Shown here in pieces: positions 1-64,000 of a stretch of DNA of 64,000 nucleotides. The DNA is taken from assembly GCA_013348725.1 (NCBI GenBank), contig CP054689.1, forward strand, positions 2,724,501 to 2,788,500, in the 5' to 3' direction. The position numbers were made by a program, and so were the translations under genes. A model generated the notes under the pieces. That model did not search any database. It worked only from the letters and a program-made list of their open reading frames with translations, and was not told where the DNA came from. How positions within the stretch are numbered: position 1 is the stretch's first letter; every line of letters begins with the position of its first letter. The stretch comes from Ectothiorhodospiraceae bacterium 2226 (GTDB lineage Bacteria > Pseudomonadota > Gammaproteobacteria > GCA-013348725).

Positions 1-1
1 C

Positions 2-766
2 GCGCGGGCCTTGCAGCAGCTGGTCGACCGCGAGCCGGGTATGCGGGCGCTCATGATCCGCGACGGGGACTACTACATCAGCCTGCGCGAGCGGGTGGAG
101 CGCGCCCGTGCCGGGCGCGCCGATCTGTTCATCTCGGTGCATGCCGACGCCTTCCACGATCAGCGCGCGCGCGGCTCGTCGGTGTTCGTGCTGTCCGACC
201 GCGGGGCCAGTAGCGAGGCGGCCAAATGGCTCGCCAAGCGCGAGAACGCAGCCGATTTGGTTGGCGGTGTGCGGCTGGACGACAAGGACGACCTGCTCGC
301 CTCGGTGCTGCTGGATCTCTCCCAATCGGCCTCCCTGGAGGCCAGCACCGAGGTGGCCCAGCGCGTGCTGGAAGGTTTGAAGCGCGCCGGCACGGTACGC
401 AAGCGGCAGGTGGAACATGCGGGCTTCGCGGTGCTGCGGTCCCCGGATATCCCATCGATCCTGGTGGAGACCGCCTTCATCTCCAATCCGGAAGAGGAGC
501 GCAAGCTGCGTGATGCCCGTCAGCAGCGTGCCCTTGCGCAGGCGATGATGGACGGCATCCGGGCCTACTTCATGCGCAACCCGCCGCCCGATACCCTGTG
601 GGCGCAGCGCGGGAGGCGCCATGTGATCGCCCAGGGCGAGACGCTATCGGTGATCGCGCAGCGGTACAGCGTCAGCCTGGACAACCTGCGCCAGGCGAAC
701 GGATTGAACGGCGACCTGGTGCAGGTCGGTGACGTGTTGCGCATCCCCTACGCCGGGGGCGGCTAG
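2..766 (+). CDS. amiB: N-acetylmuramoyl-L-alanine amidase, AmiB/AmiC type, 5' truncated by window
   Basis: This is the C-terminal part of a zinc-dependent periplasmic amidase that cleaves the amide bond between MurNAc and the stem peptide during daughter-cell separation. The reading frame is open to the window edge, so the start lies outside. The Amidase_3 core shows the zinc-ligand stretch SVHADAF and the catalytic-glutamate stretch [14 protein letters not shown] LysM peptidoglycan-binding repeat ([20 protein letters not shown]) ends the protein. Position directly before mutL is the classic amiB-mutL order, which favours AmiB over AmiC. The amidase call is firm; the exact paralogue is inferred from context. 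Confidence 0.93.
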
Positions 767-855
767 CGCCGGCCGGACTCACCTCCGCCCTCTCAGGACT
801 CCCAAACGCGGTCACCGCTGGCGGCCGCGGGCGCCGCTGCTTTAAGCTGTGCGCC

Positions 856-2712
856 ATGACGCAGCTCGCTCGGATCCAACTTCTCCCGGAACAGCTTGCC
901 AACCAGATCGCCGCCGGCGAGGTGGTGGAGCGTCCCGCCTCGGTGCTCAAGGAATTGGTCGAGAACAGCCTGGACGCCGGGGCCGGGCGGGTGGAGGTGG
1001 AGGTCGAGCAGGGCGGGATGCGCCTGATCCAGGTGCGTGACGACGGCGGTGGCATCGTGCCCGAGGACCTGCCGCTGGCCTTGGGGCGGCACGCGACCAG
1101 CAAGATCCGTTCGCTCGAGGACCTGGAGCGGGTGGCGAGTCTGGGGTTCCGCGGGGAGGCGCTGGCGAGCATCGGCTCGGTGTCCCGGCTCACGCTGACC
1201 TCGCGCACGCCCGACACCGAGCAGGCCTGGATGGTCGCCTGCGAGGGGCGTGAGCCGCTGGGCGCGCCGCGTCCGGCCGCGCACCCGCCCGGGACCACGA
1301 TCGCGGTGCGCGACCTGTTCTTCAACACGCCGGCGCGGCGCAAGTTCCTGCGCACGGAGAAGACCGAGTTCCAGCATTTGCAGGAGGTGCTCAAGCGCAT
1401 CTCCCTCAGCCGCTTCGATGTCGCCTTCGCCTTGCACCATAACGGACGCCCGGTGCATGTGCTGCGCGCCGCGGGTAGCGGACTGGAGCGCGCGCGGCGC
1501 GTGGCGCTGCTGTGCGGCGAGAGCTTCGTCGACCAGGCGTTGGTGCTCGATCTGGAAGGGGCGGGCATGCGCCTGTGGGGCTGGGCGGGCCTGCCGAGCT
1601 TCTCGCGCAGCCAGGCGGATCTGCAGTATTTCTACGTCAACGGCCGCATGGTGCGCGACAAGCTGATCAACCACGCGGTGCGCCACGGCTATCGCGACGT
1701 GCTCTACCACGGTCGCCACCCCGCGTTCGTGTTGTTTCTGGAACTCGATCCGCGCCTGGTCGATGTGAACGCACACCCCGCCAAGCACGAGGTGCGTTTC
1801 CGCGAGTCGCGTCTGGTGCACGACTTCGTCGCGCGCAGCGTGGCGCGGGTACTGGGGGAAGCGCGTGCCGGTGGCACGCACGCGGGGGGCATGGTTGAGG
1901 CGGGCGCCGAGCTGACCGCGGCGCCGGCCGAGCCCACGAGTCCCGGTGCCCGATTGAGCGGAGATTCCGCCGTCGCGGCGCAGCGCTATGCGTCCGTGAG
2001 CCTGCTGCGCGATAACCGGGCGTTGCCCTTGGCGGAGCCCCTCGCGGCCTATCGGGCACTCGGCGGCGAGCTACCCGTAGAGGCGGCGCCCGCACAAGAG
2101 TCCTGCCCGGCGCCCACCGCCACAAGCGCGCCGCCGCTCGGCTACGCCCTGGCGCAGTTGCACGGCATCTACATCCTGGCGCAGAACGCGCACGGCCTGG
2201 TGCTGGTGGACATGCACGCGGCGCACGAGCGGGTGGTGTACGAACGGCTGAAAAGCGCGCACGCGGCGCGCGCCGTGCGGGTGCAGCCGCTGCTCGTACC
2301 GGTGGCGGTGCACGTGAGCGCGCGCGAGGCGCAAGCGGCGGAGGAGCATGCCGCGGAGCTGGCCGGGTTCGGCCTCACGCTCACGCGCAGCGGTCCCGAG
2401 CACATCACCGCCCGCGAGATTCCCGCCCTGCTGGCCGGGGCGGACGTGGAGGCGCTGGTGCGCGACGTGCTGGCCGATTTGGTCGCACACGGCACCAGCG
2501 CGCGGGTGCAGTCCTCCCTCGAAGGACTGTTGTCTACCATGGCCTGCCACGGCTCGGTGCGGGCGCACCGGACGCTCACGGTGGCCGAGATGAACGCCCT
2601 GCTGCGCGACATGGAGGCCACCGAGCGCAGCGGTCAGTGCAACCATGGCCGCCCCACCTGGGTGCAGCTCGGACTGGGCGAACTCGACCGGCTGTTCCTG
2701 CGGGGGCGATGA
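856..2712 (+). CDS. mutL: DNA mismatch repair protein MutL
   Basis: MutL couples MutS mismatch recognition to strand incision. The N-terminal GHKL ATPase shows [12 protein letters not shown] and [10 protein letters not shown] (catalytic E36), DDGGGIV and [14 protein letters not shown]. The C-terminal part carries [12 protein letters not shown] from about residue 452, ACHGSVRAH, and QCNHGRPT near the end. These match the metal-binding nuclease motifs of MutL proteins from bacteria without MutH, with Met in place of Gln in DQHA. Length 618 is normal. The stop overlaps the miaA start (ATGA). Family knowledge predicts a nicking MutL; activity is inferred. Confidence 0.97.
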
Positions 2713-3662
2713 TGGGCCGCGAGCGGGCGATGCTGCCGCCGGCCCTGTTCGTGATGGGGCCGACGGCCTCGGGCAAGAGCGAACTCGCGCTGCGTCTCGC
2801 CGAGCACTTGCCCTGCGACATCATCAGCGTGGACTCCGCCTTGGTCTATCGCGGGATGGATATCGGCACCGCCAAGCCCGACGCCGCCACGCTGCGCCGC
2901 GTGCCGCACCGCCTGGTGGATATTCTCGACCCCCTGGAGCCATACTCCGCCGCGCGGTTTCGCGACGACGCGCTGCGCGAGATGGCGGCCAGCACCGCCC
3001 GTGGGCGCCTGCCGCTGCTGGTGGGCGGCACGATGCTCTACTTTCGCGCCCTGCAGCGGGGCCTGGCCGAGTTGCCCTCGGCCGACCCGGCGGTCCGCGC
3101 CGAGATCGAGGCCGAGGCGCGCCGCCGCGGCTGGGCGGCGCTGCACGCGGAGTTGGCGGCGGTGGATCCGCCCGCCGCGGCGCGCATCCACCCCAATGAT
3201 CCGCAGCGGCTGCAGCGCGCGCTGGAGGTCTACCGGGTGACCGGCCGAGCGATGAGCGAACTCACCGCGCGCGGAGCGGCGGAACCTTTGCCGTACCGGA
3301 TACTCAAACTCAGCGTTGCCCCTGCGACCCGCGCGCTGTTGCACGCGCGCATCGCGCAGCGCTTCGAGGAGATGTTGGCTGCCGGACTGTTGGACGAGGT
3401 GCGGCGGCTGATGGCACGCGGCGATCTACACCCCGACCTCCCGTCGATGCGGGCGGTCGGTTACCGCCAAGCGTGGCGCCACTTGGCCGGGGAGATTGAT
3501 TACCCGGAAATGGTCCGTCAGGCGGTGGTCGCCTCCCGTCAGTTGGCCAAGCGTCAGTTCACGTGGCTGCGGGCGGAGTCGGATCGGGTCGAGTTCGATG
3601 CGCAGGCGGCGGATCTGACCGCTCGCGCACTGACCGAGGTCCGCGAGCGGTTGGCTCTCTAG
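2709..3662 (+). CDS. miaA: tRNA dimethylallyltransferase MiaA
   Basis: MiaA transfers a dimethylallyl group to N6 of A37 in tRNAs that read UNN codons; the product is later thiomethylated by MiaB. The P-loop GPTASGKS is at residues 17-24, followed by [16 protein letters not shown] and the [10 protein letters not shown] segment. The start is taken at the ATG that overlaps the mutL stop, implying translational coupling; an in-frame extension inside mutL is ignored. Length 317 is typical. It sits between mutL and hfq as in many gammaproteobacteria. Confidence 0.96.
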
Positions 3663-3818
3663 AATGGGCGCTGTGCTAAACTGGGAATGGCTCGAATGCG
3701 GCCTGGTGCCGTATTGGAGCGGGACGGCCCGCCGAAGGAACGTGTGGGTCGATGCCAGAGGCGCGGCTGAGCCGCGGAACAGTGGCAACAACTATAAATA
3801 AAAAAGGAGAGCAGTGAC

Positions 3819-4064
3819 ATGAGCAAGGGGCAGGCGCTACAGGATCCTTTTCTGAATACGCTGCGAAAGGAGCGGGTGCCCGTATCGATCTATCTGGTCA
3901 ACGGCATCAAGCTGCAAGGCCAGATCGATTCCTTCGATCAGTTCGTGGTGTTGTTGAAGAACAGCGTCAGTCAGATGGTTTACAAGCACGCCATTTCCAC
4001 GGTGGTGCCGGCACGGAACGTAAAGATCCAAACGGGTGCAGACGATCAGCCTCAGAACATTTAA
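3819..4064 (+). CDS. hfq: RNA chaperone Hfq
   Basis: Hfq forms a hexameric Sm-like ring that pairs small RNAs with mRNAs. Sm1 covers [20 protein letters not shown] and Sm2 covers [12 protein letters not shown]. The 81-residue product has only a short C-terminal tail ([15 protein letters not shown]). An AAAAAGGAGA ribosome-binding site lies 10 or so bases before the ATG. An extended -10 (TGC then TAAACT at 3677-3682) in the 156-bp gap after miaA may give hfq its own promoter. hflX follows after 38 bp. Confidence 0.98.
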
Positions 4065-4070
4065 GCGACT

Positions 4071-4088
4071 CTCGCCGGTCACGGCGAG
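4071..4088 (+). other. hairpin in the hfq-hflX gap, next to the hflX ribosome-binding site
   Basis: CTCGCCG, loop GTCA, CGGCGAG is a perfect 7-bp stem just after the hfq stop. No T tract follows; instead GGGAGG for hflX begins within two bases. It could be a processing or translation-tuning element rather than a terminator. Function is inferred only. Confidence 0.5.
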
Positions 4089-4102
4089 CGGGAGGGGCGC
4101 GG

Positions 4103-5422
4103 TTGCTCGATAGGCCCCGCAGCGGCGAGCGCGCAGTTCTCGTTCATCCCTCAGGTTCGGCAGCCGATGAAGAGCTGCTGGAGTTCCAGGAACTGATCAC
4201 CGCCGCCGGCGCAGAGCCGGTGGCGGTGATTACCAGTGCGCGCAAGTTTCCCGACCCCGCGTTTTACGTCGGCTCGGGCAAGGTAGACGAGATCGAGGCG
4301 GCTGTGGCGGCGCATGCGGCCGAGGTCGTGGTGGTCAACCATGCCCTGAGCCCGGCCCAGGAGCGCAACCTCGAGCGCCGACTTCGGTGCCGGGTGCTGG
4401 ATCGCACCGGGTTGATCCTCGACATCTTCGCCCAGCGGGCGCGTAGCCACGAGGGCAAGCTGCAGGTAGAGCTGGCGCAGCTGCAGCATATGGCGAGTCG
4501 TCTGGTGCGGGGCTGGACCCACCTCGAGCGACAGAAGGGCGGCATCGGTCTGCGCGGACCGGGTGAGACGCAGCTCGAGACCGACCGGCGCCTCCTCAAT
4601 CTGCGTATCAAGGCGCTGCAGCGCGAGCTGGCCAAGGTATCCTCGCGGCGCGAACAGGGGCGCCGGTCGCGGCGTCGCGCGGGGCTGCCGGTGGTGTCGC
4701 TGGTCGGGTATACCAACGCCGGCAAGTCCACCTTGTTCAACCGTCTCACCGGCGCGGGCGTTTACGCCGCCGATCAACTGTTTGCCACGCTCGATCCGAC
4801 CCTGCGCCGTTTGGAGTTGCCGGGCGGGGCGACGGTGGTGTTGGCCGATACCGTGGGGTTCATCCGCCACCTGCCGCACGATCTGGTGGCGGCGTTTCGT
4901 TCCACGCTGCAGGAGACGCGCGAGGCGGATCTGTTGTTGCACGTGGTCGACGCCTCCGACGACAACCGCGCGGCGTATACCGAACAGGTCAACCGGGTTC
5001 TGGCAGAGATCGGCGCGGACGAGGTGCCGCAGATTCTGGTATACAACAAGGTCGACCGCCTGGAGATCGCGCCGCACGCCGAACGCGGCCCCGACGGGCG
5101 CCTCGGCCGGGTCTGGGTATCCGCCGTCACCGGCGCCGGTCTCGACGTGCTGGAACAGGCCCTGCGGGAACATTTCGGGCGGGGCGAGGTCCATTACATG
5201 CTGAGACTTCCACCCGCCGAAAGCAGTCGGCTCCGCGCCCGCTTGTATGAACTCGGCGCGGTGCTCGGCGAGACAACTGATCCGGACGGTGCCAGCGTAT
5301 TGGAAGTGCGCCTCGGCGCTGCGGAGTACGAGGCGCTGTGTCGTGACGAGGCCCTGGATCGGTGGGTCCAGGAGCCCGGGCCGGGTTTGGCCGCGCTTGC
5401 GGTGGCCACCCAGGGTCCATAG
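4103..5422 (+). CDS. hflX: GTPase HflX, ribosome-splitting
   Basis: HflX is a GTPase that binds 50S/70S ribosomes and can split stalled or heat-damaged ribosomes. The N-terminal HflX domain contains the GSGKVDEIEAA region; the G domain shows G1 GYTNAGKST at about residue 202, G3 DTVGFIRHLPHDL and G4 NKVD. The TTG start is chosen because GGGAGG lies about 8 bases upstream and the resulting LDRPRSGERAVLVH begins where the family does. Length 439 is typical. It follows hfq and precedes hflKC, the usual order. Confidence 0.96.
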   Translation: MLDRPRSGERAVLVHPSGSAADEELLEFQELITAAGAEPVAVITSARKFPDPAFYVGSGKVDEIEAAVAAHAAEVVVVNHALSPAQERNLERRLRCRVLDRTGLILDIFAQRARSHEGKLQVELAQLQHMASRLVRGWTHLERQKGGIGLRGPGETQLETDRRLLNLRIKALQRELAKVSSRREQGRRSRRRAGLPVVSLVGYTNAGKSTLFNRLTGAGVYAADQLFATLDPTLRRLELPGGATVVLADTVGFIRHLPHDLVAAFRSTLQETREADLLLHVVDASDDNRAAYTEQVNRVLAEIGADEVPQILVYNKVDRLEIAPHAERGPDGRLGRVWVSAVTGAGLDVLEQALREHFGRGEVHYMLRLPPAESSRLRARLYELGAVLGETTDPDGASVLEVRLGAAEYEALCRDEALDRWVQEPGPGLAALAVATQGP

Positions 5423-5425
5423 AAT
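5397..5425 (+). promoter_or_regulatory. predicted sigma-70 promoter for hflKC inside the end of hflX
   Basis: TTGCGG, a 17-base spacer, then TAGAAT. The -10 spans the hflX stop codon, about 90 bp before hflK. Assigned by inspection only. Confidence 0.45.
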
Positions 5426-5516
5426 CTGCACTCTTTGATTTGCCGGCGCAATGGTCGGCACGTGCTGCGCTCAGAGCTAACGGCGCGGCGCTTTCACCCA
5501 GCAATGGAGTATTCCC

Positions 5517-6668
5517 ATGGCGTGGAATGAACCCGGTTCCGGGGGCAAGGATCCCTGGGGCGGCCGTAATAGCGGCAGCAACCAGGGGCCGCCTGATCTC
5601 GACGAGATGATCAAGAAACTGCAGTCGCGCGTCTCCGGCATGTTCGGCGGGCGCGGCGGCAGCGGCGGTGGCGGTGGTGCGAGTCCCATGGGGATCGGGC
5701 TCATCTTCGTCGTCGCCATTGTCATTTGGGCACTGTCCGGTATCTACATCGTAGACGAAGGTAAGCGCGGCGTGGTGCTGATGTTCGGTGCCTACCACAC
5801 CACCACGTTGCCTGGGCCGCACTGGCACCCGCGGTTCATTCAGAGCGTCGAGGTCGTCGACATCGAGCAGGTGCGCGGTGTCGAACTGGGCATGCGTGCC
5901 GACGAGCGGCTGATGCTCACCCAGGATGAGAACATCGTCGATATTCGCTTCGTGGTGCAGTACCGCGTCAACGATGCGCACAACTACCTGTTCAACGTGC
6001 GCGATCCGGACGGAACATTGCGTCAGGCCATGGAGAGCGCGGTCCGTGAGATCGTCGGCAAGAGCACCTTGGACTTCGTCATCACGGGCGGTCGTACTCA
6101 GGTGGCGATGCAGACCCACGAACTCATGCAGCAGATCCTGGACAACTATCAGGCGGGCCTGGAGGTCACCAGCGTGAACATGCAGGACGCGCAGCCGCCC
6201 GAGCAGGTGCAGGAGGCGTTCGCCGATGCGGTCCGCGCCCGTGAGGACGAGGAACGCTTGAAGAACGAGGCGGAGGCCTACGCAAACGACATCATCCCGC
6301 GTGCCCGCGGTCAGGCGGCGCGTATCCTCGAAGAGGCCGATGGCTACCGGGCCCGCATGATCGCCGAGGCCGAGGGTCAGTCTTCGCGCTTCTCGCAGGT
6401 GTTGGCCGAGTACCAGCGCGCCCCCGACGTCACGCGCGAGCGCCTTTACATCGAGACCATCGAGTCGGTGTTCTCCAGCACCAACAAAGTACTGGTCGAC
6501 GTCAAGGGCGCGAATAACATGATGTTCCTACCGCTGGATCGTGTGATGCAGCAGGCCGCGGCGGGCGCGGGCGGCCAAGCCGTGCAGCATCGCGAACCCC
6601 AATCGCTGGGACAGCCGGTCGACTCGCGTCAGCAGCGCGACCGCGCGCGTAGCCGGGAGGTGCGCTAA
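5517..6668 (+). CDS. hflK: FtsH protease modulator HflK
   Basis: HflK forms with HflC a large membrane cage around FtsH in the periplasm and tunes its proteolysis. A Gly-rich cytoplasmic segment (residues about 38-60) precedes a single transmembrane helix (IGLIFVVAIVIWALSGIYI) and then the SPFH/band-7 domain; the C-terminal half is a long charged helix. The stop overlaps the hflC start (TAATG). Length 383 is usual. The ATG at 5517 gives the typical MAWNEPG start. Confidence 0.97.
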   Translation: MAWNEPGSGGKDPWGGRNSGSNQGPPDLDEMIKKLQSRVSGMFGGRGGSGGGGGASPMGIGLIFVVAIVIWALSGIYIVDEGKRGVVLMFGAYHTTTLPGPHWHPRFIQSVEVVDIEQVRGVELGMRADERLMLTQDENIVDIRFVVQYRVNDAHNYLFNVRDPDGTLRQAMESAVREIVGKSTLDFVITGGRTQVAMQTHELMQQILDNYQAGLEVTSVNMQDAQPPEQVQEAFADAVRAREDEERLKNEAEAYANDIIPRARGQAARILEEADGYRARMIAEAEGQSSRFSQVLAEYQRAPDVTRERLYIETIESVFSSTNKVLVDVKGANNMMFLPLDRVMQQAAAGAGGQAVQHREPQSLGQPVDSRQQRDRARSREVR

Positions 6669-7564
6669 TGGGACAGGCTATGAAAACCAGCATCCTGGTG
6701 TTGCTGGTGCTCGCCGCGATCGTGGCGTACGGCTCGATGTTCACCGTGGATGAGCGCGAGCGCGCGATCATGTTCCGCCTGGGTGAGATCGTCCGCGAGG
6801 ACATCGATCCGGGCTTGCACTTCAAGCTCCCGTTCATCAATAACGTGCGCAAGTTCGACGGCCGCATCCTCACCATGGATGCGTTGCCCGAGCGCTACCT
6901 CACCGCCGAGTTGAAGAACGTGCGCGTGGATGCGTTCGTGAAGTGGCGCATCAACGATGTAGGCGCCTATTACCGAACCATGGGCGGCGACGAGACGCGG
7001 GCCAACATGCGCCTGTCGCAGATCATCAAGGACGGTCTGCGCGGTGAGTTCGGTAAGCGCACCATTCAGGACGTGGTGTCGGGCGAACGCGCGCTGATCA
7101 TGGACATCATCACCGCGCACGCCAACCGTCAGGCGCGTAACTTCGGGATCGATGTGGTGGACGTGCGGCTCAAGCGGGTCGACCTGCCGGACGACATCAG
7201 CGTGTCCATTTATCGTCGTATGGAGGCCGAGCGTACGCGTGTGGCCAACGAGCTCCGCTCGCGTGGTGCCGAGGCGGCCGAGCGCATTCGCGCCGATGCG
7301 GATCGTCAACGCACCATCCTGGTCGCGGAGGCGCAGCGAGACGCCGAGCGCATCCGCGGTGAGGGCGATGCCCGCGCGGCCGCGATCTTCGCCGAGGCCT
7401 TCTCGGAGGACGCGGAGTTCTTCTCGCTCTACCGCAGCCTGGCAGCCTATCGCGCGACGTTCAACAGCCAGAACGACGTGCTCGTGCTGGAACCGGATTC
7501 CGAGTTCTTCAAGTACTTCACCGGTAGCATGCCCGGCGCAAGGGGCTCCGCGCGGGCCAACTGA
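6668..7564 (+). CDS. hflC: FtsH protease modulator HflC
   Basis: This is the partner of HflK. After a short N-terminus it has one membrane helix (SILVLLVLAAIVAYGSMF), then VDERERAIMFRLGEIV, the start of the SPFH domain. The C-terminal half has an Ala/Glu/Arg-rich coiled helix (RSRGAEAAERIRADADRQR). Its start overlaps the hflK stop by one base, so the two are translationally coupled. Length 298 is normal. Confidence 0.97.
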   Translation: MGQAMKTSILVLLVLAAIVAYGSMFTVDERERAIMFRLGEIVREDIDPGLHFKLPFINNVRKFDGRILTMDALPERYLTAELKNVRVDAFVKWRINDVGAYYRTMGGDETRANMRLSQIIKDGLRGEFGKRTIQDVVSGERALIMDIITAHANRQARNFGIDVVDVRLKRVDLPDDISVSIYRRMEAERTRVANELRSRGAEAAERIRADADRQRTILVAEAQRDAERIRGEGDARAAAIFAEAFSEDAEFFSLYRSLAAYRATFNSQNDVLVLEPDSEFFKYFTGSMPGARGSARAN

Positions 7565-7649
7565 GGTGTGCGGCGGCACGTGGGCGGCGAGTATCGCGCC
7601 CGCGCGCCGCCGCGGCATCACCGGCGCGCGCGCAATCGGAGAAGGGCAT

Positions 7650-7841
7650 ATGTGGCAAGAACTACTCATCGCGCTTGCGCTGCTGTTGGTGTTGGAAGGG
7701 GTGATGCCGTTTCTGAGCCCGGCGGGCTTTCGGCGTACCCTTATGCAAATGGCGAGTATTCCCGAATCGGCGCTGCGCTGGGCCGGTCTCGCCAGCATGC
7801 TGTTGGGGGCCTTCTTGATCTACGCCTTGCGCGGCGCCTGA
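7650..7841 (+). CDS. DUF2065 small inner-membrane protein (YjeT-like)
   Basis: This 63-residue protein begins MWQELLIALALLLVLEG and has two hydrophobic helices separated by a short basic loop (SPAGFRRTLMQM). This is the DUF2065 pattern found between hflC and hisZ or purA in gammaproteobacteria. AGAAGGG before the ATG is a fair ribosome-binding site. The molecular role is unknown; the location suggests a link to HflKC, but that is inference. Confidence 0.88.
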   Translation: MWQELLIALALLLVLEGVMPFLSPAGFRRTLMQMASIPESALRWAGLASMLLGAFLIYALRGA

Positions 7842-7868
7842 GCTCGGCCGCGGCCACCCTGGCCGCGG

Positions 7869-7897
7869 GCGACACCGTTTACGAAATCCCGTACAAT
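7869..7897 (+). promoter_or_regulatory. predicted promoter for hisZ-purA
   Basis: GCGACA, 17-base spacer, TACAAT, about 75 bp upstream of hisZ. Four of six -35 bases and five of six -10 bases match sigma-70. By eye only. Confidence 0.42.
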
Positions 7898-7970
7898 CGC
7901 GCCCCATGCGGCGCTTAGCACACATCCCAGCCAATCCTTCCCGACCTCCGCGCACGGAGGGCGTGTTCCT

Positions 7971-9179
7971 ATGAGCGCGTATCTGCCCCCCGATCAGGAC
8001 CGCTGGGTGCTGCCCGCCGGCATCGAAGAGGTGTTGCCCCCGCAGGCGGCACAGCTCGAGCAGGCGCGCCGGCAGCTGCTGGACCTGTACGCGAGTTGGG
8101 GGTATGAGTTGGTCATGCCGCCGCTGATCGAGTATCTCGATTCGCTGCTTACCGGCACGGGCAACGACCTCGACCTGCAGACCTTCAAGCTCATCGATCA
8201 GCTGTCCGGGCGACTGATGGGCGTGCGCGCGGACATGACGCCGCAGGTGGCGCGGATCGACGTACACCACCTCAAGCGCGAGGCCCCGACGCGGCTGTGT
8301 TATCTCGGCACGGTCCTACTCGCGCGCCCCGACGGCTTTGCGGGATCGCGCAGTCCGCTACAGGTCGGGGGGGAGTTGTACGGACACGCCGGACCGGAGA
8401 GCGACGCGGAGGTCTTGTGTCTGATGATCGAGACCCTCCGCGCGGTGGGCATCGCGCAGCCGCACGTGGATGTGGGGCACGTAGGTATCTACCGCGCTCT
8501 GGCGCAGCAGGCGGGGCTCGATCCGCTCGCCGAGGCTCGTTTGTTCGACGCCCTGCAGCGCAAGGCGCTGCCGGAGTTGGAGGCGGACCTGGCCGAACGC
8601 GGGCTGGATGCTTCGCTTTCTGCGATGCTGCGCGCCCTGCCGCAGTTGAACGGGGGGCGCGAGGTGCTGGCCGAGGCCCGCGCGGCACTGCGCGCAGCGG
8701 GGCCGGCGGTGCAGGTGGCCCTGGACAACCTCGAAGCGATCGATGCCTTGGTGCGCGCCCAGCAGCCCGAAGTGCCGCTGCACTTCGACCTGGCTGAGTT
8801 GCGCGGCTACCACTATCACACCGGCGCGGTGTTTGCGGCTTTCGTACCCGGCGTCGGCCAGGCGGTGGCGCAGGGCGGGCGCTATGACGACATTGGCAAG
8901 GTGTTTGGCCGGGCGCGCCCCGCCACCGGGTTTAGTGCGGACCTCAAGACACTGCTGCAGGCGGCGCCCCCCGCGCCTGCGGCGGCGCGCGGTATCTTCG
9001 TGCCGGCCTCCGATGCCGCCGGGTTGCGCGCGCGGGTGCAGGCGCTGCGTGCCCAGGGGGAGCGGGTAGTCATGGGGCTACCGGGGCAACGCGGCGAACC
9101 GGGCGAACTGGGCTGCGACCGGCGCCTGGTGCAGGTAGGCGACGATTGGCAGGTCGTGCCGCTCGACAGCGGCCGCTGA
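7971..9179 (+). CDS. hisZ: ATP phosphoribosyltransferase regulatory subunit HisZ
   Basis: HisZ resembles histidyl-tRNA synthetase but does not charge tRNA; it forms a hetero-octamer with the short form of HisG, enabling the first step of histidine synthesis and its feedback inhibition. The class-II-like core shows [16 protein letters not shown] and, later, [20 protein letters not shown]. The C-terminal anticodon-binding domain of HisRS is not evident beyond a short tail. Length 402 fits HisZ. Presence implies a short HisG elsewhere. purA follows, the common arrangement. Confidence 0.93.
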
Positions 9180-10529
<1,350 letters not shown>

Positions 10530-10617
10530 GGAAGCTCTGAACTCTTCACAGCTTCCTGCGGCACAGGGATGTGCCGGCGCGCGCCGGCCGGGGGCGGCGG
10601 CGCGGGGGACTGAAACG

Positions 10618-10645
10618 AAAACAGCCCGCACGAAGCGGGCTGTTT
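10618..10645. terminator. intrinsic terminator between purA and tRNA-Leu
   Basis: AAACAGCCCGC, short loop, GCGGGCTGTTT forms a long GC-rich stem. On the minus strand it is followed by TTTTCGTTTC, so it most clearly ends the leftward tRNA-Leu transcript; the plus side has TTTGTCTT and could also stop purA. Confidence 0.8.
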
Positions 10646-10654
10646 GTCTTGAAG

Positions 10655-10741
10655 TGGTGCCGAGGAGAGGACTTGAACCTCCACGGAGTTTCCCCCACTA
10701 GCACCTGAAGCTAGCGCGTCTACCAATTTCGCCACCTCGGC
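10655..10741 (-). tRNA. tRNA-Leu (anticodon CAG)
   Basis: Reading leftward, GCCGAGG...CCTCGGC is the 7-bp acceptor stem with an encoded CCA end. The anticodon stem CTAGC/GCTAG holds loop TTCAGGT, giving CAG. A long variable arm (type II tRNA) and the GGTTCAAGTCC T-arm are present. Total 87 nt, which fits tRNA-Leu. Confidence 0.95.
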
Positions 10742-10772
10742 TTTTCTCGCGGCGTGGCCGCAAGAGGTGCGC

Positions 10773-10801
10773 ACTTTACCGCCGCCCCCCGCGCATGTCA
10801 A
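10773..10801 (-). promoter_or_regulatory. sigma-70 promoter of tRNA-Leu
   Basis: On the minus strand TTGACA, exactly 17 bases, TAAAGT, about 30 bp upstream of the tRNA 5' end. The -35 is a perfect consensus. Confidence 0.8.
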
Positions 10802-10889
10802 CGCTTGCGGCCGAACTGGGCGCGACGTTTGTGAGCATTTAAACTGATTGATTTGGGAGCCGGCAGGCAGCCGGCCAACGAGGGATACG

Positions 10890-13124
10890 ATGTCCAAGAA
10901 ACGCCCCAAGCACGACCCCTACGCCGAGCGCGAGGCGGCCAAGTACGAACACCCCATCCCCAGCCGCGAATACATCATGCGCCTGCTGGAGGAGACCGGG
11001 GTGCCGATGACCCTCACGCAGGTGGCCGAGTCGGCTGATCTACACGAGGAGCGCGATCTCGAGGCGCTGCGGCGGCGGCTGCGCGCCATGGAGCGCGACG
11101 GGCAGCTGATTCGCAATCGGCGCGGCGGCTACGGCCTGATCAGCAAGATGGACCTGGTGCGCGGCTCGGTGGTGGGGCATCCCGACGGCTTCGGTTTTCT
11201 GGTGCCCGAAGACGGCTCCCACGACCTGTTCCTGTCGGCGCGCGAGATGCAGGGTGTGCTGCACGGCGACCGCGTGGTGGCGCGCGTCAGCGGCTTGGAC
11301 CGGCGCGGGCGCCGCGAGGGCACCGTGGTGGAGGTGCTGGAACGCAACACCCAGCAGGTGGTCGGCCGCTTGGTGCTGGAGGCCGGCATCGGCTTCGTAA
11401 AGCCGGACAACAAGCGGTTGACGCAGGACATTCTGGTGCCGCCGGATCTGCGCTACAGCGCGACGCAGGGTCAGATCGTGGTGGTGGACCTGGTGGAGCA
11501 ACCCTCGCGCCACCGCCAGGCGATCGGCCGGGTGGTGGAGATCCTGGGTGAGCAGATGGCGCCGGGCATGGAGATCGACATTGCGATCCGCGCCCATGGC
11601 TTACGCCAGGAGTGGTCGCCCATGGTGGAGGCCGAGATCCAGGACCTGGCGCCCGACGTGCCGGAGGTGGCCAAGGAGGGGCGGGTGGATCTGCGCGATC
11701 TGCCGCTGGTGACCATCGACGGCGAGGACTCGCGCGACTTCGACGATGCCGTGTTTGCCGAGCCGGTGGACGGCGGCTGGCGCCTGGTGGTGGCGATCGC
11801 CGACGTGGCGCATTACGTGCAGCCGGGCACCGCGCTGGACGCCGAGGCCCGCGAACGCGGTAACTCGGTGTACTTCCCCAACCACGTCATTCCCATGCTG
11901 CCCGAGGTGTTGTCCAACGGTCTGTGCTCGCTCAATCCGCAGGTCGATCGGCTGTGCATGGTGTGCGATATGCGTATCGGTGCGCGCGGCGATCTGAAGT
12001 CGTGGGAGTTCTATGAGGGCGTGATGCGCTCCCACGCGCGCCTCACCTATACGGAAGTGGGTGCGATGCTGTTCCAGGGAGACGAGGCCGAGCGCCAGCG
12101 CTATGGGTCTCTGCTGCCTCATTTGGACGCCCTGCAGGGGGTCTACCGGGCGCTGCGCGGGGCGCGGCGGCGCCGCGGCGCCATCGACTTCGAGACCGAC
12201 GAGACGCGCATCGTGTTCGGGCCCGAGCGCAAGATCGAGACCATCGTACGGGTCGAGCGCAACGAGGCCTACATGCTCATCGAGGAGTGCATGTTGGCGG
12301 CCAACGTGAGCACGGCGCATTTCCTCATGAAGCAGGAGATGCCGACGCTGTACCGCGTGCACGGCGGCCCCAAGGCGGAGAAACTGGCCGACCTGCGCGG
12401 TTTCCTCGGAGAGTTCGGCCTGCAGCTGGGCGGGGGCGACGAGCCGCGCGCCAAGCACTATGCCGCGCTGCTGGAGCAGGTGCTCGAGCGGCCCGACGCC
12501 CGGCTCATCCAGACCGTGATGCTGCGCAGTCTCGCGCAGGCCGTGTATTCGCCCGACAACATCGGCCACTTCGGCTTGGCATACGACGCGTACGCCCACT
12601 TCACCTCGCCGATTCGCCGCTATCCCGATCTGCTGGTGCACCGCGCCATTCGGCACGTGCTGCAGCGCGGTCGGCCGCATACCTTCCGCTACGGACACAC
12701 CGACATGGAGTCGTTCGGCGAGCACTGCTCGCGCACCGAACGCCGCGCCGACGAGGCCACTCGCGATGCGACCGATTGGCTGAAGTGCGAATACATGATG
12801 GACAAGGTGGGCGAGGAGTTTGACGGCATCATCACGGGCGTCACCGGATTCGGGGTGTTCGTGCAGCTCAAAGAGGTGTTCGTCGAAGGGCTGGTCCATG
12901 TCACCGGTCTCAGCAACGATTATTACCACTTCGATGCCGCCAAGCACCGCCTGGTGGGCGAGCGCACGAATAAGGTCTACCGGCTCTCGGACCCGCTGCG
13001 CGTGAAGCTGGCGCGGGTCGATCTGGAGGATCGCAAGATCGATTTCGAGCTGGTGGCGGACGAGGCCGATGTGCCGGCGCGCCGCCGGCGCCGCCGCGGG
13101 ATGCGGCCCCTGCGCAAGCGTTGA
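10890..13124 (+). CDS. rnr: ribonuclease R
   Basis: RNase R is a 3'-5' processive exoribonuclease that degrades structured RNA, defective rRNA and tmRNA-tagged messages. In order: an N-terminal winged-helix segment (REYIMRLLEETGVPMTL), cold-shock domains (GSVVGHPDGFGFLVPEDG), the RNB catalytic domain with DSRDFDDAVF, and a C-terminal S1 domain (GIITGVTGFGVFVQL) with a short basic tail. Start at 10890 follows CGAGGG; an in-frame upstream extension is disregarded. Length 744. It is coupled to rlmB by a TGATG overlap. Confidence 0.96.
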   Translation: MSKKRPKHDPYAEREAAKYEHPIPSREYIMRLLEETGVPMTLTQVAESADLHEERDLEALRRRLRAMERDGQLIRNRRGGYGLISKMDLVRGSVVGHPDGFGFLVPEDGSHDLFLSAREMQGVLHGDRVVARVSGLDRRGRREGTVVEVLERNTQQVVGRLVLEAGIGFVKPDNKRLTQDILVPPDLRYSATQGQIVVVDLVEQPSRHRQAIGRVVEILGEQMAPGMEIDIAIRAHGLRQEWSPMVEAEIQDLAPDVPEVAKEGRVDLRDLPLVTIDGEDSRDFDDAVFAEPVDGGWRLVVAIADVAHYVQPGTALDAEARERGNSVYFPNHVIPMLPEVLSNGLCSLNPQVDRLCMVCDMRIGARGDLKSWEFYEGVMRSHARLTYTEVGAMLFQGDEAERQRYGSLLPHLDALQGVYRALRGARRRRGAIDFETDETRIVFGPERKIETIVRVERNEAYMLIEECMLAANVSTAHFLMKQEMPTLYRVHGGPKAEKLADLRGFLGEFGLQLGGGDEPRAKHYAALLEQVLERPDARLIQTVMLRSLAQAVYSPDNIGHFGLAYDAYAHFTSPIRRYPDLLVHRAIRHVLQRGRPHTFRYGHTDMESFGEHCSRTERRADEATRDATDWLKCEYMMDKVGEEFDGIITGVTGFGVFVQLKEVFVEGLVHVTGLSNDYYHFDAAKHRLVGERTNKVYRLSDPLRVKLARVDLEDRKIDFELVADEADVPARRRRRRGMRPLRKR

Positions 13125-13873
13125 TGGCACGCGACACGGTTGTGGTGTACGGCCTGCACAGCGTGCGGGCGGCGCTGGAGTCGGCCCCGGAGCAGCTCGC
13201 CGAGGTGCTGCTGGATCGCGGCCGCGACGACCGGCGCCTGCAGGAGCTCGCCGCGCTGTGCGCCACCTACGGCGTGCCCGTGCAACGGGTGCCGGCGGCG
13301 CGGCTCGACGCGCTGGCCGAAGGGGCTCGCCACCAGGGTGTGGTGGCGAGCCAGCGGGGCGGTGGGGCGCTGACCGAGGATGAGCTCGAAGGCCTGCTGG
13401 ACGCGCTGGACGGACCGCCGTTGCTGTTGGTGCTAGACGGGGTGCAGGACCCGCACAACCTCGGGGCCTGCCTGCGCACTGCGGACGCCGTCGGCGCCCA
13501 CGCCGTCATCGCGCCGCGCGATCGCGCCTGCGGGCTCACGCCGGTGGTGCGCAAGGTGGCCAGCGGGGCGGCCGAGAGTGTGCCGTTCGTGCAGGTGACC
13601 AACCTCGCGCGCACCCTGCGGGCCCTGGCCGCGCGCGGCATCTGGATCGTCGGCGCCGCGGGCGAGGCCGACGCATCCCTGTTCCAGGCCGATCTGCGCG
13701 GTCCGCTCGCGCTGGTGCTGGGGGCCGAGGGCGCTGGGCTGCGCCGCCTCACGCGCGAGCACTGCGATCTGTTGATTCGTATCCCCATGGCGGGGCGGGT
13801 GGAAAGCCTCAATGTCTCGGTCGCGGCGGGGGTCTGTCTGTTCGAGGCGGCGCGCCAGCGCACGGCGCCCTGA
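13124..13873 (+). CDS. rlmB: 23S rRNA (guanosine-2'-O-)-methyltransferase RlmB
   Basis: RlmB methylates the 2'-O of G2251 in the 23S rRNA P loop. The N-terminal substrate-binding domain starts VYGLHSVRAALE. The SPOUT domain has LDGVQDPHNLGACLRTAD, VLGAEGAGLRRLT and PMAGRVESLNVSVAAGVCLF, which form the SAM-binding trefoil knot. Its ATG overlaps the rnr stop (TGATG); rnr-rlmB is a standard pair. Length 249. Confidence 0.95.
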   Translation: MARDTVVVYGLHSVRAALESAPEQLAEVLLDRGRDDRRLQELAALCATYGVPVQRVPAARLDALAEGARHQGVVASQRGGGALTEDELEGLLDALDGPPLLLVLDGVQDPHNLGACLRTADAVGAHAVIAPRDRACGLTPVVRKVASGAAESVPFVQVTNLARTLRALAARGIWIVGAAGEADASLFQADLRGPLALVLGAEGAGLRRLTREHCDLLIRIPMAGRVESLNVSVAAGVCLFEAARQRTAP

Positions 13874-13878
13874 ACGCA

Positions 13879-13907
13879 TTGTTCCAACTCGCTTCCTCTG
13901 TTACACT
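13879..13907 (+). promoter_or_regulatory. predicted promoter of the rpsF operon
   Basis: TTGTTC, 17-base spacer, TACACT, located just after rlmB and about 120 bp before rpsF. The leader between could carry an S6:S18 autoregulatory structure, but I could not fold it. Confidence 0.5.
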
Positions 13908-14026
13908 CCGCCGCTTTAGCTCGGCGGGGGCTCGTTGGCTATAGCCCGCCACTCCTTGCTTCACCTCGGTTGCCGGGCCCGTTCCGGGACTCGAGGGAGG
14001 CTGGTCATCCATCCATGGGGAGCAAC

Positions 14027-14386
14027 ATGCGACACTACGAAATCGTTTTCCTGGTTCATCCCGACCAGAGCGAGCAGGTGCCCGCGATGATCGAGCGCTA
14101 CCGCGCGACCATCGAAGGGGCCGAGGGCAAGATCCATCGCCTCGAAGATTGGGGCCGCCGCCAGCTCGCCTATCCCATCAATAAAGTGCACAAGGCGCAC
14201 TACGTGCTCATGAACATTGAGTGCGACCTCGAGACGCTGCGCGAACTCGAAAGCGCCTTCCGGTTCAACGACGCCGTGATCCGCAACCTGGTGATCGCGC
14301 GCAACGAGGCGGTGACCGAAGCCTCGCCGCTGGCGAAGAACCGCGAGGAACGCGAGGAACGCGAGGAAACGCGCGACCGCGCCTAG
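14027..14386 (+). CDS. rpsF: 30S ribosomal protein S6
   Basis: S6 binds 16S rRNA as a heterodimer with S18 in the small-subunit platform. [17 protein letters not shown] is the usual start, preceded by GGGGAG. The ferredoxin-like core contains [19 protein letters not shown]. The C-terminal tail is a run of Arg/Glu repeats ([12 protein letters not shown]), a low-complexity extension found in several gammaproteobacterial S6 proteins. It starts the rpsF-priB-rpsR-DUF2232-rplI cluster. Length 119. Confidence 0.97.
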
Positions 14387-14390
14387 CGGC

Positions 14391-14717
14391 GTGGACAACC
14401 GCGTGACGATTGCCGGGCGGGTGGTCGGTACACCGCAACTGCGTTATTCGCCGGCCGGCGTGCCGATCACGCGTTTCGTCCTACGTCATCACTCGCAGCG
14501 CGCGCACGAAGGCGGGCTGCGGGAGGTGGGCTGCGAGTTGGAGGTGGTGGCCAGCGGCGCGCTCGCGAAGCAGGCGCAGGCACTTGGCGAGGGGGCTTTG
14601 GTCCGCGCCAGCGGCTATCTCGCCCGCGCCAGTTACCGCACCAGCGCACGTTTTCTCGTACTGCACGCTGAACATTTGGAGAGCGGGGACAGCGTCCCCG
14701 TCGCACCTGACTCTTAG
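14391..14717 (+). CDS. priB: primosomal replication protein N (PriB)
   Basis: PriB is a small OB-fold single-strand DNA-binding protein that helps PriA reload DnaB at stalled forks. The GTG start gives MDNRVTIAGRVVGTPQLRYS, the usual N-terminus, and PITRFVLRHHSQRAHEGG is the characteristic strand-loop region. Length 108. The gene lies only 4 bp after rpsF and before rpsR, the standard location. Confidence 0.94.
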   Translation: MDNRVTIAGRVVGTPQLRYSPAGVPITRFVLRHHSQRAHEGGLREVGCELEVVASGALAKQAQALGEGALVRASGYLARASYRTSARFLVLHAEHLESGDSVPVAPDS

Positions 14718-14729
14718 GGAGACATAACC

Positions 14730-14957
14730 ATGGCACGCTTTTTTCGTCGTCGTAAGTACTGCCGCTTTACCGCCGAGGGCGTCAAGGAGATCGATTACAA
14801 GGATCTCGCCACGCTCAAGGCCAATGTGACCGAAACCGGCAAGATCGTACCGAGCCGTATCACGGGCACCAGCGCCAAGTACCAGCGGCAGCTGGCAGCC
14901 GCCGTGAAGCGCGCGCGCTTCCTGGCGCTGCTGCCCTACACCGACGGTCACAGCTAA
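14730..14957 (+). CDS. rpsR: 30S ribosomal protein S18
   Basis: S18 pairs with S6 on the 16S platform. [20 protein letters not shown] and the [20 protein letters not shown] core are diagnostic. AGGGAG precedes the ATG. Length 75, standard. Confidence 0.98.
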
Positions 14958-14973
14958 GCACTCGGAAGCTCGC

Positions 14974-15879
14974 ATGCAGGCGCTGGCCAGCTACATCATG
15001 CGCGGCCGCGTGCCGGCCGCGCTGGTGACGGTCGGCGGCGCGCTATTGGCGATGCTGTTCATGCCGCTCAGTGCCCCCTTTTTATGGGTGAGCGGGGCGG
15101 CCGTCGGCTTGGTGGCGTTGCGCCACGGGGCCCACGAGGCGCTGTTGGTCACCGTGATCGCCACGGCCGTGGCCGGCGCCATCGCCTGGCCGTTGACGGG
15201 CGGGCCGCAGCTCGCTATTGCCTTGGCTCTGGCGGTGTGGCTGCCGGTGTGGTTGGCGGCGCTGGTGCTTTATCAGACGGTGTCGTTGCCGAGCGCGCTG
15301 CAGATGGCGGCGCTGGTGGCGGCCTTGTTCGTGGCCGCTGTGCACCTGCTGGTGCCGGACCCGGCCGCGTGGTGGTCTGAGGTGCTGCACAACCTTCAGG
15401 GGCAACTCGGCGAGGACGCGGCGCCCCTGTTCGAGCATGCGGACGAGGCGGCGCGGCTGATGACCGGCATGCTGGCCGCGGTAATGCTGATCAACATCGG
15501 CGCATCGCTGTTGCTGGCGCGCTGGTGGCAGGCGCGGCTGTATAACCCCGGCGGGTTTCGGGAGGAGTTCCACGGCCTGCGCCTCGGTCAGCCGATGGCG
15601 CTGCTCGGCCTCGGCCTGATCGCGGTCGGCGCGCTGATGCCGGGTTGGTTGGGCAGCTTCGCGCTCGACCTGCTGTGGGTGCTGGGGCTGCTGTTTTTGG
15701 TGCAGGGCGTGGCGGTGGTGCACGGCCTGGCCGGCGCGCGGGGCTTGCACGTCGGTTGGCTGGTGGGCCTGTATGCGGTGTTGCTGTTTACCTTCCCGAT
15801 GGGGGCGGTGGTGCTGGCGCTGCTGGGCGTCGGCGATACCTGGTTGAATCTTCGCGCGCTCGTCGCAAGCAAGGCGTAG
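14974..15879 (+). CDS. DUF2232 polytopic membrane protein
   Basis: This 301-residue protein consists largely of hydrophobic stretches, about eight predicted membrane helices by eye, with alternating Ala/Leu/Val segments and few charged loops (for example MQALASYIMRGRVPAALVTV at the start). Membrane proteins of the DUF2232 family occur at this spot between rpsR and rplI in many gammaproteobacteria. The function is not known; the position in a ribosomal operon does not prove a link with translation. Confidence 0.8.
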   Translation: MQALASYIMRGRVPAALVTVGGALLAMLFMPLSAPFLWVSGAAVGLVALRHGAHEALLVTVIATAVAGAIAWPLTGGPQLAIALALAVWLPVWLAALVLYQTVSLPSALQMAALVAALFVAAVHLLVPDPAAWWSEVLHNLQGQLGEDAAPLFEHADEAARLMTGMLAAVMLINIGASLLLARWWQARLYNPGGFREEFHGLRLGQPMALLGLGLIAVGALMPGWLGSFALDLLWVLGLLFLVQGVAVVHGLAGARGLHVGWLVGLYAVLLFTFPMGAVVLALLGVGDTWLNLRALVASKA

Positions 15880-15912
15880 CGCGGGTGTGGGGCTTTAGAG
15901 AGGTGTGACGCG

Positions 15913-16362
15913 ATGGATGTAATTCTGCTGGAGAAAGTGCAAAATCTGGGGAACCTGGGGGACCGGGTGAAAGTGCGTTCCGGGTACGGACGCAACTTCC
16001 TGCTGCCTAAAGGCAAGGCCGTAGCGGCAACGCCGGACAACATCGCCAAGTTCGAGGAGCGTCGCGCCGAACTCGAAAAGGCGCTGGCCGAGGCGGTTGC
16101 CGCCGCCGAGGGTCGCGCGGCGAAGCTCGAGGGGCTCAGCGTGACCATCAAGCACCGCGCGGGCGACGAGGGTCGTCTGTTCGGCACCGTCAGCCCCGCC
16201 GAGATTGCCGAGGCGATCACGCAGGCAAGCGGGGAGGAGATCTCCCGTAAGGAGATCGACATGGGCGGTCAGTCGCTGCGCGAGGTCGGCGAGTACGACG
16301 TGCGCGTTATGCTGCACGCCGACGTCGCGCCCGCGGTGAAGGTCGTCATCGAGGCCGAGTAA
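15913..16362 (+). CDS. rplI: 50S ribosomal protein L9
   Basis: L9 binds 23S rRNA at the base of the L1 stalk and affects frame maintenance. MDVILLEKVQNLGNLGDRVK and the RSGYGRNFLLPKGKA motif are diagnostic; a long helix (residues about 45-75) links to the C-terminal domain with LFGTVSPAEIAEAI. Length 149. Confidence 0.98.
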   Translation: MDVILLEKVQNLGNLGDRVKVRSGYGRNFLLPKGKAVAATPDNIAKFEERRAELEKALAEAVAAAEGRAAKLEGLSVTIKHRAGDEGRLFGTVSPAEIAEAITQASGEEISRKEIDMGGQSLREVGEYDVRVMLHADVAPAVKVVIEAE

Positions 16363-16441
16363 GGCCCACGCTTCCCCCGGCACAACGAAGGATGATCCGA
16401 GGTGGGCGCGCTCGCGCCCACCGACTTCTTGGGGGAAGCTC

Positions 16442-17845
16442 ATGCAGGAGTTGGATTACCCAGCCGCGCCGCCGGACGAAGCGACCGAGGCGCTGCGGGT
16501 TCCGCCTCATTCCGTGGAAGCCGAGCAATCCGTGCTCGGTGGACTCATGCTCGACAACGGCGCCTGGGACCAAGTCGCCGATATTCTGATCGCGGAGGAT
16601 TTCTACCGCCGCGACCACCGCCTGGTGTTCGGTGCCATCGGCGCCTTGTGCGAGCAAGGGCATCCGGTCGACGTGGTGACGGTCTCGGAGTGGCTGGAGA
16701 AGCACGGCGACCTCGACCCGGCCGGCGGCCTGGCGTATCTCGGCGCGTTAGCCAAGAACACCCCCAGCGCCGCCAACATCAAGGCCTACGCGCAGATCGT
16801 GCGCGAGCGCTCCATCCTGCGTCAGCTCATCTCGGTCGCCAACGAGATCGGCAACAGCGCGTTCAATCCCGAAGGCCGTACCAGTGCCGAACTGCTCGAT
16901 AAGGCGGAGCAGGCGGTGTTCCAGATTGCGGAGAAGGGCGCCCGCGGCCGGGCCGGCTTCGTCGGCATCAAGGATCTCCTGGTCGGCGCGGTCGACCGCA
17001 TCGACCGCCTGTTCCAGCAGGACAGCCCCTACACCGGCGCGCCCACCGGCTATACCGACTTCGACGAGATGACCTCGGGTCTACAGAACTCCGACCTCGT
17101 CATCGTCGCCGGGCGTCCGTCGATGGGTAAGACCACCTTCGCGATGAACGTCGCGGAGAACGTGGCCATCAAGCACCAGCTCCCGGTGGCCGTTTTCAGT
17201 ATGGAGATGCCGGGCGAGCAGCTGGCCATGCGTCTGATGTCGTCCCTCGGGCGCATCGACCAGCACCGCGTGCGCACCGGCAAACTCGACGACGACGATT
17301 GGCCCCGGTTGACCTCGGCGGTCGGCATCCTGGCCGAGGCGCCCTTGTTCATCGATGACACGCCCGCGCTCTCGCCCACCGACCTGCGCGCCCGCGCCCG
17401 CCGACTCAAGCGCGAGCACGGCCTTGGGTTGATCGTCATCGACTACATCCAGCTCATGCAGGGTTCGGGCAGCGGCCGCAGCGAGAACCGCGCCACCGAA
17501 ATCTCGGAGATCTCGCGCGGTTTGAAGGGCCTCGCCAAGGAGCTGGAAGTACCCGTGATCGCGCTCTCGCAGCTCAACCGCAGCCTCGAGCAGCGGCCCA
17601 ACAAGCGGCCGGTGATGTCCGACCTGCGCGAATCGGGCGCCATCGAACAGGACGCCGACGTGATCGTGTTCATCTATCGCGATGAGGTCTACAACGAGGA
17701 CAGCCCCGATAAGGGCACCGCGGAGATCATCATCGCGAAGCAGCGTAACGGCCCCATCGGCACGGCGCGCCTGACCTTCCTCGGACAGTACACGCGCTTC
17801 GAGAACTTCACCCGCGACAGCTACGACGATGGAGGCTACGCGTGA
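16442..17845 (+). CDS. dnaB: replicative DNA helicase DnaB
   Basis: DnaB is the hexameric 5'-3' helicase at the replication fork. The N-terminal collar domain starts near PPHSVEAEQSVLGGLMLD; the RecA-like domain shows Walker A GRPSMGKTTFAMN, the DYIQLMQG Walker B strand, SQLNRSLEQRPNKRPVMSDL and SGAIEQDADVIVFIYRDE. The gene is uninterrupted, with no intein. It starts with ATG after GGGGGAAGC. The stop overlaps the alr GTG start (GTGA). Length 467. Confidence 0.97.
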   Translation: MQELDYPAAPPDEATEALRVPPHSVEAEQSVLGGLMLDNGAWDQVADILIAEDFYRRDHRLVFGAIGALCEQGHPVDVVTVSEWLEKHGDLDPAGGLAYLGALAKNTPSAANIKAYAQIVRERSILRQLISVANEIGNSAFNPEGRTSAELLDKAEQAVFQIAEKGARGRAGFVGIKDLLVGAVDRIDRLFQQDSPYTGAPTGYTDFDEMTSGLQNSDLVIVAGRPSMGKTTFAMNVAENVAIKHQLPVAVFSMEMPGEQLAMRLMSSLGRIDQHRVRTGKLDDDDWPRLTSAVGILAEAPLFIDDTPALSPTDLRARARRLKREHGLGLIVIDYIQLMQGSGSGRSENRATEISEISRGLKGLAKELEVPVIALSQLNRSLEQRPNKRPVMSDLRESGAIEQDADVIVFIYRDEVYNEDSPDKGTAEIIIAKQRNGPIGTARLTFLGQYTRFENFTRDSYDDGGYA

Positions 17846-18939
17846 GGCCGCCGGTCCATGCGCGCATCGATCTCGGTGCATTGGCGCATAACCTTGCGCT
17901 CGCGAGAACGGCCGCGCGGGGGGCCAAGATAATGGCCATCATCAAGGCCGACGCCTACGGGCACGGCCTGGTCACCGTGGCGCGGGCGCTGGATGCCGAC
18001 GCGCTCGGCGTGGCGCGTCTGGACGAGGCGCTCGCCCTGCGCGAGGCGGGTGTCACGCGGCGCATTGCGGTGCTGGAGGGCTACACGCGGCGGGACGAAC
18101 TGGAACTCCTTGCGCGTCATCGCCTGGAGCCGGTGGTGCACCAAGAGGGGCAGATCGCGCTCCTGGAGGAGGCCGAGGGGGTGCGGCTGCCTGCCGTGTG
18201 GCTGAAGGTCGACACCGGGATGCATCGCTTGGGTTTTCCGCCGGAGAGGGCCCGCGCGGCTTGGGCGCGTCTGGACGCGCTGCGCCCGCGCCTCGGCGGG
18301 ATCGTGCTCATGAGCCACCTGGCGCGCGCGGATGACCGGGCGGACGAGACCACCGCGGCGCAGCTGGCTCGCTTCGACGAGGCCGTCGGCGGCCTGCCCG
18401 GCGAGCGCGCCATCGCCAACTCGGGCGGCCTGTTGGGTTGGCCGGAGGCGCGCAGCGACTGGGCACGCCCGGGCATCATGCTCTACGGCGTCAGCCCGTT
18501 CCACGACCAGCACGCGAGCGAGCTGGGCCTGCGTCCGGTGATGACGCTGTGTTCGCGCGTCATTGCGGTGCAGTCCTGCAAAGCCGGCGAGAGCGTCGGC
18601 TACGGCGGCTCCTACACCTGCCCCACGGACATGACCATCGGTGTGGTGGCCATTGGCTACGGCGACGGTTATCCCCGTCAAGCCCCGAACGGCACGCCGG
18701 TGCTCGTCAACGGTCGCCGTGCCGTGTTGGTGGGCCGCGTGTCGATGGACATGATCATGGTCGACCTGCGCGGCCACCCGCCGGTGCAACCGGGCGATCC
18801 GGTGGTGCTGTGGGGCGAGGGGTTGGCGGTCGAGGAGGTCGCCCGCCACGCCGGGACCATTCCCTACGACTTGCTGTGCGGCGTGAGTCGGCGTGTGCCG
18901 CGGGTCGTCGCGGCGCCGCATGCGCGCGTGGTCGCGTAG
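17842..18939 (+). CDS. alr: alanine racemase
   Basis: Alr interconverts L- and D-alanine for peptidoglycan. The PLP lysine is K35 in IIKADAYGHG; the second catalytic base is the Tyr of SVGYGGSY, and the C-terminal beta domain has VGRVSMDMIMVDL. The GTG start overlaps the dnaB stop by four bases, implying coupled translation. Length 365 is typical. dnaB-alr-radA is a familiar order. Confidence 0.96.
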   Translation: MRPPVHARIDLGALAHNLALARTAARGAKIMAIIKADAYGHGLVTVARALDADALGVARLDEALALREAGVTRRIAVLEGYTRRDELELLARHRLEPVVHQEGQIALLEEAEGVRLPAVWLKVDTGMHRLGFPPERARAAWARLDALRPRLGGIVLMSHLARADDRADETTAAQLARFDEAVGGLPGERAIANSGGLLGWPEARSDWARPGIMLYGVSPFHDQHASELGLRPVMTLCSRVIAVQSCKAGESVGYGGSYTCPTDMTIGVVAIGYGDGYPRQAPNGTPVLVNGRRAVLVGRVSMDMIMVDLRGHPPVQPGDPVVLWGEGLAVEEVARHAGTIPYDLLCGVSRRVPRVVAAPHARVVA

Positions 18940-18945
18940 CGGCCC

Positions 18946-20304
18946 ATGGCACGCAGCAAGCTTCAGTACGCCTGTAACGCCTGCGGTGCGCTCTCGCCCA
19001 AATGGGCAGGCCAGTGTGCCGAGTGCGGGGCCTGGAACGCCCTGACCGAGGCGCTGGCGCCCGCCGCGCCCGCGCGCAGCACCGGTTATGCGGGCGCGGC
19101 CGCCGCCGCCCAGGTGCAGTCGCTGGACACGGTGCCCCTGGAGGCGCAGGCGCGGGCCGCCACCGGGCTGGCGGAACTGGATCGCGTGCTGGGCGGCGGT
19201 GTGGTGCCGGGCTCGGTGATCCTGATCGGCGGCGATCCGGGCATCGGCAAGTCCACGCTACTCATCCAGACCTTGGCGGCGTTGGCGACGCGGGCGGGCA
19301 ATCTCTACGTCACCGGTGAGGAGTCGCCGCAGCAGGTCGCACTTCGGGCGCGGCGACTCGGTCTCGACGTCGAGGGCCTGCGCGTGCTGGCCGAGACCTC
19401 CGTCGACCGCTTGCTTGCGCTCGCGCGCGGCGAGCGCCCCCAGGTGATGGTGGTCGACTCCATCCAGACGGCGTATGTGGAGGCCCTGCAATCCGCGCCC
19501 GGCTCGGTGTCGCAGGTGCGCGAGAGCGCCGCCCAGTTGGTGCGCTATGCCAAGGAGAGCGGCTGCGCGCTGTTCCTGGTCGGGCATGTCACCAAGGAGG
19601 GCGCGCTCGCCGGCCCGCGCGTATTGGAGCACATGGTCGACACCGTGCTCTATTTCGAGGGCGAGACCGGCGGGCGCTACCGTGTGCTGCGCGCGATCAA
19701 GAACCGCTTCGGCGCGGTGAACGAGCTGGGTGTGTTCGCCATGACCGAGCAGGGCCTGCGCGAGGTGAGCAATCCTTCGGCGATCTTTCTGTCCCGCCAT
19801 AGCGAGCCCGTTCCCGGTAGCGTCATCATGGTGACCCTCGAGGGCACGCGGCCGCTGCTGGTCGAGGTGCAGGCGCTGGTGGACGACAGCTCACTGTCCA
19901 ACCCCCGGCGGGTCGCCCTCGGTATGGACCAAAACCGCCTCGCCATGCTGCTGGCCGTACTGCACCGCCACGGCGGGGTGGCCGCGCACGACCAGGACGT
20001 CTTCATCAACATGGTGGGCGGCGTGCGCGTGGCCGAGACCGGCGCGGACCTGCCGGTGCTGCTGGCCGTGCTGTCGAGCCTGCGTGGACAGCCGCTACCG
20101 CAAGGGCTGGTCGCCTTCGGCGAGGTGGGACTGGCCGGCGAACTGCGGCCGGTGGCCAACGGTCAGGAGCGCCTGCGGGAGGCGGCCAAGCACGGCTTTA
20201 CGCGGGCGCTGGTCCCCAAGGCCAATGCGCCGCGCCGCGGCGGGGTGGAAGGGCTGGAGGTGATACCGCTGGAGCGCCTGGCCGACGCCTTGGCGTGGCT
20301 ATAA
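18946..20304 (+). CDS. radA: DNA repair protein RadA (Sms)
   Basis: RadA is a RecA-like, DnaB-like hexameric motor that extends branch migration in recombination. In order: a C4 zinc finger (CNACG...CAECG near residues 7-30), Walker A GGDPGIGKST, the RadA-specific KNRFG motif (IKNRFGAVNELGVF), and a C-terminal Lon-protease-like domain (LVAFGEVGLAGELRPV). Length 452. It lies 6 bp downstream of alr. Confidence 0.96.
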   Translation: MARSKLQYACNACGALSPKWAGQCAECGAWNALTEALAPAAPARSTGYAGAAAAAQVQSLDTVPLEAQARAATGLAELDRVLGGGVVPGSVILIGGDPGIGKSTLLIQTLAALATRAGNLYVTGEESPQQVALRARRLGLDVEGLRVLAETSVDRLLALARGERPQVMVVDSIQTAYVEALQSAPGSVSQVRESAAQLVRYAKESGCALFLVGHVTKEGALAGPRVLEHMVDTVLYFEGETGGRYRVLRAIKNRFGAVNELGVFAMTEQGLREVSNPSAIFLSRHSEPVPGSVIMVTLEGTRPLLVEVQALVDDSSLSNPRRVALGMDQNRLAMLLAVLHRHGGVAAHDQDVFINMVGGVRVAETGADLPVLLAVLSSLRGQPLPQGLVAFGEVGLAGELRPVANGQERLREAAKHGFTRALVPKANAPRRGGVEGLEVIPLERLADALAWL

Positions 20305-20334
20305 GGCGAGGGGGGCGGACTGCTACCGGCCGGC

Positions 20335-20943
20335 TCAGCTTTGCAGGTAGAACTGCATTTTGACGTTGCCGATCTGGATCACGTCCTGATCGTCCAGCCG
20401 GCGAATGCGGTCGCCGAGCGGGGCGCCTTGCACCAATACGCTTTGCGGCCCTTCGAGGTGCGACAGGAAAAAGCCGCCGTTACGGCGCGCGATCACCGCG
20501 GTCTGCACGCCCTTCTTGCCGATGTTGGTGAGCGCGCGGTTGAGGCTGATGGTCTTGCCCACGTTGTGGCCGTTCATAATTTGCAGCCAAGCCGCGCTGG
20601 GGGCATTGACCTCGAAGGACCGACCGACGTCCTCGTCCGCTGCACTCTGCTGCGCACCGCTCAGATAGGTGAGGGTGTGCTTGCCCACGCGCACCACGTC
20701 GCCATCGGCCAGCGCGGTAGCGGCGGCGATCGGTTCATGGTTCACGAACGTGCCGTCCCCCTGCCCCAGGTCCTCAAGCGTGGTCTCGCGACCGCGCGTG
20801 CACAAGCGCGCGTGCCGCGGCGCAACTGCGAGGCTGTCGATACGAATGGCGCACTCTGGATCGCTGCCGATCAGGTTCTCGCCTTCTTCCAGGGGGTAAC
20901 TCTTGATGACCGTCCCCTTGAAGGACAGCGTGATCGTCGCCAC
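20335..20943 (-). CDS. FHA-domain protein
   Basis: FHA domains bind phosphothreonine peptides. The N-terminal FHA shows ENLIGSDPECAIRIDSL, then PRHARL and GDGTFVNHEPI, the typical Gly-Arg/Ser-His/Asn-Gly layout in variant form. The C-terminal half (from about residue 115) reads like a second, more divergent FHA (NIGKKGVQTAVIARRNGGFF). No other domain, signal peptide or membrane helix is visible, so it is probably a cytoplasmic adaptor. Convergent with radA. Partner kinases are not seen here. Confidence 0.82.
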   Translation of the reverse strand: MATITLSFKGTVIKSYPLEEGENLIGSDPECAIRIDSLAVAPRHARLCTRGRETTLEDLGQGDGTFVNHEPIAAATALADGDVVRVGKHTLTYLSGAQQSAADEDVGRSFEVNAPSAAWLQIMNGHNVGKTISLNRALTNIGKKGVQTAVIARRNGGFFLSHLEGPQSVLVQGAPLGDRIRRLDDQDVIQIGNVKMQFYLQS

Positions 20944-21045
20944 GGAAATTCCTCCACCGCTGATTCGGGCCGATTATAACGCGGCGGGTCCTGGCCCACA
21001 CAAGCACGGGCCGGCAGATATGCGAGAAACCGCCGGCTCGATGCT

Positions 21046-22323
21046 TCAATGCATCGGTTGTCGCTTGCGCAGTCCGGGGCGGATACGCACGGTGCGCACC
21101 GCGTTCGCGCTGGTCTGCACGACCTCGATCGGGTAGCCGGCCAGCAGCAGACTGGTGCCGGGTTCGGGAATGGTTTCCAGGTACTCGATGATCAGTCCGT
21201 TGAGCGTCTTCGGGCCGTCCGTGGGGATCTGCCACTGCATGATGCGGTTCAGGTCGCGCACCGAGACGCTGCAGTCGACCAGGTAGGAGCCGTCGTCCTG
21301 CGGGTGGATATCCTTGATCCGGTCCGCGGGATCGGTGGTGAACTCCCCGACGATCTCCTCGAGGATGTCTTCCAGGGTGACCAGGCCCTGGATGTCGCCG
21401 TACTCGTCGACCACCAGACCGATGCGGCGGCGCTGGCGTTGGAAGTTCAGCAGTTGTACGTGGAGCGGGGTGCCCTCGGGGACGAAGTAGGGCTCCCCGA
21501 GGCTCTTGATGAAGTCGGCCTTGTCCGGATCCGGCCCGGTGAGCAGGCGGAGCACGTTGCGCACGTGCACCATGCCGATCACTTGGTCGATACTGCCGCG
21601 GAACACCGGCAGGCGTGTGTGCTGGCTGGTGGATAGCTGGTGCAGAATGTCCTTCCAGTCGTCCTCGATGTTGATCCCGACCACCTCGTTGCGCGGCACC
21701 ATGATGTCGTCCACCGTGGCTTTTTCGAGGTCCAGGATGCTGAGCAGCATCTGTTGGTGGCGGCGCGAGATCTGCGCGCCCGCTTCGTTGACCACGGTAC
21801 GCAGTTCCTCGGAGCTCAAGTGGCGGTTCACGTCATGCTCGGGCGAGACGCCGAGCAGGCGTAGCAGGCTGTTGGCGATCAGGTTGACGACCCAGACGAA
21901 CGGGTAGAGCACCCGCAATAGCGGGCCGAGCACGTAAGAGGCGGGGAAGGCGAGCCGCTCGGGATGTAGCGCCGCAAGGGTCTTCGGCGTGACCTCCGCG
22001 AACAGGAGGATGACGAGCGTGAGCAGGCCGGTGGCGATGGCGATGCCGGCCTCGCCCCACAGTCGCAGCGCCACCACGGTGGCGATGGCGGAGGCCAGGA
22101 TGTTGACGAAGTTGTTGCCGAGCAGGATCACGCCGATCAGGCGATCGGGACGCTCCAGCAGCCGCTGCGCCCGCATCGCACCGGGGTTGCGTCCGTGCGC
22201 GAGGTGGCGCAGTCGGTAGCGGTTGAGAGTCATCAGCGCCGTTTCGGAGCCGGAGAAAAACGCGGACAGGATGATCAGAAAGGCCAGGGCGCCCAGGAGC
22301 ACCCCTATGGGAATGTCGCTCAA
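21046..22323 (-). CDS. CNNM/CorC-family transporter with CBS domains
   Basis: The N-terminal third is a DUF21 (CNNM) membrane domain with about four helices (GVLLGALAFLIILSAFFSGS; GVILLGNNFVNILASAI). A CBS pair follows (MVPRNEVVGINIEDDWKDIL; LVTLEDILEEIVGEF), then a CorC/HlyC C-terminal domain (DGSYLVDCSVSVRDLNRIM). Such proteins are linked to Mg2+/Co2+ efflux or homeostasis. Length 425. Downstream of ypjD on the same strand, the usual pair near ffh. Confidence 0.9.
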   Translation of the reverse strand: MSDIPIGVLLGALAFLIILSAFFSGSETALMTLNRYRLRHLAHGRNPGAMRAQRLLERPDRLIGVILLGNNFVNILASAIATVVALRLWGEAGIAIATGLLTLVILLFAEVTPKTLAALHPERLAFPASYVLGPLLRVLYPFVWVVNLIANSLLRLLGVSPEHDVNRHLSSEELRTVVNEAGAQISRRHQQMLLSILDLEKATVDDIMVPRNEVVGINIEDDWKDILHQLSTSQHTRLPVFRGSIDQVIGMVHVRNVLRLLTGPDPDKADFIKSLGEPYFVPEGTPLHVQLLNFQRQRRRIGLVVDEYGDIQGLVTLEDILEEIVGEFTTDPADRIKDIHPQDDGSYLVDCSVSVRDLNRIMQWQIPTDGPKTLNGLIIEYLETIPEPGTSLLLAGYPIEVVQTSANAVRTVRIRPGLRKRQPMH

Positions 22324-22415
22324 TTCCTCGCCCTTTGGTTACCGAGTCAGCCGTAGTTTACCGGCTGCGCCGCGCGGGCGCGGCGCGCCGGTGTCGCCAC
22401 CCCGGCGGGCGAGGT

Positions 22416-23231
22416 TCATGCCGCACCCCGGCGCAGGATCAGTTCCAGTACCAATTTGCTGCCGAAGTAGGCCAGCATCAGCACCGCAAAACCGCTCAGC
22501 GTCCAGCGGATCGCCGTGCGCCCCCGCCAGCCGAAGCGCCAGCGGCCGAACAGCAGTATGCCGAAAACCGTCCAAGCCGTGATCGACAGCACGGTCTTGT
22601 GAACCAGGTGCTGAGCGAAAATGTCTTCTAGGAAGAGGAAGCCGCTCGCCAGCGCCAGGCTGAGCAGGAAGAATCCCAGCGCGATCAATTGAAACAGCAG
22701 CTGCTCCATGGTCTGCAAGGGCGGCAGCGCGCGCACGTAGCCGCCCGGGCGCTTGGTGCGCAGATGGCGCTCCTGTGCAGCGAGCAGCAGGGCCTGTACC
22801 GCCGCCAAGCCGAGCAGGCTGTAGGCGAGGAAGGACACCAGGATATGGAGCTCCAGGGCCGGGCCGTGGCCGCCGATGCGAATCCCGGCCTCGGGAAACA
22901 GCAGCTTGAGCATTACCGCGGCGGCCGCGAATGGAAAGATGACGATACCCAGGCTCTCGACGGGTCGCACGGCGGCGGTCAGCACCAGCAGTAGGGAGAT
23001 CAGCCAAGCGGTCAGGGACAGGACGTTGAAAAAGCCGAGCCAGACACCCTCGGGCGTGAACACCGATTGCTGCAGGGCGACCGCGTGCAGCACCAGGGCG
23101 AGCGCGCCCAGCCCCAGGCCAATGCGGCGGTAAGTGGGGTTGGCACGTACCCCCTGCGCCAGGTTCTGGCCCAGCATCAGAGCCGCGGCCAGGTATGAAG
23201 CCAAAGCCAGAATCTGCAAAAACGCTGTCAT
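22416..23231 (-). CDS. ypjD: YpjD/CcsA-like inner-membrane protein
   Basis: This protein has about eight membrane helices and the cytochrome-c-assembly-like fold. It shows the conserved LHILVSFLAYSLLGLAAVQA region and GRTAIRWTLSGFAVLMLAYF near the end. The start at 23231 (MTAFLQILALASYLAAALML) is the family N-terminus; upstream in-frame residues are ignored. YpjD lies divergent from ffh in gammaproteobacteria; the role is uncertain, possibly linked to the adjacent CorC-type protein. Length 271. Confidence 0.86.
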   Translation of the reverse strand: MTAFLQILALASYLAAALMLGQNLAQGVRANPTYRRIGLGLGALALVLHAVALQQSVFTPEGVWLGFFNVLSLTAWLISLLLVLTAAVRPVESLGIVIFPFAAAAVMLKLLFPEAGIRIGGHGPALELHILVSFLAYSLLGLAAVQALLLAAQERHLRTKRPGGYVRALPPLQTMEQLLFQLIALGFFLLSLALASGFLFLEDIFAQHLVHKTVLSITAWTVFGILLFGRWRFGWRGRTAIRWTLSGFAVLMLAYFGSKLVLELILRRGAA

Positions 23232-23341
23232 GTCGCTGTTCTGTGGCGCGGGGGAAATGGCATGATGGCACAACGCGGCAGGACGATGAAGGCCTGCATC
23301 TAACAGGATGGTTGATGAGCGTACAAGAAAGGACCTATTCG

Positions 23342-24106
23342 ATGAGAGTTCATGTGCTGGGCTGCAGTGGGGGCTTGGGCGCCGGGTTGCAGACCACCTC
23401 GCTGCGGATCGACGACGATGTGCTCATCGACGCCGGGACCGGTGTGGCGGCCCTCGATGCGCGCGCCATGGCATCCGTGCGCCACATTCTGCTCACGCAC
23501 TCTCATCTCGATCATATTGCCGGTATCCCCTTGCTGCTCGATACGGTGTTCGATCGCCTGGGCGACACGGTGACCGTTTACGGTCAAGCCGAGACGCTCG
23601 ATGCGCTGCGCAGCCACATCTTCAACAATGTGATCTGGCCGGACTTCTCGCGCCTTCCCAGCCCCGACAGGCCGGTGCTGCGCTACCGTACCCTGGCGCC
23701 GGGCGAGGTGCTGGAGCTCGGGGAACGTCGGTTTGAGATGCTGCCGGCGCGTCACGTGGTGCCCACCGTGGGCTACCGCGTCACCAGTCCCAGCGGCGGT
23801 TTCGCCTTTACCGGCGACAGCACCACCAACGACGCCTTCTGGCGCGCGCTCAACAGCGGCCCACCGATCGACGTGCTGATCATGGAAGTGGCCTTTCCCG
23901 ACGAGGACGTCGAGCTGTGCCGCAAGGCGGGCCATTATTCCCCGCAGATGCTGGCTGCCGACTTGGCGAAACTCGAGCACCGGCCCAAGGTGTACATCAC
24001 GCACAACAAGCCGGGCAGCGAGCTGCGGATCTACGAGCAGTGTCGGGCGCACCTCAATGGTCGGCCGCTATATCGGTTGTTCGGCGGGCAGCGTTTCGAG
24101 CTCTGA
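23342..24106 (+). CDS. metallo-beta-lactamase-fold hydrolase, class II cyclic-nucleotide phosphodiesterase-like
   Basis: MRVHVLGCSGG begins an MBL fold; the metal site motif THSHLDHIAGIPLLLD closely resembles the HxHLDH signature of class II cAMP phosphodiesterases. Further ligands are in ARHVVPTVGYRV, FTGDSTTN and ITHNKPG. This supports a 3',5'-cyclic-nucleotide phosphodiesterase-like activity, but other MBL hydrolases share the layout. ATG 23342 is preferred; ATG 23315 (MSVQERTYS) is an alternative. It lies between divergent ypjD and ffh. Confidence 0.8.
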   Translation: MRVHVLGCSGGLGAGLQTTSLRIDDDVLIDAGTGVAALDARAMASVRHILLTHSHLDHIAGIPLLLDTVFDRLGDTVTVYGQAETLDALRSHIFNNVIWPDFSRLPSPDRPVLRYRTLAPGEVLELGERRFEMLPARHVVPTVGYRVTSPSGGFAFTGDSTTNDAFWRALNSGPPIDVLIMEVAFPDEDVELCRKAGHYSPQMLAADLAKLEHRPKVYITHNKPGSELRIYEQCRAHLNGRPLYRLFGGQRFEL

Positions 24107-24234
24107 GCGCACCGGCACCCGCGCGGCGACGAATACCCAGCGTCGAGGATCGCTCGCCCGCCCGGTTGTTCGCGCACCTGGTCGGCACGGCATTCGCGCT
24201 ACAATAGCTCCTTTACGCATTGCTGGGAGGCATC

Positions 24235-25587
24235 ATGTTTGAGGGCTTGACCGAGCGCCTGGGCCAGACGCTGCGCAACATGCGCGGGGTCGGGCGCTTG
24301 AGCGAGGAGAATATCCAGGACGCCTTGCGCGAGGTGCGCATGGCGCTGCTGGAGGCCGATGTCGCCCTGCCGGTGGTGCGCGAGTTCATCGCCCACGTGC
24401 GCGAGCGGGCCATCGGCGTGGAGGTGATGAAGAGCCTCACGCCGGGGCAGGCCTTTATCAAGATCGTCAAAGACGAGTTGGTGAAGGTGATGGGGGAGGC
24501 CGAGGGGCTGAACCTCGCGGTGCGCCCGCCCGCGGTCATCCTCATGGCCGGCCTGCAGGGCTCGGGTAAGACCACCACGGTGGGCAAGCTCGCGCGCTGG
24601 CTGAAGGAGCGCCAGAAGAAGTCGGTCATGGTGGTGAGCGCCGACGTCTATCGCCCTGCGGCCATCGAGCAGTTGAAGGCGCTGGCGGGGGAGATCGGCG
24701 TGACGTTCGTCCCCTCCGATCCGAGCCAGCCACCCGTGGCAATCGCCGAGGAGGCGCTGCGTCAGGCACGCACCGGCTTTGCCGACGTCCTGATCGTCGA
24801 CACGGCGGGACGGCTGCACGTCGACGAGGCGATGATGGCCGAGATCAAGGCGCTGCACGCCGCCGTCGATCCGGTCGAGACGCTGTTCGTGGTGGACAGC
24901 ATGACCGGCCAGGACGCGGCCAATACCGCGAAGGCCTTCCACGATGCGCTCCCGCTGACCGGCGTGGTGCTCACCAAGGCGGACGGCGACGCGCGCGGCG
25001 GCGCCGCATTGTCCATCCGCCACGTCACCGGCAAGCCGATCAAGTTTCTGGGCGTGGGCGAGAAAAGCGCCGCGCTCGAGGTGTTCCATCCCGACCGGCT
25101 GGTGTCGCGCATCCTCGGCATGGGCGACGTGCTCAGCCTGGTGGAGGAGGCGCACGCCAAGGTCGATAAGGATCAGGCCGAGCAATTCGCCCGTAAGCTG
25201 AAGAAGGGCAAGGGCTTCGACCTGGAGGACTTCCGCCAACAGCTCGAGCAGATGGAGCGCATGGGCGGTGTGGCCGGTATGCTCGACAAGCTGCCCGGTA
25301 TGGCCGAGGTGCCCGATGCGGTGCGCAAGCAGGTCAACGACAAGGAGGTCCGCCGGCTCGGCGCGATCATCAGTTCCATGACACCGGCGGAGCGCCGCCG
25401 CCCCGATATCATCAAGGGCTCGCGCAAGCGACGCATCGCCGCCGGCTCCGGCACCCAGGTCCAGGACGTAAACCGGCTGCTCAAGCAGTTCACGCAGATG
25501 CAGAAGGTGATGAAGAAGATGGGCAAGGGCGGCATGGGCCGCATGCTCAAGGGCCTCAAGGGGCGCATGCCCAACCTGCCGTTCTAG
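24235..25587 (+). CDS. ffh: signal recognition particle protein Ffh
   Basis: Ffh binds 4.5S RNA and signal sequences and targets ribosomes to FtsY. The N domain starts MFEGLTERLGQTLRNMRG; the G domain shows GLQGSGKTTT, DTAGRLH and TKADGDARGG; the M domain is Met-rich (MQKVMKKMGKGGMGRML). Start at 24235 follows CTGGGAGG; upstream in-frame residues are ignored. A TACAAT -10 candidate lies at 24200-24205 with no clear -35. Length 450. Confidence 0.97.
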   Translation: MFEGLTERLGQTLRNMRGVGRLSEENIQDALREVRMALLEADVALPVVREFIAHVRERAIGVEVMKSLTPGQAFIKIVKDELVKVMGEAEGLNLAVRPPAVILMAGLQGSGKTTTVGKLARWLKERQKKSVMVVSADVYRPAAIEQLKALAGEIGVTFVPSDPSQPPVAIAEEALRQARTGFADVLIVDTAGRLHVDEAMMAEIKALHAAVDPVETLFVVDSMTGQDAANTAKAFHDALPLTGVVLTKADGDARGGAALSIRHVTGKPIKFLGVGEKSAALEVFHPDRLVSRILGMGDVLSLVEEAHAKVDKDQAEQFARKLKKGKGFDLEDFRQQLEQMERMGGVAGMLDKLPGMAEVPDAVRKQVNDKEVRRLGAIISSMTPAERRRPDIIKGSRKRRIAAGSGTQVQDVNRLLKQFTQMQKVMKKMGKGGMGRMLKGLKGRMPNLPF

Positions 25588-25818
25588 GTTGGTCTGACGA
25601 CCTCCATCCTGGAGTTCTCAGCTCGCACACCGCCGGATGCCGCAGGAGGCTCTGCGACAGGCTGCGCCGTCACTGCTATCAGCGGACGGGGGCGGACCGG
25701 GGGGCGGGTCGTGCGTGTGACGGTTCTCTTTTGTCTGCGCTTGACTTACAATGCGCGGTTTAGTCGCGTGCCGCGCAGGGCGGCAGGTGAAACCATTGAA
25801 GAATAGGGTGAATTGCAG

Positions 25819-26073
25819 ATGGTGACTGTTCGTCTGGCCCGTACCGGCGCCAAGAAGCGTCCGTTCTACTACATCGTGGTGACGGACAGCCGCAACCGCC
25901 GCGACGGGCGCTACATCGAGCGTCTGGGCTATTACAACCCGGTTGCGCGCGGCGGCGAGACCGAGCTCGACATCAAGCAGGAGCGCGTGCAGTACTGGCT
26001 GGAGCAGGGCGCGCAGACCTCCGAGCGCGTGGCTCAGCTGCTCAAGCGCACGCCGGCGCAAGCCGAGGCCTAA
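25819..26073 (+). CDS. rpsP: 30S ribosomal protein S16
   Basis: S16 is a small-subunit assembly protein. [20 protein letters not shown] and the [19 protein letters not shown] motif are diagnostic. ATG 25819 is the family start; a TTG two codons upstream is the alternative. A TACAAT -10 lies at 25747-25752. It heads rpsP-rimM-trmD-rplS. Length 84. Confidence 0.97.
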
Positions 26074-26086
26074 CGGGGCGCTACCG

Positions 26087-26596
26087 ATGGCCGAGGGTTC
26101 GCGCGAGCTCATCGAGATGGGCCGCGTGGCCGGGCTCTACGGTGTGCGGGGTTGGGTGAAGGTATGGTCCTACACCCAGCCGCGCGAAAACCTTCTGGCC
26201 TATCCGGAATGGATACTGCGGCGCGGTGAGCAGGAGTGGACTGTGTCGGTCGAGGCGCGGGTCCATGGCCGCGGGCTGGTGGCGCGCCTGGGTGACATCG
26301 AGGACCGCGATGCGGCTGCGGCCTGGGTCGGTGCCGACATCCTGGTGCCGCGCGCGGCTCTGCCGCCACTGGCGCCCGGCGAGTACTACTGGAGCGACCT
26401 CATCGGCCTGGAGGTGGTGACCCTGACGGGAACCCCGTTGGGCGAGGTCGCGGACCTGCTCGAAACCGGTGCCAACGACGTCTTGGTGGTGCGCGGGGAT
26501 CGCGAGCGCTTGGTGCCGTACGTGAAGGACACGGTGGTGCACGAGGTGGATCTGGCGGCGCGGCGTATCCGCGTCGACTGGGATCCGGACTTCTGA
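26087..26596 (+). CDS. rimM: 16S rRNA processing protein RimM
   Basis: RimM helps mature the 30S head and interacts with S19. The PRC-barrel-containing protein shows MGRVAGLYGVRGWVKVWSYT at the start, YYWSDLIGLEV at the domain junction, and LVPYVKDTVVHEVDLAAR at the end. Start at 26087 follows ACGGGGCG weakly; it is the family N-terminus. Length 169. Thirteen bases after rpsP. Confidence 0.95.
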   Translation: MAEGSRELIEMGRVAGLYGVRGWVKVWSYTQPRENLLAYPEWILRRGEQEWTVSVEARVHGRGLVARLGDIEDRDAAAAWVGADILVPRAALPPLAPGEYYWSDLIGLEVVTLTGTPLGEVADLLETGANDVLVVRGDRERLVPYVKDTVVHEVDLAARRIRVDWDPDF

Positions 26597-26599
26597 GGC

Positions 26600-27352
26600 G
26601 TGCGTATCGAGGTCGTCACCCTGTTCCCGGGGATGTTCGACGCGCTGGAGCAGTACGGCGTCGTGGGGCGCGCGCTGCGCAGCCGGCGCCTCCAACTGGC
26701 GACCTGGAATCCGCGCGAGGATGCCCGCGACCGCCACCGCACGGTGGACGATCGGCCTTACGGCGGCGGACCGGGCATGGTGATGCGCGTGGAGCCGCTG
26801 CGTACGACCATCGGCAAGGCGCGAGCCGCGGCGGGGTCGGGCACCCGGGTGCTCTATATGAGCCCGCAGGGGCGGCGGCTGGATCAGGCGGGCGCGGCGG
26901 AGCTCGCGCAGCGCGAGGCGCTGGTGTTGGTGTGCGGGCGCTACGAGGGCGTCGACGAGCGCCTGATCGAGCAGGTGGTCGACGAGGAGTGGTCCATCGG
27001 CGACTACGTCCTGAGCGGCGGCGAGCTCGCGGCCATGGTGCTGGTGGATGCGGTAGCGCGGCTGTTGCCGGGCGTGCTGGGCGATAGCGAATCGGCCGAG
27101 GCCGATTCCTTCGTGCAAGGCTTATTGGACCATCCGCATTACACGCGGCCGGAGTGCGTGGACGGGCGGGAGGTGCCGCCGGTGCTGCTCGGCGGCGACC
27201 ACGCGGCGATCCGCCGCTGGCGCCTCAAGCAGGCGCTGGGGCGTACTTGGTTGCGGCGCCCCGACCTGCTGGACGGGCGTGAGTTGGATGAGGAGCAGCA
27301 GACGCTGCTGCAGGAATTCAAGCGGGAGTATGGCTCCCGTGGGGACGTTTAA
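26600..27352 (+). CDS. trmD: tRNA (guanine-N1-)-methyltransferase TrmD
   Basis: TrmD makes m1G37 and prevents +1 frameshifting. The SPOUT knot shows [24 protein letters not shown] and [20 protein letters not shown]. The GTG start gives [20 protein letters not shown], the usual N-terminus, three bases after rimM. Length 250. Confidence 0.97.
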
Positions 27353-27377
27353 CTGAACGCGTGCGGGAGTAGTCGGT

Positions 27378-27722
27378 ATGAGCAACATTATTGAGACGCT
27401 GGAAGCAGAACAGATGAACCGCGAGGTGCCGGAGTTCTCCGCCGGTGATACCGTTGTGGTGCAGGTGAAGGTGAAGGAAGGCAACCGTGAGCGTCTGCAG
27501 GCGTTCGAGGGCGTGGTGATCGCCAAGCGCAACCGCGGGCTCAACTCCGCGTTCACTGTGCGCAAGGTTTCCCATGGCGAAGGTGTCGAGCGTGTGTTCC
27601 AGACTTACAGCCCCTTCATCGAGGATATCACCGTCAAGCGTCGCGGCGACGTTCGGCGCGCGAAGCTGTACTACCTGCGCGACCGCTCCGGCAAGTCCGC
27701 GCGCATCAAGGAAAAGCTCTGA
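27378..27722 (+). CDS. rplS: 50S ribosomal protein L19
   Basis: L19 lies at the 30S-50S interface. [20 protein letters not shown] and [20 protein letters not shown] plus [20 protein letters not shown] are diagnostic. It is the last gene of the rpsP operon and is followed by a strong terminator. Length 114. Confidence 0.98.
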
Positions 27723-27751
27723 GGCGGCGGCGCTCGCGCCCCCTCCTACGC

Positions 27752-27784
27752 GGGCGCGCCGCATGAGCGGCGCGCCCGTTTTCG
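27752..27784 (+). terminator. intrinsic terminator of the rpsP operon, enclosing the next start codon
   Basis: GGGCGCGCCGC, loop ATGA, GCGGCGCGCCC is a perfect 11-bp stem followed by GTTTTCGTTT. The loop contains the only plausible ATG of the next gene (27763). Confidence 0.82.
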
Positions 27785-29556
27785 TTTCCGGGTTCCGGGG
27801 GGCGCGCCTGCGCGCCATTCTGTGTGCCGTGCTCGCGGCACTGGCGGCGGGTCCGCTGGCCGTGTCGGCCGAGTCCCCTGCGGTCATTGCCGAGGTGCGT
27901 GCCGTGGCCGACACCGGCGCGGCCGGGCTCGCGCTGCACTTGCTCGATGGGGCGCAGGCGCGCGCCGGCGGCGCCGACGCATGGATGGCCTTGGAGCGCG
28001 AGCGCGTGCGGCTGCTCATGCAGACGCAGCAGTGGGCCGCGCTGGCCGATCGCGCCCCCGTGTATCCCGACGGCGTGCCGGCGGGATTCGTGAGTTGGGC
28101 GCGCGGTCACCGCGCGCAAGCCCTACTGCGCAGCAACCGGCCGGCCGAGGCGCGGGCGGTCTTGCTGCAGCTCATGGCCCAACAGCCGCAGGGGCCGCAA
28201 CTCGGCGCCCTGCGGCGCCAGATCGCGCAGTCCTACCTCGACGAGGGTCGCCTCGGCGATGCCTACGTCGCCATGCAGCGTTATCGGCGCGACTACGGCG
28301 ACGATGACCTCGGCACGGCGCGCCTGCTCGGCCGGCTCCTCCTGCAGCAACAGCAGCCGCGCGAGGCCGAGTTGGTATTGGCGCCGCACGCGGAAGATCC
28401 TGAGGCCTATCTGCTGCAGCTGCTGGCCAGCCTCCGCGCCGAGACGCTGCGTGCCGGGCAGGTACTCGCGCGCAGTCTGGGGCCCGCGCGTCAGAGCAAG
28501 GACGAGGCCCTGCGAGTGTTGGCCTGGGCCGTGGCGGCAGAGGCCGCGCTGGCGGTCGGCGATCTGGCTACCGCGGCCAATGGGCTGGAGCACGTGCTCG
28601 CCGCACGGCAGCGTCACCCGCTCCCCAGCGGATTGTTCGACCTCAGCGGAGAGACCCTCTGGGAGGTCTACGTGCGCCATGCGACGGCGCTCGGTAATCG
28701 GGCGGGGCGCCTGGTCGGCGATGACGCCCGCTGGCTGGTGGCGGCGCGCGAGGCGGAGCGGCCCTATCCGGTACAGGCGCGTGCGCTGACCGCTTTGCTG
28801 GCGGAGCGCGGCGGGCGCGCGGCGCAACGCGCCGCGGCCCATGAATATCTCATGCGCCAGGTCCTGGCGCGGGAGAACGGCATGGTGTTGCTGCACGCCC
28901 TATACCTCGACGTACCGCGCTTCGCCGGGCGCACCGGCGACCATCGCGACCTCCCCGAGGTCGTGCGCCATACCCTCATCGATCACGCCTTGGCAGCGGG
29001 CGATCTCACCCTGGCGTCGCGGCTATCGGCGCACGCCGCCGGGCCGCCCCCCGGCATCGACCCCTTCATGTGGCATCTGCGCCGCGCCCGGATCCTGATC
29101 TCGGCCGGGGAGGCCGAGGCCGGGGCCGAGGCGCTGGGGGAACTGCTGGCGGCGCAGGACGGCTGGAGCAACACCCAGATCGAGCGCACGCTGCAGGTGG
29201 TGTTCGATCTGCAGAACGCCGCGCAACACGAGGCGGCGCTCGGCCTGTTCGAGGCGCTGTACGCGCGGGCGGCGGATGGTCAGGTGCGTCGTGAAATCCA
29301 TTACTGGATGGCGGACTCGCAGCTCGCGCTGGAGCGTCCGGCCGACGCGGCCTTGCTGTACATGCGATCGGCTGGCGGCAGTTTGGATCCCTGGGGTCAA
29401 ACCGCGCTCTATCAGGCGGCGGGCGCGCTGGCGCGGGCGCGCATGGTCGAGGACGCGCGCGGCGTGTATCAGCGCCTGTTGCGGATCACCGATGATCCGG
29501 CGCGCCGGGCGGTGTTGGAACGCGAACTGCAGCAGCTGGGCGGACCGGGTGCGTGA
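27763..29556 (+). CDS. secreted tetratricopeptide-like repeat protein, function unknown
   Basis: After a basic N-terminus and a hydrophobic core (AILCAVLAALAAGPLAVSA, cleavage near residue 36) the protein is almost wholly helical, with repeated Ala/Leu/Glu/Arg helix pairs such as LLRSNRPAEARAVLLQLMAQ and MADSQLALERPADAALLYMR. This fits a TPR-type periplasmic or outer-membrane-associated scaffold. Length 597 if the ATG at 27763 is used; that codon sits in the loop of the rplS terminator, so the start is doubtful and a downstream GTG would remove most of the signal. No enzymatic motif seen. xerD follows after 31 bp. Confidence 0.7.
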   Translation: MSGAPVFVSGFRGARLRAILCAVLAALAAGPLAVSAESPAVIAEVRAVADTGAAGLALHLLDGAQARAGGADAWMALERERVRLLMQTQQWAALADRAPVYPDGVPAGFVSWARGHRAQALLRSNRPAEARAVLLQLMAQQPQGPQLGALRRQIAQSYLDEGRLGDAYVAMQRYRRDYGDDDLGTARLLGRLLLQQQQPREAELVLAPHAEDPEAYLLQLLASLRAETLRAGQVLARSLGPARQSKDEALRVLAWAVAAEAALAVGDLATAANGLEHVLAARQRHPLPSGLFDLSGETLWEVYVRHATALGNRAGRLVGDDARWLVAAREAERPYPVQARALTALLAERGGRAAQRAAAHEYLMRQVLARENGMVLLHALYLDVPRFAGRTGDHRDLPEVVRHTLIDHALAAGDLTLASRLSAHAAGPPPGIDPFMWHLRRARILISAGEAEAGAEALGELLAAQDGWSNTQIERTLQVVFDLQNAAQHEAALGLFEALYARAADGQVRREIHYWMADSQLALERPADAALLYMRSAGGSLDPWGQTALYQAAGALARARMVEDARGVYQRLLRITDDPARRAVLERELQQLGGPGA

Positions 29557-29587
29557 GCCGCGGCGGGAATATAGGTAGCGGGGCGCG

Positions 29588-30505
29588 ATGGGCGCGCCGG
29601 TGAAGCAGGCGGAGGCGGCGGACCTCGCGCTGGTCGATGCCTTTCTGGACGCCTTATGGATGGAGCGCGGGCTTTCGGCACACACGCTCACCGCCTATCG
29701 CAGCGACTTGTGCGCCTTTGCCCGCTGGCTGGCGGGCCGAGGGCGCGGGCTCGCGGGCGCCGGGCGCGAGGATCTGCTCGCCTACCTCGCCGAGCGCGTC
29801 CAGAGCGGCGCACGACCGCGCACCACCGCGCGACTCTTATCGAGCCTGCGCCGGCTCTATCGCTGGCTGGTGCGCGAGGGACGGCTGGCGGACGACCCGA
29901 GCGCGCGCATTGCCTCGCCGCACGCCTCCCGGGGCCTGCCCAACGCGCCGAGCGAGCGCGAGGTGGAGGCGCTGTTGGAGGCGCCGGCGCTCGCGACCCC
30001 GCAGGGGCTGCGCGACCGCGCGATGCTCGAGGTGCTCTACGCCTGCGGGCTGCGTGTCTCGGAGTTGGTGGGGCTCGAACTTGGTCAGGTGAACGCGCGC
30101 CAAGGGGTGGTGCGGCTGATGGGCAAGGGTGCCAAGGAACGTCTGGTGCCGCTCGGTGAGGAGGCGCTCGGGTGGATCGAGCGTTACCTCGCGGAGGCGC
30201 GGCCGCTGCTGGCGCGTGGGCGCCCGAGCGCGGCGCTGTTTCTCACCCGCCGCGGGAGCGCAATGAGTCGGCAGATGTTCTGGCAGCTCATCAAGCGCTA
30301 CGCGCTGCGCGCCGGGATTGAAAGGTCCTTGTCGCCCCACACCCTGCGCCACGCCTTCGCCACGCACTTGTTGAACCACGGCGCGGATCTGCGTGTCGTA
30401 CAGCTGTTGCTCGGGCACAGCAATCTGTCCACCACCCAGATCTATACCCACGTTGCTCGCGTGCGTCTGCAGGCGCTGCACGCGGCGCACCACCCGCGCG
30501 GCTAG
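29588..30505 (+). CDS. xerD: site-specific tyrosine recombinase XerD
   Basis: XerD acts with XerC at dif to resolve chromosome dimers. The N-terminal SAM-like domain starts ALVDAFLDALWMERGLSAHT; the catalytic domain holds the Arg in YACGLRVSELVGL, the Lys of GKGAKERLVPL, the HTLRHAFATHLL His-Arg pair, LGHSNLSTTQIYTHV with the terminal Tyr nucleophile. Length 305. XerD is favoured over XerC by this QIYTHV ending and by dsbC nearby downstream, a common arrangement. Confidence 0.92.
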   Translation: MGAPVKQAEAADLALVDAFLDALWMERGLSAHTLTAYRSDLCAFARWLAGRGRGLAGAGREDLLAYLAERVQSGARPRTTARLLSSLRRLYRWLVREGRLADDPSARIASPHASRGLPNAPSEREVEALLEAPALATPQGLRDRAMLEVLYACGLRVSELVGLELGQVNARQGVVRLMGKGAKERLVPLGEEALGWIERYLAEARPLLARGRPSAALFLTRRGSAMSRQMFWQLIKRYALRAGIERSLSPHTLRHAFATHLLNHGADLRVVQLLLGHSNLSTTQIYTHVARVRLQALHAAHHPRG

Positions 30506-30539
30506 TTCCAAAGGCGGCCCCGTCCGAGCCGCGCGGCAG

Positions 30540-30545
30540 TATAAT
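30540..30545 (+). promoter_or_regulatory. perfect -10 box before yajQ
   Basis: TATAAT 34 bp before the yajQ ATG; no good -35 at the right distance. Confidence 0.4.
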
Positions 30546-30578
30546 GACCGATTTTTCGTCTTCTGCGAGGGTTTGCCC

Positions 30579-31061
30579 ATGCCGTCTTTCGACGTGGTTT
30601 CCGAGATCGATCAGCATGAGCTGGACAACGCGGTGGATCAGACCAACCGCGAACTCACCACGCGCTTCGATTTCAAGGGCGTCGATGCCAAGGTGACGCG
30701 CGAGGATCAGGTGCTCCTGCTGGAGGCCGACTCGGCGTTTCAGCTGGATCAGATGCTGGATATTCTCCACAAGAAGATGGTCAAACGAGGGGTGGACATC
30801 GCCAGCCTGGAGCCCGGTGAGGTGGAGGAGAGCGGGCGCCGCGCCAAGCAGCGCCTGACGGTTCGCCAAGGGATCGACACCCCCCTGGCCAAGCGCATCG
30901 TCAAGCTCGTCAAGGACAGCAAGCTAAAGGTGCAAGCTAGCATCCAGGGCGAGCAGGTGCGGGTCAGCGGCAAGAACCGCGACGATCTGCAGGCGGTCAT
31001 TCAAATGCTGCGCGAGGCGAAGCTCGATCTGCCGCTCCAGTATGTCAACTTTCGAGATTGA
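30579..31061 (+). CDS. YajQ family nucleotide-binding protein
   Basis: YajQ proteins (DUF520) have two RNP-like ferredoxin folds; members in Xanthomonas bind c-di-GMP. MPSFDVVSEIDQHELDNAVD, RELTTRFDFKG and the SGKNRDDLQAVIQML tail are diagnostic. Length 160. Whether this one binds c-di-GMP is not visible from sequence; a PilZ protein about 5 kb away makes the question reasonable. dsbC follows 7 bp later. Confidence 0.93.
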   Translation: MPSFDVVSEIDQHELDNAVDQTNRELTTRFDFKGVDAKVTREDQVLLLEADSAFQLDQMLDILHKKMVKRGVDIASLEPGEVEESGRRAKQRLTVRQGIDTPLAKRIVKLVKDSKLKVQASIQGEQVRVSGKNRDDLQAVIQMLREAKLDLPLQYVNFRD

Positions 31062-31068
31062 GGTGATG

Positions 31069-31791
31069 ATGGTCAAACTAGCGCTCGCATTGGTCGGCGC
31101 CCTGTGGATGGCGTCGGGCGCGCTGGCGGCGGATCTTTCCGAGTCCGAGGCCGCGGCGCTGCGCGGGGTGCTCGCGGAGGCGATCGGGGCTCCGCCCGAG
31201 TCGCTGCGTCCGACACCGGTCCCCGGGATCGTGGAAGCTGCCTACGGGACGCAGTTGTTCTATATCAGCATCGATGGGCGCTACGTCTTCGAGGGTCAGC
31301 TGCTGGACGTCCAGGCGCACCGAAATCTCACGAACGAGCGCCGCGGCGAGCGCCGGAGCGAGATGCTGGCGCGGGTTGATGAGGAGGAGATGATCGTCTT
31401 TGCGCCCGAGACGCCGAAGCACACCGTCACGGTATTCACCGATGTGGACTGTCCGTACTGCCATCGCCTGCATCGTGAGATGGACGAGTACCACAAGCGC
31501 GGCATCGCCGTGCGTTACTTGGCCTACACCGGACCGGGTGCGCGCTCGTACGGCAAGATGGTGTCGGTGTGGTGCGCCGAGGATCGCCAGCGTGCGTTGA
31601 CCGACGCCAAGGCGGGCAAGTCGGTGCCCAAGCGGGAGTGCGAGCATCCCCTGCAGCGCCAGGGTGAACTCGGGGCGGCCTTCGGCGTGACGGGCACGCC
31701 GAGCTTCGTACTGCCGAATGGGCGCCTGTTGCCCGGTTACGTGCCGCCGGCTCAGCTCGAGGCGATCCTGGACGGGCGCCTTCAGCCTTGA
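31069..31791 (+). CDS. dsbC: thiol:disulfide interchange protein DsbC
   Basis: DsbC is a periplasmic disulfide isomerase. A signal peptide covers residues 1 to about 21 (MVKLALALVGALWMASGALA), then an N-terminal dimerization domain (LFYISIDGRYVFEGQLLDVQ) and a thioredoxin domain with CPYC at 128-131 and cis-Pro region GVTGTPSFVLPNG. The second of two adjacent ATGs is chosen because GAGG sits 5 bases before it. Length 240. Followed by a strong bidirectional terminator. Confidence 0.94.
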   Translation: MVKLALALVGALWMASGALAADLSESEAAALRGVLAEAIGAPPESLRPTPVPGIVEAAYGTQLFYISIDGRYVFEGQLLDVQAHRNLTNERRGERRSEMLARVDEEEMIVFAPETPKHTVTVFTDVDCPYCHRLHREMDEYHKRGIAVRYLAYTGPGARSYGKMVSVWCAEDRQRALTDAKAGKSVPKRECEHPLQRQGELGAAFGVTGTPSFVLPNGRLLPGYVPPAQLEAILDGRLQP

Positions 31792-31856
31792 CGGAGAGTG
31801 GGGCCCCCTGTGGAATCGGGCATAGCCCCGCGCGGATTTGCGCCGGTCACGGTGCG

Positions 31857-31886
31857 TTGAAAAAGGGCGGGACAGCCCTTTTTCAA
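31857..31886. terminator. bidirectional terminator between dsbC and the chaperedoxin gene
   Basis: TTGAAAAAGGGC, loop GGGACA, GCCCTTTTTCAA is a perfect 12-bp stem whose arms supply T runs on both strands, ending the convergent genes. Confidence 0.85.
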
Positions 31887-31893
31887 CATCCGG

Positions 31894-32760
31894 CTAGTGT
31901 AGGGCGAGCGACAATTGCTGGCGATATCTGCTGACCAGCGGGCCCTTGTCGCCAAGCAGCGAGAACACCTTGATCATCGCCTTGCGCGCCGCATCGTCTG
32001 CATAGGTGCGATCGCGGCGTAGGATCTCGAGCAACTGCTCCAGGGCGGCCTCGTATTCGCCGTTCAGAACCCGGCGCGCCGCCAGTTGATAGCGTGCGCC
32101 GAGGTCGCTCGGGTCCTGCTCGACGGCCCGTTGCAGCGCGGACAGCGTCGGCGCCTCGGCCGCCGTGCGGGCGAACTCCAGCCGTCCCATGAGGGCGCTC
32201 ACCTCGGCTTCCGTCTGTACGTCGATGGGCAACGTTTGCACGATCCGGGCCGCCTCGTCGAGCTGCTCGGTTTCCACCAGCATTCCCGCCAAGCGCACCT
32301 GGAGCCGGTAATCATCGGGCGCGGCCTGTGCCGCTTGACGCATGGCGGCCAGCGCCTCGTCGCGATTGCCCTGTTCGAACGCCTGCATCGCCGCGGCCAC
32401 CAGTTTGTCCGTCGGCCGCTCGATGTAGCGATCGATGATCTCGCGTATGGCGGGTTCGGGCTGCACGCCCATGAAGCTGTCCACCGGCGCGCCATGGCGG
32501 AAGAGCACCACGGTGGGGACGCTGCGCACCCCCATCTGTTGGGCCAGCCCCTGCTCGTCGTCGATGTTGATCTTGGCCAGCAGGAACTTGCCGCGATACT
32601 CCGCCGCCAGCTTCTCCAGCACCGGCATGAGCATGCGGCACGGGCCGCACCATGGCGCCCAAAAGTCCACCAGCACAGGCACTTGTTCGGACTGCGCTAG
32701 CACCGCGCGCGCAAAAGTCGCTTCGCTGGCGTCGAATACGTTGGGTAAATCCGTCGTCAT
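31894..32760 (-). CDS. cnoX: CnoX/YbbN-like chaperedoxin (thioredoxin plus TPR)
   Basis: The N-terminal thioredoxin domain (about residues 1-110) holds DFWAPWCGPCRMLMPVLE with an intact CGPC site and the SVPTVVLF cis-Pro loop. From about residue 115 the protein is TPR-like (AAAMQAFEQGNRDEALAAMR; GARYQLAARRVLNGEYEAAL). This matches CnoX chaperedoxins, which protect substrates from overoxidation and hand them to GroEL; unlike E. coli CnoX (SXXC), this CGPC version should be redox-active. Length 288. The symbol is by similarity. Confidence 0.9.
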   Translation of the reverse strand: MTTDLPNVFDASEATFARAVLAQSEQVPVLVDFWAPWCGPCRMLMPVLEKLAAEYRGKFLLAKINIDDEQGLAQQMGVRSVPTVVLFRHGAPVDSFMGVQPEPAIREIIDRYIERPTDKLVAAAMQAFEQGNRDEALAAMRQAAQAAPDDYRLQVRLAGMLVETEQLDEAARIVQTLPIDVQTEAEVSALMGRLEFARTAAEAPTLSALQRAVEQDPSDLGARYQLAARRVLNGEYEAALEQLLEILRRDRTYADDAARKAMIKVFSLLGDKGPLVSRYRQQLSLALH

Positions 32761-33002
32761 GACTGGTTACTCTCCCTGCTTAAGTGCTCGTACAATCAAT
32801 ATCTAGTGACATGTTCTTGAAGTACTACGTTAAGGGGTTACTCCAACCGCGGGCTGCCGTATCCGGCATCATCCCAGAAACATCAGTAATCATCCGTATT
32901 TGCATGAGATTCTTAGCTGCTAGAGTTACCAACGTCCTTGCAGCGTGGTTGGCGGAGACCCGCACAAGGACAGGTCACCTACATCGAGTCGCAATGAATA
33001 AC

Positions 33003-33121
33003 AATCTTGATGGTCAGGGACGAATCGAAGTCAGGGAACACGACGGACGAATCATAGGGACGTGAGTCAGGCAGGAAGCCTGCTTGGGATGCAGAGGCGG
33101 TCGCGAGACCGCCTTTTTTTT
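33003..33121 (+). ncRNA. candidate RsmZ/CsrB-family CsrA-titrating small RNA
   Basis: Six GGA motifs fall within 72 bases (33018, 33035, 33045, 33058, 33074, 33087), in contexts CAGGGA, ACGGAC, AGGGAC, CAGGAA and TGGGAT typical of CsrA/RsmA sites. One is in the loop of a perfect hairpin: CAGGC (33068-33072), AGGAA, GCCTG. A strong plus-strand terminator closes it. The neighbours on the right, fdxA then mutS, are those of rsmZ in Pseudomonas. There is no convincing protein. The 5' end is a guess; I found no clear promoter and no good TGTAAG-N6-CTTACA GacA site. Confidence 0.72.
33096..33121 (+). terminator. intrinsic terminator of the candidate sRNA
   Basis: GGCGGTC, loop GCGA, GACCGCC, then eight T. 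The T tract is on the plus strand only, so it does not serve fdxA, which is transcribed from the other side. Confidence 0.9.
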
Positions 33122-33140
33122 CGTCCATCGGTCCGCGCGC

Positions 33141-33464
33141 TCAGCGTTCCAGCTTGTCGAGCTTGCCCGGCTTGCCGTTCCATTCGTCGGCGTCGGCGGG
33201 CGCCGGTTTCATCTCGGTGATGACCGGCCAGGACTGTGCCAGTTCGGCGTTCAGGGCGATGAACTCTTCTTGTCCCTCGGGCACGTCGTCCTCGGCAAAG
33301 ATCGCCTCGGCGGGGCACTCCGGCTCACACAGCGTACAGTCGATGCATTCATCGGGGTCGATAACGAGGAAGTTCGGGCCCTCGTGGAAACAGTCGACCG
33401 GACACACTTCCACGCAATCGGTGTACTTGCACTTGATGCAATTCTCGGTAACGACATACGTCAT
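33141..33464 (-). CDS. fdxA: seven-iron ferredoxin FdxA
   Basis: This small electron carrier has one [3Fe-4S] and one [4Fe-4S] cluster. The Cys motifs are [17 protein letters not shown] (from residue 9) and [12 protein letters not shown] (from about residue 40). The start [13 protein letters not shown] is the family N-terminus, preceded by AAGGAG; upstream in-frame residues are ignored. Length 107, with the usual C-terminal AWP-like tail ([12 protein letters not shown]). Upstream of it lies mutS, as in pseudomonads. Confidence 0.95.
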
Positions 33465-33623
33465 CCAACGATTCTCCTTCCGAAAAATTGGGTGGCCGTT
33501 TCCCCGCAGCACACCAGAATCCGCCTATGTTAATGCCTCTGCAGGCGCCACGCGACCCCGCGGGCGCCAACGCGCATCCGACAGGCGCGGAGCCTGAGGA
33601 AGCCCGGATGGATCCTCGCGGAC

Positions 33624-36203
33624 CTAGCTGCGCTCGGCGAGCGTCTTGAGCTGGTAGAGCAGCTCCAAGGCGGCGCGGGGACTCAAGTGGTCCGGCTGGA
33701 CCTGGGCCAAGGCGTCGAGAACCGGATGGCGGGCGGCGGAAAACAGCCCGAGTTGTTGTTGATCGGCCGCCGCCGCGGGGGCACCGGCGTGGGCCTGCTG
33801 CTCGAGGCGTATGAGCTTCTCACGCGCGCGCTCGATCACCGGCGCCGGTACCCCGGCGAGCGCCGCGACCTGCAAGCCGTAGCTCTGGTTGGCGGGGCCT
33901 TCTTTCACGGCGTGCAGGAACACAATTCCCGCCCCGTGTTCAACCGCGTCGAGGTGCACGTTGACGGCGGCAGGAATCTGCTCGGGCAGGGCGGTGAGTT
34001 CGAAGTAGTGGGTCGCGAACAGGGTCATCGCGCCGGTCTCGCGCGCCAAGTGCTCGGCACAGGCCCAGGCGAGCGACAGGCCGTCGAAGGTGCTGGTGCC
34101 GCGCCCGATCTCGTCCATGAGCACCAGGCTCCGGGGCGTGGCGTTGTGCAGGATGTTGGCCGCCTCGGTCATCTCCACCATGAAGGTCGAGCGTCCCCCG
34201 GCCAGGTCGTCGGACGCCCCGATGCGGGTGAAGATGCGATCGACCGGCCCGATGTCGGCCCGCTCCGCCGGCACGTAGCTGCCGATGTGCGCCAGCAGCA
34301 CGATCAGCGCCGTCTGGCGCATATAGGTCGACTTGCCGCCCATGTTGGGGCCGGTGATGATCAGCATGCGGCGGGCGTCGTCGAGCCGCACGTCGTTGGG
34401 GACGAACGGCCCGTCCGCGACCTGCTCGACCACCGGATGGCGCCCGCCCTCGATGTGCAGGCCGGCGTTGGCGCGCAGCGTCGGGCGGCTCCAGCGCAAC
34501 GTCTCGGCGCGCTCGGCCAGCGTGGCGAGGACATCGAGTTCGGCCAGCGCGGCGGCGGTGGCCTGAAGCTGCGGCAGGGGCGCGTTGAGGGCATCGAGCA
34601 GGCCCTCGTAGAGCGCCTTCTCGCGCGCCAGCGCACGCTCCGCGGCGGATAAGGCGCGGTCCTCGAAGGCCTTGAGTTCGGGCGTGATGTAGCGTTCGGC
34701 GTTCTTGAGGGTCTGGCGGCGCTGGTAGTCGGGGGGCACATCGCCGGCCCGCGCCCGCCCGACCTCGATGTAATAGCCGTGGACCTTGTTGTAGCTCACC
34801 CGCAGCGTGGCGATGCCGGTGCGCGCCCGCTCGCGCGCCTCGAGCTCGACGAGGAAGTCGCCGGCGTTCTGCTGCAGGCCGCGCAGTTCGTCGAGCTCCG
34901 GGTCATAGCCGGGGCGGATTACGCCGCCTTCGCGCACCAGGGCGGGCGGCGCCTCGTCGATCGCCCGCTCGAGCAGGGCGTGCAGCTCGCCGTGCGGGCC
35001 GGCGGCCTCGGCGAGCGCGCGCAGGCGTGCCGGTTCCAGCGGCGCCAGCGCCGCCTGTAACGCGGGCAGCCGGCCCAGCGCCTCGCGCAGCACGACCAGG
35101 TCGCGCGGTCGCGCCGAGCGTAGCGCCACGCGGGCGAGGATACGCTCCACGTCGCCGATGCCGCGCAGCAAGGTGTGCAGTACCGGGTGCTGACCCTCGC
35201 TCAGCAGCGCTTCCACGGCGTCCTGGCGGGCCGTGAGCTGCGCCGTGCTGCGCAGCGGGCGGTGGATCCAGCGGCGCAACAGCCGGGCGCCCATCGGACC
35301 CGCGGTGTTATCCAGCACGCCGAAAAGGGTGTGCTCGTCGCGCCCGCCGAGGTTGGTGTCGAGCTCCAGATTGCGCCGCGCGGCGGCGTCGAGCAGCAGC
35401 CCGTCCTCGGGGCGCTCGGCGGCGATGGCGCGCAGGTGGGGCAGGGCGGCACGCTGGGTGTCGCGCACGTACTGCAACAGACCGCCCGCGGCACACAGCG
35501 CCAGCGTCAAGTCGTCGCAGCCGAAGCCCGCAAGGTCGCGCGTGCCGAACTGGTTACACAGCAAGCGATGGGCCGTGTCGGCCTCGAACAACCACGGCGG
35601 CTGGCGGCGGAGGCCGCCGGCGCGCTCCTCCAGCCAGGGCGGGGCGGCGAGGTCGTCGCTCAGCAGCAGCTCGGCCGGGCGCAGGCGCTCGAGTTCGGCG
35701 CGCAGCGCATCATCCCCGTCCACCTCCAGGACCCGGAAGCGGCCCGCGGTCAGGTCCAGATAGGCCAGCCCCCAGCGCCCCGCCTGGGCCACCAGCGCGG
35801 CGAGCAGGTTGTCGCGGCGCTCATCGAGCAGCGCCTCGTCGCTGACCGTGCCGGGCGTGACCACGCGTACCACCTGGCGTTCCACCGGCCCCTTGGTCGC
35901 GCCGGGCTCGCCGATCTGCTCGCAGATGGCGACCGATTCGCCGAGTTTGACCAGCTTGGCGAGATAGCCCTCGACGGCGTGCACGGGCACGCCGGCCATG
36001 GGGATCGGCCGGCCCGCGGACTGCCCGCGCGTGGTCAGGGTGATATTGATCAGGCGCGCGGCCTTCTCGGCGTCGTCGTAGAACAGCTCATAGAAGTCCC
36101 CCATGCGGTAGAACACCAGCGTGTGCGGGTGCTCGGCCTTGATGCGCAGGTACTGCTGCATCATCGGGGTATGCTGGACGGTGGCGGGCGGTGCGGCGCT
36201 CAT
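33624..36203 (-). CDS. mutS: DNA mismatch repair protein MutS
   Basis: MutS recognises mismatches and small loops. The N-terminal mismatch-binding motif is [11 protein letters not shown] (Phe and Glu that contact DNA). The C-terminal ATPase has Walker [14 protein letters not shown] at about residue 620 and [14 protein letters not shown]. Length 859. The start at 36203 ([20 protein letters not shown]) is chosen over an upstream in-frame ATG since the family begins close to the MMQQYL motif. Convergent on fdxA's strand, 160 bp divergent from the PilZ gene. Confidence 0.97.
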
Positions 36204-36362
36204 GGCGCGCCAGTGTAACGGCTCGTTCAGGCCCTGCCTATGACCGGTGCACGCCTCGCAGGATGTCGAGAAAGGCCGGGCCACCCAGCGCCACGCGCCG
36301 CGCCCGGTTGGACGCTATACTCGCGGCCAGTGGGACATGGTCGGCCAGCAAGGGGGTGCCCG

Positions 36363-36698
36363 GTGAAGCGGCCCGAAGCGGACAAGCGCGCCTTCGCACG
36401 CGTCGAGGTGCAGTGCGAAGTCACCGTCTCGGAGGCCGGGCGCCTGCGCCGCTATGCGGGGGTGGCAAAGAACATGAGCGGGCGCGGCGTGTTGTTCTCC
36501 TTGGAGCGCGAGTTTCCCGTCGGCGCGCGCCTTGGCCTGCACATCGCCCCCGACAATCCCGTGACACCGCCGCTGGACGCCGTGGTCGAGGTGGTACGCG
36601 TCGAGGCGAGGAAGGGTCACGGCTTCGATATCGGCGGCGTGATCCGCGAGGTGCAGGACCTGATCGATGTCATCCCGGACGACCATGCCGCTTTATGA
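36363..36698 (+). CDS. PilZ-domain protein, predicted c-di-GMP receptor
   Basis: This 111-residue single-domain PilZ protein keeps both ligand motifs: RxxxR as RAFAR near the start and N/DxSxxG as NMSGRG. It should therefore bind c-di-GMP. The GTG start is 11 bases or so after GGGGGTG; longer in-frame versions run through the mutS intergenic region and look artificial. Its end overlaps the pncC start by 14 bases. No effector domain is present, so it is probably an adaptor. Confidence 0.86.
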   Translation: MKRPEADKRAFARVEVQCEVTVSEAGRLRRYAGVAKNMSGRGVLFSLEREFPVGARLGLHIAPDNPVTPPLDAVVEVVRVEARKGHGFDIGGVIREVQDLIDVIPDDHAAL

Positions 36699-37170
36699 AC
36701 TTGCCGAGCAGGTCGGCGCGGCGCTCGCGGCGCGCGGCCTGCGCCTGGTCACCGCCGAATCCTGTACCGGCGGCTGGGTGGCGAAGACGATCACCGACGT
36801 GCCCAATAGCTCGCAGTGGTTCGACCGCGGTTTCGTGACCTACAGCAACGAGGCCAAGCAGGAGATGCTCGGGGTCGCCGCCGCGACCCTGCGCGAGCAC
36901 GGCGCGGTGAGTGCCGCGACGGTCCGCGAAATGGCGCGGGGGGCCCTGGCGCACAGCCGCGCCGACCTCGCGGTCGCGATCAGCGGGATTGCCGGTCCGG
37001 GCGGCGGCAGCGCCGACAAGCCGGTCGGCACCGTCTGGCTCGCCTGGGCTCGTCGCGACGCACAGCCCCGCGCGCTGCGCGTGCATCTCGAGGGCGATCG
37101 CGCCATGGTGCGCGAAGGCGCCGCGGTCGTCGCCCTGCAGGGCGTGGTCGATGCCCTCGAACGGGACTGA
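36685..37170 (+). CDS. pncC: nicotinamide-nucleotide amidohydrolase PncC (CinA C-terminal family)
   Basis: PncC deamidates NMN to nicotinate mononucleotide in the pyridine nucleotide cycle. TAESCTGGWVAKTITDVPNS, GFVTYSNEAKQEMLGV and AISGIAGPGGGSADKPVGTV are diagnostic. It lacks the CinA N-terminal domain (length 161), so it is the short stand-alone type. It overlaps PilZ upstream and thpR downstream. Location just before recA is the classic cinA-recA neighbourhood. Confidence 0.94.
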   Translation: MPLYELAEQVGAALAARGLRLVTAESCTGGWVAKTITDVPNSSQWFDRGFVTYSNEAKQEMLGVAAATLREHGAVSAATVREMARGALAHSRADLAVAISGIAGPGGGSADKPVGTVWLAWARRDAQPRALRVHLEGDRAMVREGAAVVALQGVVDALERD

Positions 37171-37726
37171 CGTTCAGCGCCTGTTCTTCGCTCTGTGGCC
37201 GGATGAAGCGGTGCGCGCCGCGCTGTGGCACGCGGCACAAGGCGCTGCGGCGAGCACCGGTCGGGGCCGGCCGACGGCCCGGGAGAATCTCCACCTCACC
37301 CTCGCGTTCGTCGGTTCGGTGGCGCCGGCCACGGCCGCGTGTCTGCGTGCCGGGGCCGCGCGCATCCGGGGCGAGCCCTTTGACCTGCGGCTCGACACCT
37401 ACGGCCAGTTCCCGCGGGCCGGGGTCATGTGGCTCGGCAGCGCCGAGCCGCCTGCCGCGCTGCTGAGCTTGGCGGAGGCCTTGGGCGGGGTGTTGCAGGC
37501 CTGCGAACTCGATCCGCCGCGCGCCTCCTTTCATCCGCACGTCACGCTGTGGCGCCGCATCGCGCTGCGCCGGCGCGTGCGCGCCGTCCCGCCCGCACCG
37601 GCGGCGCCGATTGTGTGGCCGGTGCGTGAGTTCGTCCTGGTGGCCTCCAAGACGCATCCCGAAGGGGTCCGCTACGAAGTGTTGGAGCGCTGGCCGTTGC
37701 GCTCGGGCGCGGGCGCAGAGGGCTAG
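37151..37726 (+). CDS. thpR: RNA 2',3'-cyclic phosphodiesterase ThpR
   Basis: This 2H phosphoesterase hydrolyses RNA 2',3'-cyclic phosphates to 2'-phosphates. The two HxTx motifs are HLTL (in [11 protein letters not shown]) and HVTL (in [10 protein letters not shown]); [10 protein letters not shown] is the usual N-terminus. The ATG at 37151 overlaps pncC by 20 bases. Length 191. It lies about 100 bp before recA. Confidence 0.91.
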
Positions 37727-37823
37727 GAGGCGGCTCCCCTTCTATGGGATAATCGCGGGGTTTTTCACGCGACCTTATTCACCGTCAGCGGTGGGCCATG
37801 CCCGCCCCGCAGGGGACCAGCCA

Positions 37824-38857
<1,034 letters not shown>

Positions 38858-38861
<4 letters not shown>

Positions 38862-39310
38862 GCGAGGCGCCGCCGGACGCCTACGCCCGCGCGCTACGGC
38901 TGCTGGCGGGGCGGGATCACTCGGCCTATGAGCTGCGCCTCAAGCTGGTGCAGCGCGGTTGCACGGACGAGGCGATCGAGGCGGCCCTGAGCCGCCTGAG
39001 CGCCGAGCGCTATCTCGACGAGTGGCGCTATGCCGAGGCCTACGTGGCCTCCCGCGCGGACAAGGGCGTGGGGCCGCTGCGCATCGCGGCCGAGCTCGCC
39101 GAGCGGCGGGTGCCGGAGGCGGCCGCTTCCCACGCACTGCGCGAGGCCAAGGTCGACTGGGCGGCCCTGGCCGCGCGGGTGCGCGCGCGTCGCTTCGGGG
39201 CGCCGCCGGACGAGCTTCACGAGCGGGCCAAGCAGCAGCGCTTCCTGCAGGGGCGCGGGTTCGATTACGGACAGATACGGGCGGCCTTCGCGCCGCCCGC
39301 CGACGACTAA
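38858..39310 (+). CDS. recX: regulatory protein RecX, apparent CTG start overlapping the recA stop
   Basis: RecX binds RecA filaments and inhibits them. The frame reads [20 protein letters not shown] then [20 protein letters not shown], the family N-terminus, and [19 protein letters not shown]. The only standard start inside (GTG 38948) would cut off the first conserved helices, while an in-frame stop at 38831 bars any longer version. The CTG at 38858, overlapping the recA TGA (CTGA), is therefore the likeliest start. Length 150, close to family size. Confidence 0.85.
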
Positions 39311-39325
39311 GGATGCGAGATTAAC

Positions 39326-41932
<2,607 letters not shown>

Positions 41933-41950
41933 GGCTGGGTTAGTGGCGCG

Positions 41951-42024
41951 AACACCACGCGCCGGCGCCGCAGCAGCGCCGGCGCCGCTGCGGCCGCGGT
42001 TCCCTTTTTGGCGCGGGTGGTGTT
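41951..42024 (+). other. nested stem-loop between alaS and lysC
   Basis: AACACCACGCGCC (41951-41963) pairs with GGCGCGGGTGGTGTT (42010-42024) with one bulge, enclosing GCCGCAGC/GCTGCGGC and a self-complementary GCGCCGGCGC. A CTTTTTGG stretch lies in the 3' arm. It could be an alaS terminator or a lysC leader structure. It does not resemble the lysine riboswitch. Confidence 0.4.
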
Positions 42025-42162
42025 AAATGCCGCCCCTTCGGCAGGCACGTCCGCCGCGACGGGACAGGGGTGTCCCGCGCGCCGCACCCGCAGTGCGGCG
42101 CTGCGTGCTGAGGGCGACCAGGACGGCCGCACTCAGCAGATACCGGAACGGACATCTCGACT

Positions 42163-43395
42163 ATGTCGTTGATCGTACAAAAATACGGCGGAACTTCGGT
42201 GGGCAGCGTGGAGCGCATCCAGCAGGTGGCCGCCAAGGTTGCCGCCACCCGCGCCCAGGGTCACGACGTGGTGGTGGTGGTGTCGGCCATGAGCGGCGAG
42301 ACCAACCGTCTGCTGGAGCTGGCGCGTGCGATCGACCCGCGCCCGAGCCCGCGCGAGCTCGACGTCATCATCTCCACCGGCGAGCAGGTCACCATCGGCC
42401 TGCTGAGCATCGCCCTCGAGCGCCTCGGCGTGTCCGCACGCTCCTACACCGGCTCGCAGGTCCGTATCGTCACCGACAGCGCCTTCAACAAGGCGCGCAT
42501 CGTCGAGATCGACGAGAGCCGCATGCGCAGCTGCTTGGCCGCCGGGCGCGTGATCGTGGTAGCCGGTTTTCAGGGGGTGGACGGCGAAGGCAACATCACC
42601 ACCCTCGGTCGCGGCGGGTCGGATACCACCGCCGTGGCCCTGGCCGCCGCGCTCAAGGCCGATGAGTGCCAGATCTACACCGACGTGGACGGGGTCTACA
42701 CCACCGATCCGCGCGTCGTGCCCGAGGCGCGGCGGCTGGATCGCATCACCTTCGAAGAAATGCTGGAGATGGCGAGCCTGGGCTCGAAGGTCCTGCAGAT
42801 CCGCGCGGTCGAGTTCGCGGGCAAGTACAACGTCCCGCTGCGCGTGCTGTCCTCCTTTGAGGAGGGCCCCGGCACACTCATTACCTATGAGGAAGAAGGT
42901 ATGGAAGAGGCGCTCATCTCCGGCATCGCGTTCAATCGCGACGAGGCGAAGCTGACCATCCAGGGGGTCCCGGATCGCCCGGGCGTCGCCTCGCACATCC
43001 TCGGGGCGATCGGCGACGCCAACATCGAAGTGGATATGATCATCCAGAACGTCGGCGACGACGGCAGCACGGACTTCACCTTCACCGTGCACCGTAACGA
43101 CTACGACAACGCCCTGCGGCTCCTGGAGCGGGTGGCGGGCGATCTCGGGGGGGCCCAGGTCACCGGCGACAACAAGATCGTCAAGATCTCGCTGGTGGGC
43201 GTGGGTATGCGCTCCCACGCCGGCATCGCGGGCGCCATGTTCAAGGCCTTAGCGGATGAGGGGATCAATATCCGCATGATTTCCACTTCCGAGATAAAGA
43301 TTTCGGTGGTTGTGGACGAAAAGTACTTAGAGCTTGGCGTGCGCGCACTGCACAGTGCCTTCAAGTTGGAGCAACCGGTAACCGCTCAGGGTTGA
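42163..43395 (+). CDS. lysC: aspartokinase (lysC type)
   Basis: Aspartokinase phosphorylates aspartate at the head of the lysine, threonine and methionine pathways. [14 protein letters not shown] starts the kinase domain; [20 protein letters not shown] is conserved. Two C-terminal ACT domains ([11 protein letters not shown]-like [35 protein letters not shown]) imply feedback by lysine and/or threonine. Length 410 is the single-domain Pseudomonas-type enzyme, without homoserine dehydrogenase. csrA follows. Confidence 0.96.
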
Positions 43396-43569
43396 CGTTT
43401 TAAGCATTTAGGCGTCCACTGTTCGCAAGAAAAATTGGAACCGGAGACGCGGTAAAGTCCGCCCACGCTGATAAAGTGGGGCCTCGCCGGTACAGGACCT
43501 GAGGGGGAGGATTGCCCTCCACGGCGAGTTCAACGGCAACAACGGCAACGGGAGCAAGGAGATCGTACG

Positions 43570-43764
43570 ATGTTGATTCTGACTCGGAGAGTGGGGGAGA
43601 CGTTGGTGATTGGGGACGACGTCACCGTCACTGTGCTGGGCGTCAAAGGCAACCAGGTCCGAATCGGCGTGAACGCGCCGAAGAACGTCTCGGTTCACCG
43701 TGAAGAGATCTACGCGCGGATCCAGAAGGAGAAGGAAGAGGATTGTCAGCAGGGCGTGGGTTAG
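43570..43764 (+). CDS. csrA: carbon storage regulator CsrA (RsmA)
   Basis: CsrA is a dimeric RNA-binding protein that blocks or stabilises mRNAs at GGA motifs. [20 protein letters not shown], the [14 protein letters not shown] core and [10 protein letters not shown] are diagnostic. An AAGGAG ribosome-binding site ends 9 bases before the ATG and itself contains a GGA. The 174-bp leader holds seven GGA triplets (43437 to 43560), compatible with autoregulation. Length 64. Two tRNA genes follow. Confidence 0.97.
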
Positions 43765-43771
43765 AAGTAAC

Positions 43772-43800
43772 TTTACGGACGCGTGCGGGGCCGGTATCCT
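43772..43800 (+). promoter_or_regulatory. predicted promoter of tRNA-Ser
   Basis: TTTACG, 17-base spacer, TATCCT, ending 18 bp before the tRNA. Confidence 0.6.
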
Positions 43801-43817
43801 GTGCGCCGTTCGATCAT

Positions 43818-43910
43818 GGAGAGATGGCCGAGAGGCTGAAGGCGCTCCCCTGCTAAGGGAGTATGGGGTTAAAAGCTCCATCGAGGGTTCGAATCCCTCT
43901 CTCTCCGCCA
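43818..43910 (+). tRNA. tRNA-Ser (anticodon GCT)
   Basis: GGAGAGA pairs with TCTCTCC; G73 and an encoded CCA follow. The anticodon loop CTGCTAA within CTCCC...GGGAG gives GCT. Long variable arm, GGTTCGAATCC T-arm. 93 nt. Confidence 0.95.
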
Positions 43911-44013
43911 AAGAGCACTCCGAGCGGTACGCGCTCCGGAGTCGCTTGAAGCACCCCGCGGGAGTCCCCCCGGGACGCTGTGGCGGATGGAATGGGATGA
44001 TGTCGACGTTGCC

Positions 44014-44042
44014 TTGACTTGTCACCTTCCGCTGCGCATAAT
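44014..44042 (+). promoter_or_regulatory. sigma-70 promoter of tRNA-Arg
   Basis: TTGACT, exactly 17 bases, CATAAT, 12 bp before the tRNA 5' end: near-consensus. Confidence 0.78.
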
Positions 44043-44054
44043 GCCGCACTTTCC

Positions 44055-44131
44055 GCGCCCGTAGCTCAGCTGGATAGAGTACCTGGCTACGAACCAGGCG
44101 GTCGGAGGTTCGAATCCTTCCGGGCGCGCCA
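44055..44131 (+). tRNA. tRNA-Arg (anticodon ACG)
   Basis: GCGCCCG pairs with CGGGCGC; anticodon stem CCTGG/CCAGG holds loop CTACGAA, giving ACG; the T-arm is CGGAGGTTCGAATCCTTCCG-like and CCA is encoded. 77 nt. Its last 15 bases plus 22 bases of flank recur twice downstream. Confidence 0.95.
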
Positions 44132-44153
44132 TATCCGAACAATGAAGGGTCAC
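44117..44153 (+). repeat. 37-bp repeat, copy A (tRNA-Arg 3' end and flank)
   Basis: Begins CTTCCGGGCGCGCCATATCC and runs through GAACAATGAAGGGTCAC. Its first 15 bases are the functional 3' end of tRNA-Arg. Identical copies lie at 44306 and 44528. Confidence 0.95.
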
Positions 44154-44175
44154 CCCTCGCGGTGGCCTTTTTTTT
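44148..44175 (+). terminator. terminator after tRNA-Arg
   Basis: GGTCACC, loop CCTCGC, GGTGGCC (one T-G pair), then eight T. The 5' arm is part of repeat copy A. Confidence 0.85.
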
Positions 44176-44190
44176 GCGCCGAGCGCGCAG

Positions 44191-44208
44191 AGGATTCGAA
44201 CCTCCGAC
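44191..44208 (-). repeat. inverted fragment of the tRNA-Arg T-arm
   Basis: AGGATTCGAACCTCCGAC is the exact 18-bp reverse complement of 44101-44118 inside tRNA-Arg. Shorter relics of the same inverted piece occur at 44384-44394 and, degraded, near 44605. Confidence 0.9.
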
Positions 44209-44227
44209 TTCGAACAGCCGGTTCGAC

Positions 44228-44270
44228 AAGCCGCCGAAGGCGGCGCAGAACGCCGGCGCGTAGCGCCGGC
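44228..44270. repeat. pair of strong palindromes within the tRNA-Arg array
   Basis: GCCGCC-GAA-GGCGGC followed by CGCCGGCGC-GTA-GCGCCGGCG. No T tract follows. They lie between repeat copies A and B. Confidence 0.7.
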
Positions 44271-44305
44271 GACCCGCAGGGCGAGCCGCGCAGCGGCGAG
44301 TAGGA

Positions 44306-44342
44306 CTTCCGGGCGCGCCATATCCGAACAATGAAGGGTCAC
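44306..44342 (+). repeat. 37-bp repeat, copy B
   Basis: All 37 bases match copy A. The sequence on its left is not tRNA body, so this is an orphan tRNA 3' end. A terminator-like stem follows, as in copy A. Confidence 0.93.
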
Positions 44343-44364
44343 CCATCGTGGTGGCCCTTTTCTT
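44336..44364 (+). terminator. terminator-like stem after copy B
   Basis: GGGTCACC, loop CATCGT, GGTGGCCC, then TTTTCTT; cognate of the terminator after copy A. Confidence 0.7.
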
Positions 44365-44459
44365 CGCCTGCGTGTCATGGAGCGGAAGGATTCGCGTGCC
44401 ACTTCGGAGGCTGATGCCTGCCTTCCCTGGCGTTGTGTCGCCACTTCGATCCGGCCCCG

Positions 44460-44481
44460 GCCCGGCCATCCGTGGCCGGGC
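44460..44481. repeat. 9-bp-stem palindrome
   Basis: GCCCGGCCA, loop TCCG, TGGCCGGGC; perfect. It stands directly before a longer palindrome. Confidence 0.8.
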
Positions 44482-44485
44482 GTTC

Positions 44486-44522
44486 GCCTTTGAAGAGCCA
44501 CGTTAAGTGGCTCTTCAAAGGC
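44486..44522. repeat. 16-bp-stem perfect palindrome
   Basis: GCCTTTGAAGAGCCAC (44486-44501), loop GTTAA, GTGGCTCTTCAAAGGC (44507-44522). It is the strongest inverted repeat in the array and lies 5 bp before copy C. No T tract follows, so it does not look like a standard terminator. Confidence 0.85.
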
Positions 44523-44527
44523 TCACC

Positions 44528-44564
44528 CTTCCGGGCGCGCCATATCCGAACAATGAAGGGTCAC
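44528..44564 (+). repeat. 37-bp repeat, copy C
   Basis: All 37 bases match copies A and B. The stem that follows is decayed (CACATGTCGATGGTGGTC) but the T run is kept. AGCGGAAGGATGCGCGTGC after it matches AGCGGAAGGATTCGCGTGC after copy B with one difference, so whole units were duplicated. Confidence 0.93.
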
Positions 44565-44741
44565 ACATGTCGATGGTGGTCTTTTTTTCGCCCGCGTTTT
44601 GCTTAGCGGAAGGATGCGCGTGCGAGATTTTACGCGCGTGCCTGACATCGCTGGGCACCGCTGCGTTGACCCTCTGCTTCGTCAGTACGCGCGTCGTCCG
44701 CTGCGACCTAAGAGGTGAGGCTGCGGATTACATGCCGTGAC

Positions 44742-45263
44742 TCAGAACCGCGCGCGGAGTTCGAAGGCTTGGACATTGTAGCCGTCGTTCGGGGAGTAGA
44801 GGCCGGCGTTGGAGGTGTGCTGGATGCGGTAGCCAGCGGCCACGTTGGCGCTGAGGCGTACGTAGGCGGCGGCGTGGGAGGTGAACTGCCAATTGCCGCC
44901 GAGGTCGCGGTCGCCGAGGCGGCGGTCGCTGATGTAGGTGGGGCCGGTGCCGACGCTGAGGCTGAGCGGGCCGGCGTGGTCGCGCGCCCACAAGGTGACG
45001 CCGGTACCGCCGTAACTGGTGGTCTGGCCGCCGCCGCTCAGGCGTCCGGCGTTCACCTCGAGATGGCTGGTCAGTCGCCAGCCCTGCGGGCCGCCCGCGC
45101 TCCAGGGTAGGCCGGTGCGGAAGTACACCTCCTGGCTATTGAAGGAGGTGCCGCCCCCCATGGTCGTGCCGGCCCGCACGCCCCAATCGACCGCGCCGGC
45201 GGGCACCCAGGATACCGCGAGCAACAGGGCTGCAGCGAGGGCGAGTAGCGGCGCCCGTCTCAT
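44742..45263 (-). CDS. PagL-like lipid A deacylase / acyloxyacyl-hydrolase family outer-membrane protein
   Basis: A signal peptide (RAPLLALAAALLLAVSWVPAG) is followed by a small beta-barrel of about 150 residues ending ELRARF. The stretch YRIQHTSNAGLYSPNDGYN resembles the HxSN-PN-G motif of PagL, whose His and Ser are catalytic. PagL removes the 3-O acyl chain of lipid A. The spacing to the C-terminal Glu is longer than I recall for PagL, so activity is uncertain. ATG 45263 is used, 9 bases after AGGAG. Length 173. Confidence 0.62.
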   Translation of the reverse strand: MRRAPLLALAAALLLAVSWVPAGAVDWGVRAGTTMGGGTSFNSQEVYFRTGLPWSAGGPQGWRLTSHLEVNAGRLSGGGQTTSYGGTGVTLWARDHAGPLSLSVGTGPTYISDRRLGDRDLGGNWQFTSHAAAYVRLSANVAAGYRIQHTSNAGLYSPNDGYNVQAFELRARF

Positions 45264-45579
45264 CAATGCTGTCTCCTTTCATGCTGGTCGCGCGGGGCGT
45301 TTGCCCGCGGCCGCGCGTCAGGTGCCGGTGCTTGAACAACGGCTTAGTGGCAGATATGGCGTGCATCATCATAGACGGTCGGGGCGCGGATCGCCGCAGG
45401 GGAAGCTCTCCAACGAAAGTTGGTGACGGCGTTGTCTCAGGACGGCATGGGGGTTCCGCGCACGACCCGCTGGGCTGGTAAGCTACGTACCTAGTAAGAC
45501 GCGCGGATGCCGCCGGCCGTTTCGGCGGGCGGCACGTGAGGGGAATTCATCGCAGCCCGCGCGTGTCAAGGAGGCTTCG
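45264..45579. other. 316-bp intergenic region between divergent genes
   Basis: It must hold the promoters of the PagL-like gene and the DUF3108 gene. A GC-rich imperfect stem (GATGCCGCC...GGCGGGCGGC near 45507) and an AAGGAGG ribosome-binding site at the right end are visible. No ORF or RNA gene was recognised. Confidence 0.6.
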
Positions 45580-46410
45580 ATGCAGGTGTGGTTGAGGCGT
45601 GAACGAAGCACGCCGCCGGCGCGGCGCGGCCGCGGGTGGGTCGGCTTACGTTCGATTCTGTTCGGGCTGGCACTGCTGGCGTGGGGGTCGGCGCACGCGC
45701 TGCCCGATGCGTTCAGTGCGAGCTATGTGGCGAGTGCGCGCGGTTTCACACTGGGCTCTGCGCAGGTGGAGTTCTCTCGCGACGGCGGCAGTTATCGCTA
45801 CAGTTCGGAATTGCGTCCTTCGGGGGTCGTGCGCCTGGCTTTCTCCGGCGGCATCCACGAGCTTAGCCGGGGCACGCTGACCGAGGACGGGGTGGCCTCC
45901 GAGGCCTACGATTATCGGCGGACGGGCCGCGATGGCCGCGAGGACACCATTCGGTTCGGGTCGAGCGGGGCGGTGATGAGCTACAAGGACCGCGTGCAGG
46001 CCTACCGACTGCCGGAGGTGACGGTCGACCCGCTTTCGCTACACCTCGCGCTGATGCGCGACGTGGCGGCGGGTGCGCAGCGCATGCGCTACGTGGTGGT
46101 GGAACCGCGCCGCGTCAAGGCCTACGAGGTGGAGGTGCGAGGGCGGGAGAGGATCCGCACCCCGAACGGTGAGTATGAGGCGGTGCGCGTGGACGTGGTG
46201 GGGGAGGCGACGTTGGACCGGCCCGCGACGTTCGATCTTCGCGCCGCCGAGCTACCGCCGGCGCGTGAGCAAACCACGTTCTGGTTCGCCCCGGAGCTGG
46301 ATTACCTGCTGGTGCGCATGCAGCATGTGGACGAGGATGTGGGGGCGGCCACACTGGAACTGCGGGAAGAGCGCATCGACAGCCGGCTGAGCAAGCGTCC
46401 TGGGGAATAG
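45580..46410 (+). CDS. DUF3108 domain protein, exported
   Basis: The N-terminus is basic, then one hydrophobic segment (LRSILFGLALLAWGSAHA) that looks like a signal peptide. The mature part begins LPDAFSASYVASARGFTLGS and contains YRYSSELRPSGVVRLAFSGG and ELPPAREQTTFWFAPELDYL, the DUF3108 layout, a beta-rich lipid-binding-like fold. Function is unknown. AAGGAGG lies 6 bases before the ATG. Length 276. Confidence 0.8.
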   Translation: MQVWLRRERSTPPARRGRGWVGLRSILFGLALLAWGSAHALPDAFSASYVASARGFTLGSAQVEFSRDGGSYRYSSELRPSGVVRLAFSGGIHELSRGTLTEDGVASEAYDYRRTGRDGREDTIRFGSSGAVMSYKDRVQAYRLPEVTVDPLSLHLALMRDVAAGAQRMRYVVVEPRRVKAYEVEVRGRERIRTPNGEYEAVRVDVVGEATLDRPATFDLRAAELPPAREQTTFWFAPELDYLLVRMQHVDEDVGAATLELREERIDSRLSKRPGE

Positions 46411-46445
46411 CGCGTGCCACGCCTCGCCGGGGCAAGCCCGGATGG

Positions 46446-47210
46446 TCAAAAGTGCCGGGTGGCGCCGATCGTGAGGTAGTTGAACCAGGCGAAGTTGTAG
46501 ACGTTGTCGTTGTCTACGCCGCCCTCTAGCATCCGGTAGCCGCCGAACAGCTGCCAGTCGGCATCCAGCTGGTAGGCGAGGCGCACGCCGAGGTCGAAGG
46601 CGCGCCCCTGAGGGGCGGCGAGACCGTCGAAGTCGAATTCGAGCTGCCATCGCGGCGTCAAAGCATATTCTCCGGCAAAATGCAGCAAGGGCACGAAGCC
46701 GATGTCGGTGTCGCGCGCGCTGCGACCGTCCTGCCGCAGGTGTACCTCGGCGTCACGCACCAAACCGGTGAAACCAATCCACAGGCGCCGGTCGTCCCGT
46801 TCGCTCAGCGCATAGCGCCAAGTGACGCGCGGGGCGTTGAACTGATAGCGCGCGCGGACAGGCCCAGCCTCGAAGTTCTCGCCGGCGAACGCCACCGGCT
46901 CGCTCAGCACCCCCGACTCGCTGATCGTCAGCGGTGCGTACACCAGCCGCAGACTGTGCCGCTCGGCGAGCGCGAAGTTCACGGTCACCCGCGTGTGCAG
47001 GAAAGGCCCTGCGCCGGTGATGTCGTCGAGCGCAAAGCGGTCACCGCTGTCTCCCGGGATGCGCACGTCGTTGCGACTCTGCCAGAGGGCCCCCGACTCG
47101 AGCACGACATGTTCGGATGCGCCCGCCCCAGCGGGAAGGAGGGTCGACACCAGCGTCGCGGCGACGCCGACGCCGATGCAGAAGGTGGTCGTTATGCGTG
47201 TGTGGGGCAC
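46446..47210 (-). CDS. predicted outer-membrane beta-barrel protein
   Basis: After a signal-like segment (TTFCIGVGVAATLVSTLLPA) the protein alternates amphipathic strands: HSLRLVYAPLTISE, RYQFNAPRVTWRYALSER, WQLEFDFDGLAAPQGRAFDL, and ends in NYLTIGATRHF with the C-terminal Phe required by the Bam machinery. No named family recognised. The start is placed at GTG 47210 because the frame further upstream runs through a terminator stem; it remains uncertain. Length 254. Confidence 0.68.
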   Translation of the reverse strand: MPHTRITTTFCIGVGVAATLVSTLLPAGAGASEHVVLESGALWQSRNDVRIPGDSGDRFALDDITGAGPFLHTRVTVNFALAERHSLRLVYAPLTISESGVLSEPVAFAGENFEAGPVRARYQFNAPRVTWRYALSERDDRRLWIGFTGLVRDAEVHLRQDGRSARDTDIGFVPLLHFAGEYALTPRWQLEFDFDGLAAPQGRAFDLGVRLAYQLDADWQLFGGYRMLEGGVDNDNVYNFAWFNYLTIGATRHF

Positions 47211-47228
47211 GCAACGAACGATAGAGAA

Positions 47229-47254
47229 GGGGCCGGCATGCGTACCGGCCCCTT
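47229..47254 (-). terminator. terminator of the DUF883/Holin-X operon
   Basis: GGGGCCGG, 8-base loop, CCGGCCCC; on the minus strand TTCTCT follows. The T tract is weak. Confidence 0.55.
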
Positions 47255-47275
47255 GCTCAGCCTCGGGGAGCAGTT

Positions 47276-47725
47276 CTACTGCAGCAATCGCCAAACCATG
47301 CGCCGCAAGCGTGGACTAACGCCGAACAGCAGCCCGGCCGCCAAGGCGCCCGCCGTCGCCGGCACCGCATGATGGCGGGCGTACTCCCCGGCCGCGCTCC
47401 CCAGTTCGGCCGCCTCCTCGCGCATATCGGGTATCGCCTTGCGCGGCGGTGGGGGCGGTTCGACCTTGGGCTCTTTCGTGATAAGCCCGCGCGCCGCCAC
47501 CAACAGCAACAAGGCGGACACCAGAGCGACGGCGGCGGTTGCCGCCGCCGCCCAAGCCGCGTCCATGATCTCGGCGAAACCGAGGAAGATGGCGACATAG
47601 AGAAACGCTACCGCGAGCAGGGCGATGACGGCCCCCACCAGCGCGATAGCGCTACCCGTGGCAATGTTCACCGCCTTTTGTTTGGCGCGTTCGACCTCGA
47701 GGCTGAGGAACTCCGGGACCCGCAT
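47276..47725 (-). CDS. Holin-X / 'phage holin family' two-helix membrane protein
   Basis: Two long hydrophobic helices (AIALVGAVIALLAVAFLYVA; AAATAAVALVSALLLLVAAR) flank a short loop, then a proline-rich linker (KVEPPPPPRKAI) and a helical tail. This is the PF07332-type family that sits beside DUF883 genes in many proteobacteria and is not phage-derived here: no phage genes are near. Role unknown, probably envelope stress. Length 149; 2 bp after DUF883. Confidence 0.8.
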   Translation of the reverse strand: MRVPEFLSLEVERAKQKAVNIATGSAIALVGAVIALLAVAFLYVAIFLGFAEIMDAAWAAAATAAVALVSALLLLVAARGLITKEPKVEPPPPPRKAIPDMREEAAELGSAAGEYARHHAVPATAGALAAGLLFGVSPRLRRMVWRLLQ

Positions 47726-47727
47726 GC

Positions 47728-48069
47728 CTAGGACCGGCGATCCAGCAGAATACCGAGCAATAGGCCGACGCCGAACGAAGTGAGTACGCTGGCGACGGGC
47801 CGCTCCTCGATCTGCGCCTGCACCCGCTCCGCAGTCACGCGGGCCTGATCCTGGGCACGCCCTGCGGCTTCGCGCAGGTTCTGCATGGCCGCGTCGGTGC
47901 GGTTGGCGGCGATGTCGCGCATCGTGGCGCTGATCTGGGCAAACTCGTTGCGCAGCTGGGCGAGTTCACTCTGCATCTGGTTCAAATCCACTTCTTTTTT
48001 GACGTCCTGCGGGATCTCCTTCATGTGTTCTTTCGCCGCGTCGGTTTTCTCGCGAATGTTCTCAGCCAT
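47728..48069 (-). CDS. DUF883 protein (ElaB/YqjD family), ribosome/membrane-associated
   Basis: The first 85 residues are a charged coiled coil (NQMQSELAQLRNEFAQISAT). The C-terminus is one membrane helix with a Gly-rich, Arg-tipped end (SFGVGLLLGILLDRRS), the ElaB/YqjD signature. E. coli YqjD tethers ribosomes to the membrane in stationary phase under RpoS. GGAGGAT precedes the ATG at 48069; an upstream extension is ignored. A CTATATT box lies at about -90. Length 113. Confidence 0.88.
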   Translation of the reverse strand: MAENIREKTDAAKEHMKEIPQDVKKEVDLNQMQSELAQLRNEFAQISATMRDIAANRTDAAMQNLREAAGRAQDQARVTAERVQAQIEERPVASVLTSFGVGLLLGILLDRRS

Positions 48070-48173
48070 GCCCGATCCTCCGTGAAAGTGTGTGCCGCTC
48101 GCTTGGCGCCGCCTCGTGTGGCAAAAGTACGGCATGCCGGCCGCGCCGGTTTCACAAATATAGTCGGGGGCTT

Positions 48174-48195
48174 GCGGGCCTGCCAGCAGGCCCGC
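48174..48195. other. 9-bp-stem palindrome in the DUF883-hemerythrin gap
   Basis: GCGGGCCTG, loop CCAG, CAGGCCCGC, perfect, no T tract. The 256-bp gap also holds AAATATAGTC (48156) and TGCTAGATT (48208), possible -10 boxes for the two divergent genes. Nothing else seen. Confidence 0.5.
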
Positions 48196-48325
48196 GCAAG
48201 GGCGGCGTGCTAGATTTAGCTTCAGCTCTGAGGCATCTGAGAGCCAGCAGCGGGCGCCGTTTTGCGGCCCCGCCCACCGGCACGGACGCCGGTTTGGTTC
48301 AACTCACACAAGGACGAGAGCGACT

Positions 48326-48775
48326 ATGGAAATCTTTCAGCTGTTGAAGCAGGACCACAAGAAGGTCAGTACCTTGCTGAAACATCTCGCCGACACCAGC
48401 GAGGATGCGAAGGTGACGCGCAAGAAGAACCTCCAGGCGCTGGAGAATGAGCTCGAGGTGCACGCCCAGGTGGAGGAGCGCCTGCTCTATCCGAAGTTGC
48501 GCGAGTACGATGAGACCAAGGACGAGGCCGAGCACGGCATCGAGGAGCACGGCGAGATGCGCCAGGCGCTGCACGAGCTGATAGAGCTCGAGGTCGACGA
48601 TCCGGATTGGATGGATCAGTTGATGGAGCTGAAGGACACCATCGAACACCACGTCGAGGAAGAGGAAGAGGAGCTGTTCCCCAAGGCCCGCAAACTGCTC
48701 GGCGGCGAACGCGCCGAAGAGATGGCCGATCGGGCGGAAGAGGAGAAGGCGTCAATCCAGCGGAGCATGCAGTAG
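48326..48775 (+). CDS. hemerythrin HHE domain protein
   Basis: The four-helix bundle carries the expected metal-binding residues: DH in LLKQDHKKVSTLL, H..EE in VHAQVEERLLYP, H in EEHGEMRQALHE, and HHVEEEEEELFP. Such proteins bind a di-iron centre and sense or handle O2, NO or reactive species. Acidic overall. Length 149, single domain. AAGGACGAGAG precedes the ATG. A strong palindrome follows the stop. Confidence 0.88.
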   Translation: MEIFQLLKQDHKKVSTLLKHLADTSEDAKVTRKKNLQALENELEVHAQVEERLLYPKLREYDETKDEAEHGIEEHGEMRQALHELIELEVDDPDWMDQLMELKDTIEHHVEEEEEELFPKARKLLGGERAEEMADRAEEEKASIQRSMQ

Positions 48776-48781
48776 TGATCC

Positions 48782-48807
48782 GGAGGCCGTCCCGGGACGG
48801 CCTCCTT
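48782..48807. terminator. terminator between hemerythrin and the fusion gene
   Basis: GGAGGCCGTC, loop CCGG, GACGGCCTCC, then TTCCTC. A perfect 10-bp stem with a poor T tract between convergent genes. Confidence 0.6.
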
Positions 48808-48829
48808 CCTCACCGATCCCGCCCGTTCA

Positions 48830-50329
48830 CTACACCAGATTCACCAGCGGCACCAGGCCGAACCACAGGATGAACGCCAGCGCCGTGGCGAGCACACCGT
48901 CGATGCGCGCCGGTAGGCGCCGCCGGCGTGCCAACCGCGCGAGTAACCACACCAGCAGGGCCGCATGGGGCACCACGAACCACGCCGCGTGCTCGAAACC
49001 CCGCACCCCGGCCCATTGCCATGTCAGCGCCAGGAAGGCGGCCGCGCCCGCCAGGCCAACCGCCAGCCACACCGCCCGCCGTCGGCCCAGGCGCACCACC
49101 AGCGTGGCCTTGCCCGCGCGTTGATCCGCCCAGTAGTCCGGCAGCCCCGCCAGGATGATCGCCGGCAGTACGGCGAGCAGCAGTGGCAGCGCGAGTAGCC
49201 AGGGCAACGGGTCGGTGAGCGAGCCGCCCTGAAAGACGTATCCGCAGAGGATGACGCCCAGGCTGTGGGTGACGCCCACGTCGAGTTCGCCCAGGCCGCG
49301 CCAGGCCAATTTCAGGGGCGGCGCGGTGTAGCCAATCGCGATTACCGTGAGGGCGATCAGCAGTACCAGGGCCGAACCGCTCGCGGCCGGTGTGGCCCAC
49401 CAGAGCAGCGCCATCGCCGCGGCAGTGGCCGCGACCAAGCCGAGTATTGCGCGCCGCATCTGCGGGAAACTCACCGCGCCTTCCACCAGTACGCGCGAGC
49501 CGCCGCTGAAGGGGCTGTAGTGCCGGTTGCGCCGGTCACTGGGGTAGTCGTAGTAGTCGTTGATGAACACCGTGGTGGCCTCCAGCAGGAACAGCACCAG
49601 GAAGCCGATCCAGAAGGCGCTCCAGGAGAGGACGCCCTGCGAACTTGCGGCGAGGGCGCCCACGGCGTAGGCCAGCAGCGTCATGGGGTAGAACTGCAGG
49701 CGCAGCGCGCGCAGCCAAACGCCGATACGCGCGCCGAGCGTGGGGGCGGGAGCGCTGGGCAGCGCGCGCCCCTGCTCCTCGGCGCGCGTGAGCCAGGCGC
49801 GGCGCTGTGCCGCGGTGCTGCTGTTCACGGGGCCGAAGGTTCGCGTGTCGGTGGTGCGTATGCCGCAAAAGCCGAGCGTGGCGCGGCGCAGGCCGTTGGT
49901 GCCGGGCGCGCGCAGGATCCAGCGGTATACCCATGGCGGGGTGTCCATGGTGCTGATGAGCTGCGCCGTCTTGCCGCGCAGCAGGGGCTCGAAACCGGTG
50001 TGACGGGGGCGCTCGCGAAAGGCAAAGCCGGGCGTGAATACGCGGTCCAGAAAGCCCTTCAACAGCGCGGGCATGGTGCCCCACCAGTTGGGATACACGA
50101 ACACCAGGTGATCGGCCCAGGCGACCGCCGCCTGTGCGCGCGCGAGGTCGGGTTCCAGCGGCTGCTGACGCGGCGAGGGCGTGTGGACGGTCGGGTCGAA
50201 GTCGATGTCGCCGAGGGCGATTTCGCGCACCGTCGCGCCGCTTTCGCGGGCGCCGCGCGCGTAGGCTTGCGCCAGCGCCGCGCACAGGCTGTCGTTGCGC
50301 GGGTGGCCGAGGATGACGAGTACCTTCAT
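48830..50329 (-). CDS. fusion of NAD(P)H:quinone-reductase-like flavoprotein and UbiA-family prenyltransferase
   Basis: Residues 1 to about 190 form a Flavodoxin_2 domain: MKVLVILGHPRNDSLCAALA, FVYPNWWGTMPALLKGFLDR and VFTPGFAF, as in KefF, MdaB and DT-diaphorase. From about 205 it is a polytopic UbiA domain with motif I INDYYDYPSDRRN (about 256), SPFSGGSRVLVEG, and motif II GLPDYWADQRAGK (about 394), closest in style to MenA-like enzymes. One continuous frame, no stop or frameshift. The pairing suggests reduction of a quinone or naphthoate before or after prenylation; substrate unknown. Length 499. No strong ribosome-binding site. Confidence 0.82.
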   Translation of the reverse strand: MKVLVILGHPRNDSLCAALAQAYARGARESGATVREIALGDIDFDPTVHTPSPRQQPLEPDLARAQAAVAWADHLVFVYPNWWGTMPALLKGFLDRVFTPGFAFRERPRHTGFEPLLRGKTAQLISTMDTPPWVYRWILRAPGTNGLRRATLGFCGIRTTDTRTFGPVNSSTAAQRRAWLTRAEEQGRALPSAPAPTLGARIGVWLRALRLQFYPMTLLAYAVGALAASSQGVLSWSAFWIGFLVLFLLEATTVFINDYYDYPSDRRNRHYSPFSGGSRVLVEGAVSFPQMRRAILGLVAATAAAMALLWWATPAASGSALVLLIALTVIAIGYTAPPLKLAWRGLGELDVGVTHSLGVILCGYVFQGGSLTDPLPWLLALPLLLAVLPAIILAGLPDYWADQRAGKATLVVRLGRRRAVWLAVGLAGAAAFLALTWQWAGVRGFEHAAWFVVPHAALLVWLLARLARRRRLPARIDGVLATALAFILWFGLVPLVNLV

Positions 50330-50492
50330 GGGGAGGAAGCCTAGCAGGCGGTTGAAGATCAGCCGGGTAGCGCGGTGCAGTATGTCCTGCCCGAAAAAAA
50401 AGCGCCTGCTTCGATGTCGCGCCAGCCCCAGGGCTTCGCCCGGGGCGTGTGCTAGCCTTTTAGGGAACTGGACTGATTCCAAGGAGGGAACT

Positions 50493-50564
50493 GTGCCGTA
50501 CGTGATTCTGTGGTTGCTGGGTGTTCCGGCCTCGGTGTTGCTGCTGATCTGGCTGATTTTCTGA
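50493..50564 (+). CDS. 23-residue single-helix membrane protein
   Basis: A GTG codon stands 7 bases after AAGGAGGGA, an excellent ribosome-binding site, and opens a frame of 23 residues beginning MPYVILWLLGVPAS and ending LIWLIF: one transmembrane helix with almost no charged residues. A TGTGCTAGCCTTTTA promoter-like box lies just upstream and an intrinsic terminator 15 bp downstream. This is a compact self-contained transcription unit. Function unknown; too small for most gene finders. Confidence 0.72.
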   Translation: MPYVILWLLGVPASVLLLIWLIF

Positions 50565-50579
50565 TCGGCGCGGATCGGA

Positions 50580-50614
50580 AAACGCGAGCGCCTCGGCGCT
50601 CGCGTTTCTTTTTC
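50580..50614 (+). terminator. terminator of the small membrane protein gene
   Basis: AACGCGAGCGC, loop CTCG-type, GCGCTCGCGTT, then TCTTTTTCC. Strong stem and T tract. Confidence 0.85.
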
Positions 50615-50733
50615 CGAACCCACGCCATGAATAGCCGCGACTTCGGCGCGCGATTGCTGCGACACAGGGATGTGCCGCGGTTATCGCCGCGGGGTTTAAT
50701 GAAGCAAAGCGATACCACTTGTTCGGACCTTTC

Positions 50734-53700
50734 TTAGTGGAAATCGCGCGAGCGCGTGAGCAGCGGGCCGAGGAGCGGCGTGCGGTCTTCCAGGCGATCG
50801 GCGATGAGGTGCATCACCTCGCCCTCGCGTTCGATCTTGCCGTGCACTTCGAGTAGGCGCGCGCCGAGCAGCGCGCGCCGGTGACGCTCGCCCACGCGCC
50901 GCCACACCACCACGTTCACGCTGCCGTGTTCGTCCTCCAGGGTAAGGAACACGGTGCCCGAGGCGGAGGAGGGGCATTGGCGGCTCACGACCAGACCGCT
51001 GTGCGTGACGCGGCGCCCACTGGGCGCCGCGCGCAGGGTGAGACTGTCCTTGATGCGCTGGCGCTGCAAGTGCGCGCGCAAAAAGGCGAGCGGGTGCCGA
51101 CCCAGCGTGAGTCCGATCTGTGCGTAGTCAGCCACCACCTCATCCGCCTCGCTGGGCGGGGGCAGCAGCGGCAGGGCCTCCTGTACGGGGGCGTCGCATA
51201 ACAGGGCGCTCGGCGGCTCCACCGCGAGCGTGGCCCAGCGCGCCTGGCGCCGGTGGCCTGCGAGGGCGACCAGGGCGTTGGCGGCGGCCAGGTGCTCGAG
51301 GTCGCCGCGGTCGAGCGCGGCGCGGTGGGCGAGGTCTTCCACGTCGCGGAAGGGGCGCTCGGCGCGCGCGCGCACCAGCCGTTCGGCCCCGGCTTGGCTC
51401 AGCCCCTTCACCATGCGCAGCCCCAACCGCAACGCGAGCCCTCCGCCCGGCGCCGGCTCCAGCGTGCAGTCCCAATCGCTCGACCTGACGTCCACCGCGC
51501 GCACCTCTACGCCGTGGCGCCGCGCGTCCTGCACCAGTTGCGCGGGCGCGTAAAAACCCATCGGCTGACTGTTCAAGAGTGCGCAGGTGAACGCCGCCGG
51601 TTCGTGGCACTTCAGCCACGCCGATACGTACACCAGCAGCGCGAAGCTCGCCGCGTGCGACTCGGGAAACCCATACTCGCCGAAGCCTTTAATCTGCTCC
51701 ACGATCTGTTCGGCGAAATGTGCTTCGTAGCCGCGCGCGGCCATGCCCGTGCGCAAGCGCTCCTCGTAGGGTTCCAGCCCGCCCCGTCGGCGCCATGCGG
51801 CCATGGCACGGCGCAGGCCGTCGGCATCACCGGGCGAGAAACCCGCCGCCACCATGGCGAGCTTGATGACCTGCTCCTGAAAAATCGGAATGCCGAGCGT
51901 GCGCGCCAGCACGCCGCGCACCGCTTCGCTCGGGTAGCTCACCGGCTCCAGGCCCTGCCGACGGCGCAGGTAGGGGTGCACCATGTCGCCCTGGATGGGG
52001 CCGGGGCGCACGATGGCCACCTCCACCACCAGGTCGTAGAAGGTGCGGGGCTTCAAGCGCGGCAGCATGGCCATCTGCGCGCGCGACTCGATCTGGAACA
52101 CACCCACCGTGTCGGCGCGCTGGATCATGCGGTACACCGCCGGGTCCTCCTGCGGCAGATTGGCCAGCGTGAGCTCGCGTCCGCGATGGCGCGCCACGAG
52201 ATCGAAGGCGCGGCGGATGGCCGAGAGCATGCCGAGCGCGAGGCAGTCGATCTTGAGCAGCCCGAGCGCATCGAGGTCGTCCTTGTCCCACTGGATCACG
52301 GTGCGCTCCGCCATGGCGGCGTTCTCCACCGGCACCAGTTCGGCCAGCGGTCCGCGCGCGATCACGAAGCCGCCGACGTGCTGCGAGAGGTGGCGCGGGA
52401 AGCCCAGCAACTGACCCACCAATTCGAGCAGGCGCTGCACGACGGGATTGTCTGGGTCAAAGCCCGCCTCGCGCAGCCGCTGGGGCAAGAGCTCGCGCCG
52501 GTCCCACCACGCCAGGGAACTGGCGAGCCGGTCCACCTGATCGAGGTCCAGCCCGAGCGCCTTGCCCGCGTCGCGCAGCGCGCTGCGTGGGCGGTAGCTG
52601 ATCACGGTGGCGGCCAGCGCGGCACGCTCGCGGGTGTACTTGCGGTAGAGGTACTGGATCACCTCCTCGCGGCGCTCGTGCTCGAAGTCCACGTCGATGT
52701 CGGGCGGCTCGTTGCGTTCGCGCGAGATGAAACGCTCGAACAGCATGTCGCTCTGGGCCGGGTCCACCGAGGTGATGCCGAGGCAATAGCACACCGCGGA
52801 GTTCGCGGCCGAGCCGCGTCCCTGGCACAGGATTCCCTGCTCGCGCGCGTAGCGCACCACATCGTGCACGGTGAGGAAGTAGGGCTCGTAGCGCAGTTCC
52901 TCGATGAGCGCGAGCTCGCGCTCGACCTGTTCGCGCACGCGCGGCGGCGGTCCCGCGGGCCAGCGCTGGGCGATGCCTTCCTCGGTGAGCTGGCGCAGCC
53001 AGTCGGCGGCGGTGCGCCCCGGCGGCACCAGTTCGTCCGGATACTCGTAGCGCAGTTCGTCCAGGCTGAAACGGCAGCGCGCGGCGACGCGCAGCGTCTC
53101 GGCCAGCAGTTCGGGCGGGTAGAGCTTGGCGAGACGCGCGCGCGGGCGCAGGTGACGCTCGCCGTTGGGATGGAGCGCATGACCCGCCTGATGGACCGGC
53201 ACGGTAAGGCGTATCGCGGTGACGAGGTCCTGCAACGGGCGGCGCTCGGGCACGTGCATGTGCACGTCGCCCGCCGCCACCAAGGGCAGGCCGGTGGCCG
53301 CGCCCACGCCGCGCAGCTGTGCCAGGCGGCTGCGGTCCTGCGCGCCGTACAGGCGCGCGTAGGCGAGCCACCCGCGGCCGGGAAAGCGCGCGGCGAGCCA
53401 GGCGGCGTCGGCCTCTAGCGTCTGAGGATCCAGGCGCTGGGGAGGCACGAGCAGGGCGAGGCAGTGTTCCAGGCCGCTGTCGAAGTCGGGCGCGTGCAGG
53501 CTGTAGCTGCCCTTGGCGGCGCGCCGGCGCGCGCGCGTGATGAGGGTGCAGAGCTGGCCGTAGCCCGTGCGGTCCATGGCCAGCAACACCAGTTTGGGTC
53601 CGTCCTCGAGCTGGAACTCGCTGCCGATCAGCAGCTGGAGGCCGTGTTCCTTGGCCGCGACGTGGGCGCGCACCACCCCTGCCACCGAGCATTCATCGGT

Positions 53701-53823
53701 GAGGGCCAGGGCGCGATAGCCCAGCGTGGCCGCCTGCGCCACCAGCTCGTCGGGGTGCGAGGCGCCGCGCAGGAAGGTGAAGTTACTGAGGCAGTGCAGC
53801 TCGGCGTAATCGGGCGCGGGCAT
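50734..53823 (-). CDS. dnaE2: error-prone DNA polymerase DnaE2
   Basis: DnaE2 (ImuC) is the polymerase of the SOS mutasome. It starts with the PHP domain [19 protein letters not shown], typical of DnaE2; the catalytic aspartates lie in [20 protein letters not shown]; a C-terminal OB domain follows ([20 protein letters not shown]). Length 1029, shorter than replicative DnaE1 (about 1160). A perfect LexA box lies 49 bp upstream. It is separated from imuB by two unrelated genes. Confidence 0.95.
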
Positions 53824-53863
53824 GGGAACCTGGTGGTTTGCGTTCGACCACGGAGAGCCGTGG

Positions 53864-53895
53864 CCGGGATACTGTAAAGATATACAGTATCCCGG
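53864..53895 (-). promoter_or_regulatory. LexA (SOS) box of dnaE2 inside a 32-bp palindrome
   Basis: CTGT-AAAGATAT-ACAG (53872-53887) fits CTGT-N8-ACAG exactly and is extended on both sides so that CCGGGATACTGT mirrors ACAGTATCCCGG. Located 49 bp before dnaE2. Confidence 0.92.
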
Positions 53896-53954
53896 CCGCC
53901 CGCAATGCGCTGCCCGCGCGCGCCCGGCGGCGCGCGCGCTTCCTCTAGCCCAGG

Positions 53955-54431
53955 CTAGATATCACCCTCGGCGCCCGCCTGCATGATCTCCTGCAGCACG
54001 TCGCGCACCTGCTCGGCCTCGCTGCGCAGCTCGGCCGACAGGCCGCCCATCTCGATCAGCGGGTTCAGGTCCATCATGACCAGCCAGAACTGGCCCTGCG
54101 GGTCCTCCACCAGGGCGATACGGCAGGGCAGGTAGGCCGCGAACAAGAGGTCGTGCTCGACCATCTTCTGCGCCGTGACCGGATCGCAGAACTGGAAGAT
54201 CTCCATGCGCCGCGTCTCGAGCCCCATGGCCTCGAGTTGCGCGGACAAGGGAAGTTCGCCGACCAGCGCCATGTTGAGCGTGTTGGCGCGCAGCTTCATG
54301 GACTCGATCGCATCGTCCGCGCTGACGCCCTCGGCCACCGGCATACTCACCACGCTGTCCTCGAGGGGCGATGCGGCCAGCAAAGGAACGCTGAACAGCA
54401 ACAGCAGCAACCCAATTATGCGCTTGTGCAT
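53955..54431 (-). CDS. DUF302 domain protein, exported
   Basis: A signal peptide ([17 protein letters not shown]) precedes a DUF302 fold with [20 protein letters not shown] and [20 protein letters not shown]. Function of DUF302 is not settled. Two Cys (in FQFC and YLPC) might form a disulfide or bind a ligand. Length 158. Placed between dnaE2 and a divergent methyltransferase; no link to SOS is visible. Confidence 0.85.
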
Positions 54432-54521
54432 GGGACACCTCTTGGGATAAGGATCATTAGCTTCAGACTAGCTGAGCGCGCCGGGGCTGTCGGGTTAGGC
54501 GGGCGCTATCGAGGGGGCCGC

Positions 54522-55280
54522 ATGAGCGAGTTTCCGGATCACTTTTCCGCGCGCGCCGGTGCGTACGCCGCGTTCCGCCCGCGGTATCCCGATGCGCTGT
54601 TCGCGTTCCTGGCGCAGACCTGCCGGGCGCGCACGCTGGCCTGGGACTGCGCCACCGGCAACGGCCAGGCCGCCGTGGGCTTGGCGGCGCATTTTCCGCG
54701 CGTGCTCGCCACCGACGCGAGCGCCGCGCAGATCGCGCAGGCGCAGGCGCACCCTCGTATCGCGTATCGAGTGGCGCGCGCCGAGGCCAGCGGACTGGCC
54801 GACGCCAGCGTCGATCTCCTAACCGTCGCGCAGGCCCTGCACTGGTTCGACCTGCCGGCGTTCTACGCCGAAGCGCGGCGTGTGCTCAAACCGCACGGCG
54901 TGATCGCGGTGTGGACCTACGGCGCGTTTCGTTTCGAGAGCCGCGCGCTGGACGCGCTGATGCAGGATTTCTACGCCAACACGCTCGGCCCGTACTGGCC
55001 GCCCGCGCGCGTGCATGTGGAAACGGGCTATCGCCGGCTTGCCTTTCCCTTTGAAGAGTTCGGCGCGCCCGCCTTTACGCTCGATGCGCGCCTCACGCGC
55101 GAGGCGTTGCTGGGCTATCTCGGCACCTGGTCCGCGGTGGGACGCTTCAAGGCGCAGCGGGGATGGGATCCGGTGGAGGAGCTGGCGACGCAGTTGGATG
55201 CGGTATGGGGCGAGGCCGTCGAACACAGCGTTCGGTGGCCGTTGAAGCTGAGAGTAGGCTGGGCGGATGCGAAGGCGTAG
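54522..55280 (+). CDS. class I SAM-dependent methyltransferase
   Basis: Motif I is LAWDCATGNGQAAVGLAAHF and the acidic end of beta-2 is LATDAS; VDLLTVAQALHWFDLPAFYA and RVLKPHGVIAVWTY are the Methyltransf_11 signature. Similar proteins (yeast Crg1/TMT1-like or bacterial YafE-like) act on small molecules; the substrate here is unknown. GGGGGCC precedes the ATG. Length 252. It points into imuB's 3' end. Confidence 0.85.
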   Translation: MSEFPDHFSARAGAYAAFRPRYPDALFAFLAQTCRARTLAWDCATGNGQAAVGLAAHFPRVLATDASAAQIAQAQAHPRIAYRVARAEASGLADASVDLLTVAQALHWFDLPAFYAEARRVLKPHGVIAVWTYGAFRFESRALDALMQDFYANTLGPYWPPARVHVETGYRRLAFPFEEFGAPAFTLDARLTREALLGYLGTWSAVGRFKAQRGWDPVEELATQLDAVWGEAVEHSVRWPLKLRVGWADAKA

Positions 55281-55323
55281 CGCTTCGGCGGACGTACACG
55301 TCGAGACAATGTCGCGCGGGTAC

Positions 55324-56772
55324 TTACGCCCACACGCCCTGTATGAACCACGGCGCGTCGGGGCGGCGTTCGCGGTACAGCCACACCCGCGCCCCGTCGA
55401 GTGTGCGCGCGACGAAATAGTCGCGCGCGGCGGCGTGATCTTCCCACCAGCCGGTCTCGATGCGTTCGGGGCCATGCAGCAGGGTGAGCGGGGCACCCTC
55501 GAGGCAGGGCGCGCCGCGGTGAGTGGACAGCGCGCGGGGCGGATCGACCAGCCACAGGGGGCGCGGCGGGTATTCGGGAGCCGCGATGTGCGTGCCGGGC
55601 GCCGCGGCGCGCCAGGCACACTCGGGGCGGTGGTCGGGCAGTGGGGCGAGGCCATGCACGGCGTCTTCGCCCAGGCGCGCGCGCAGGCGTTCCACCAGTG
55701 CCTGCCAGTCCTGATGCGCGACCTTGGGGGCGGCGAACAGGTCGCGGTGTTCGGCGGCCAGGGGAACCAAGTGCTCGACCCGCAGGGTGAGGGCCTCGAT
55801 CGGTGCGGCGAGGGTGAGGCGCTCCAGGTGTTCGCGGGTGAGGGCGAGCAGGTGCGCCGGGTCGCGACTGGGGGCGACCAGACCGATGTCGAGTTCGGTA
55901 CTGCCGCCGCCCTGATGCCACAGCCCAACATGCAGGCGCTGCGCGGCGGCGCCGCGCCCGAGTAAAAAGCCTTCCAGGCCGAGCAGCAGGCGGCGCAGCG
56001 GAAACAGCAGCGCCTCGCAGTTGGCGATCTCCACCGGCAGCGGCAGGCGCGCGTCGAAACGCGCGGGCGGCTCGAAACGGGGGCGCGGATCGGGGCGGGT
56101 GCCGAGCATACGGTCGAGCAGGTCCACGAGCTCGGCGCCCAGGCGTCGCGCCAGCCCCGCCCGCGGCAGGCGCAGACAGTCGCCGATGGAGCGCAGTCCC
56201 AGCCCGCGCAGGGCGGCGAGGCGTTCCGCGGCCAGGGGCAGCCGTTCCAGCGGCAACGGACGCAGGGCGCCCGCCAGCGTTTCGTGCGTCAGTACCGGAG
56301 CCTCGTGGCCGGCACAGGCGAGTAGCCAGGCGCCCAGTGGCGTGGGGGCCAGGGCCTGCACGTAGGCGTGGCCGAGCGCCTCGAGGCCGCCGAGCAGGCG
56401 CTGGTGCAGCGGCGCGATCCCGCCGAACAGCCGCAGGCTGCCTTCGACTTCCAGCAGCAGGGCATCGGGTGGCTGCAGGCTCACGGCGGAGGTGAACTGC
56501 GTGGCCCACAGCGCCAGCTCGCCCAGGGCCTGTGCTTCGGCGGCGTGGTCGCGCGGACGGATCTGCAACTCGGCGCACAGCGCCAGCGCGGCGCTGACCG
56601 CCATGCCCGCGTACACGCCCTGGGCGCGCGCGCAGGCGTTGCAGTCGTGCACCCAGCGGCGGCTGCCGTGGCTTTCGTATACCGCGAAGGGCAGACGCTC
56701 GAACAGCTCCGCCTCACCGCGGGTGTAGACCTCCAAGGCGAGGCGCGGCAGACGCAGGCTAACCCACAGCAT
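55324..56772 (-). CDS. imuB: ImuB, inactive Y-family polymerase-like mutasome subunit
   Basis: ImuB links ImuA and DnaE2 to the beta clamp. The Y-family fold is recognisable (WVHDCNACARAQGVYAGMAV; ALRGLGLRSIGDCLRLPRAG), but the catalytic acids are lost: the start reads MLWVSLRLPRLALEVY instead of a DxD motif, and PDALLLEVEGSLRLFG lacks the DE pair of active Pol IV/V. C-terminal region ends YRERRPDAPWFIQGVWA. Length 482. The start overlaps imuA by 14 bases. Confidence 0.93.
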   Translation of the reverse strand: MLWVSLRLPRLALEVYTRGEAELFERLPFAVYESHGSRRWVHDCNACARAQGVYAGMAVSAALALCAELQIRPRDHAAEAQALGELALWATQFTSAVSLQPPDALLLEVEGSLRLFGGIAPLHQRLLGGLEALGHAYVQALAPTPLGAWLLACAGHEAPVLTHETLAGALRPLPLERLPLAAERLAALRGLGLRSIGDCLRLPRAGLARRLGAELVDLLDRMLGTRPDPRPRFEPPARFDARLPLPVEIANCEALLFPLRRLLLGLEGFLLGRGAAAQRLHVGLWHQGGGSTELDIGLVAPSRDPAHLLALTREHLERLTLAAPIEALTLRVEHLVPLAAEHRDLFAAPKVAHQDWQALVERLRARLGEDAVHGLAPLPDHRPECAWRAAAPGTHIAAPEYPPRPLWLVDPPRALSTHRGAPCLEGAPLTLLHGPERIETGWWEDHAAARDYFVARTLDGARVWLYRERRPDAPWFIQGVWA

Positions 56773-57376
56773 GACGCGGATAGGTCACGGCGCCGGCCGC
56801 CCGCCCGCCGCGGCGTTTGAGGACGTGCAGCGTAAGCCCGTCCGGTGTGGCTTCCAGGCGCAGCCGCAGGGCGGCCGGCGAGGGTGTTTGCGCGGCCTCC
56901 AGCGGACGCAGCAAAAACCCGGCGGCCCCGCCCGCCTCAGCCGCCAGCTGCAGGCGGCGCAGGGCGCGGGTGTCGGCGCGCAGGGGCCAGCCGAGCACGG
57001 CGCCGCACACGCGCGAGCGCAGTGCCTGCTCCTGGGCCCACAGGGCCTCCTTGGGCTCGCTTGGGCGCACCAGCAGGAAGGTGTCGAGCGCGATTCCCGC
57101 CTGCGTCAGCGCGGGGGGATAGGGCAGATAGGGCGGCGCTACCCAGCATTGCCAGTGGCCCGCGCGGCTGAGCGCGGCGAGGGTGGGCAGCAGCAGGGTC
57201 AGTTCGCCGATGCCGTGCGTGGGCAGCAGCAACTCGGTGAGGGCACCGCGCGGCCAGCCGCCGCCCAGAGCTTCGTCCAGTGTCGAGTTGCCGGTCGGCA
57301 CGACGGCGGCGGTCGGCGGCGCCTGCCCGCCGCCGCGCCAGATGTCGGTCCGGCTCAGCAGGGACTCCAGGCTCAT
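56759..57376 (-). CDS. imuA: ImuA, mutasome accessory protein
   Basis: ImuA is a RecA/SulA-like protein needed for ImuB-DnaE2 translesion synthesis. STLDEALGGGWPRGALTELL is the conserved start of the RecA-like core; the Walker A lysine is absent (PTHGIGELTLLLPT), as usual for this family. The C-terminus is Arg-rich (KRRGGRAAGAVTYPRHAVG). Length 205. It is 7 bp downstream of lexA and overlaps imuB. Confidence 0.92.
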   Translation of the reverse strand: MSLESLLSRTDIWRGGGQAPPTAAVVPTGNSTLDEALGGGWPRGALTELLLPTHGIGELTLLLPTLAALSRAGHWQCWVAPPYLPYPPALTQAGIALDTFLLVRPSEPKEALWAQEQALRSRVCGAVLGWPLRADTRALRRLQLAAEAGGAAGFLLRPLEAAQTPSPAALRLRLEATPDGLTLHVLKRRGGRAAGAVTYPRHAVG

Positions 57377-57383
57377 CGGGGGC

Positions 57384-57992
57384 TCACAGGACGTGGCCGT
57401 GGCGGATCACCCCCACCCCGACGCCTTCGATGGCGAAGGCTTGGCGGGCGAGATGCACCACGATGGGCTCGAACTCGGGATTCTCGGGCAGCAGGTGCAC
57501 GACGTTGCCCTGGCGGCGGTAGCGTTTCACGGTGACCTCGTCATCCAGACGGGCCACCACGATCTGGCCGTTCTCGGCGGTGGGGGTGCGGTGCACGGCG
57601 AGCAGGTCGCCGTCCAGGATGCCGGCATCGCGCATGCTGGCGCCCTGCACCCGCAGCAGATAGTGGGCACGCGGAGTGAAGAGTGCGGGATCGAGACGGT
57701 AGTGACGCTCGATGTGTTCCTGGGCGAGCAGCGGACTGCCGGCGGCCACACGGCCCACCACCGGGAGGCCGCCCGCCTCGCCGCCCAGTACGCGGATGCC
57801 GCGCGAGGTGCCGCCCACGAGTTCGATGGCGCCCTTGCGTGCGAGGGCCTTCAGGTGTCCCTCAGCGGCATTCAGCGAGCGAAACCCCAGGGCCTGGGCA
57901 ATCTCGGACCGGGTGGGGGCCGAGCCGGTGCGCTCGACATGCGACTGAATGTATTCCAGGACTTCCAATTGTCGGGGTGTCAGCGTCTGCAC
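57384..57992 (-). CDS. lexA: SOS repressor LexA
   Basis: LexA represses SOS genes and self-cleaves on RecA filaments. A winged-helix N-terminus ([20 protein letters not shown]) precedes the S24 protease domain. The scissile bond is Ala84-Gly85 (VAAGSP), nucleophile Ser119 (QGASMRD) and base Lys156 (EVTVKRY), the same numbers as in E. coli. GTG start. A LexA box overlaps its own -10. It heads lexA-imuA-imuB. Length 202. Confidence 0.97.
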
Positions 57993-58016
57993 GCGCGGCC
58001 CTCTTTGTCGCCATTA

Positions 58017-58032
58017 CTGTAATTTTATACAG
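58017..58032 (-). promoter_or_regulatory. LexA (SOS) box of lexA-imuA-imuB
   Basis: CTGT-AATTTTAT-ACAG is an exact CTGT-N8-ACAG match, 25 bp before the GTG start, and it covers the -10. Confidence 0.93.
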
Positions 58033-58053
58033 GTACGCGGCGCCGCGCTGCAA
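58024..58053 (-). promoter_or_regulatory. promoter of lexA
   Basis: On the minus strand TTGCAG, 18-base spacer, TATAAA. The -10 is inside the LexA box, as expected for autorepression. Confidence 0.68.
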
Positions 58054-58096
58054 GGGGTCGGCTCCCAGAATGAGGCGCCGGGGACGAAGGGCGGGG

Positions 58097-58762
58097 CTAA
58101 CCCGAGGCCAGCCGGTGGGCCAGGCGGGCGGGCTCAGGCAGTCGGAAGCGCGGCGCGGTGCGCAGCACCCAGGCGATGGCGGTGGGCAGGCTGATGCGGT
58201 GGCCGATGGAGACGTACACGGGCTGCACGCCGGTGCGGGTGCGCAGCACCGCGCCCACTTGTTCCTCGCGGTGGTAGAGCGGCACCCAGGCGCCGCGCTC
58301 GGTGGGGACCGGGTCATGGGTGCCGAGCAGGCGGCTTTTCGCCACGCCGATGCTCGGCAGGTCGGTGATCACGCCCAGGTGGCAGGCCAGGCCGAAACGG
58401 CGCGGATGCGCCAGCCCCTGGGCGTCGCACAGCAGCAGGGCCGGCGGGGTGCTCAGCTGCGCCAGCGCCTCCAGTACCGCGGGCAGTTCGCGGAACGAGA
58501 GCAGGCCGGGCACATAGGGAAAACGGGTCGGCAGCCGCGCCACCGCGTGCTCGAGGGGGATCAGCGTGTCGGCGTCCACCACCGCCACGGCGGCGCGTGT
58601 GGTGCGGCCGCTATCTTCGAAACCGACGTCCACGCCCGCCACGCGGCCCACCGCCTCGGGCAGCCGGTCCACGGCCACTACCTGCGCGCGCAGCGCCTCT
58701 TGCAGGGCGATGGCCTCGCGCGTGGTGGTCGGCCAAGCGGGAGAAGAGGCGCGTGTGGTCAC
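58097..58762 (-). CDS. nfi: endonuclease V
   Basis: EndoV cuts the second phosphodiester bond 3' of deoxyinosine. The metal-binding acids are in [21 protein letters not shown] and [18 protein letters not shown]; the wedge [11 protein letters not shown] is present. GVAKSRLLG and [15 protein letters not shown] complete the family pattern. Length 221. It lies upstream of lexA on the same strand, but lexA has its own promoter. Confidence 0.94.
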
Positions 58763-58797
58763 GCGCCGGCGAATCTAGCCAAGGCTGGCCTGGCGGG

Positions 58798-59301
58798 CTA
58801 CGGGAACGCCGGAATGGTGGGTTCCGTACCGGAGATCTCCGCTTCCGGGTGGTGTTTCTTGATCAGCGAGGAGATCTCGTCCACCCGCTCCTTGGGGACG
58901 TCCGCCATCAACAACAACTCCCCGCGCTCAATGGCCGATTCGAAGCTGCGCAGGCGCCGGTTGGGCACCGAGGTGCTGATCATGCCGGAGGCCCAGCCGC
59001 CGAGCACCGCGCCCACCAAGGCGCCGACGATGATCGCCGCGCCATACGACACCTGCAGCACCCAGGCGGCAAAGATGCCTAGGATGGCGCCGGTGGCCGC
59101 ACCCACGGCGACGCCCTGGCCCGTGCCGTACACGAAGTCGCTGCGCTGGAACACGGAGGTGCGCGGCAGATCCGCGGGCACGGCGTCGCGTTTGCCGAGC
59201 ACGTGGATGTGGTCCTCGTCCACCCGTGCCAGCAGCAGATCGTCCACCACCTGCCGGGTGACCGGAACGTCCGGTAGCAATACGTACAGTCGTCGTCTCA
59301 T
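58798..59301 (-). CDS. DUF1269-type glycine-zipper stress protein
   Basis: An N-terminal ferredoxin-like stretch (RRRLYVLLPDVPVTRQVVDD) resembles general-stress Gsp17M/DUF1269 proteins. The middle has a Gly/Ala-rich hydrophobic hairpin (VAVGAATGAILGIFAAWVLQ; IIVGALVGAVLGGWASGMI). The end is again alpha/beta (LLLMADVPKERVDEISSLIK). Role unknown. AAGGAGGG precedes the ATG. A CTATATT box lies about 70 bp upstream. Length 167. Confidence 0.75.
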   Translation of the reverse strand: MRRRLYVLLPDVPVTRQVVDDLLLARVDEDHIHVLGKRDAVPADLPRTSVFQRSDFVYGTGQGVAVGAATGAILGIFAAWVLQVSYGAAIIVGALVGAVLGGWASGMISTSVPNRRLRSFESAIERGELLLMADVPKERVDEISSLIKKHHPEAEISGTEPTIPAFP

Positions 59302-59450
59302 GGAACCCTCCTTTCTGACGAGCAGAAACGGGTTGGTCCGACTCCGAATCGAGCCCCTAATGCGCTAAATATAGTCAATGCTGCGGGATTTCGCGCAAAG
59401 ATGCGCCGCGGTCAGAAAATGTGCGGCAAGCGGCTGAACGGCTGGGGGAA

Positions 59451-60905
59451 CTAAAGGTAGGGGGAGAGCAGGCGCGCGACGCCGTCGCGCAGCTTGATGG
59501 GCAGGGGGCGTGCGTCCAGGTCGGCGCGCGCCAGGCGCCGCGCGCCGACCTTCTTCTGCTCGACCAGGGCGCCCAGTCGTGCGGCCAGCGCCTCGTCGTA
59601 GGCCTCGACGTTGAACTCGAAGTTCAGCGCCAGGCTGCGCGGGTCCCAGTTGGCCGAACCCATCAGCATCCACACCCCGTCGACAATCATCAGCTTGGTA
59701 TGGTCGAACGGCGGCGGCGTCATCCACACGCGGCAGTCTCGTTGCAGCACGCGCTCCAGCACGCTGATGCTGGCCCAGCCGACCACGCGCAGGTTGTTGC
59801 GCTCGGGCAGCAGAATGTCCACCTCCACGCCGCGCAGCGCCGCCACGTGCAAGGCATGGATCAGTGGCAGGTCGGGCAAGAAATACGGGGTGACGATCTG
59901 CACACGGTGTTTGGCGCTCGCCAGGGCGCCGAGGATGGTGAGCCGCGCCTTGTCGTAGTCCTCGTCGGGGCCGTCGGCGATGCCGCGTGCCACCACGCTG
60001 CCGGCCGGTGCCAGCGCGGGGAACCATAGGTCGCCGCTCAGCCGCTCGCCGGTGGTGAAGGCCCAGTCTTCGGCGAATACCGCCTGCAGATCGCCGACCA
60101 CCGGCCCTTCTACCTCGAAGTGCAGATCCTGCACGGGGTGGCGCGGGGCGGTCTCCAGCATGTGGTTGTGGCGGATGTTCATGCCGCCGGTGAAGCCGCA
60201 GCGGCCGTCCACCACCAGGATTTTGCGGTGCGAGCGCAGGTTCATGTACTTGGTGCGCCACGGCCCCAGCGTGGGCAGGAAGCGCGCCACGCGCACCCCG
60301 GCCCGGCGTAGCGGCCCCACCGCGGTGCGTGGGAACGAGTAGCGGGCACCCACGGCATCGATCAACACGCGCACCTCTACCCCGCGACGGCGGGCCTCGG
60401 CCAAGGCGGCGATGAAGCGCCGGCCGGCGGCGTCGTAGTCGAACAGATACGTGCTGAGGGTGATCGAGTGCTGTGCGTGCGCGATCGCCTCCAGCATGCG
60501 CGGGTAGGCGGCATCGCCGTTCACCAGCGGCGTGAGGCGGTTGCCGGTGCGCAGCGGCTGGTCGGTGATGCTGCGCACCAGGCGTTCCATGGAGGCCAGG
60601 TGGGCCGCGGCGCTCGGCAGGCAGTCCTTGGGATCGGGTGAGGCGCAGCCCTCGGCGCGGAACTCGCCCGCGGCCGCCGCGCGCTCGTTGCGCAGGTTGG
60701 CGGCCGCCCGTTTGATGCGGTTCACCCCGAGCAGGGCGTACAGCACCGCGCCCACGATGGGCGCGAGCCAGATCACGCCCACCCAGCCGACCGCCGCACG
60801 CGTGTCTTCCTTCTTCAAGATGGCGTGCGCCGAGGCCCACAAGGTGATCGCCAGCGTGCCCCAGGCCAGCAGGTGGGGCGCCAGCGTGTTCAGCAGCGCG
60901 TTCAT
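59451..60905 (-). CDS. cls: cardiolipin synthase (phospholipase D superfamily)
   Basis: Cardiolipin synthase condenses two phosphatidylglycerols. Two N-terminal membrane helices (TLAITLWASAHAILKK; GVIWLAPIVGAVLYALLG) precede two HKD motifs: SHRKILVVDGRCGFTGGMN and HTKLMIVDGVWMLMGSANW. Length 484, the ClsA-type layout. The start overlaps the kinase stop by four bases (ATGA), so it is translated in the queF-kinase-cls operon. Confidence 0.92.
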   Translation of the reverse strand: MNALLNTLAPHLLAWGTLAITLWASAHAILKKEDTRAAVGWVGVIWLAPIVGAVLYALLGVNRIKRAAANLRNERAAAAGEFRAEGCASPDPKDCLPSAAAHLASMERLVRSITDQPLRTGNRLTPLVNGDAAYPRMLEAIAHAQHSITLSTYLFDYDAAGRRFIAALAEARRRGVEVRVLIDAVGARYSFPRTAVGPLRRAGVRVARFLPTLGPWRTKYMNLRSHRKILVVDGRCGFTGGMNIRHNHMLETAPRHPVQDLHFEVEGPVVGDLQAVFAEDWAFTTGERLSGDLWFPALAPAGSVVARGIADGPDEDYDKARLTILGALASAKHRVQIVTPYFLPDLPLIHALHVAALRGVEVDILLPERNNLRVVGWASISVLERVLQRDCRVWMTPPPFDHTKLMIVDGVWMLMGSANWDPRSLALNFEFNVEAYDEALAARLGALVEQKKVGARRLARADLDARPLPIKLRDGVARLLSPYL

Positions 60906-62188
60906 GGGCTGCCGGCGCGGGCCAGCAAGGCGGCGCCGTAGGCCGCTTCTTCGTTATCCGCCGCGAGCAGCGGCACGCCCAGGGCGCGCGCGCGGATTTC
61001 GCGCCAGGCGGGGTTACGCGCGCCGCCGCCGATGCTGCGCACCGAGCGCAGGGGCGGCGCGCCGAGTTCGGCGAGGCGCGCATAGCCCTCGGCCTCGATG
61101 CGCGCCATGCCTTCCAACATCCCCTGCAGGAACACCGCCTCGTCCTCGGGCCGCGGCGTGAGGCGCGGCGGGAACTGCGGGTCGTTGCGCGGGAAGCGCT
61201 CGCCCGGGGCGAGCAGGGGGTAGTAATCGAGCCCGGTGGGCGCGTGCGGGCGCAGGCGCGGGGTGAGCGCCTCCAGCGCCGCGCGGTCGAAATAGTGCAG
61301 CAGCACCGCGCCGCCCGCGTTGGAACCGCCGCCGGCGAGCCAGCGCTCACCGAGCGGCTGGCTGTAGACTCCGGCCGGCGGGTAAAACAGCGGCCGCTCG
61401 GCCACGATCTTCAGCACCAGCGTGGAGCCCAGCGAGGTGACCGCCTCGCCGGGTTCGCGGGCGCCGGTGGCGAGGAAGGCGGCGGTGCTGTCGGTGGTGC
61501 CGCTGACCAACACGGTGTTGGGCGTCAGTCCGAAGTGCGCCGCAATGGGGGGCGCCAGCGGGGCGATGGTGCGGCCGGGCGGCAGCACATCGGGCAACCA
61601 GCCGCGCGGCACGCCCAACTCGTCCAGCCAGGCCGGCCAGGTGCGGGTAAGCGGGTCATAGCCCAGCTTGAGACAGTTGTTGGCGTCGCTGATCCCGAAG
61701 CGGCCGGAGAGACGCCCGCCGATCCAGTCGCCCTGATTGAGCACCCAACGCACCGGCCCGTCGACGTGCCCCTGCAGCCACAGCAGCTTGGCCAGCCCCG
61801 AGCCGGTGCCGTGCGCGGCGGTAGTGGGCGGTGCCACGGCGGCGATGCGCTGGCTCGCCTCCAGCGCGCGGGCGTCGTTGTACATCAGGCCGGGGCTGAG
61901 CGGCGTGCCCTCGGCGTCGGCGAGCAGGACGCTGCCGGAGGTGGCGTCCACCGCCAGCGCGCGCACCGCGCGGCGCGGCACCCGCTCGAGCAGGGCATCG
62001 AGCGCCCCTTCGACGGCGTCCCACCACAGCGCCGGATCCTGTTCGACCGCGCGGCCCTCCCGCCGCGGGGGCGGCAGGCGCGTGGTCGCCTCGGCCTGGA
62101 CGGTGCCGCTCGTGTCGATGGCCAGCGCACGACACCCCGAGGTGCCGAGGTCGATGCCGACGTACAGGGCGCCGGGCGCGCGGCTCAT
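60902..62188 (-). CDS. FGGY-family carbohydrate kinase
   Basis: The ASKHA fold begins LYVGIDLGTSGCRALAIDTS (phosphate 1) and has ALAVDATSGSVLLAD, VSGTTDSTAAFLATG (phosphate 2), and SIGGGARNPAWREIRA plus AYGAALLA (adenosine). It resembles the D-ribulokinase/xylulokinase-like kinases of cyanobacteria and plants, but the sugar cannot be assigned from sequence. Start at 62188 overlaps the queF stop by one base. Length 428. Confidence 0.88.
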   Translation of the reverse strand: MSRAPGALYVGIDLGTSGCRALAIDTSGTVQAEATTRLPPPRREGRAVEQDPALWWDAVEGALDALLERVPRRAVRALAVDATSGSVLLADAEGTPLSPGLMYNDARALEASQRIAAVAPPTTAAHGTGSGLAKLLWLQGHVDGPVRWVLNQGDWIGGRLSGRFGISDANNCLKLGYDPLTRTWPAWLDELGVPRGWLPDVLPPGRTIAPLAPPIAAHFGLTPNTVLVSGTTDSTAAFLATGAREPGEAVTSLGSTLVLKIVAERPLFYPPAGVYSQPLGERWLAGGGSNAGGAVLLHYFDRAALEALTPRLRPHAPTGLDYYPLLAPGERFPRNDPQFPPRLTPRPEDEAVFLQGMLEGMARIEAEGYARLAELGAPPLRSVRSIGGGARNPAWREIRARALGVPLLAADNEEAAYGAALLARAGSP

Positions 62189-62577
62189 CAGGGGAGCTGC
62201 ACCGGCACGGGGGGTTGCCAATCGGGCGCGCGGTGCTCGGCCACCACCGTGGTGTAGATGCCGCCGCGCACGTTGAACCGCGCGGTCAGGCGCATGAAGC
62301 GCGGCGCGCAGGCGGCCACCAGGTCGCCCAGGATCTGGTTGGTCACCGCCTCATGGAAGGCGCCTTCGTCGCGAAAGGCCCACACATAGACCTTGAGCGC
62401 CTTGAGTTCGACACAACGCGCCTCCGGCACATAGTCGATCGCGAGGGTCGCGAAATCCGGCTGGCCGGTCTTGGGACACAGGCAGGTGAATTCGGGCACC
62501 TCGATGTGGATGGTGTAGTCACGTTCCGGGGCAGGATTGGGGAAGGTCTCCAGATCCTTGCTGGGCTGGGTAGGCAT
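62188..62577 (-). CDS. queF: NADPH-dependent 7-cyano-7-deazaguanine reductase QueF
   Basis: QueF reduces preQ0 to preQ1 in queuosine synthesis. The nucleophilic Cys is in [16 protein letters not shown], the substrate Glu/His region in [20 protein letters not shown], and NQILGDLV follows. At 129 residues it is the short, unimodular type. Start [15 protein letters not shown] at 62577; upstream in-frame residues overlap smc's promoter region. No preQ1 riboswitch seen upstream. Confidence 0.94.
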
Positions 62578-62694
62578 CGATTCACTCTCTATGGTACTTT
62601 GGCGCGCTCGTAGGACGTCGAAAAACCCGGCTTTACGTGCCGCGCGTTCGACGTTGCCATAGTGTATCAACACCCGAGTGCGCGGCGGTTATTC

Positions 62695-64000
62695 ATGCGA
62701 CTGAGCAAGATCAAGCTGGCGGGCTTCAAGTCCTTCGTCGACCCGACCACGCTCCCCCTGCCGAGTAATCTGGTGGGCATCGTCGGCCCCAACGGCTGCG
62801 GCAAATCCAACACCATCGACGCGGTGCGCTGGGTGATGGGCGAGAGTTCCGCCAAGCACCTGCGCGGCGACTCCATGGCCGACGTCATCTTCAACGGCTC
62901 CACCGGGCGCAAGCCGGTCGGGCAGGCGTCCATCGAACTCATCTTCGACAACAGCGACGGCACGCTCGGCGGGCAGTACGCCCAGTACGCCGAAATCGCC
63001 GTCAAGCGCATGGTGACCCGCGACGGTCAATCCTCTTATTACCTGAACGGCACGCGCTGTCGTCGACGCGATATCACCGACATCTTCCTCGGTACCGGCC
63101 TCGGACCCCGCAGCTACGCGATCATCGAACAGGGCACCATCTCCCGCCTGATCGAGGCCCGCCCCGAGGAACTGCGCGTGTTCCTGGAGGAGGCCGCCGG
63201 CATCTCCAAGTACAAGGAGCGCCGCCGCGAGACCGAGAACCGCATGCGTCACACGCGCGAGAACCTCGACCGTCTGAACGACCTGCGCGACGAACTCGAT
63301 AAGCAGCTCGCCCACCTGCAGCGCCAAGCCCGCACCGCTGAGCGCTACCAGAGTCTCAAGCAGGAGGAGCGCCTGACCAAGGGGCAGCTCGCGCTCCTGC
63401 GCCTGCATGCGCTCGAGGAGCGTATGGCACAGCACGGGGCGCTGATCGGCGAGCAGGAGACCGCACTCGAGGCCGAGATCGCGGCGGTGCGCGCGGCCGA
63501 GGCCGCCATCGAACACCGGCGTGAGGCGCAGAGCGCCGCCGCCGAGCAGCTGAACACCGTGCAGGCACGTTACTACGCGCTCGGCGCGGACATCGCGCGC
63601 CTGGAGCAGGCCCTGCAGCATGGCCGGGAGCGCCGCCGCCAGCAGGCCGAGGACCTGGCCCAGACCGAGCGCCAGTTGGCGGACGTCGATGCCCACCTCG
63701 GGGACGACGCGCGCCGCATGAGCGAGCTGGAGACCTCGCTGGCTGCCGAGGAGCCTGCCGCCGCCGAAGCCGGCGCCGCTCAGGAGGAGGCCGCGGCCGC
63801 GCTGGCCGAGGCCGAGCAGGCCATGCACGTGTGGCAGGTCGGCTGGGAGGAGTTCAGCCAGCAGTCGGCGCGGCCCTCGCAGACCGCGCAGCTGGAGCGC
63901 GCGCGCCTGGAGCACCTGGAGCAGCAGCAGCGCCAGGCCGCGACGCGCCGCGCGCGTCTGGCCGAGGAGGCGGAGAACCTAGCCGCCGCGCAGGAGGATG
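62695..64000 (+). CDS. smc: chromosome partition protein Smc, 3' truncated by window
   Basis: Smc organises and condenses chromosomes with ScpAB. MRLSKIKLAGFKSFVDPTTL begins the ATPase head, with Walker A VGPNGCGKSNTIDAVRWVMG and the FLGTGLGPRSYAIIEQGTIS region; LEEAAGISKYKERRRETENR leads into the coiled coil, which continues to the window end without a stop (435 residues visible). Divergent from queF. Presence of Smc rather than MukB is typical of this branch of gammaproteobacteria. Confidence 0.96.
   Translation, partial: MRLSKIKLAGFKSFVDPTTLPLPSNLVGIVGPNGCGKSNTIDAVRWVMGESSAKHLRGDSMADVIFNGSTGRKPVGQASIELIFDNSDGTLGGQYAQYAEIAVKRMVTRDGQSSYYLNGTRCRRRDITDIFLGTGLGPRSYAIIEQGTISRLIEARPEELRVFLEEAAGISKYKERRRETENRMRHTRENLDRLNDLRDELDKQLAHLQRQARTAERYQSLKQEERLTKGQLALLRLHALEERMAQHGALIGEQETALEAEIAAVRAAEAAIEHRREAQSAAAEQLNTVQARYYALGADIARLEQALQHGRERRRQQAEDLAQTERQLADVDAHLGDDARRMSELETSLAAEEPAAAEAGAAQEEAAAALAEAEQAMHVWQVGWEEFSQQSARPSQTAQLERARLEHLEQQQRQAATRRARLAEEAENLAAAQED

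Follow-up and report, generated by a model that had tools for sequence, protein, structure and literature searches.

A candidate RsmZ/CsrB-type CsrA sponge RNA convergent with fdxA in Ectothiorhodospiraceae bacterium 2226

Could a short GGA-rich intergenic stretch beside fdxA in Ectothiorhodospiraceae bacterium 2226 encode a CsrA sponge? Such RNAs are central switches between growth modes. The known counterpart is rsmZ of Pseudomonas: in P. aeruginosa it has rpoS on one side and fdxA on the other (PMC3349714), and in P. fluorescens it is found with fdxA/mutS (PMC4353343). An earlier note, made by reading the 64,000-nucleotide stretch analyzed here (the window; contig CP054689.1), had proposed an RsmZ/CsrB-type small RNA (sRNA) at this place. 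We examined the window, its genome (2.96 Mb, one contig) and 142 other genomes that share its class alone.

The candidate sRNA occupies 33010 to 33121 of the plus strand, with a predicted length of about 107 to 119 nt. Its 5' end is presumed from a weak −10-like AACAAT at 33000 to 33005, which would put the start near 33010 to 33013; a σ70 promoter scan of the region gave no match. The presumed promoter region is the A+T-richer sequence at 32761 to 33009, shared with the divergent gene on the other side. Six GGA motifs, all within 72 nt as had been noted, are read directly from the sequence at 33018, 33035, 33045, 33058, 33074 and 33087 (33018 to 33089), and these putative CsrA sites have the A-N-GGA form in four cases. 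The penultimate hairpin at 33068 to 33082, CAGGC-AGGAA-GCCTG, has a 5-bp stem with one GGA in its loop, and a counterpart hairpin aligns in relatives. The intrinsic terminator with its eight T, also described before, is present at 33096 to 33121 (GGCGGTCGCGAGACCGCC followed by T8; GGCGGTC-GCGA-GACCGCC) and is the sole terminator-like site in 32700 to 33600. Its stem starts 9 nt from the start of the last GGA and carries the GGCGGYC signature of fdxA-linked sRNAs described below. The repeats that had been pointed out exist (GGACGAATC at 33018 and 33045; AGGGACG at 33016 and 33056), but they match over just 9 and 7 nt, and the internal duplication read into them finds no support beyond repeats of 7 to 12 nt.

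The proposed gene neighborhood was largely verified by profile searches. fdxA, encoding a ferredoxin (33141 to 33467, minus strand; NF045490 FdxA_Protbact, 171.9 bits), is convergent with the sRNA, and 19 nt separate the end of the terminator from its stop codon. mutS (33624 to 36284, minus strand) lies upstream of fdxA and was assigned by inspection and from tblastn matches at homologous loci; its listed open reading frame probably begins upstream of the true start codon. The opposite flank holds a cnoX-type chaperedoxin gene (31894 to 32760, minus strand) with thioredoxin and TPR profiles (PF00085, PF14561 and PF14559), divergent from the sRNA, and rpoS is encoded elsewhere in the genome. 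The presumed ligand, CsrA, is encoded about 10 kb away at 43570 to 43764 on the plus strand (NF002469, 119.1 bits) by a single-copy gene, the one PF02599 match in the whole genome. Alternatively, the frame at 32784 to 33065 might encode a small protein, the RNA being its 3' part. The frame is open for 93 codons, but it has no match in Pfam or NCBIfam and its GC3 is 0.51, compared to 0.78 to 0.92 in cnoX, fdxA, mutS and csrA, in agreement with the earlier view that no credible protein is encoded here; we regard a protein as barely conceivable.

How unusual is the GGA cluster? Six GGA are observed compared to 3.3 in mononucleotide shuffles and 4.4 in dinucleotide shuffles (P of 0.06 and 0.20, respectively); if all 83-nt windows of the intergenic region are considered after shuffling, P for six GGA is 0.026. 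The count by itself is near chance, mildly unusual at most, and is weak evidence. A skeptical reading would therefore be that the stretch yields the 3' end of a transcript or a short intergenic RNA, that the terminator insulates the fdxA side, and that the GGA are incidental to a G- and A-rich sequence that CsrA does not bind; a count only mildly above shuffles fits this reading, as do the lack of an Rfam match at cut-off and of a GacA box (see below). The combination of a GGA cluster with a terminator is rare in the genome: the candidate is the only one of seven terminators in the window preceded by at least five GGA, and across 1.24 Mb (42% of the genome) only 2 of 55 have at least five in the preceding 110 nt, namely the candidate and the clpB 3' untranslated region (UTR). 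The GGA cluster alone is unremarkable; the case for a sponge rests on comparison.

RNA folding qualifies one part of the anatomy. The penultimate hairpin had been said to present its GGA in the loop; the motif is there, but it is not the best exposed, because the 5-bp hairpin (predicted at −6.7 kcal/mol) competes with a 9-bp stem (−12.1 kcal/mol) that buries the loop GGA. The minimum-energy fold keeps this GGA mostly paired, and its unpaired probability of about 0.35 means that it would be exposed about a third of the time, while the remaining five GGA have predicted unpaired probabilities of 0.54 to 0.92. CsrA binding could tip the balance between the 9-bp stem and the GGA-loop hairpin.

Sequence families give a hint. 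At Rfam gathering cut-offs, the window contains tRNAs only and no sRNA family, and the candidate falls below the cut-offs of PrrB_RsmZ, RsmY, rsmX, CsrB and CsrC; the covariance search suggested for the RsmZ, RsmY and CsrB models thus returned nothing at cut-off, and RF00166 (PrrB_RsmZ) gave no match at any listed level. Under permissive settings, rsmX (RF02144) is the best of 4,227 families for 801 bases around the candidate, with 20.1 bits against a cut-off of 56, in an alignment that spans the full length (33000 to 33117) and includes the GGA-loop hairpin and the terminator. This match is a hint of likeness, not of membership, because similar scores elsewhere in the genome are terminator matches; the other RF02144 matches (L002 and L003) were discarded as ordinary terminators. 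A class-wide RF00166 search yielded one match above cut-off, in a genome (G161) without fdxA within 1.5 kb of it, and the weaker matches were set aside as terminators for the most part. Another genome has, below the RF00166 cut-off, a CsrB-like RNA (L277 in G007) that carries nine GGA as well as a GacA-box-like site of 11 of 12. Nine loci with RNAs of the fdxA-linked type had zero Rfam matches at cut-off. By Rfam's definition, the candidate is outside RF00166 and RF02144, whereas by anatomy and position it is RsmZ-like: as with Pseudomonas RsmZ, it would be an RNA of 110 to 130 nt beside fdxA and mutS, with several GGA and a terminal intrinsic terminator, and it differs in having no RF00166 match, no GacA box and a chaperedoxin gene in place of rpoS. 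Rapid sequence divergence puts most CsrA sponges beyond the reach of Rfam models, so that, a few model genera apart, they mostly go unannotated. When the region was compared with 143 relatives by blastn, the only matches were scattered, 18 to 34 nt long and apparently due to chance.

Do other bacteria have RNAs of like make-up at the same place? We compared 170 regions downstream of fdxA, drawn from named contigs and one-per-family genomes. GGA-rich, terminator-ended stretches pointing at fdxA occur in Billgrantia (two), Halomonas and Vreelandella (L044, L070, L081 and L099), in a proteobacterium (L059) and in genomes G042, G044 and G119, and several of them show textbook GGA-loop hairpins. 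At least six upstream GGA precede 8 of 25 fdxA-facing terminators, compared to 4 of 52 other terminators of the same loci (Fisher P = 0.009, an optimistic value because three of the eight are related Halomonadaceae). GacA-box-like sites lie upstream of the fdxA-facing RNAs at L131 (TGTAGGACTAATCTTACA), L133 (TGTAGGAATATTCCTACA) and L099 (TGTAAGTTATGTATTACA), and in several relatives they are about 210 to 350 nt upstream of the terminator. Two further GGA-rich, fdxA-convergent stretches were kept out of the core set, one because its GGA sit in a dsbC-like coding end (L039) and the other because its terminator is different (L174). Two loci with the gene order fdxA-cnoX-dsbC (L027 and L068) have no clear sRNA. 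At L131 (G044), a tandem pair of GGA-rich, terminator-ended RNAs lies downstream of fdxA, both facing it, and the GacA-box-like site belongs to the one nearer fdxA. At L133 (G042), the space between the sRNA and fdxA holds a GC-rich repeat (GGCCTTATGCCGCG...GCGGC) in several similar copies.

The terminator itself connects these RNAs. GCGGYC occurs in the 5' arm of 7 of 79 terminators of the relatives' loci, and all seven belong to fdxA-facing sRNAs. The full pattern GGCGGYC-N2-10-GRCCGCC-TTTTT has one match in the whole source genome, which is the candidate, and is found in 30 of the 142 other genomes. In four of these (G042, G119, G001 and G089) the match converges on fdxA from no more than 3.1 kb away, for which the chance expectation, estimated from positions, is about 0.03; these four matches are preceded by four to eight GGA, with a GacA-box-like site in three. 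The non-fdxA matches that were read have five GGA at most. G001 (four GGA, site 11 of 12) and G089 (eight GGA, site 9 of 12) were first found by this pattern search. Beyond the candidate, nearly all of the set have a GGCGGYC-type terminator and most have a GGA just before it.

Ten fdxA-linked RNAs, the window excluded, served to train a covariance model (R1). It aligned to the candidate over its full length (33000 to 33119) with 21.1 bits, the top match both in 1.24 Mb and in the whole genome, where the runner-up, at 19.3 bits, matches in the terminator only; the E-values of R1 are optimistic, because other genomes contain many 20-bit matches. R1 also picked up further members in G121 and G054, both convergent with fdxA at about 3 kb, and in G020. 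When the RNAs are aligned jointly, every row has the penultimate-hairpin GGA in register, and the stem shows two-sided changes. The given structure beats slid versions and 500 of 500 shuffles on percentage paired and on covariation score; these statistics are supportive but short of proof, because the structure was partly chosen from the same sequences. The candidate and these RNAs have in common their anatomy, their position and orientation relative to fdxA, and the architecture of terminator and penultimate hairpin.

Taken together, RNAs of like make-up with the same terminator signature point toward fdxA in no fewer than eight other families of Gammaproteobacteria, which supports the original proposal; we consider an RsmZ/CsrB-type CsrA sponge the best explanation of the candidate, and a quite probable one. 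Incidental GGA, by comparison, are an unlikely account, since fdxA convergence, the terminator signature and the penultimate GGA hairpin recur in GGA-rich, GacA-boxed RNAs of other families and a model trained without the candidate ranks it top in its genome. By synteny and terminator, the candidate is a putative member of a broader fdxA-linked group, likewise fdxA-convergent and GGA-rich (L044, L070, L081, L099 and L059, and in G042, G044, G119, G001, G089, G121 and G054), several of which differ from it in having a GacA-box-like site. This predicted RNA set is widespread, and none of its members that were checked is recognized by Rfam at its cut-offs. The fdxA neighborhood combined with the GGCGGYC terminator offers a practical route to such sponges across Gammaproteobacteria.

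Convergence with fdxA raises another question: could the RNA act on fdxA itself, by read-through or 3'-end pairing, with CsrA titration secondary or absent? The 19-nt spacing to the fdxA stop is compatible with such a role, and CsrR2 of Alcanivorax dieselolei, which adjoins a ferredoxin gene, is described as antisense to it (PMC9788540). CsrR2 resembles the candidate as a CsrA-related sRNA with an adjacent ferredoxin gene and has six unpaired GGA, but the candidate's terminator stops ahead of fdxA. Moreover, the related RNA faces fdxA from about 3 kb away in four genomes (L306 in G089, L299 in G001, L315 in G121 and L328 in G054), and in at least two of them (G089 and G001) a gene for an AddB-like PD-(D/E)XK nuclease lies between. 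Because of this distance, conservation does not extend to pairing with fdxA, and we judge an antisense role highly improbable.

If the candidate is a sponge, the plus strand from about 33010 to 33121 would be transcribed into a noncoding RNA of the RsmZ/CsrB kind, displaying several GGA sites, mostly single stranded or in small hairpins, and ended by the strong terminator. The RNA may bind at least two dimers of the single CsrA, and this titration would free CsrA-repressed mRNAs; the candidate would represent, in this genome, a set of fdxA-linked sponges of ancestral origin.

What would drive its expression? Solely by analogy, the regulator may be GacA. A GacA-like regulator is encoded at C1:114216-114848, with 45% identity to a GacA sequence, and its best NCBIfam model is UvrY/SirA/GacA, at 238.8 bits against a cut-off of 280. 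The sCache_4 sensor domain is typical of BarA/GacS, and a search of the genome for this BarA/GacS-type domain found none. No GacA box (TGTAAG-N6-CTTACA) is recognizable in the 600 nt that precede the sRNA, where the best match with 6-nt spacing, 7 of 12, is at chance level, and a relaxed consensus with other spacings gave no convincing site over 32400 to 33010. The locus is a test case for a sponge that lacks the GacA box typical of such RNAs. A broader scenario, to which we give a low probability, is that the fdxA-linked sponges are all orthologs, a single ancient RNA family that spans much of Gammaproteobacteria and is absent from Rfam, and that GacA-box control was lost here in favor of another input, possibly a protein-stress control common to the divergent chaperedoxin gene and a sponge from the clpB 3' UTR.

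Further sites deserve mention. A perfect GacA-box palindrome (TGTAAGCCTTTCCTTACA) lies at L202:12755-12772 (genome C1:61755), ahead of a PstS-like gene with several GGA in its leader, and a weaker box, 11 of 12, is at L237:2412. At its 3' end, clpB continues into a GGA-rich stretch (L247:2767-2881, plus strand; genome C1:about 2256767-2256881) that holds eight GGA within 110 nt, together with four GGA-loop hairpins and an intrinsic terminator; it is possibly a second, 3'-UTR-derived CsrA sponge of this genome.
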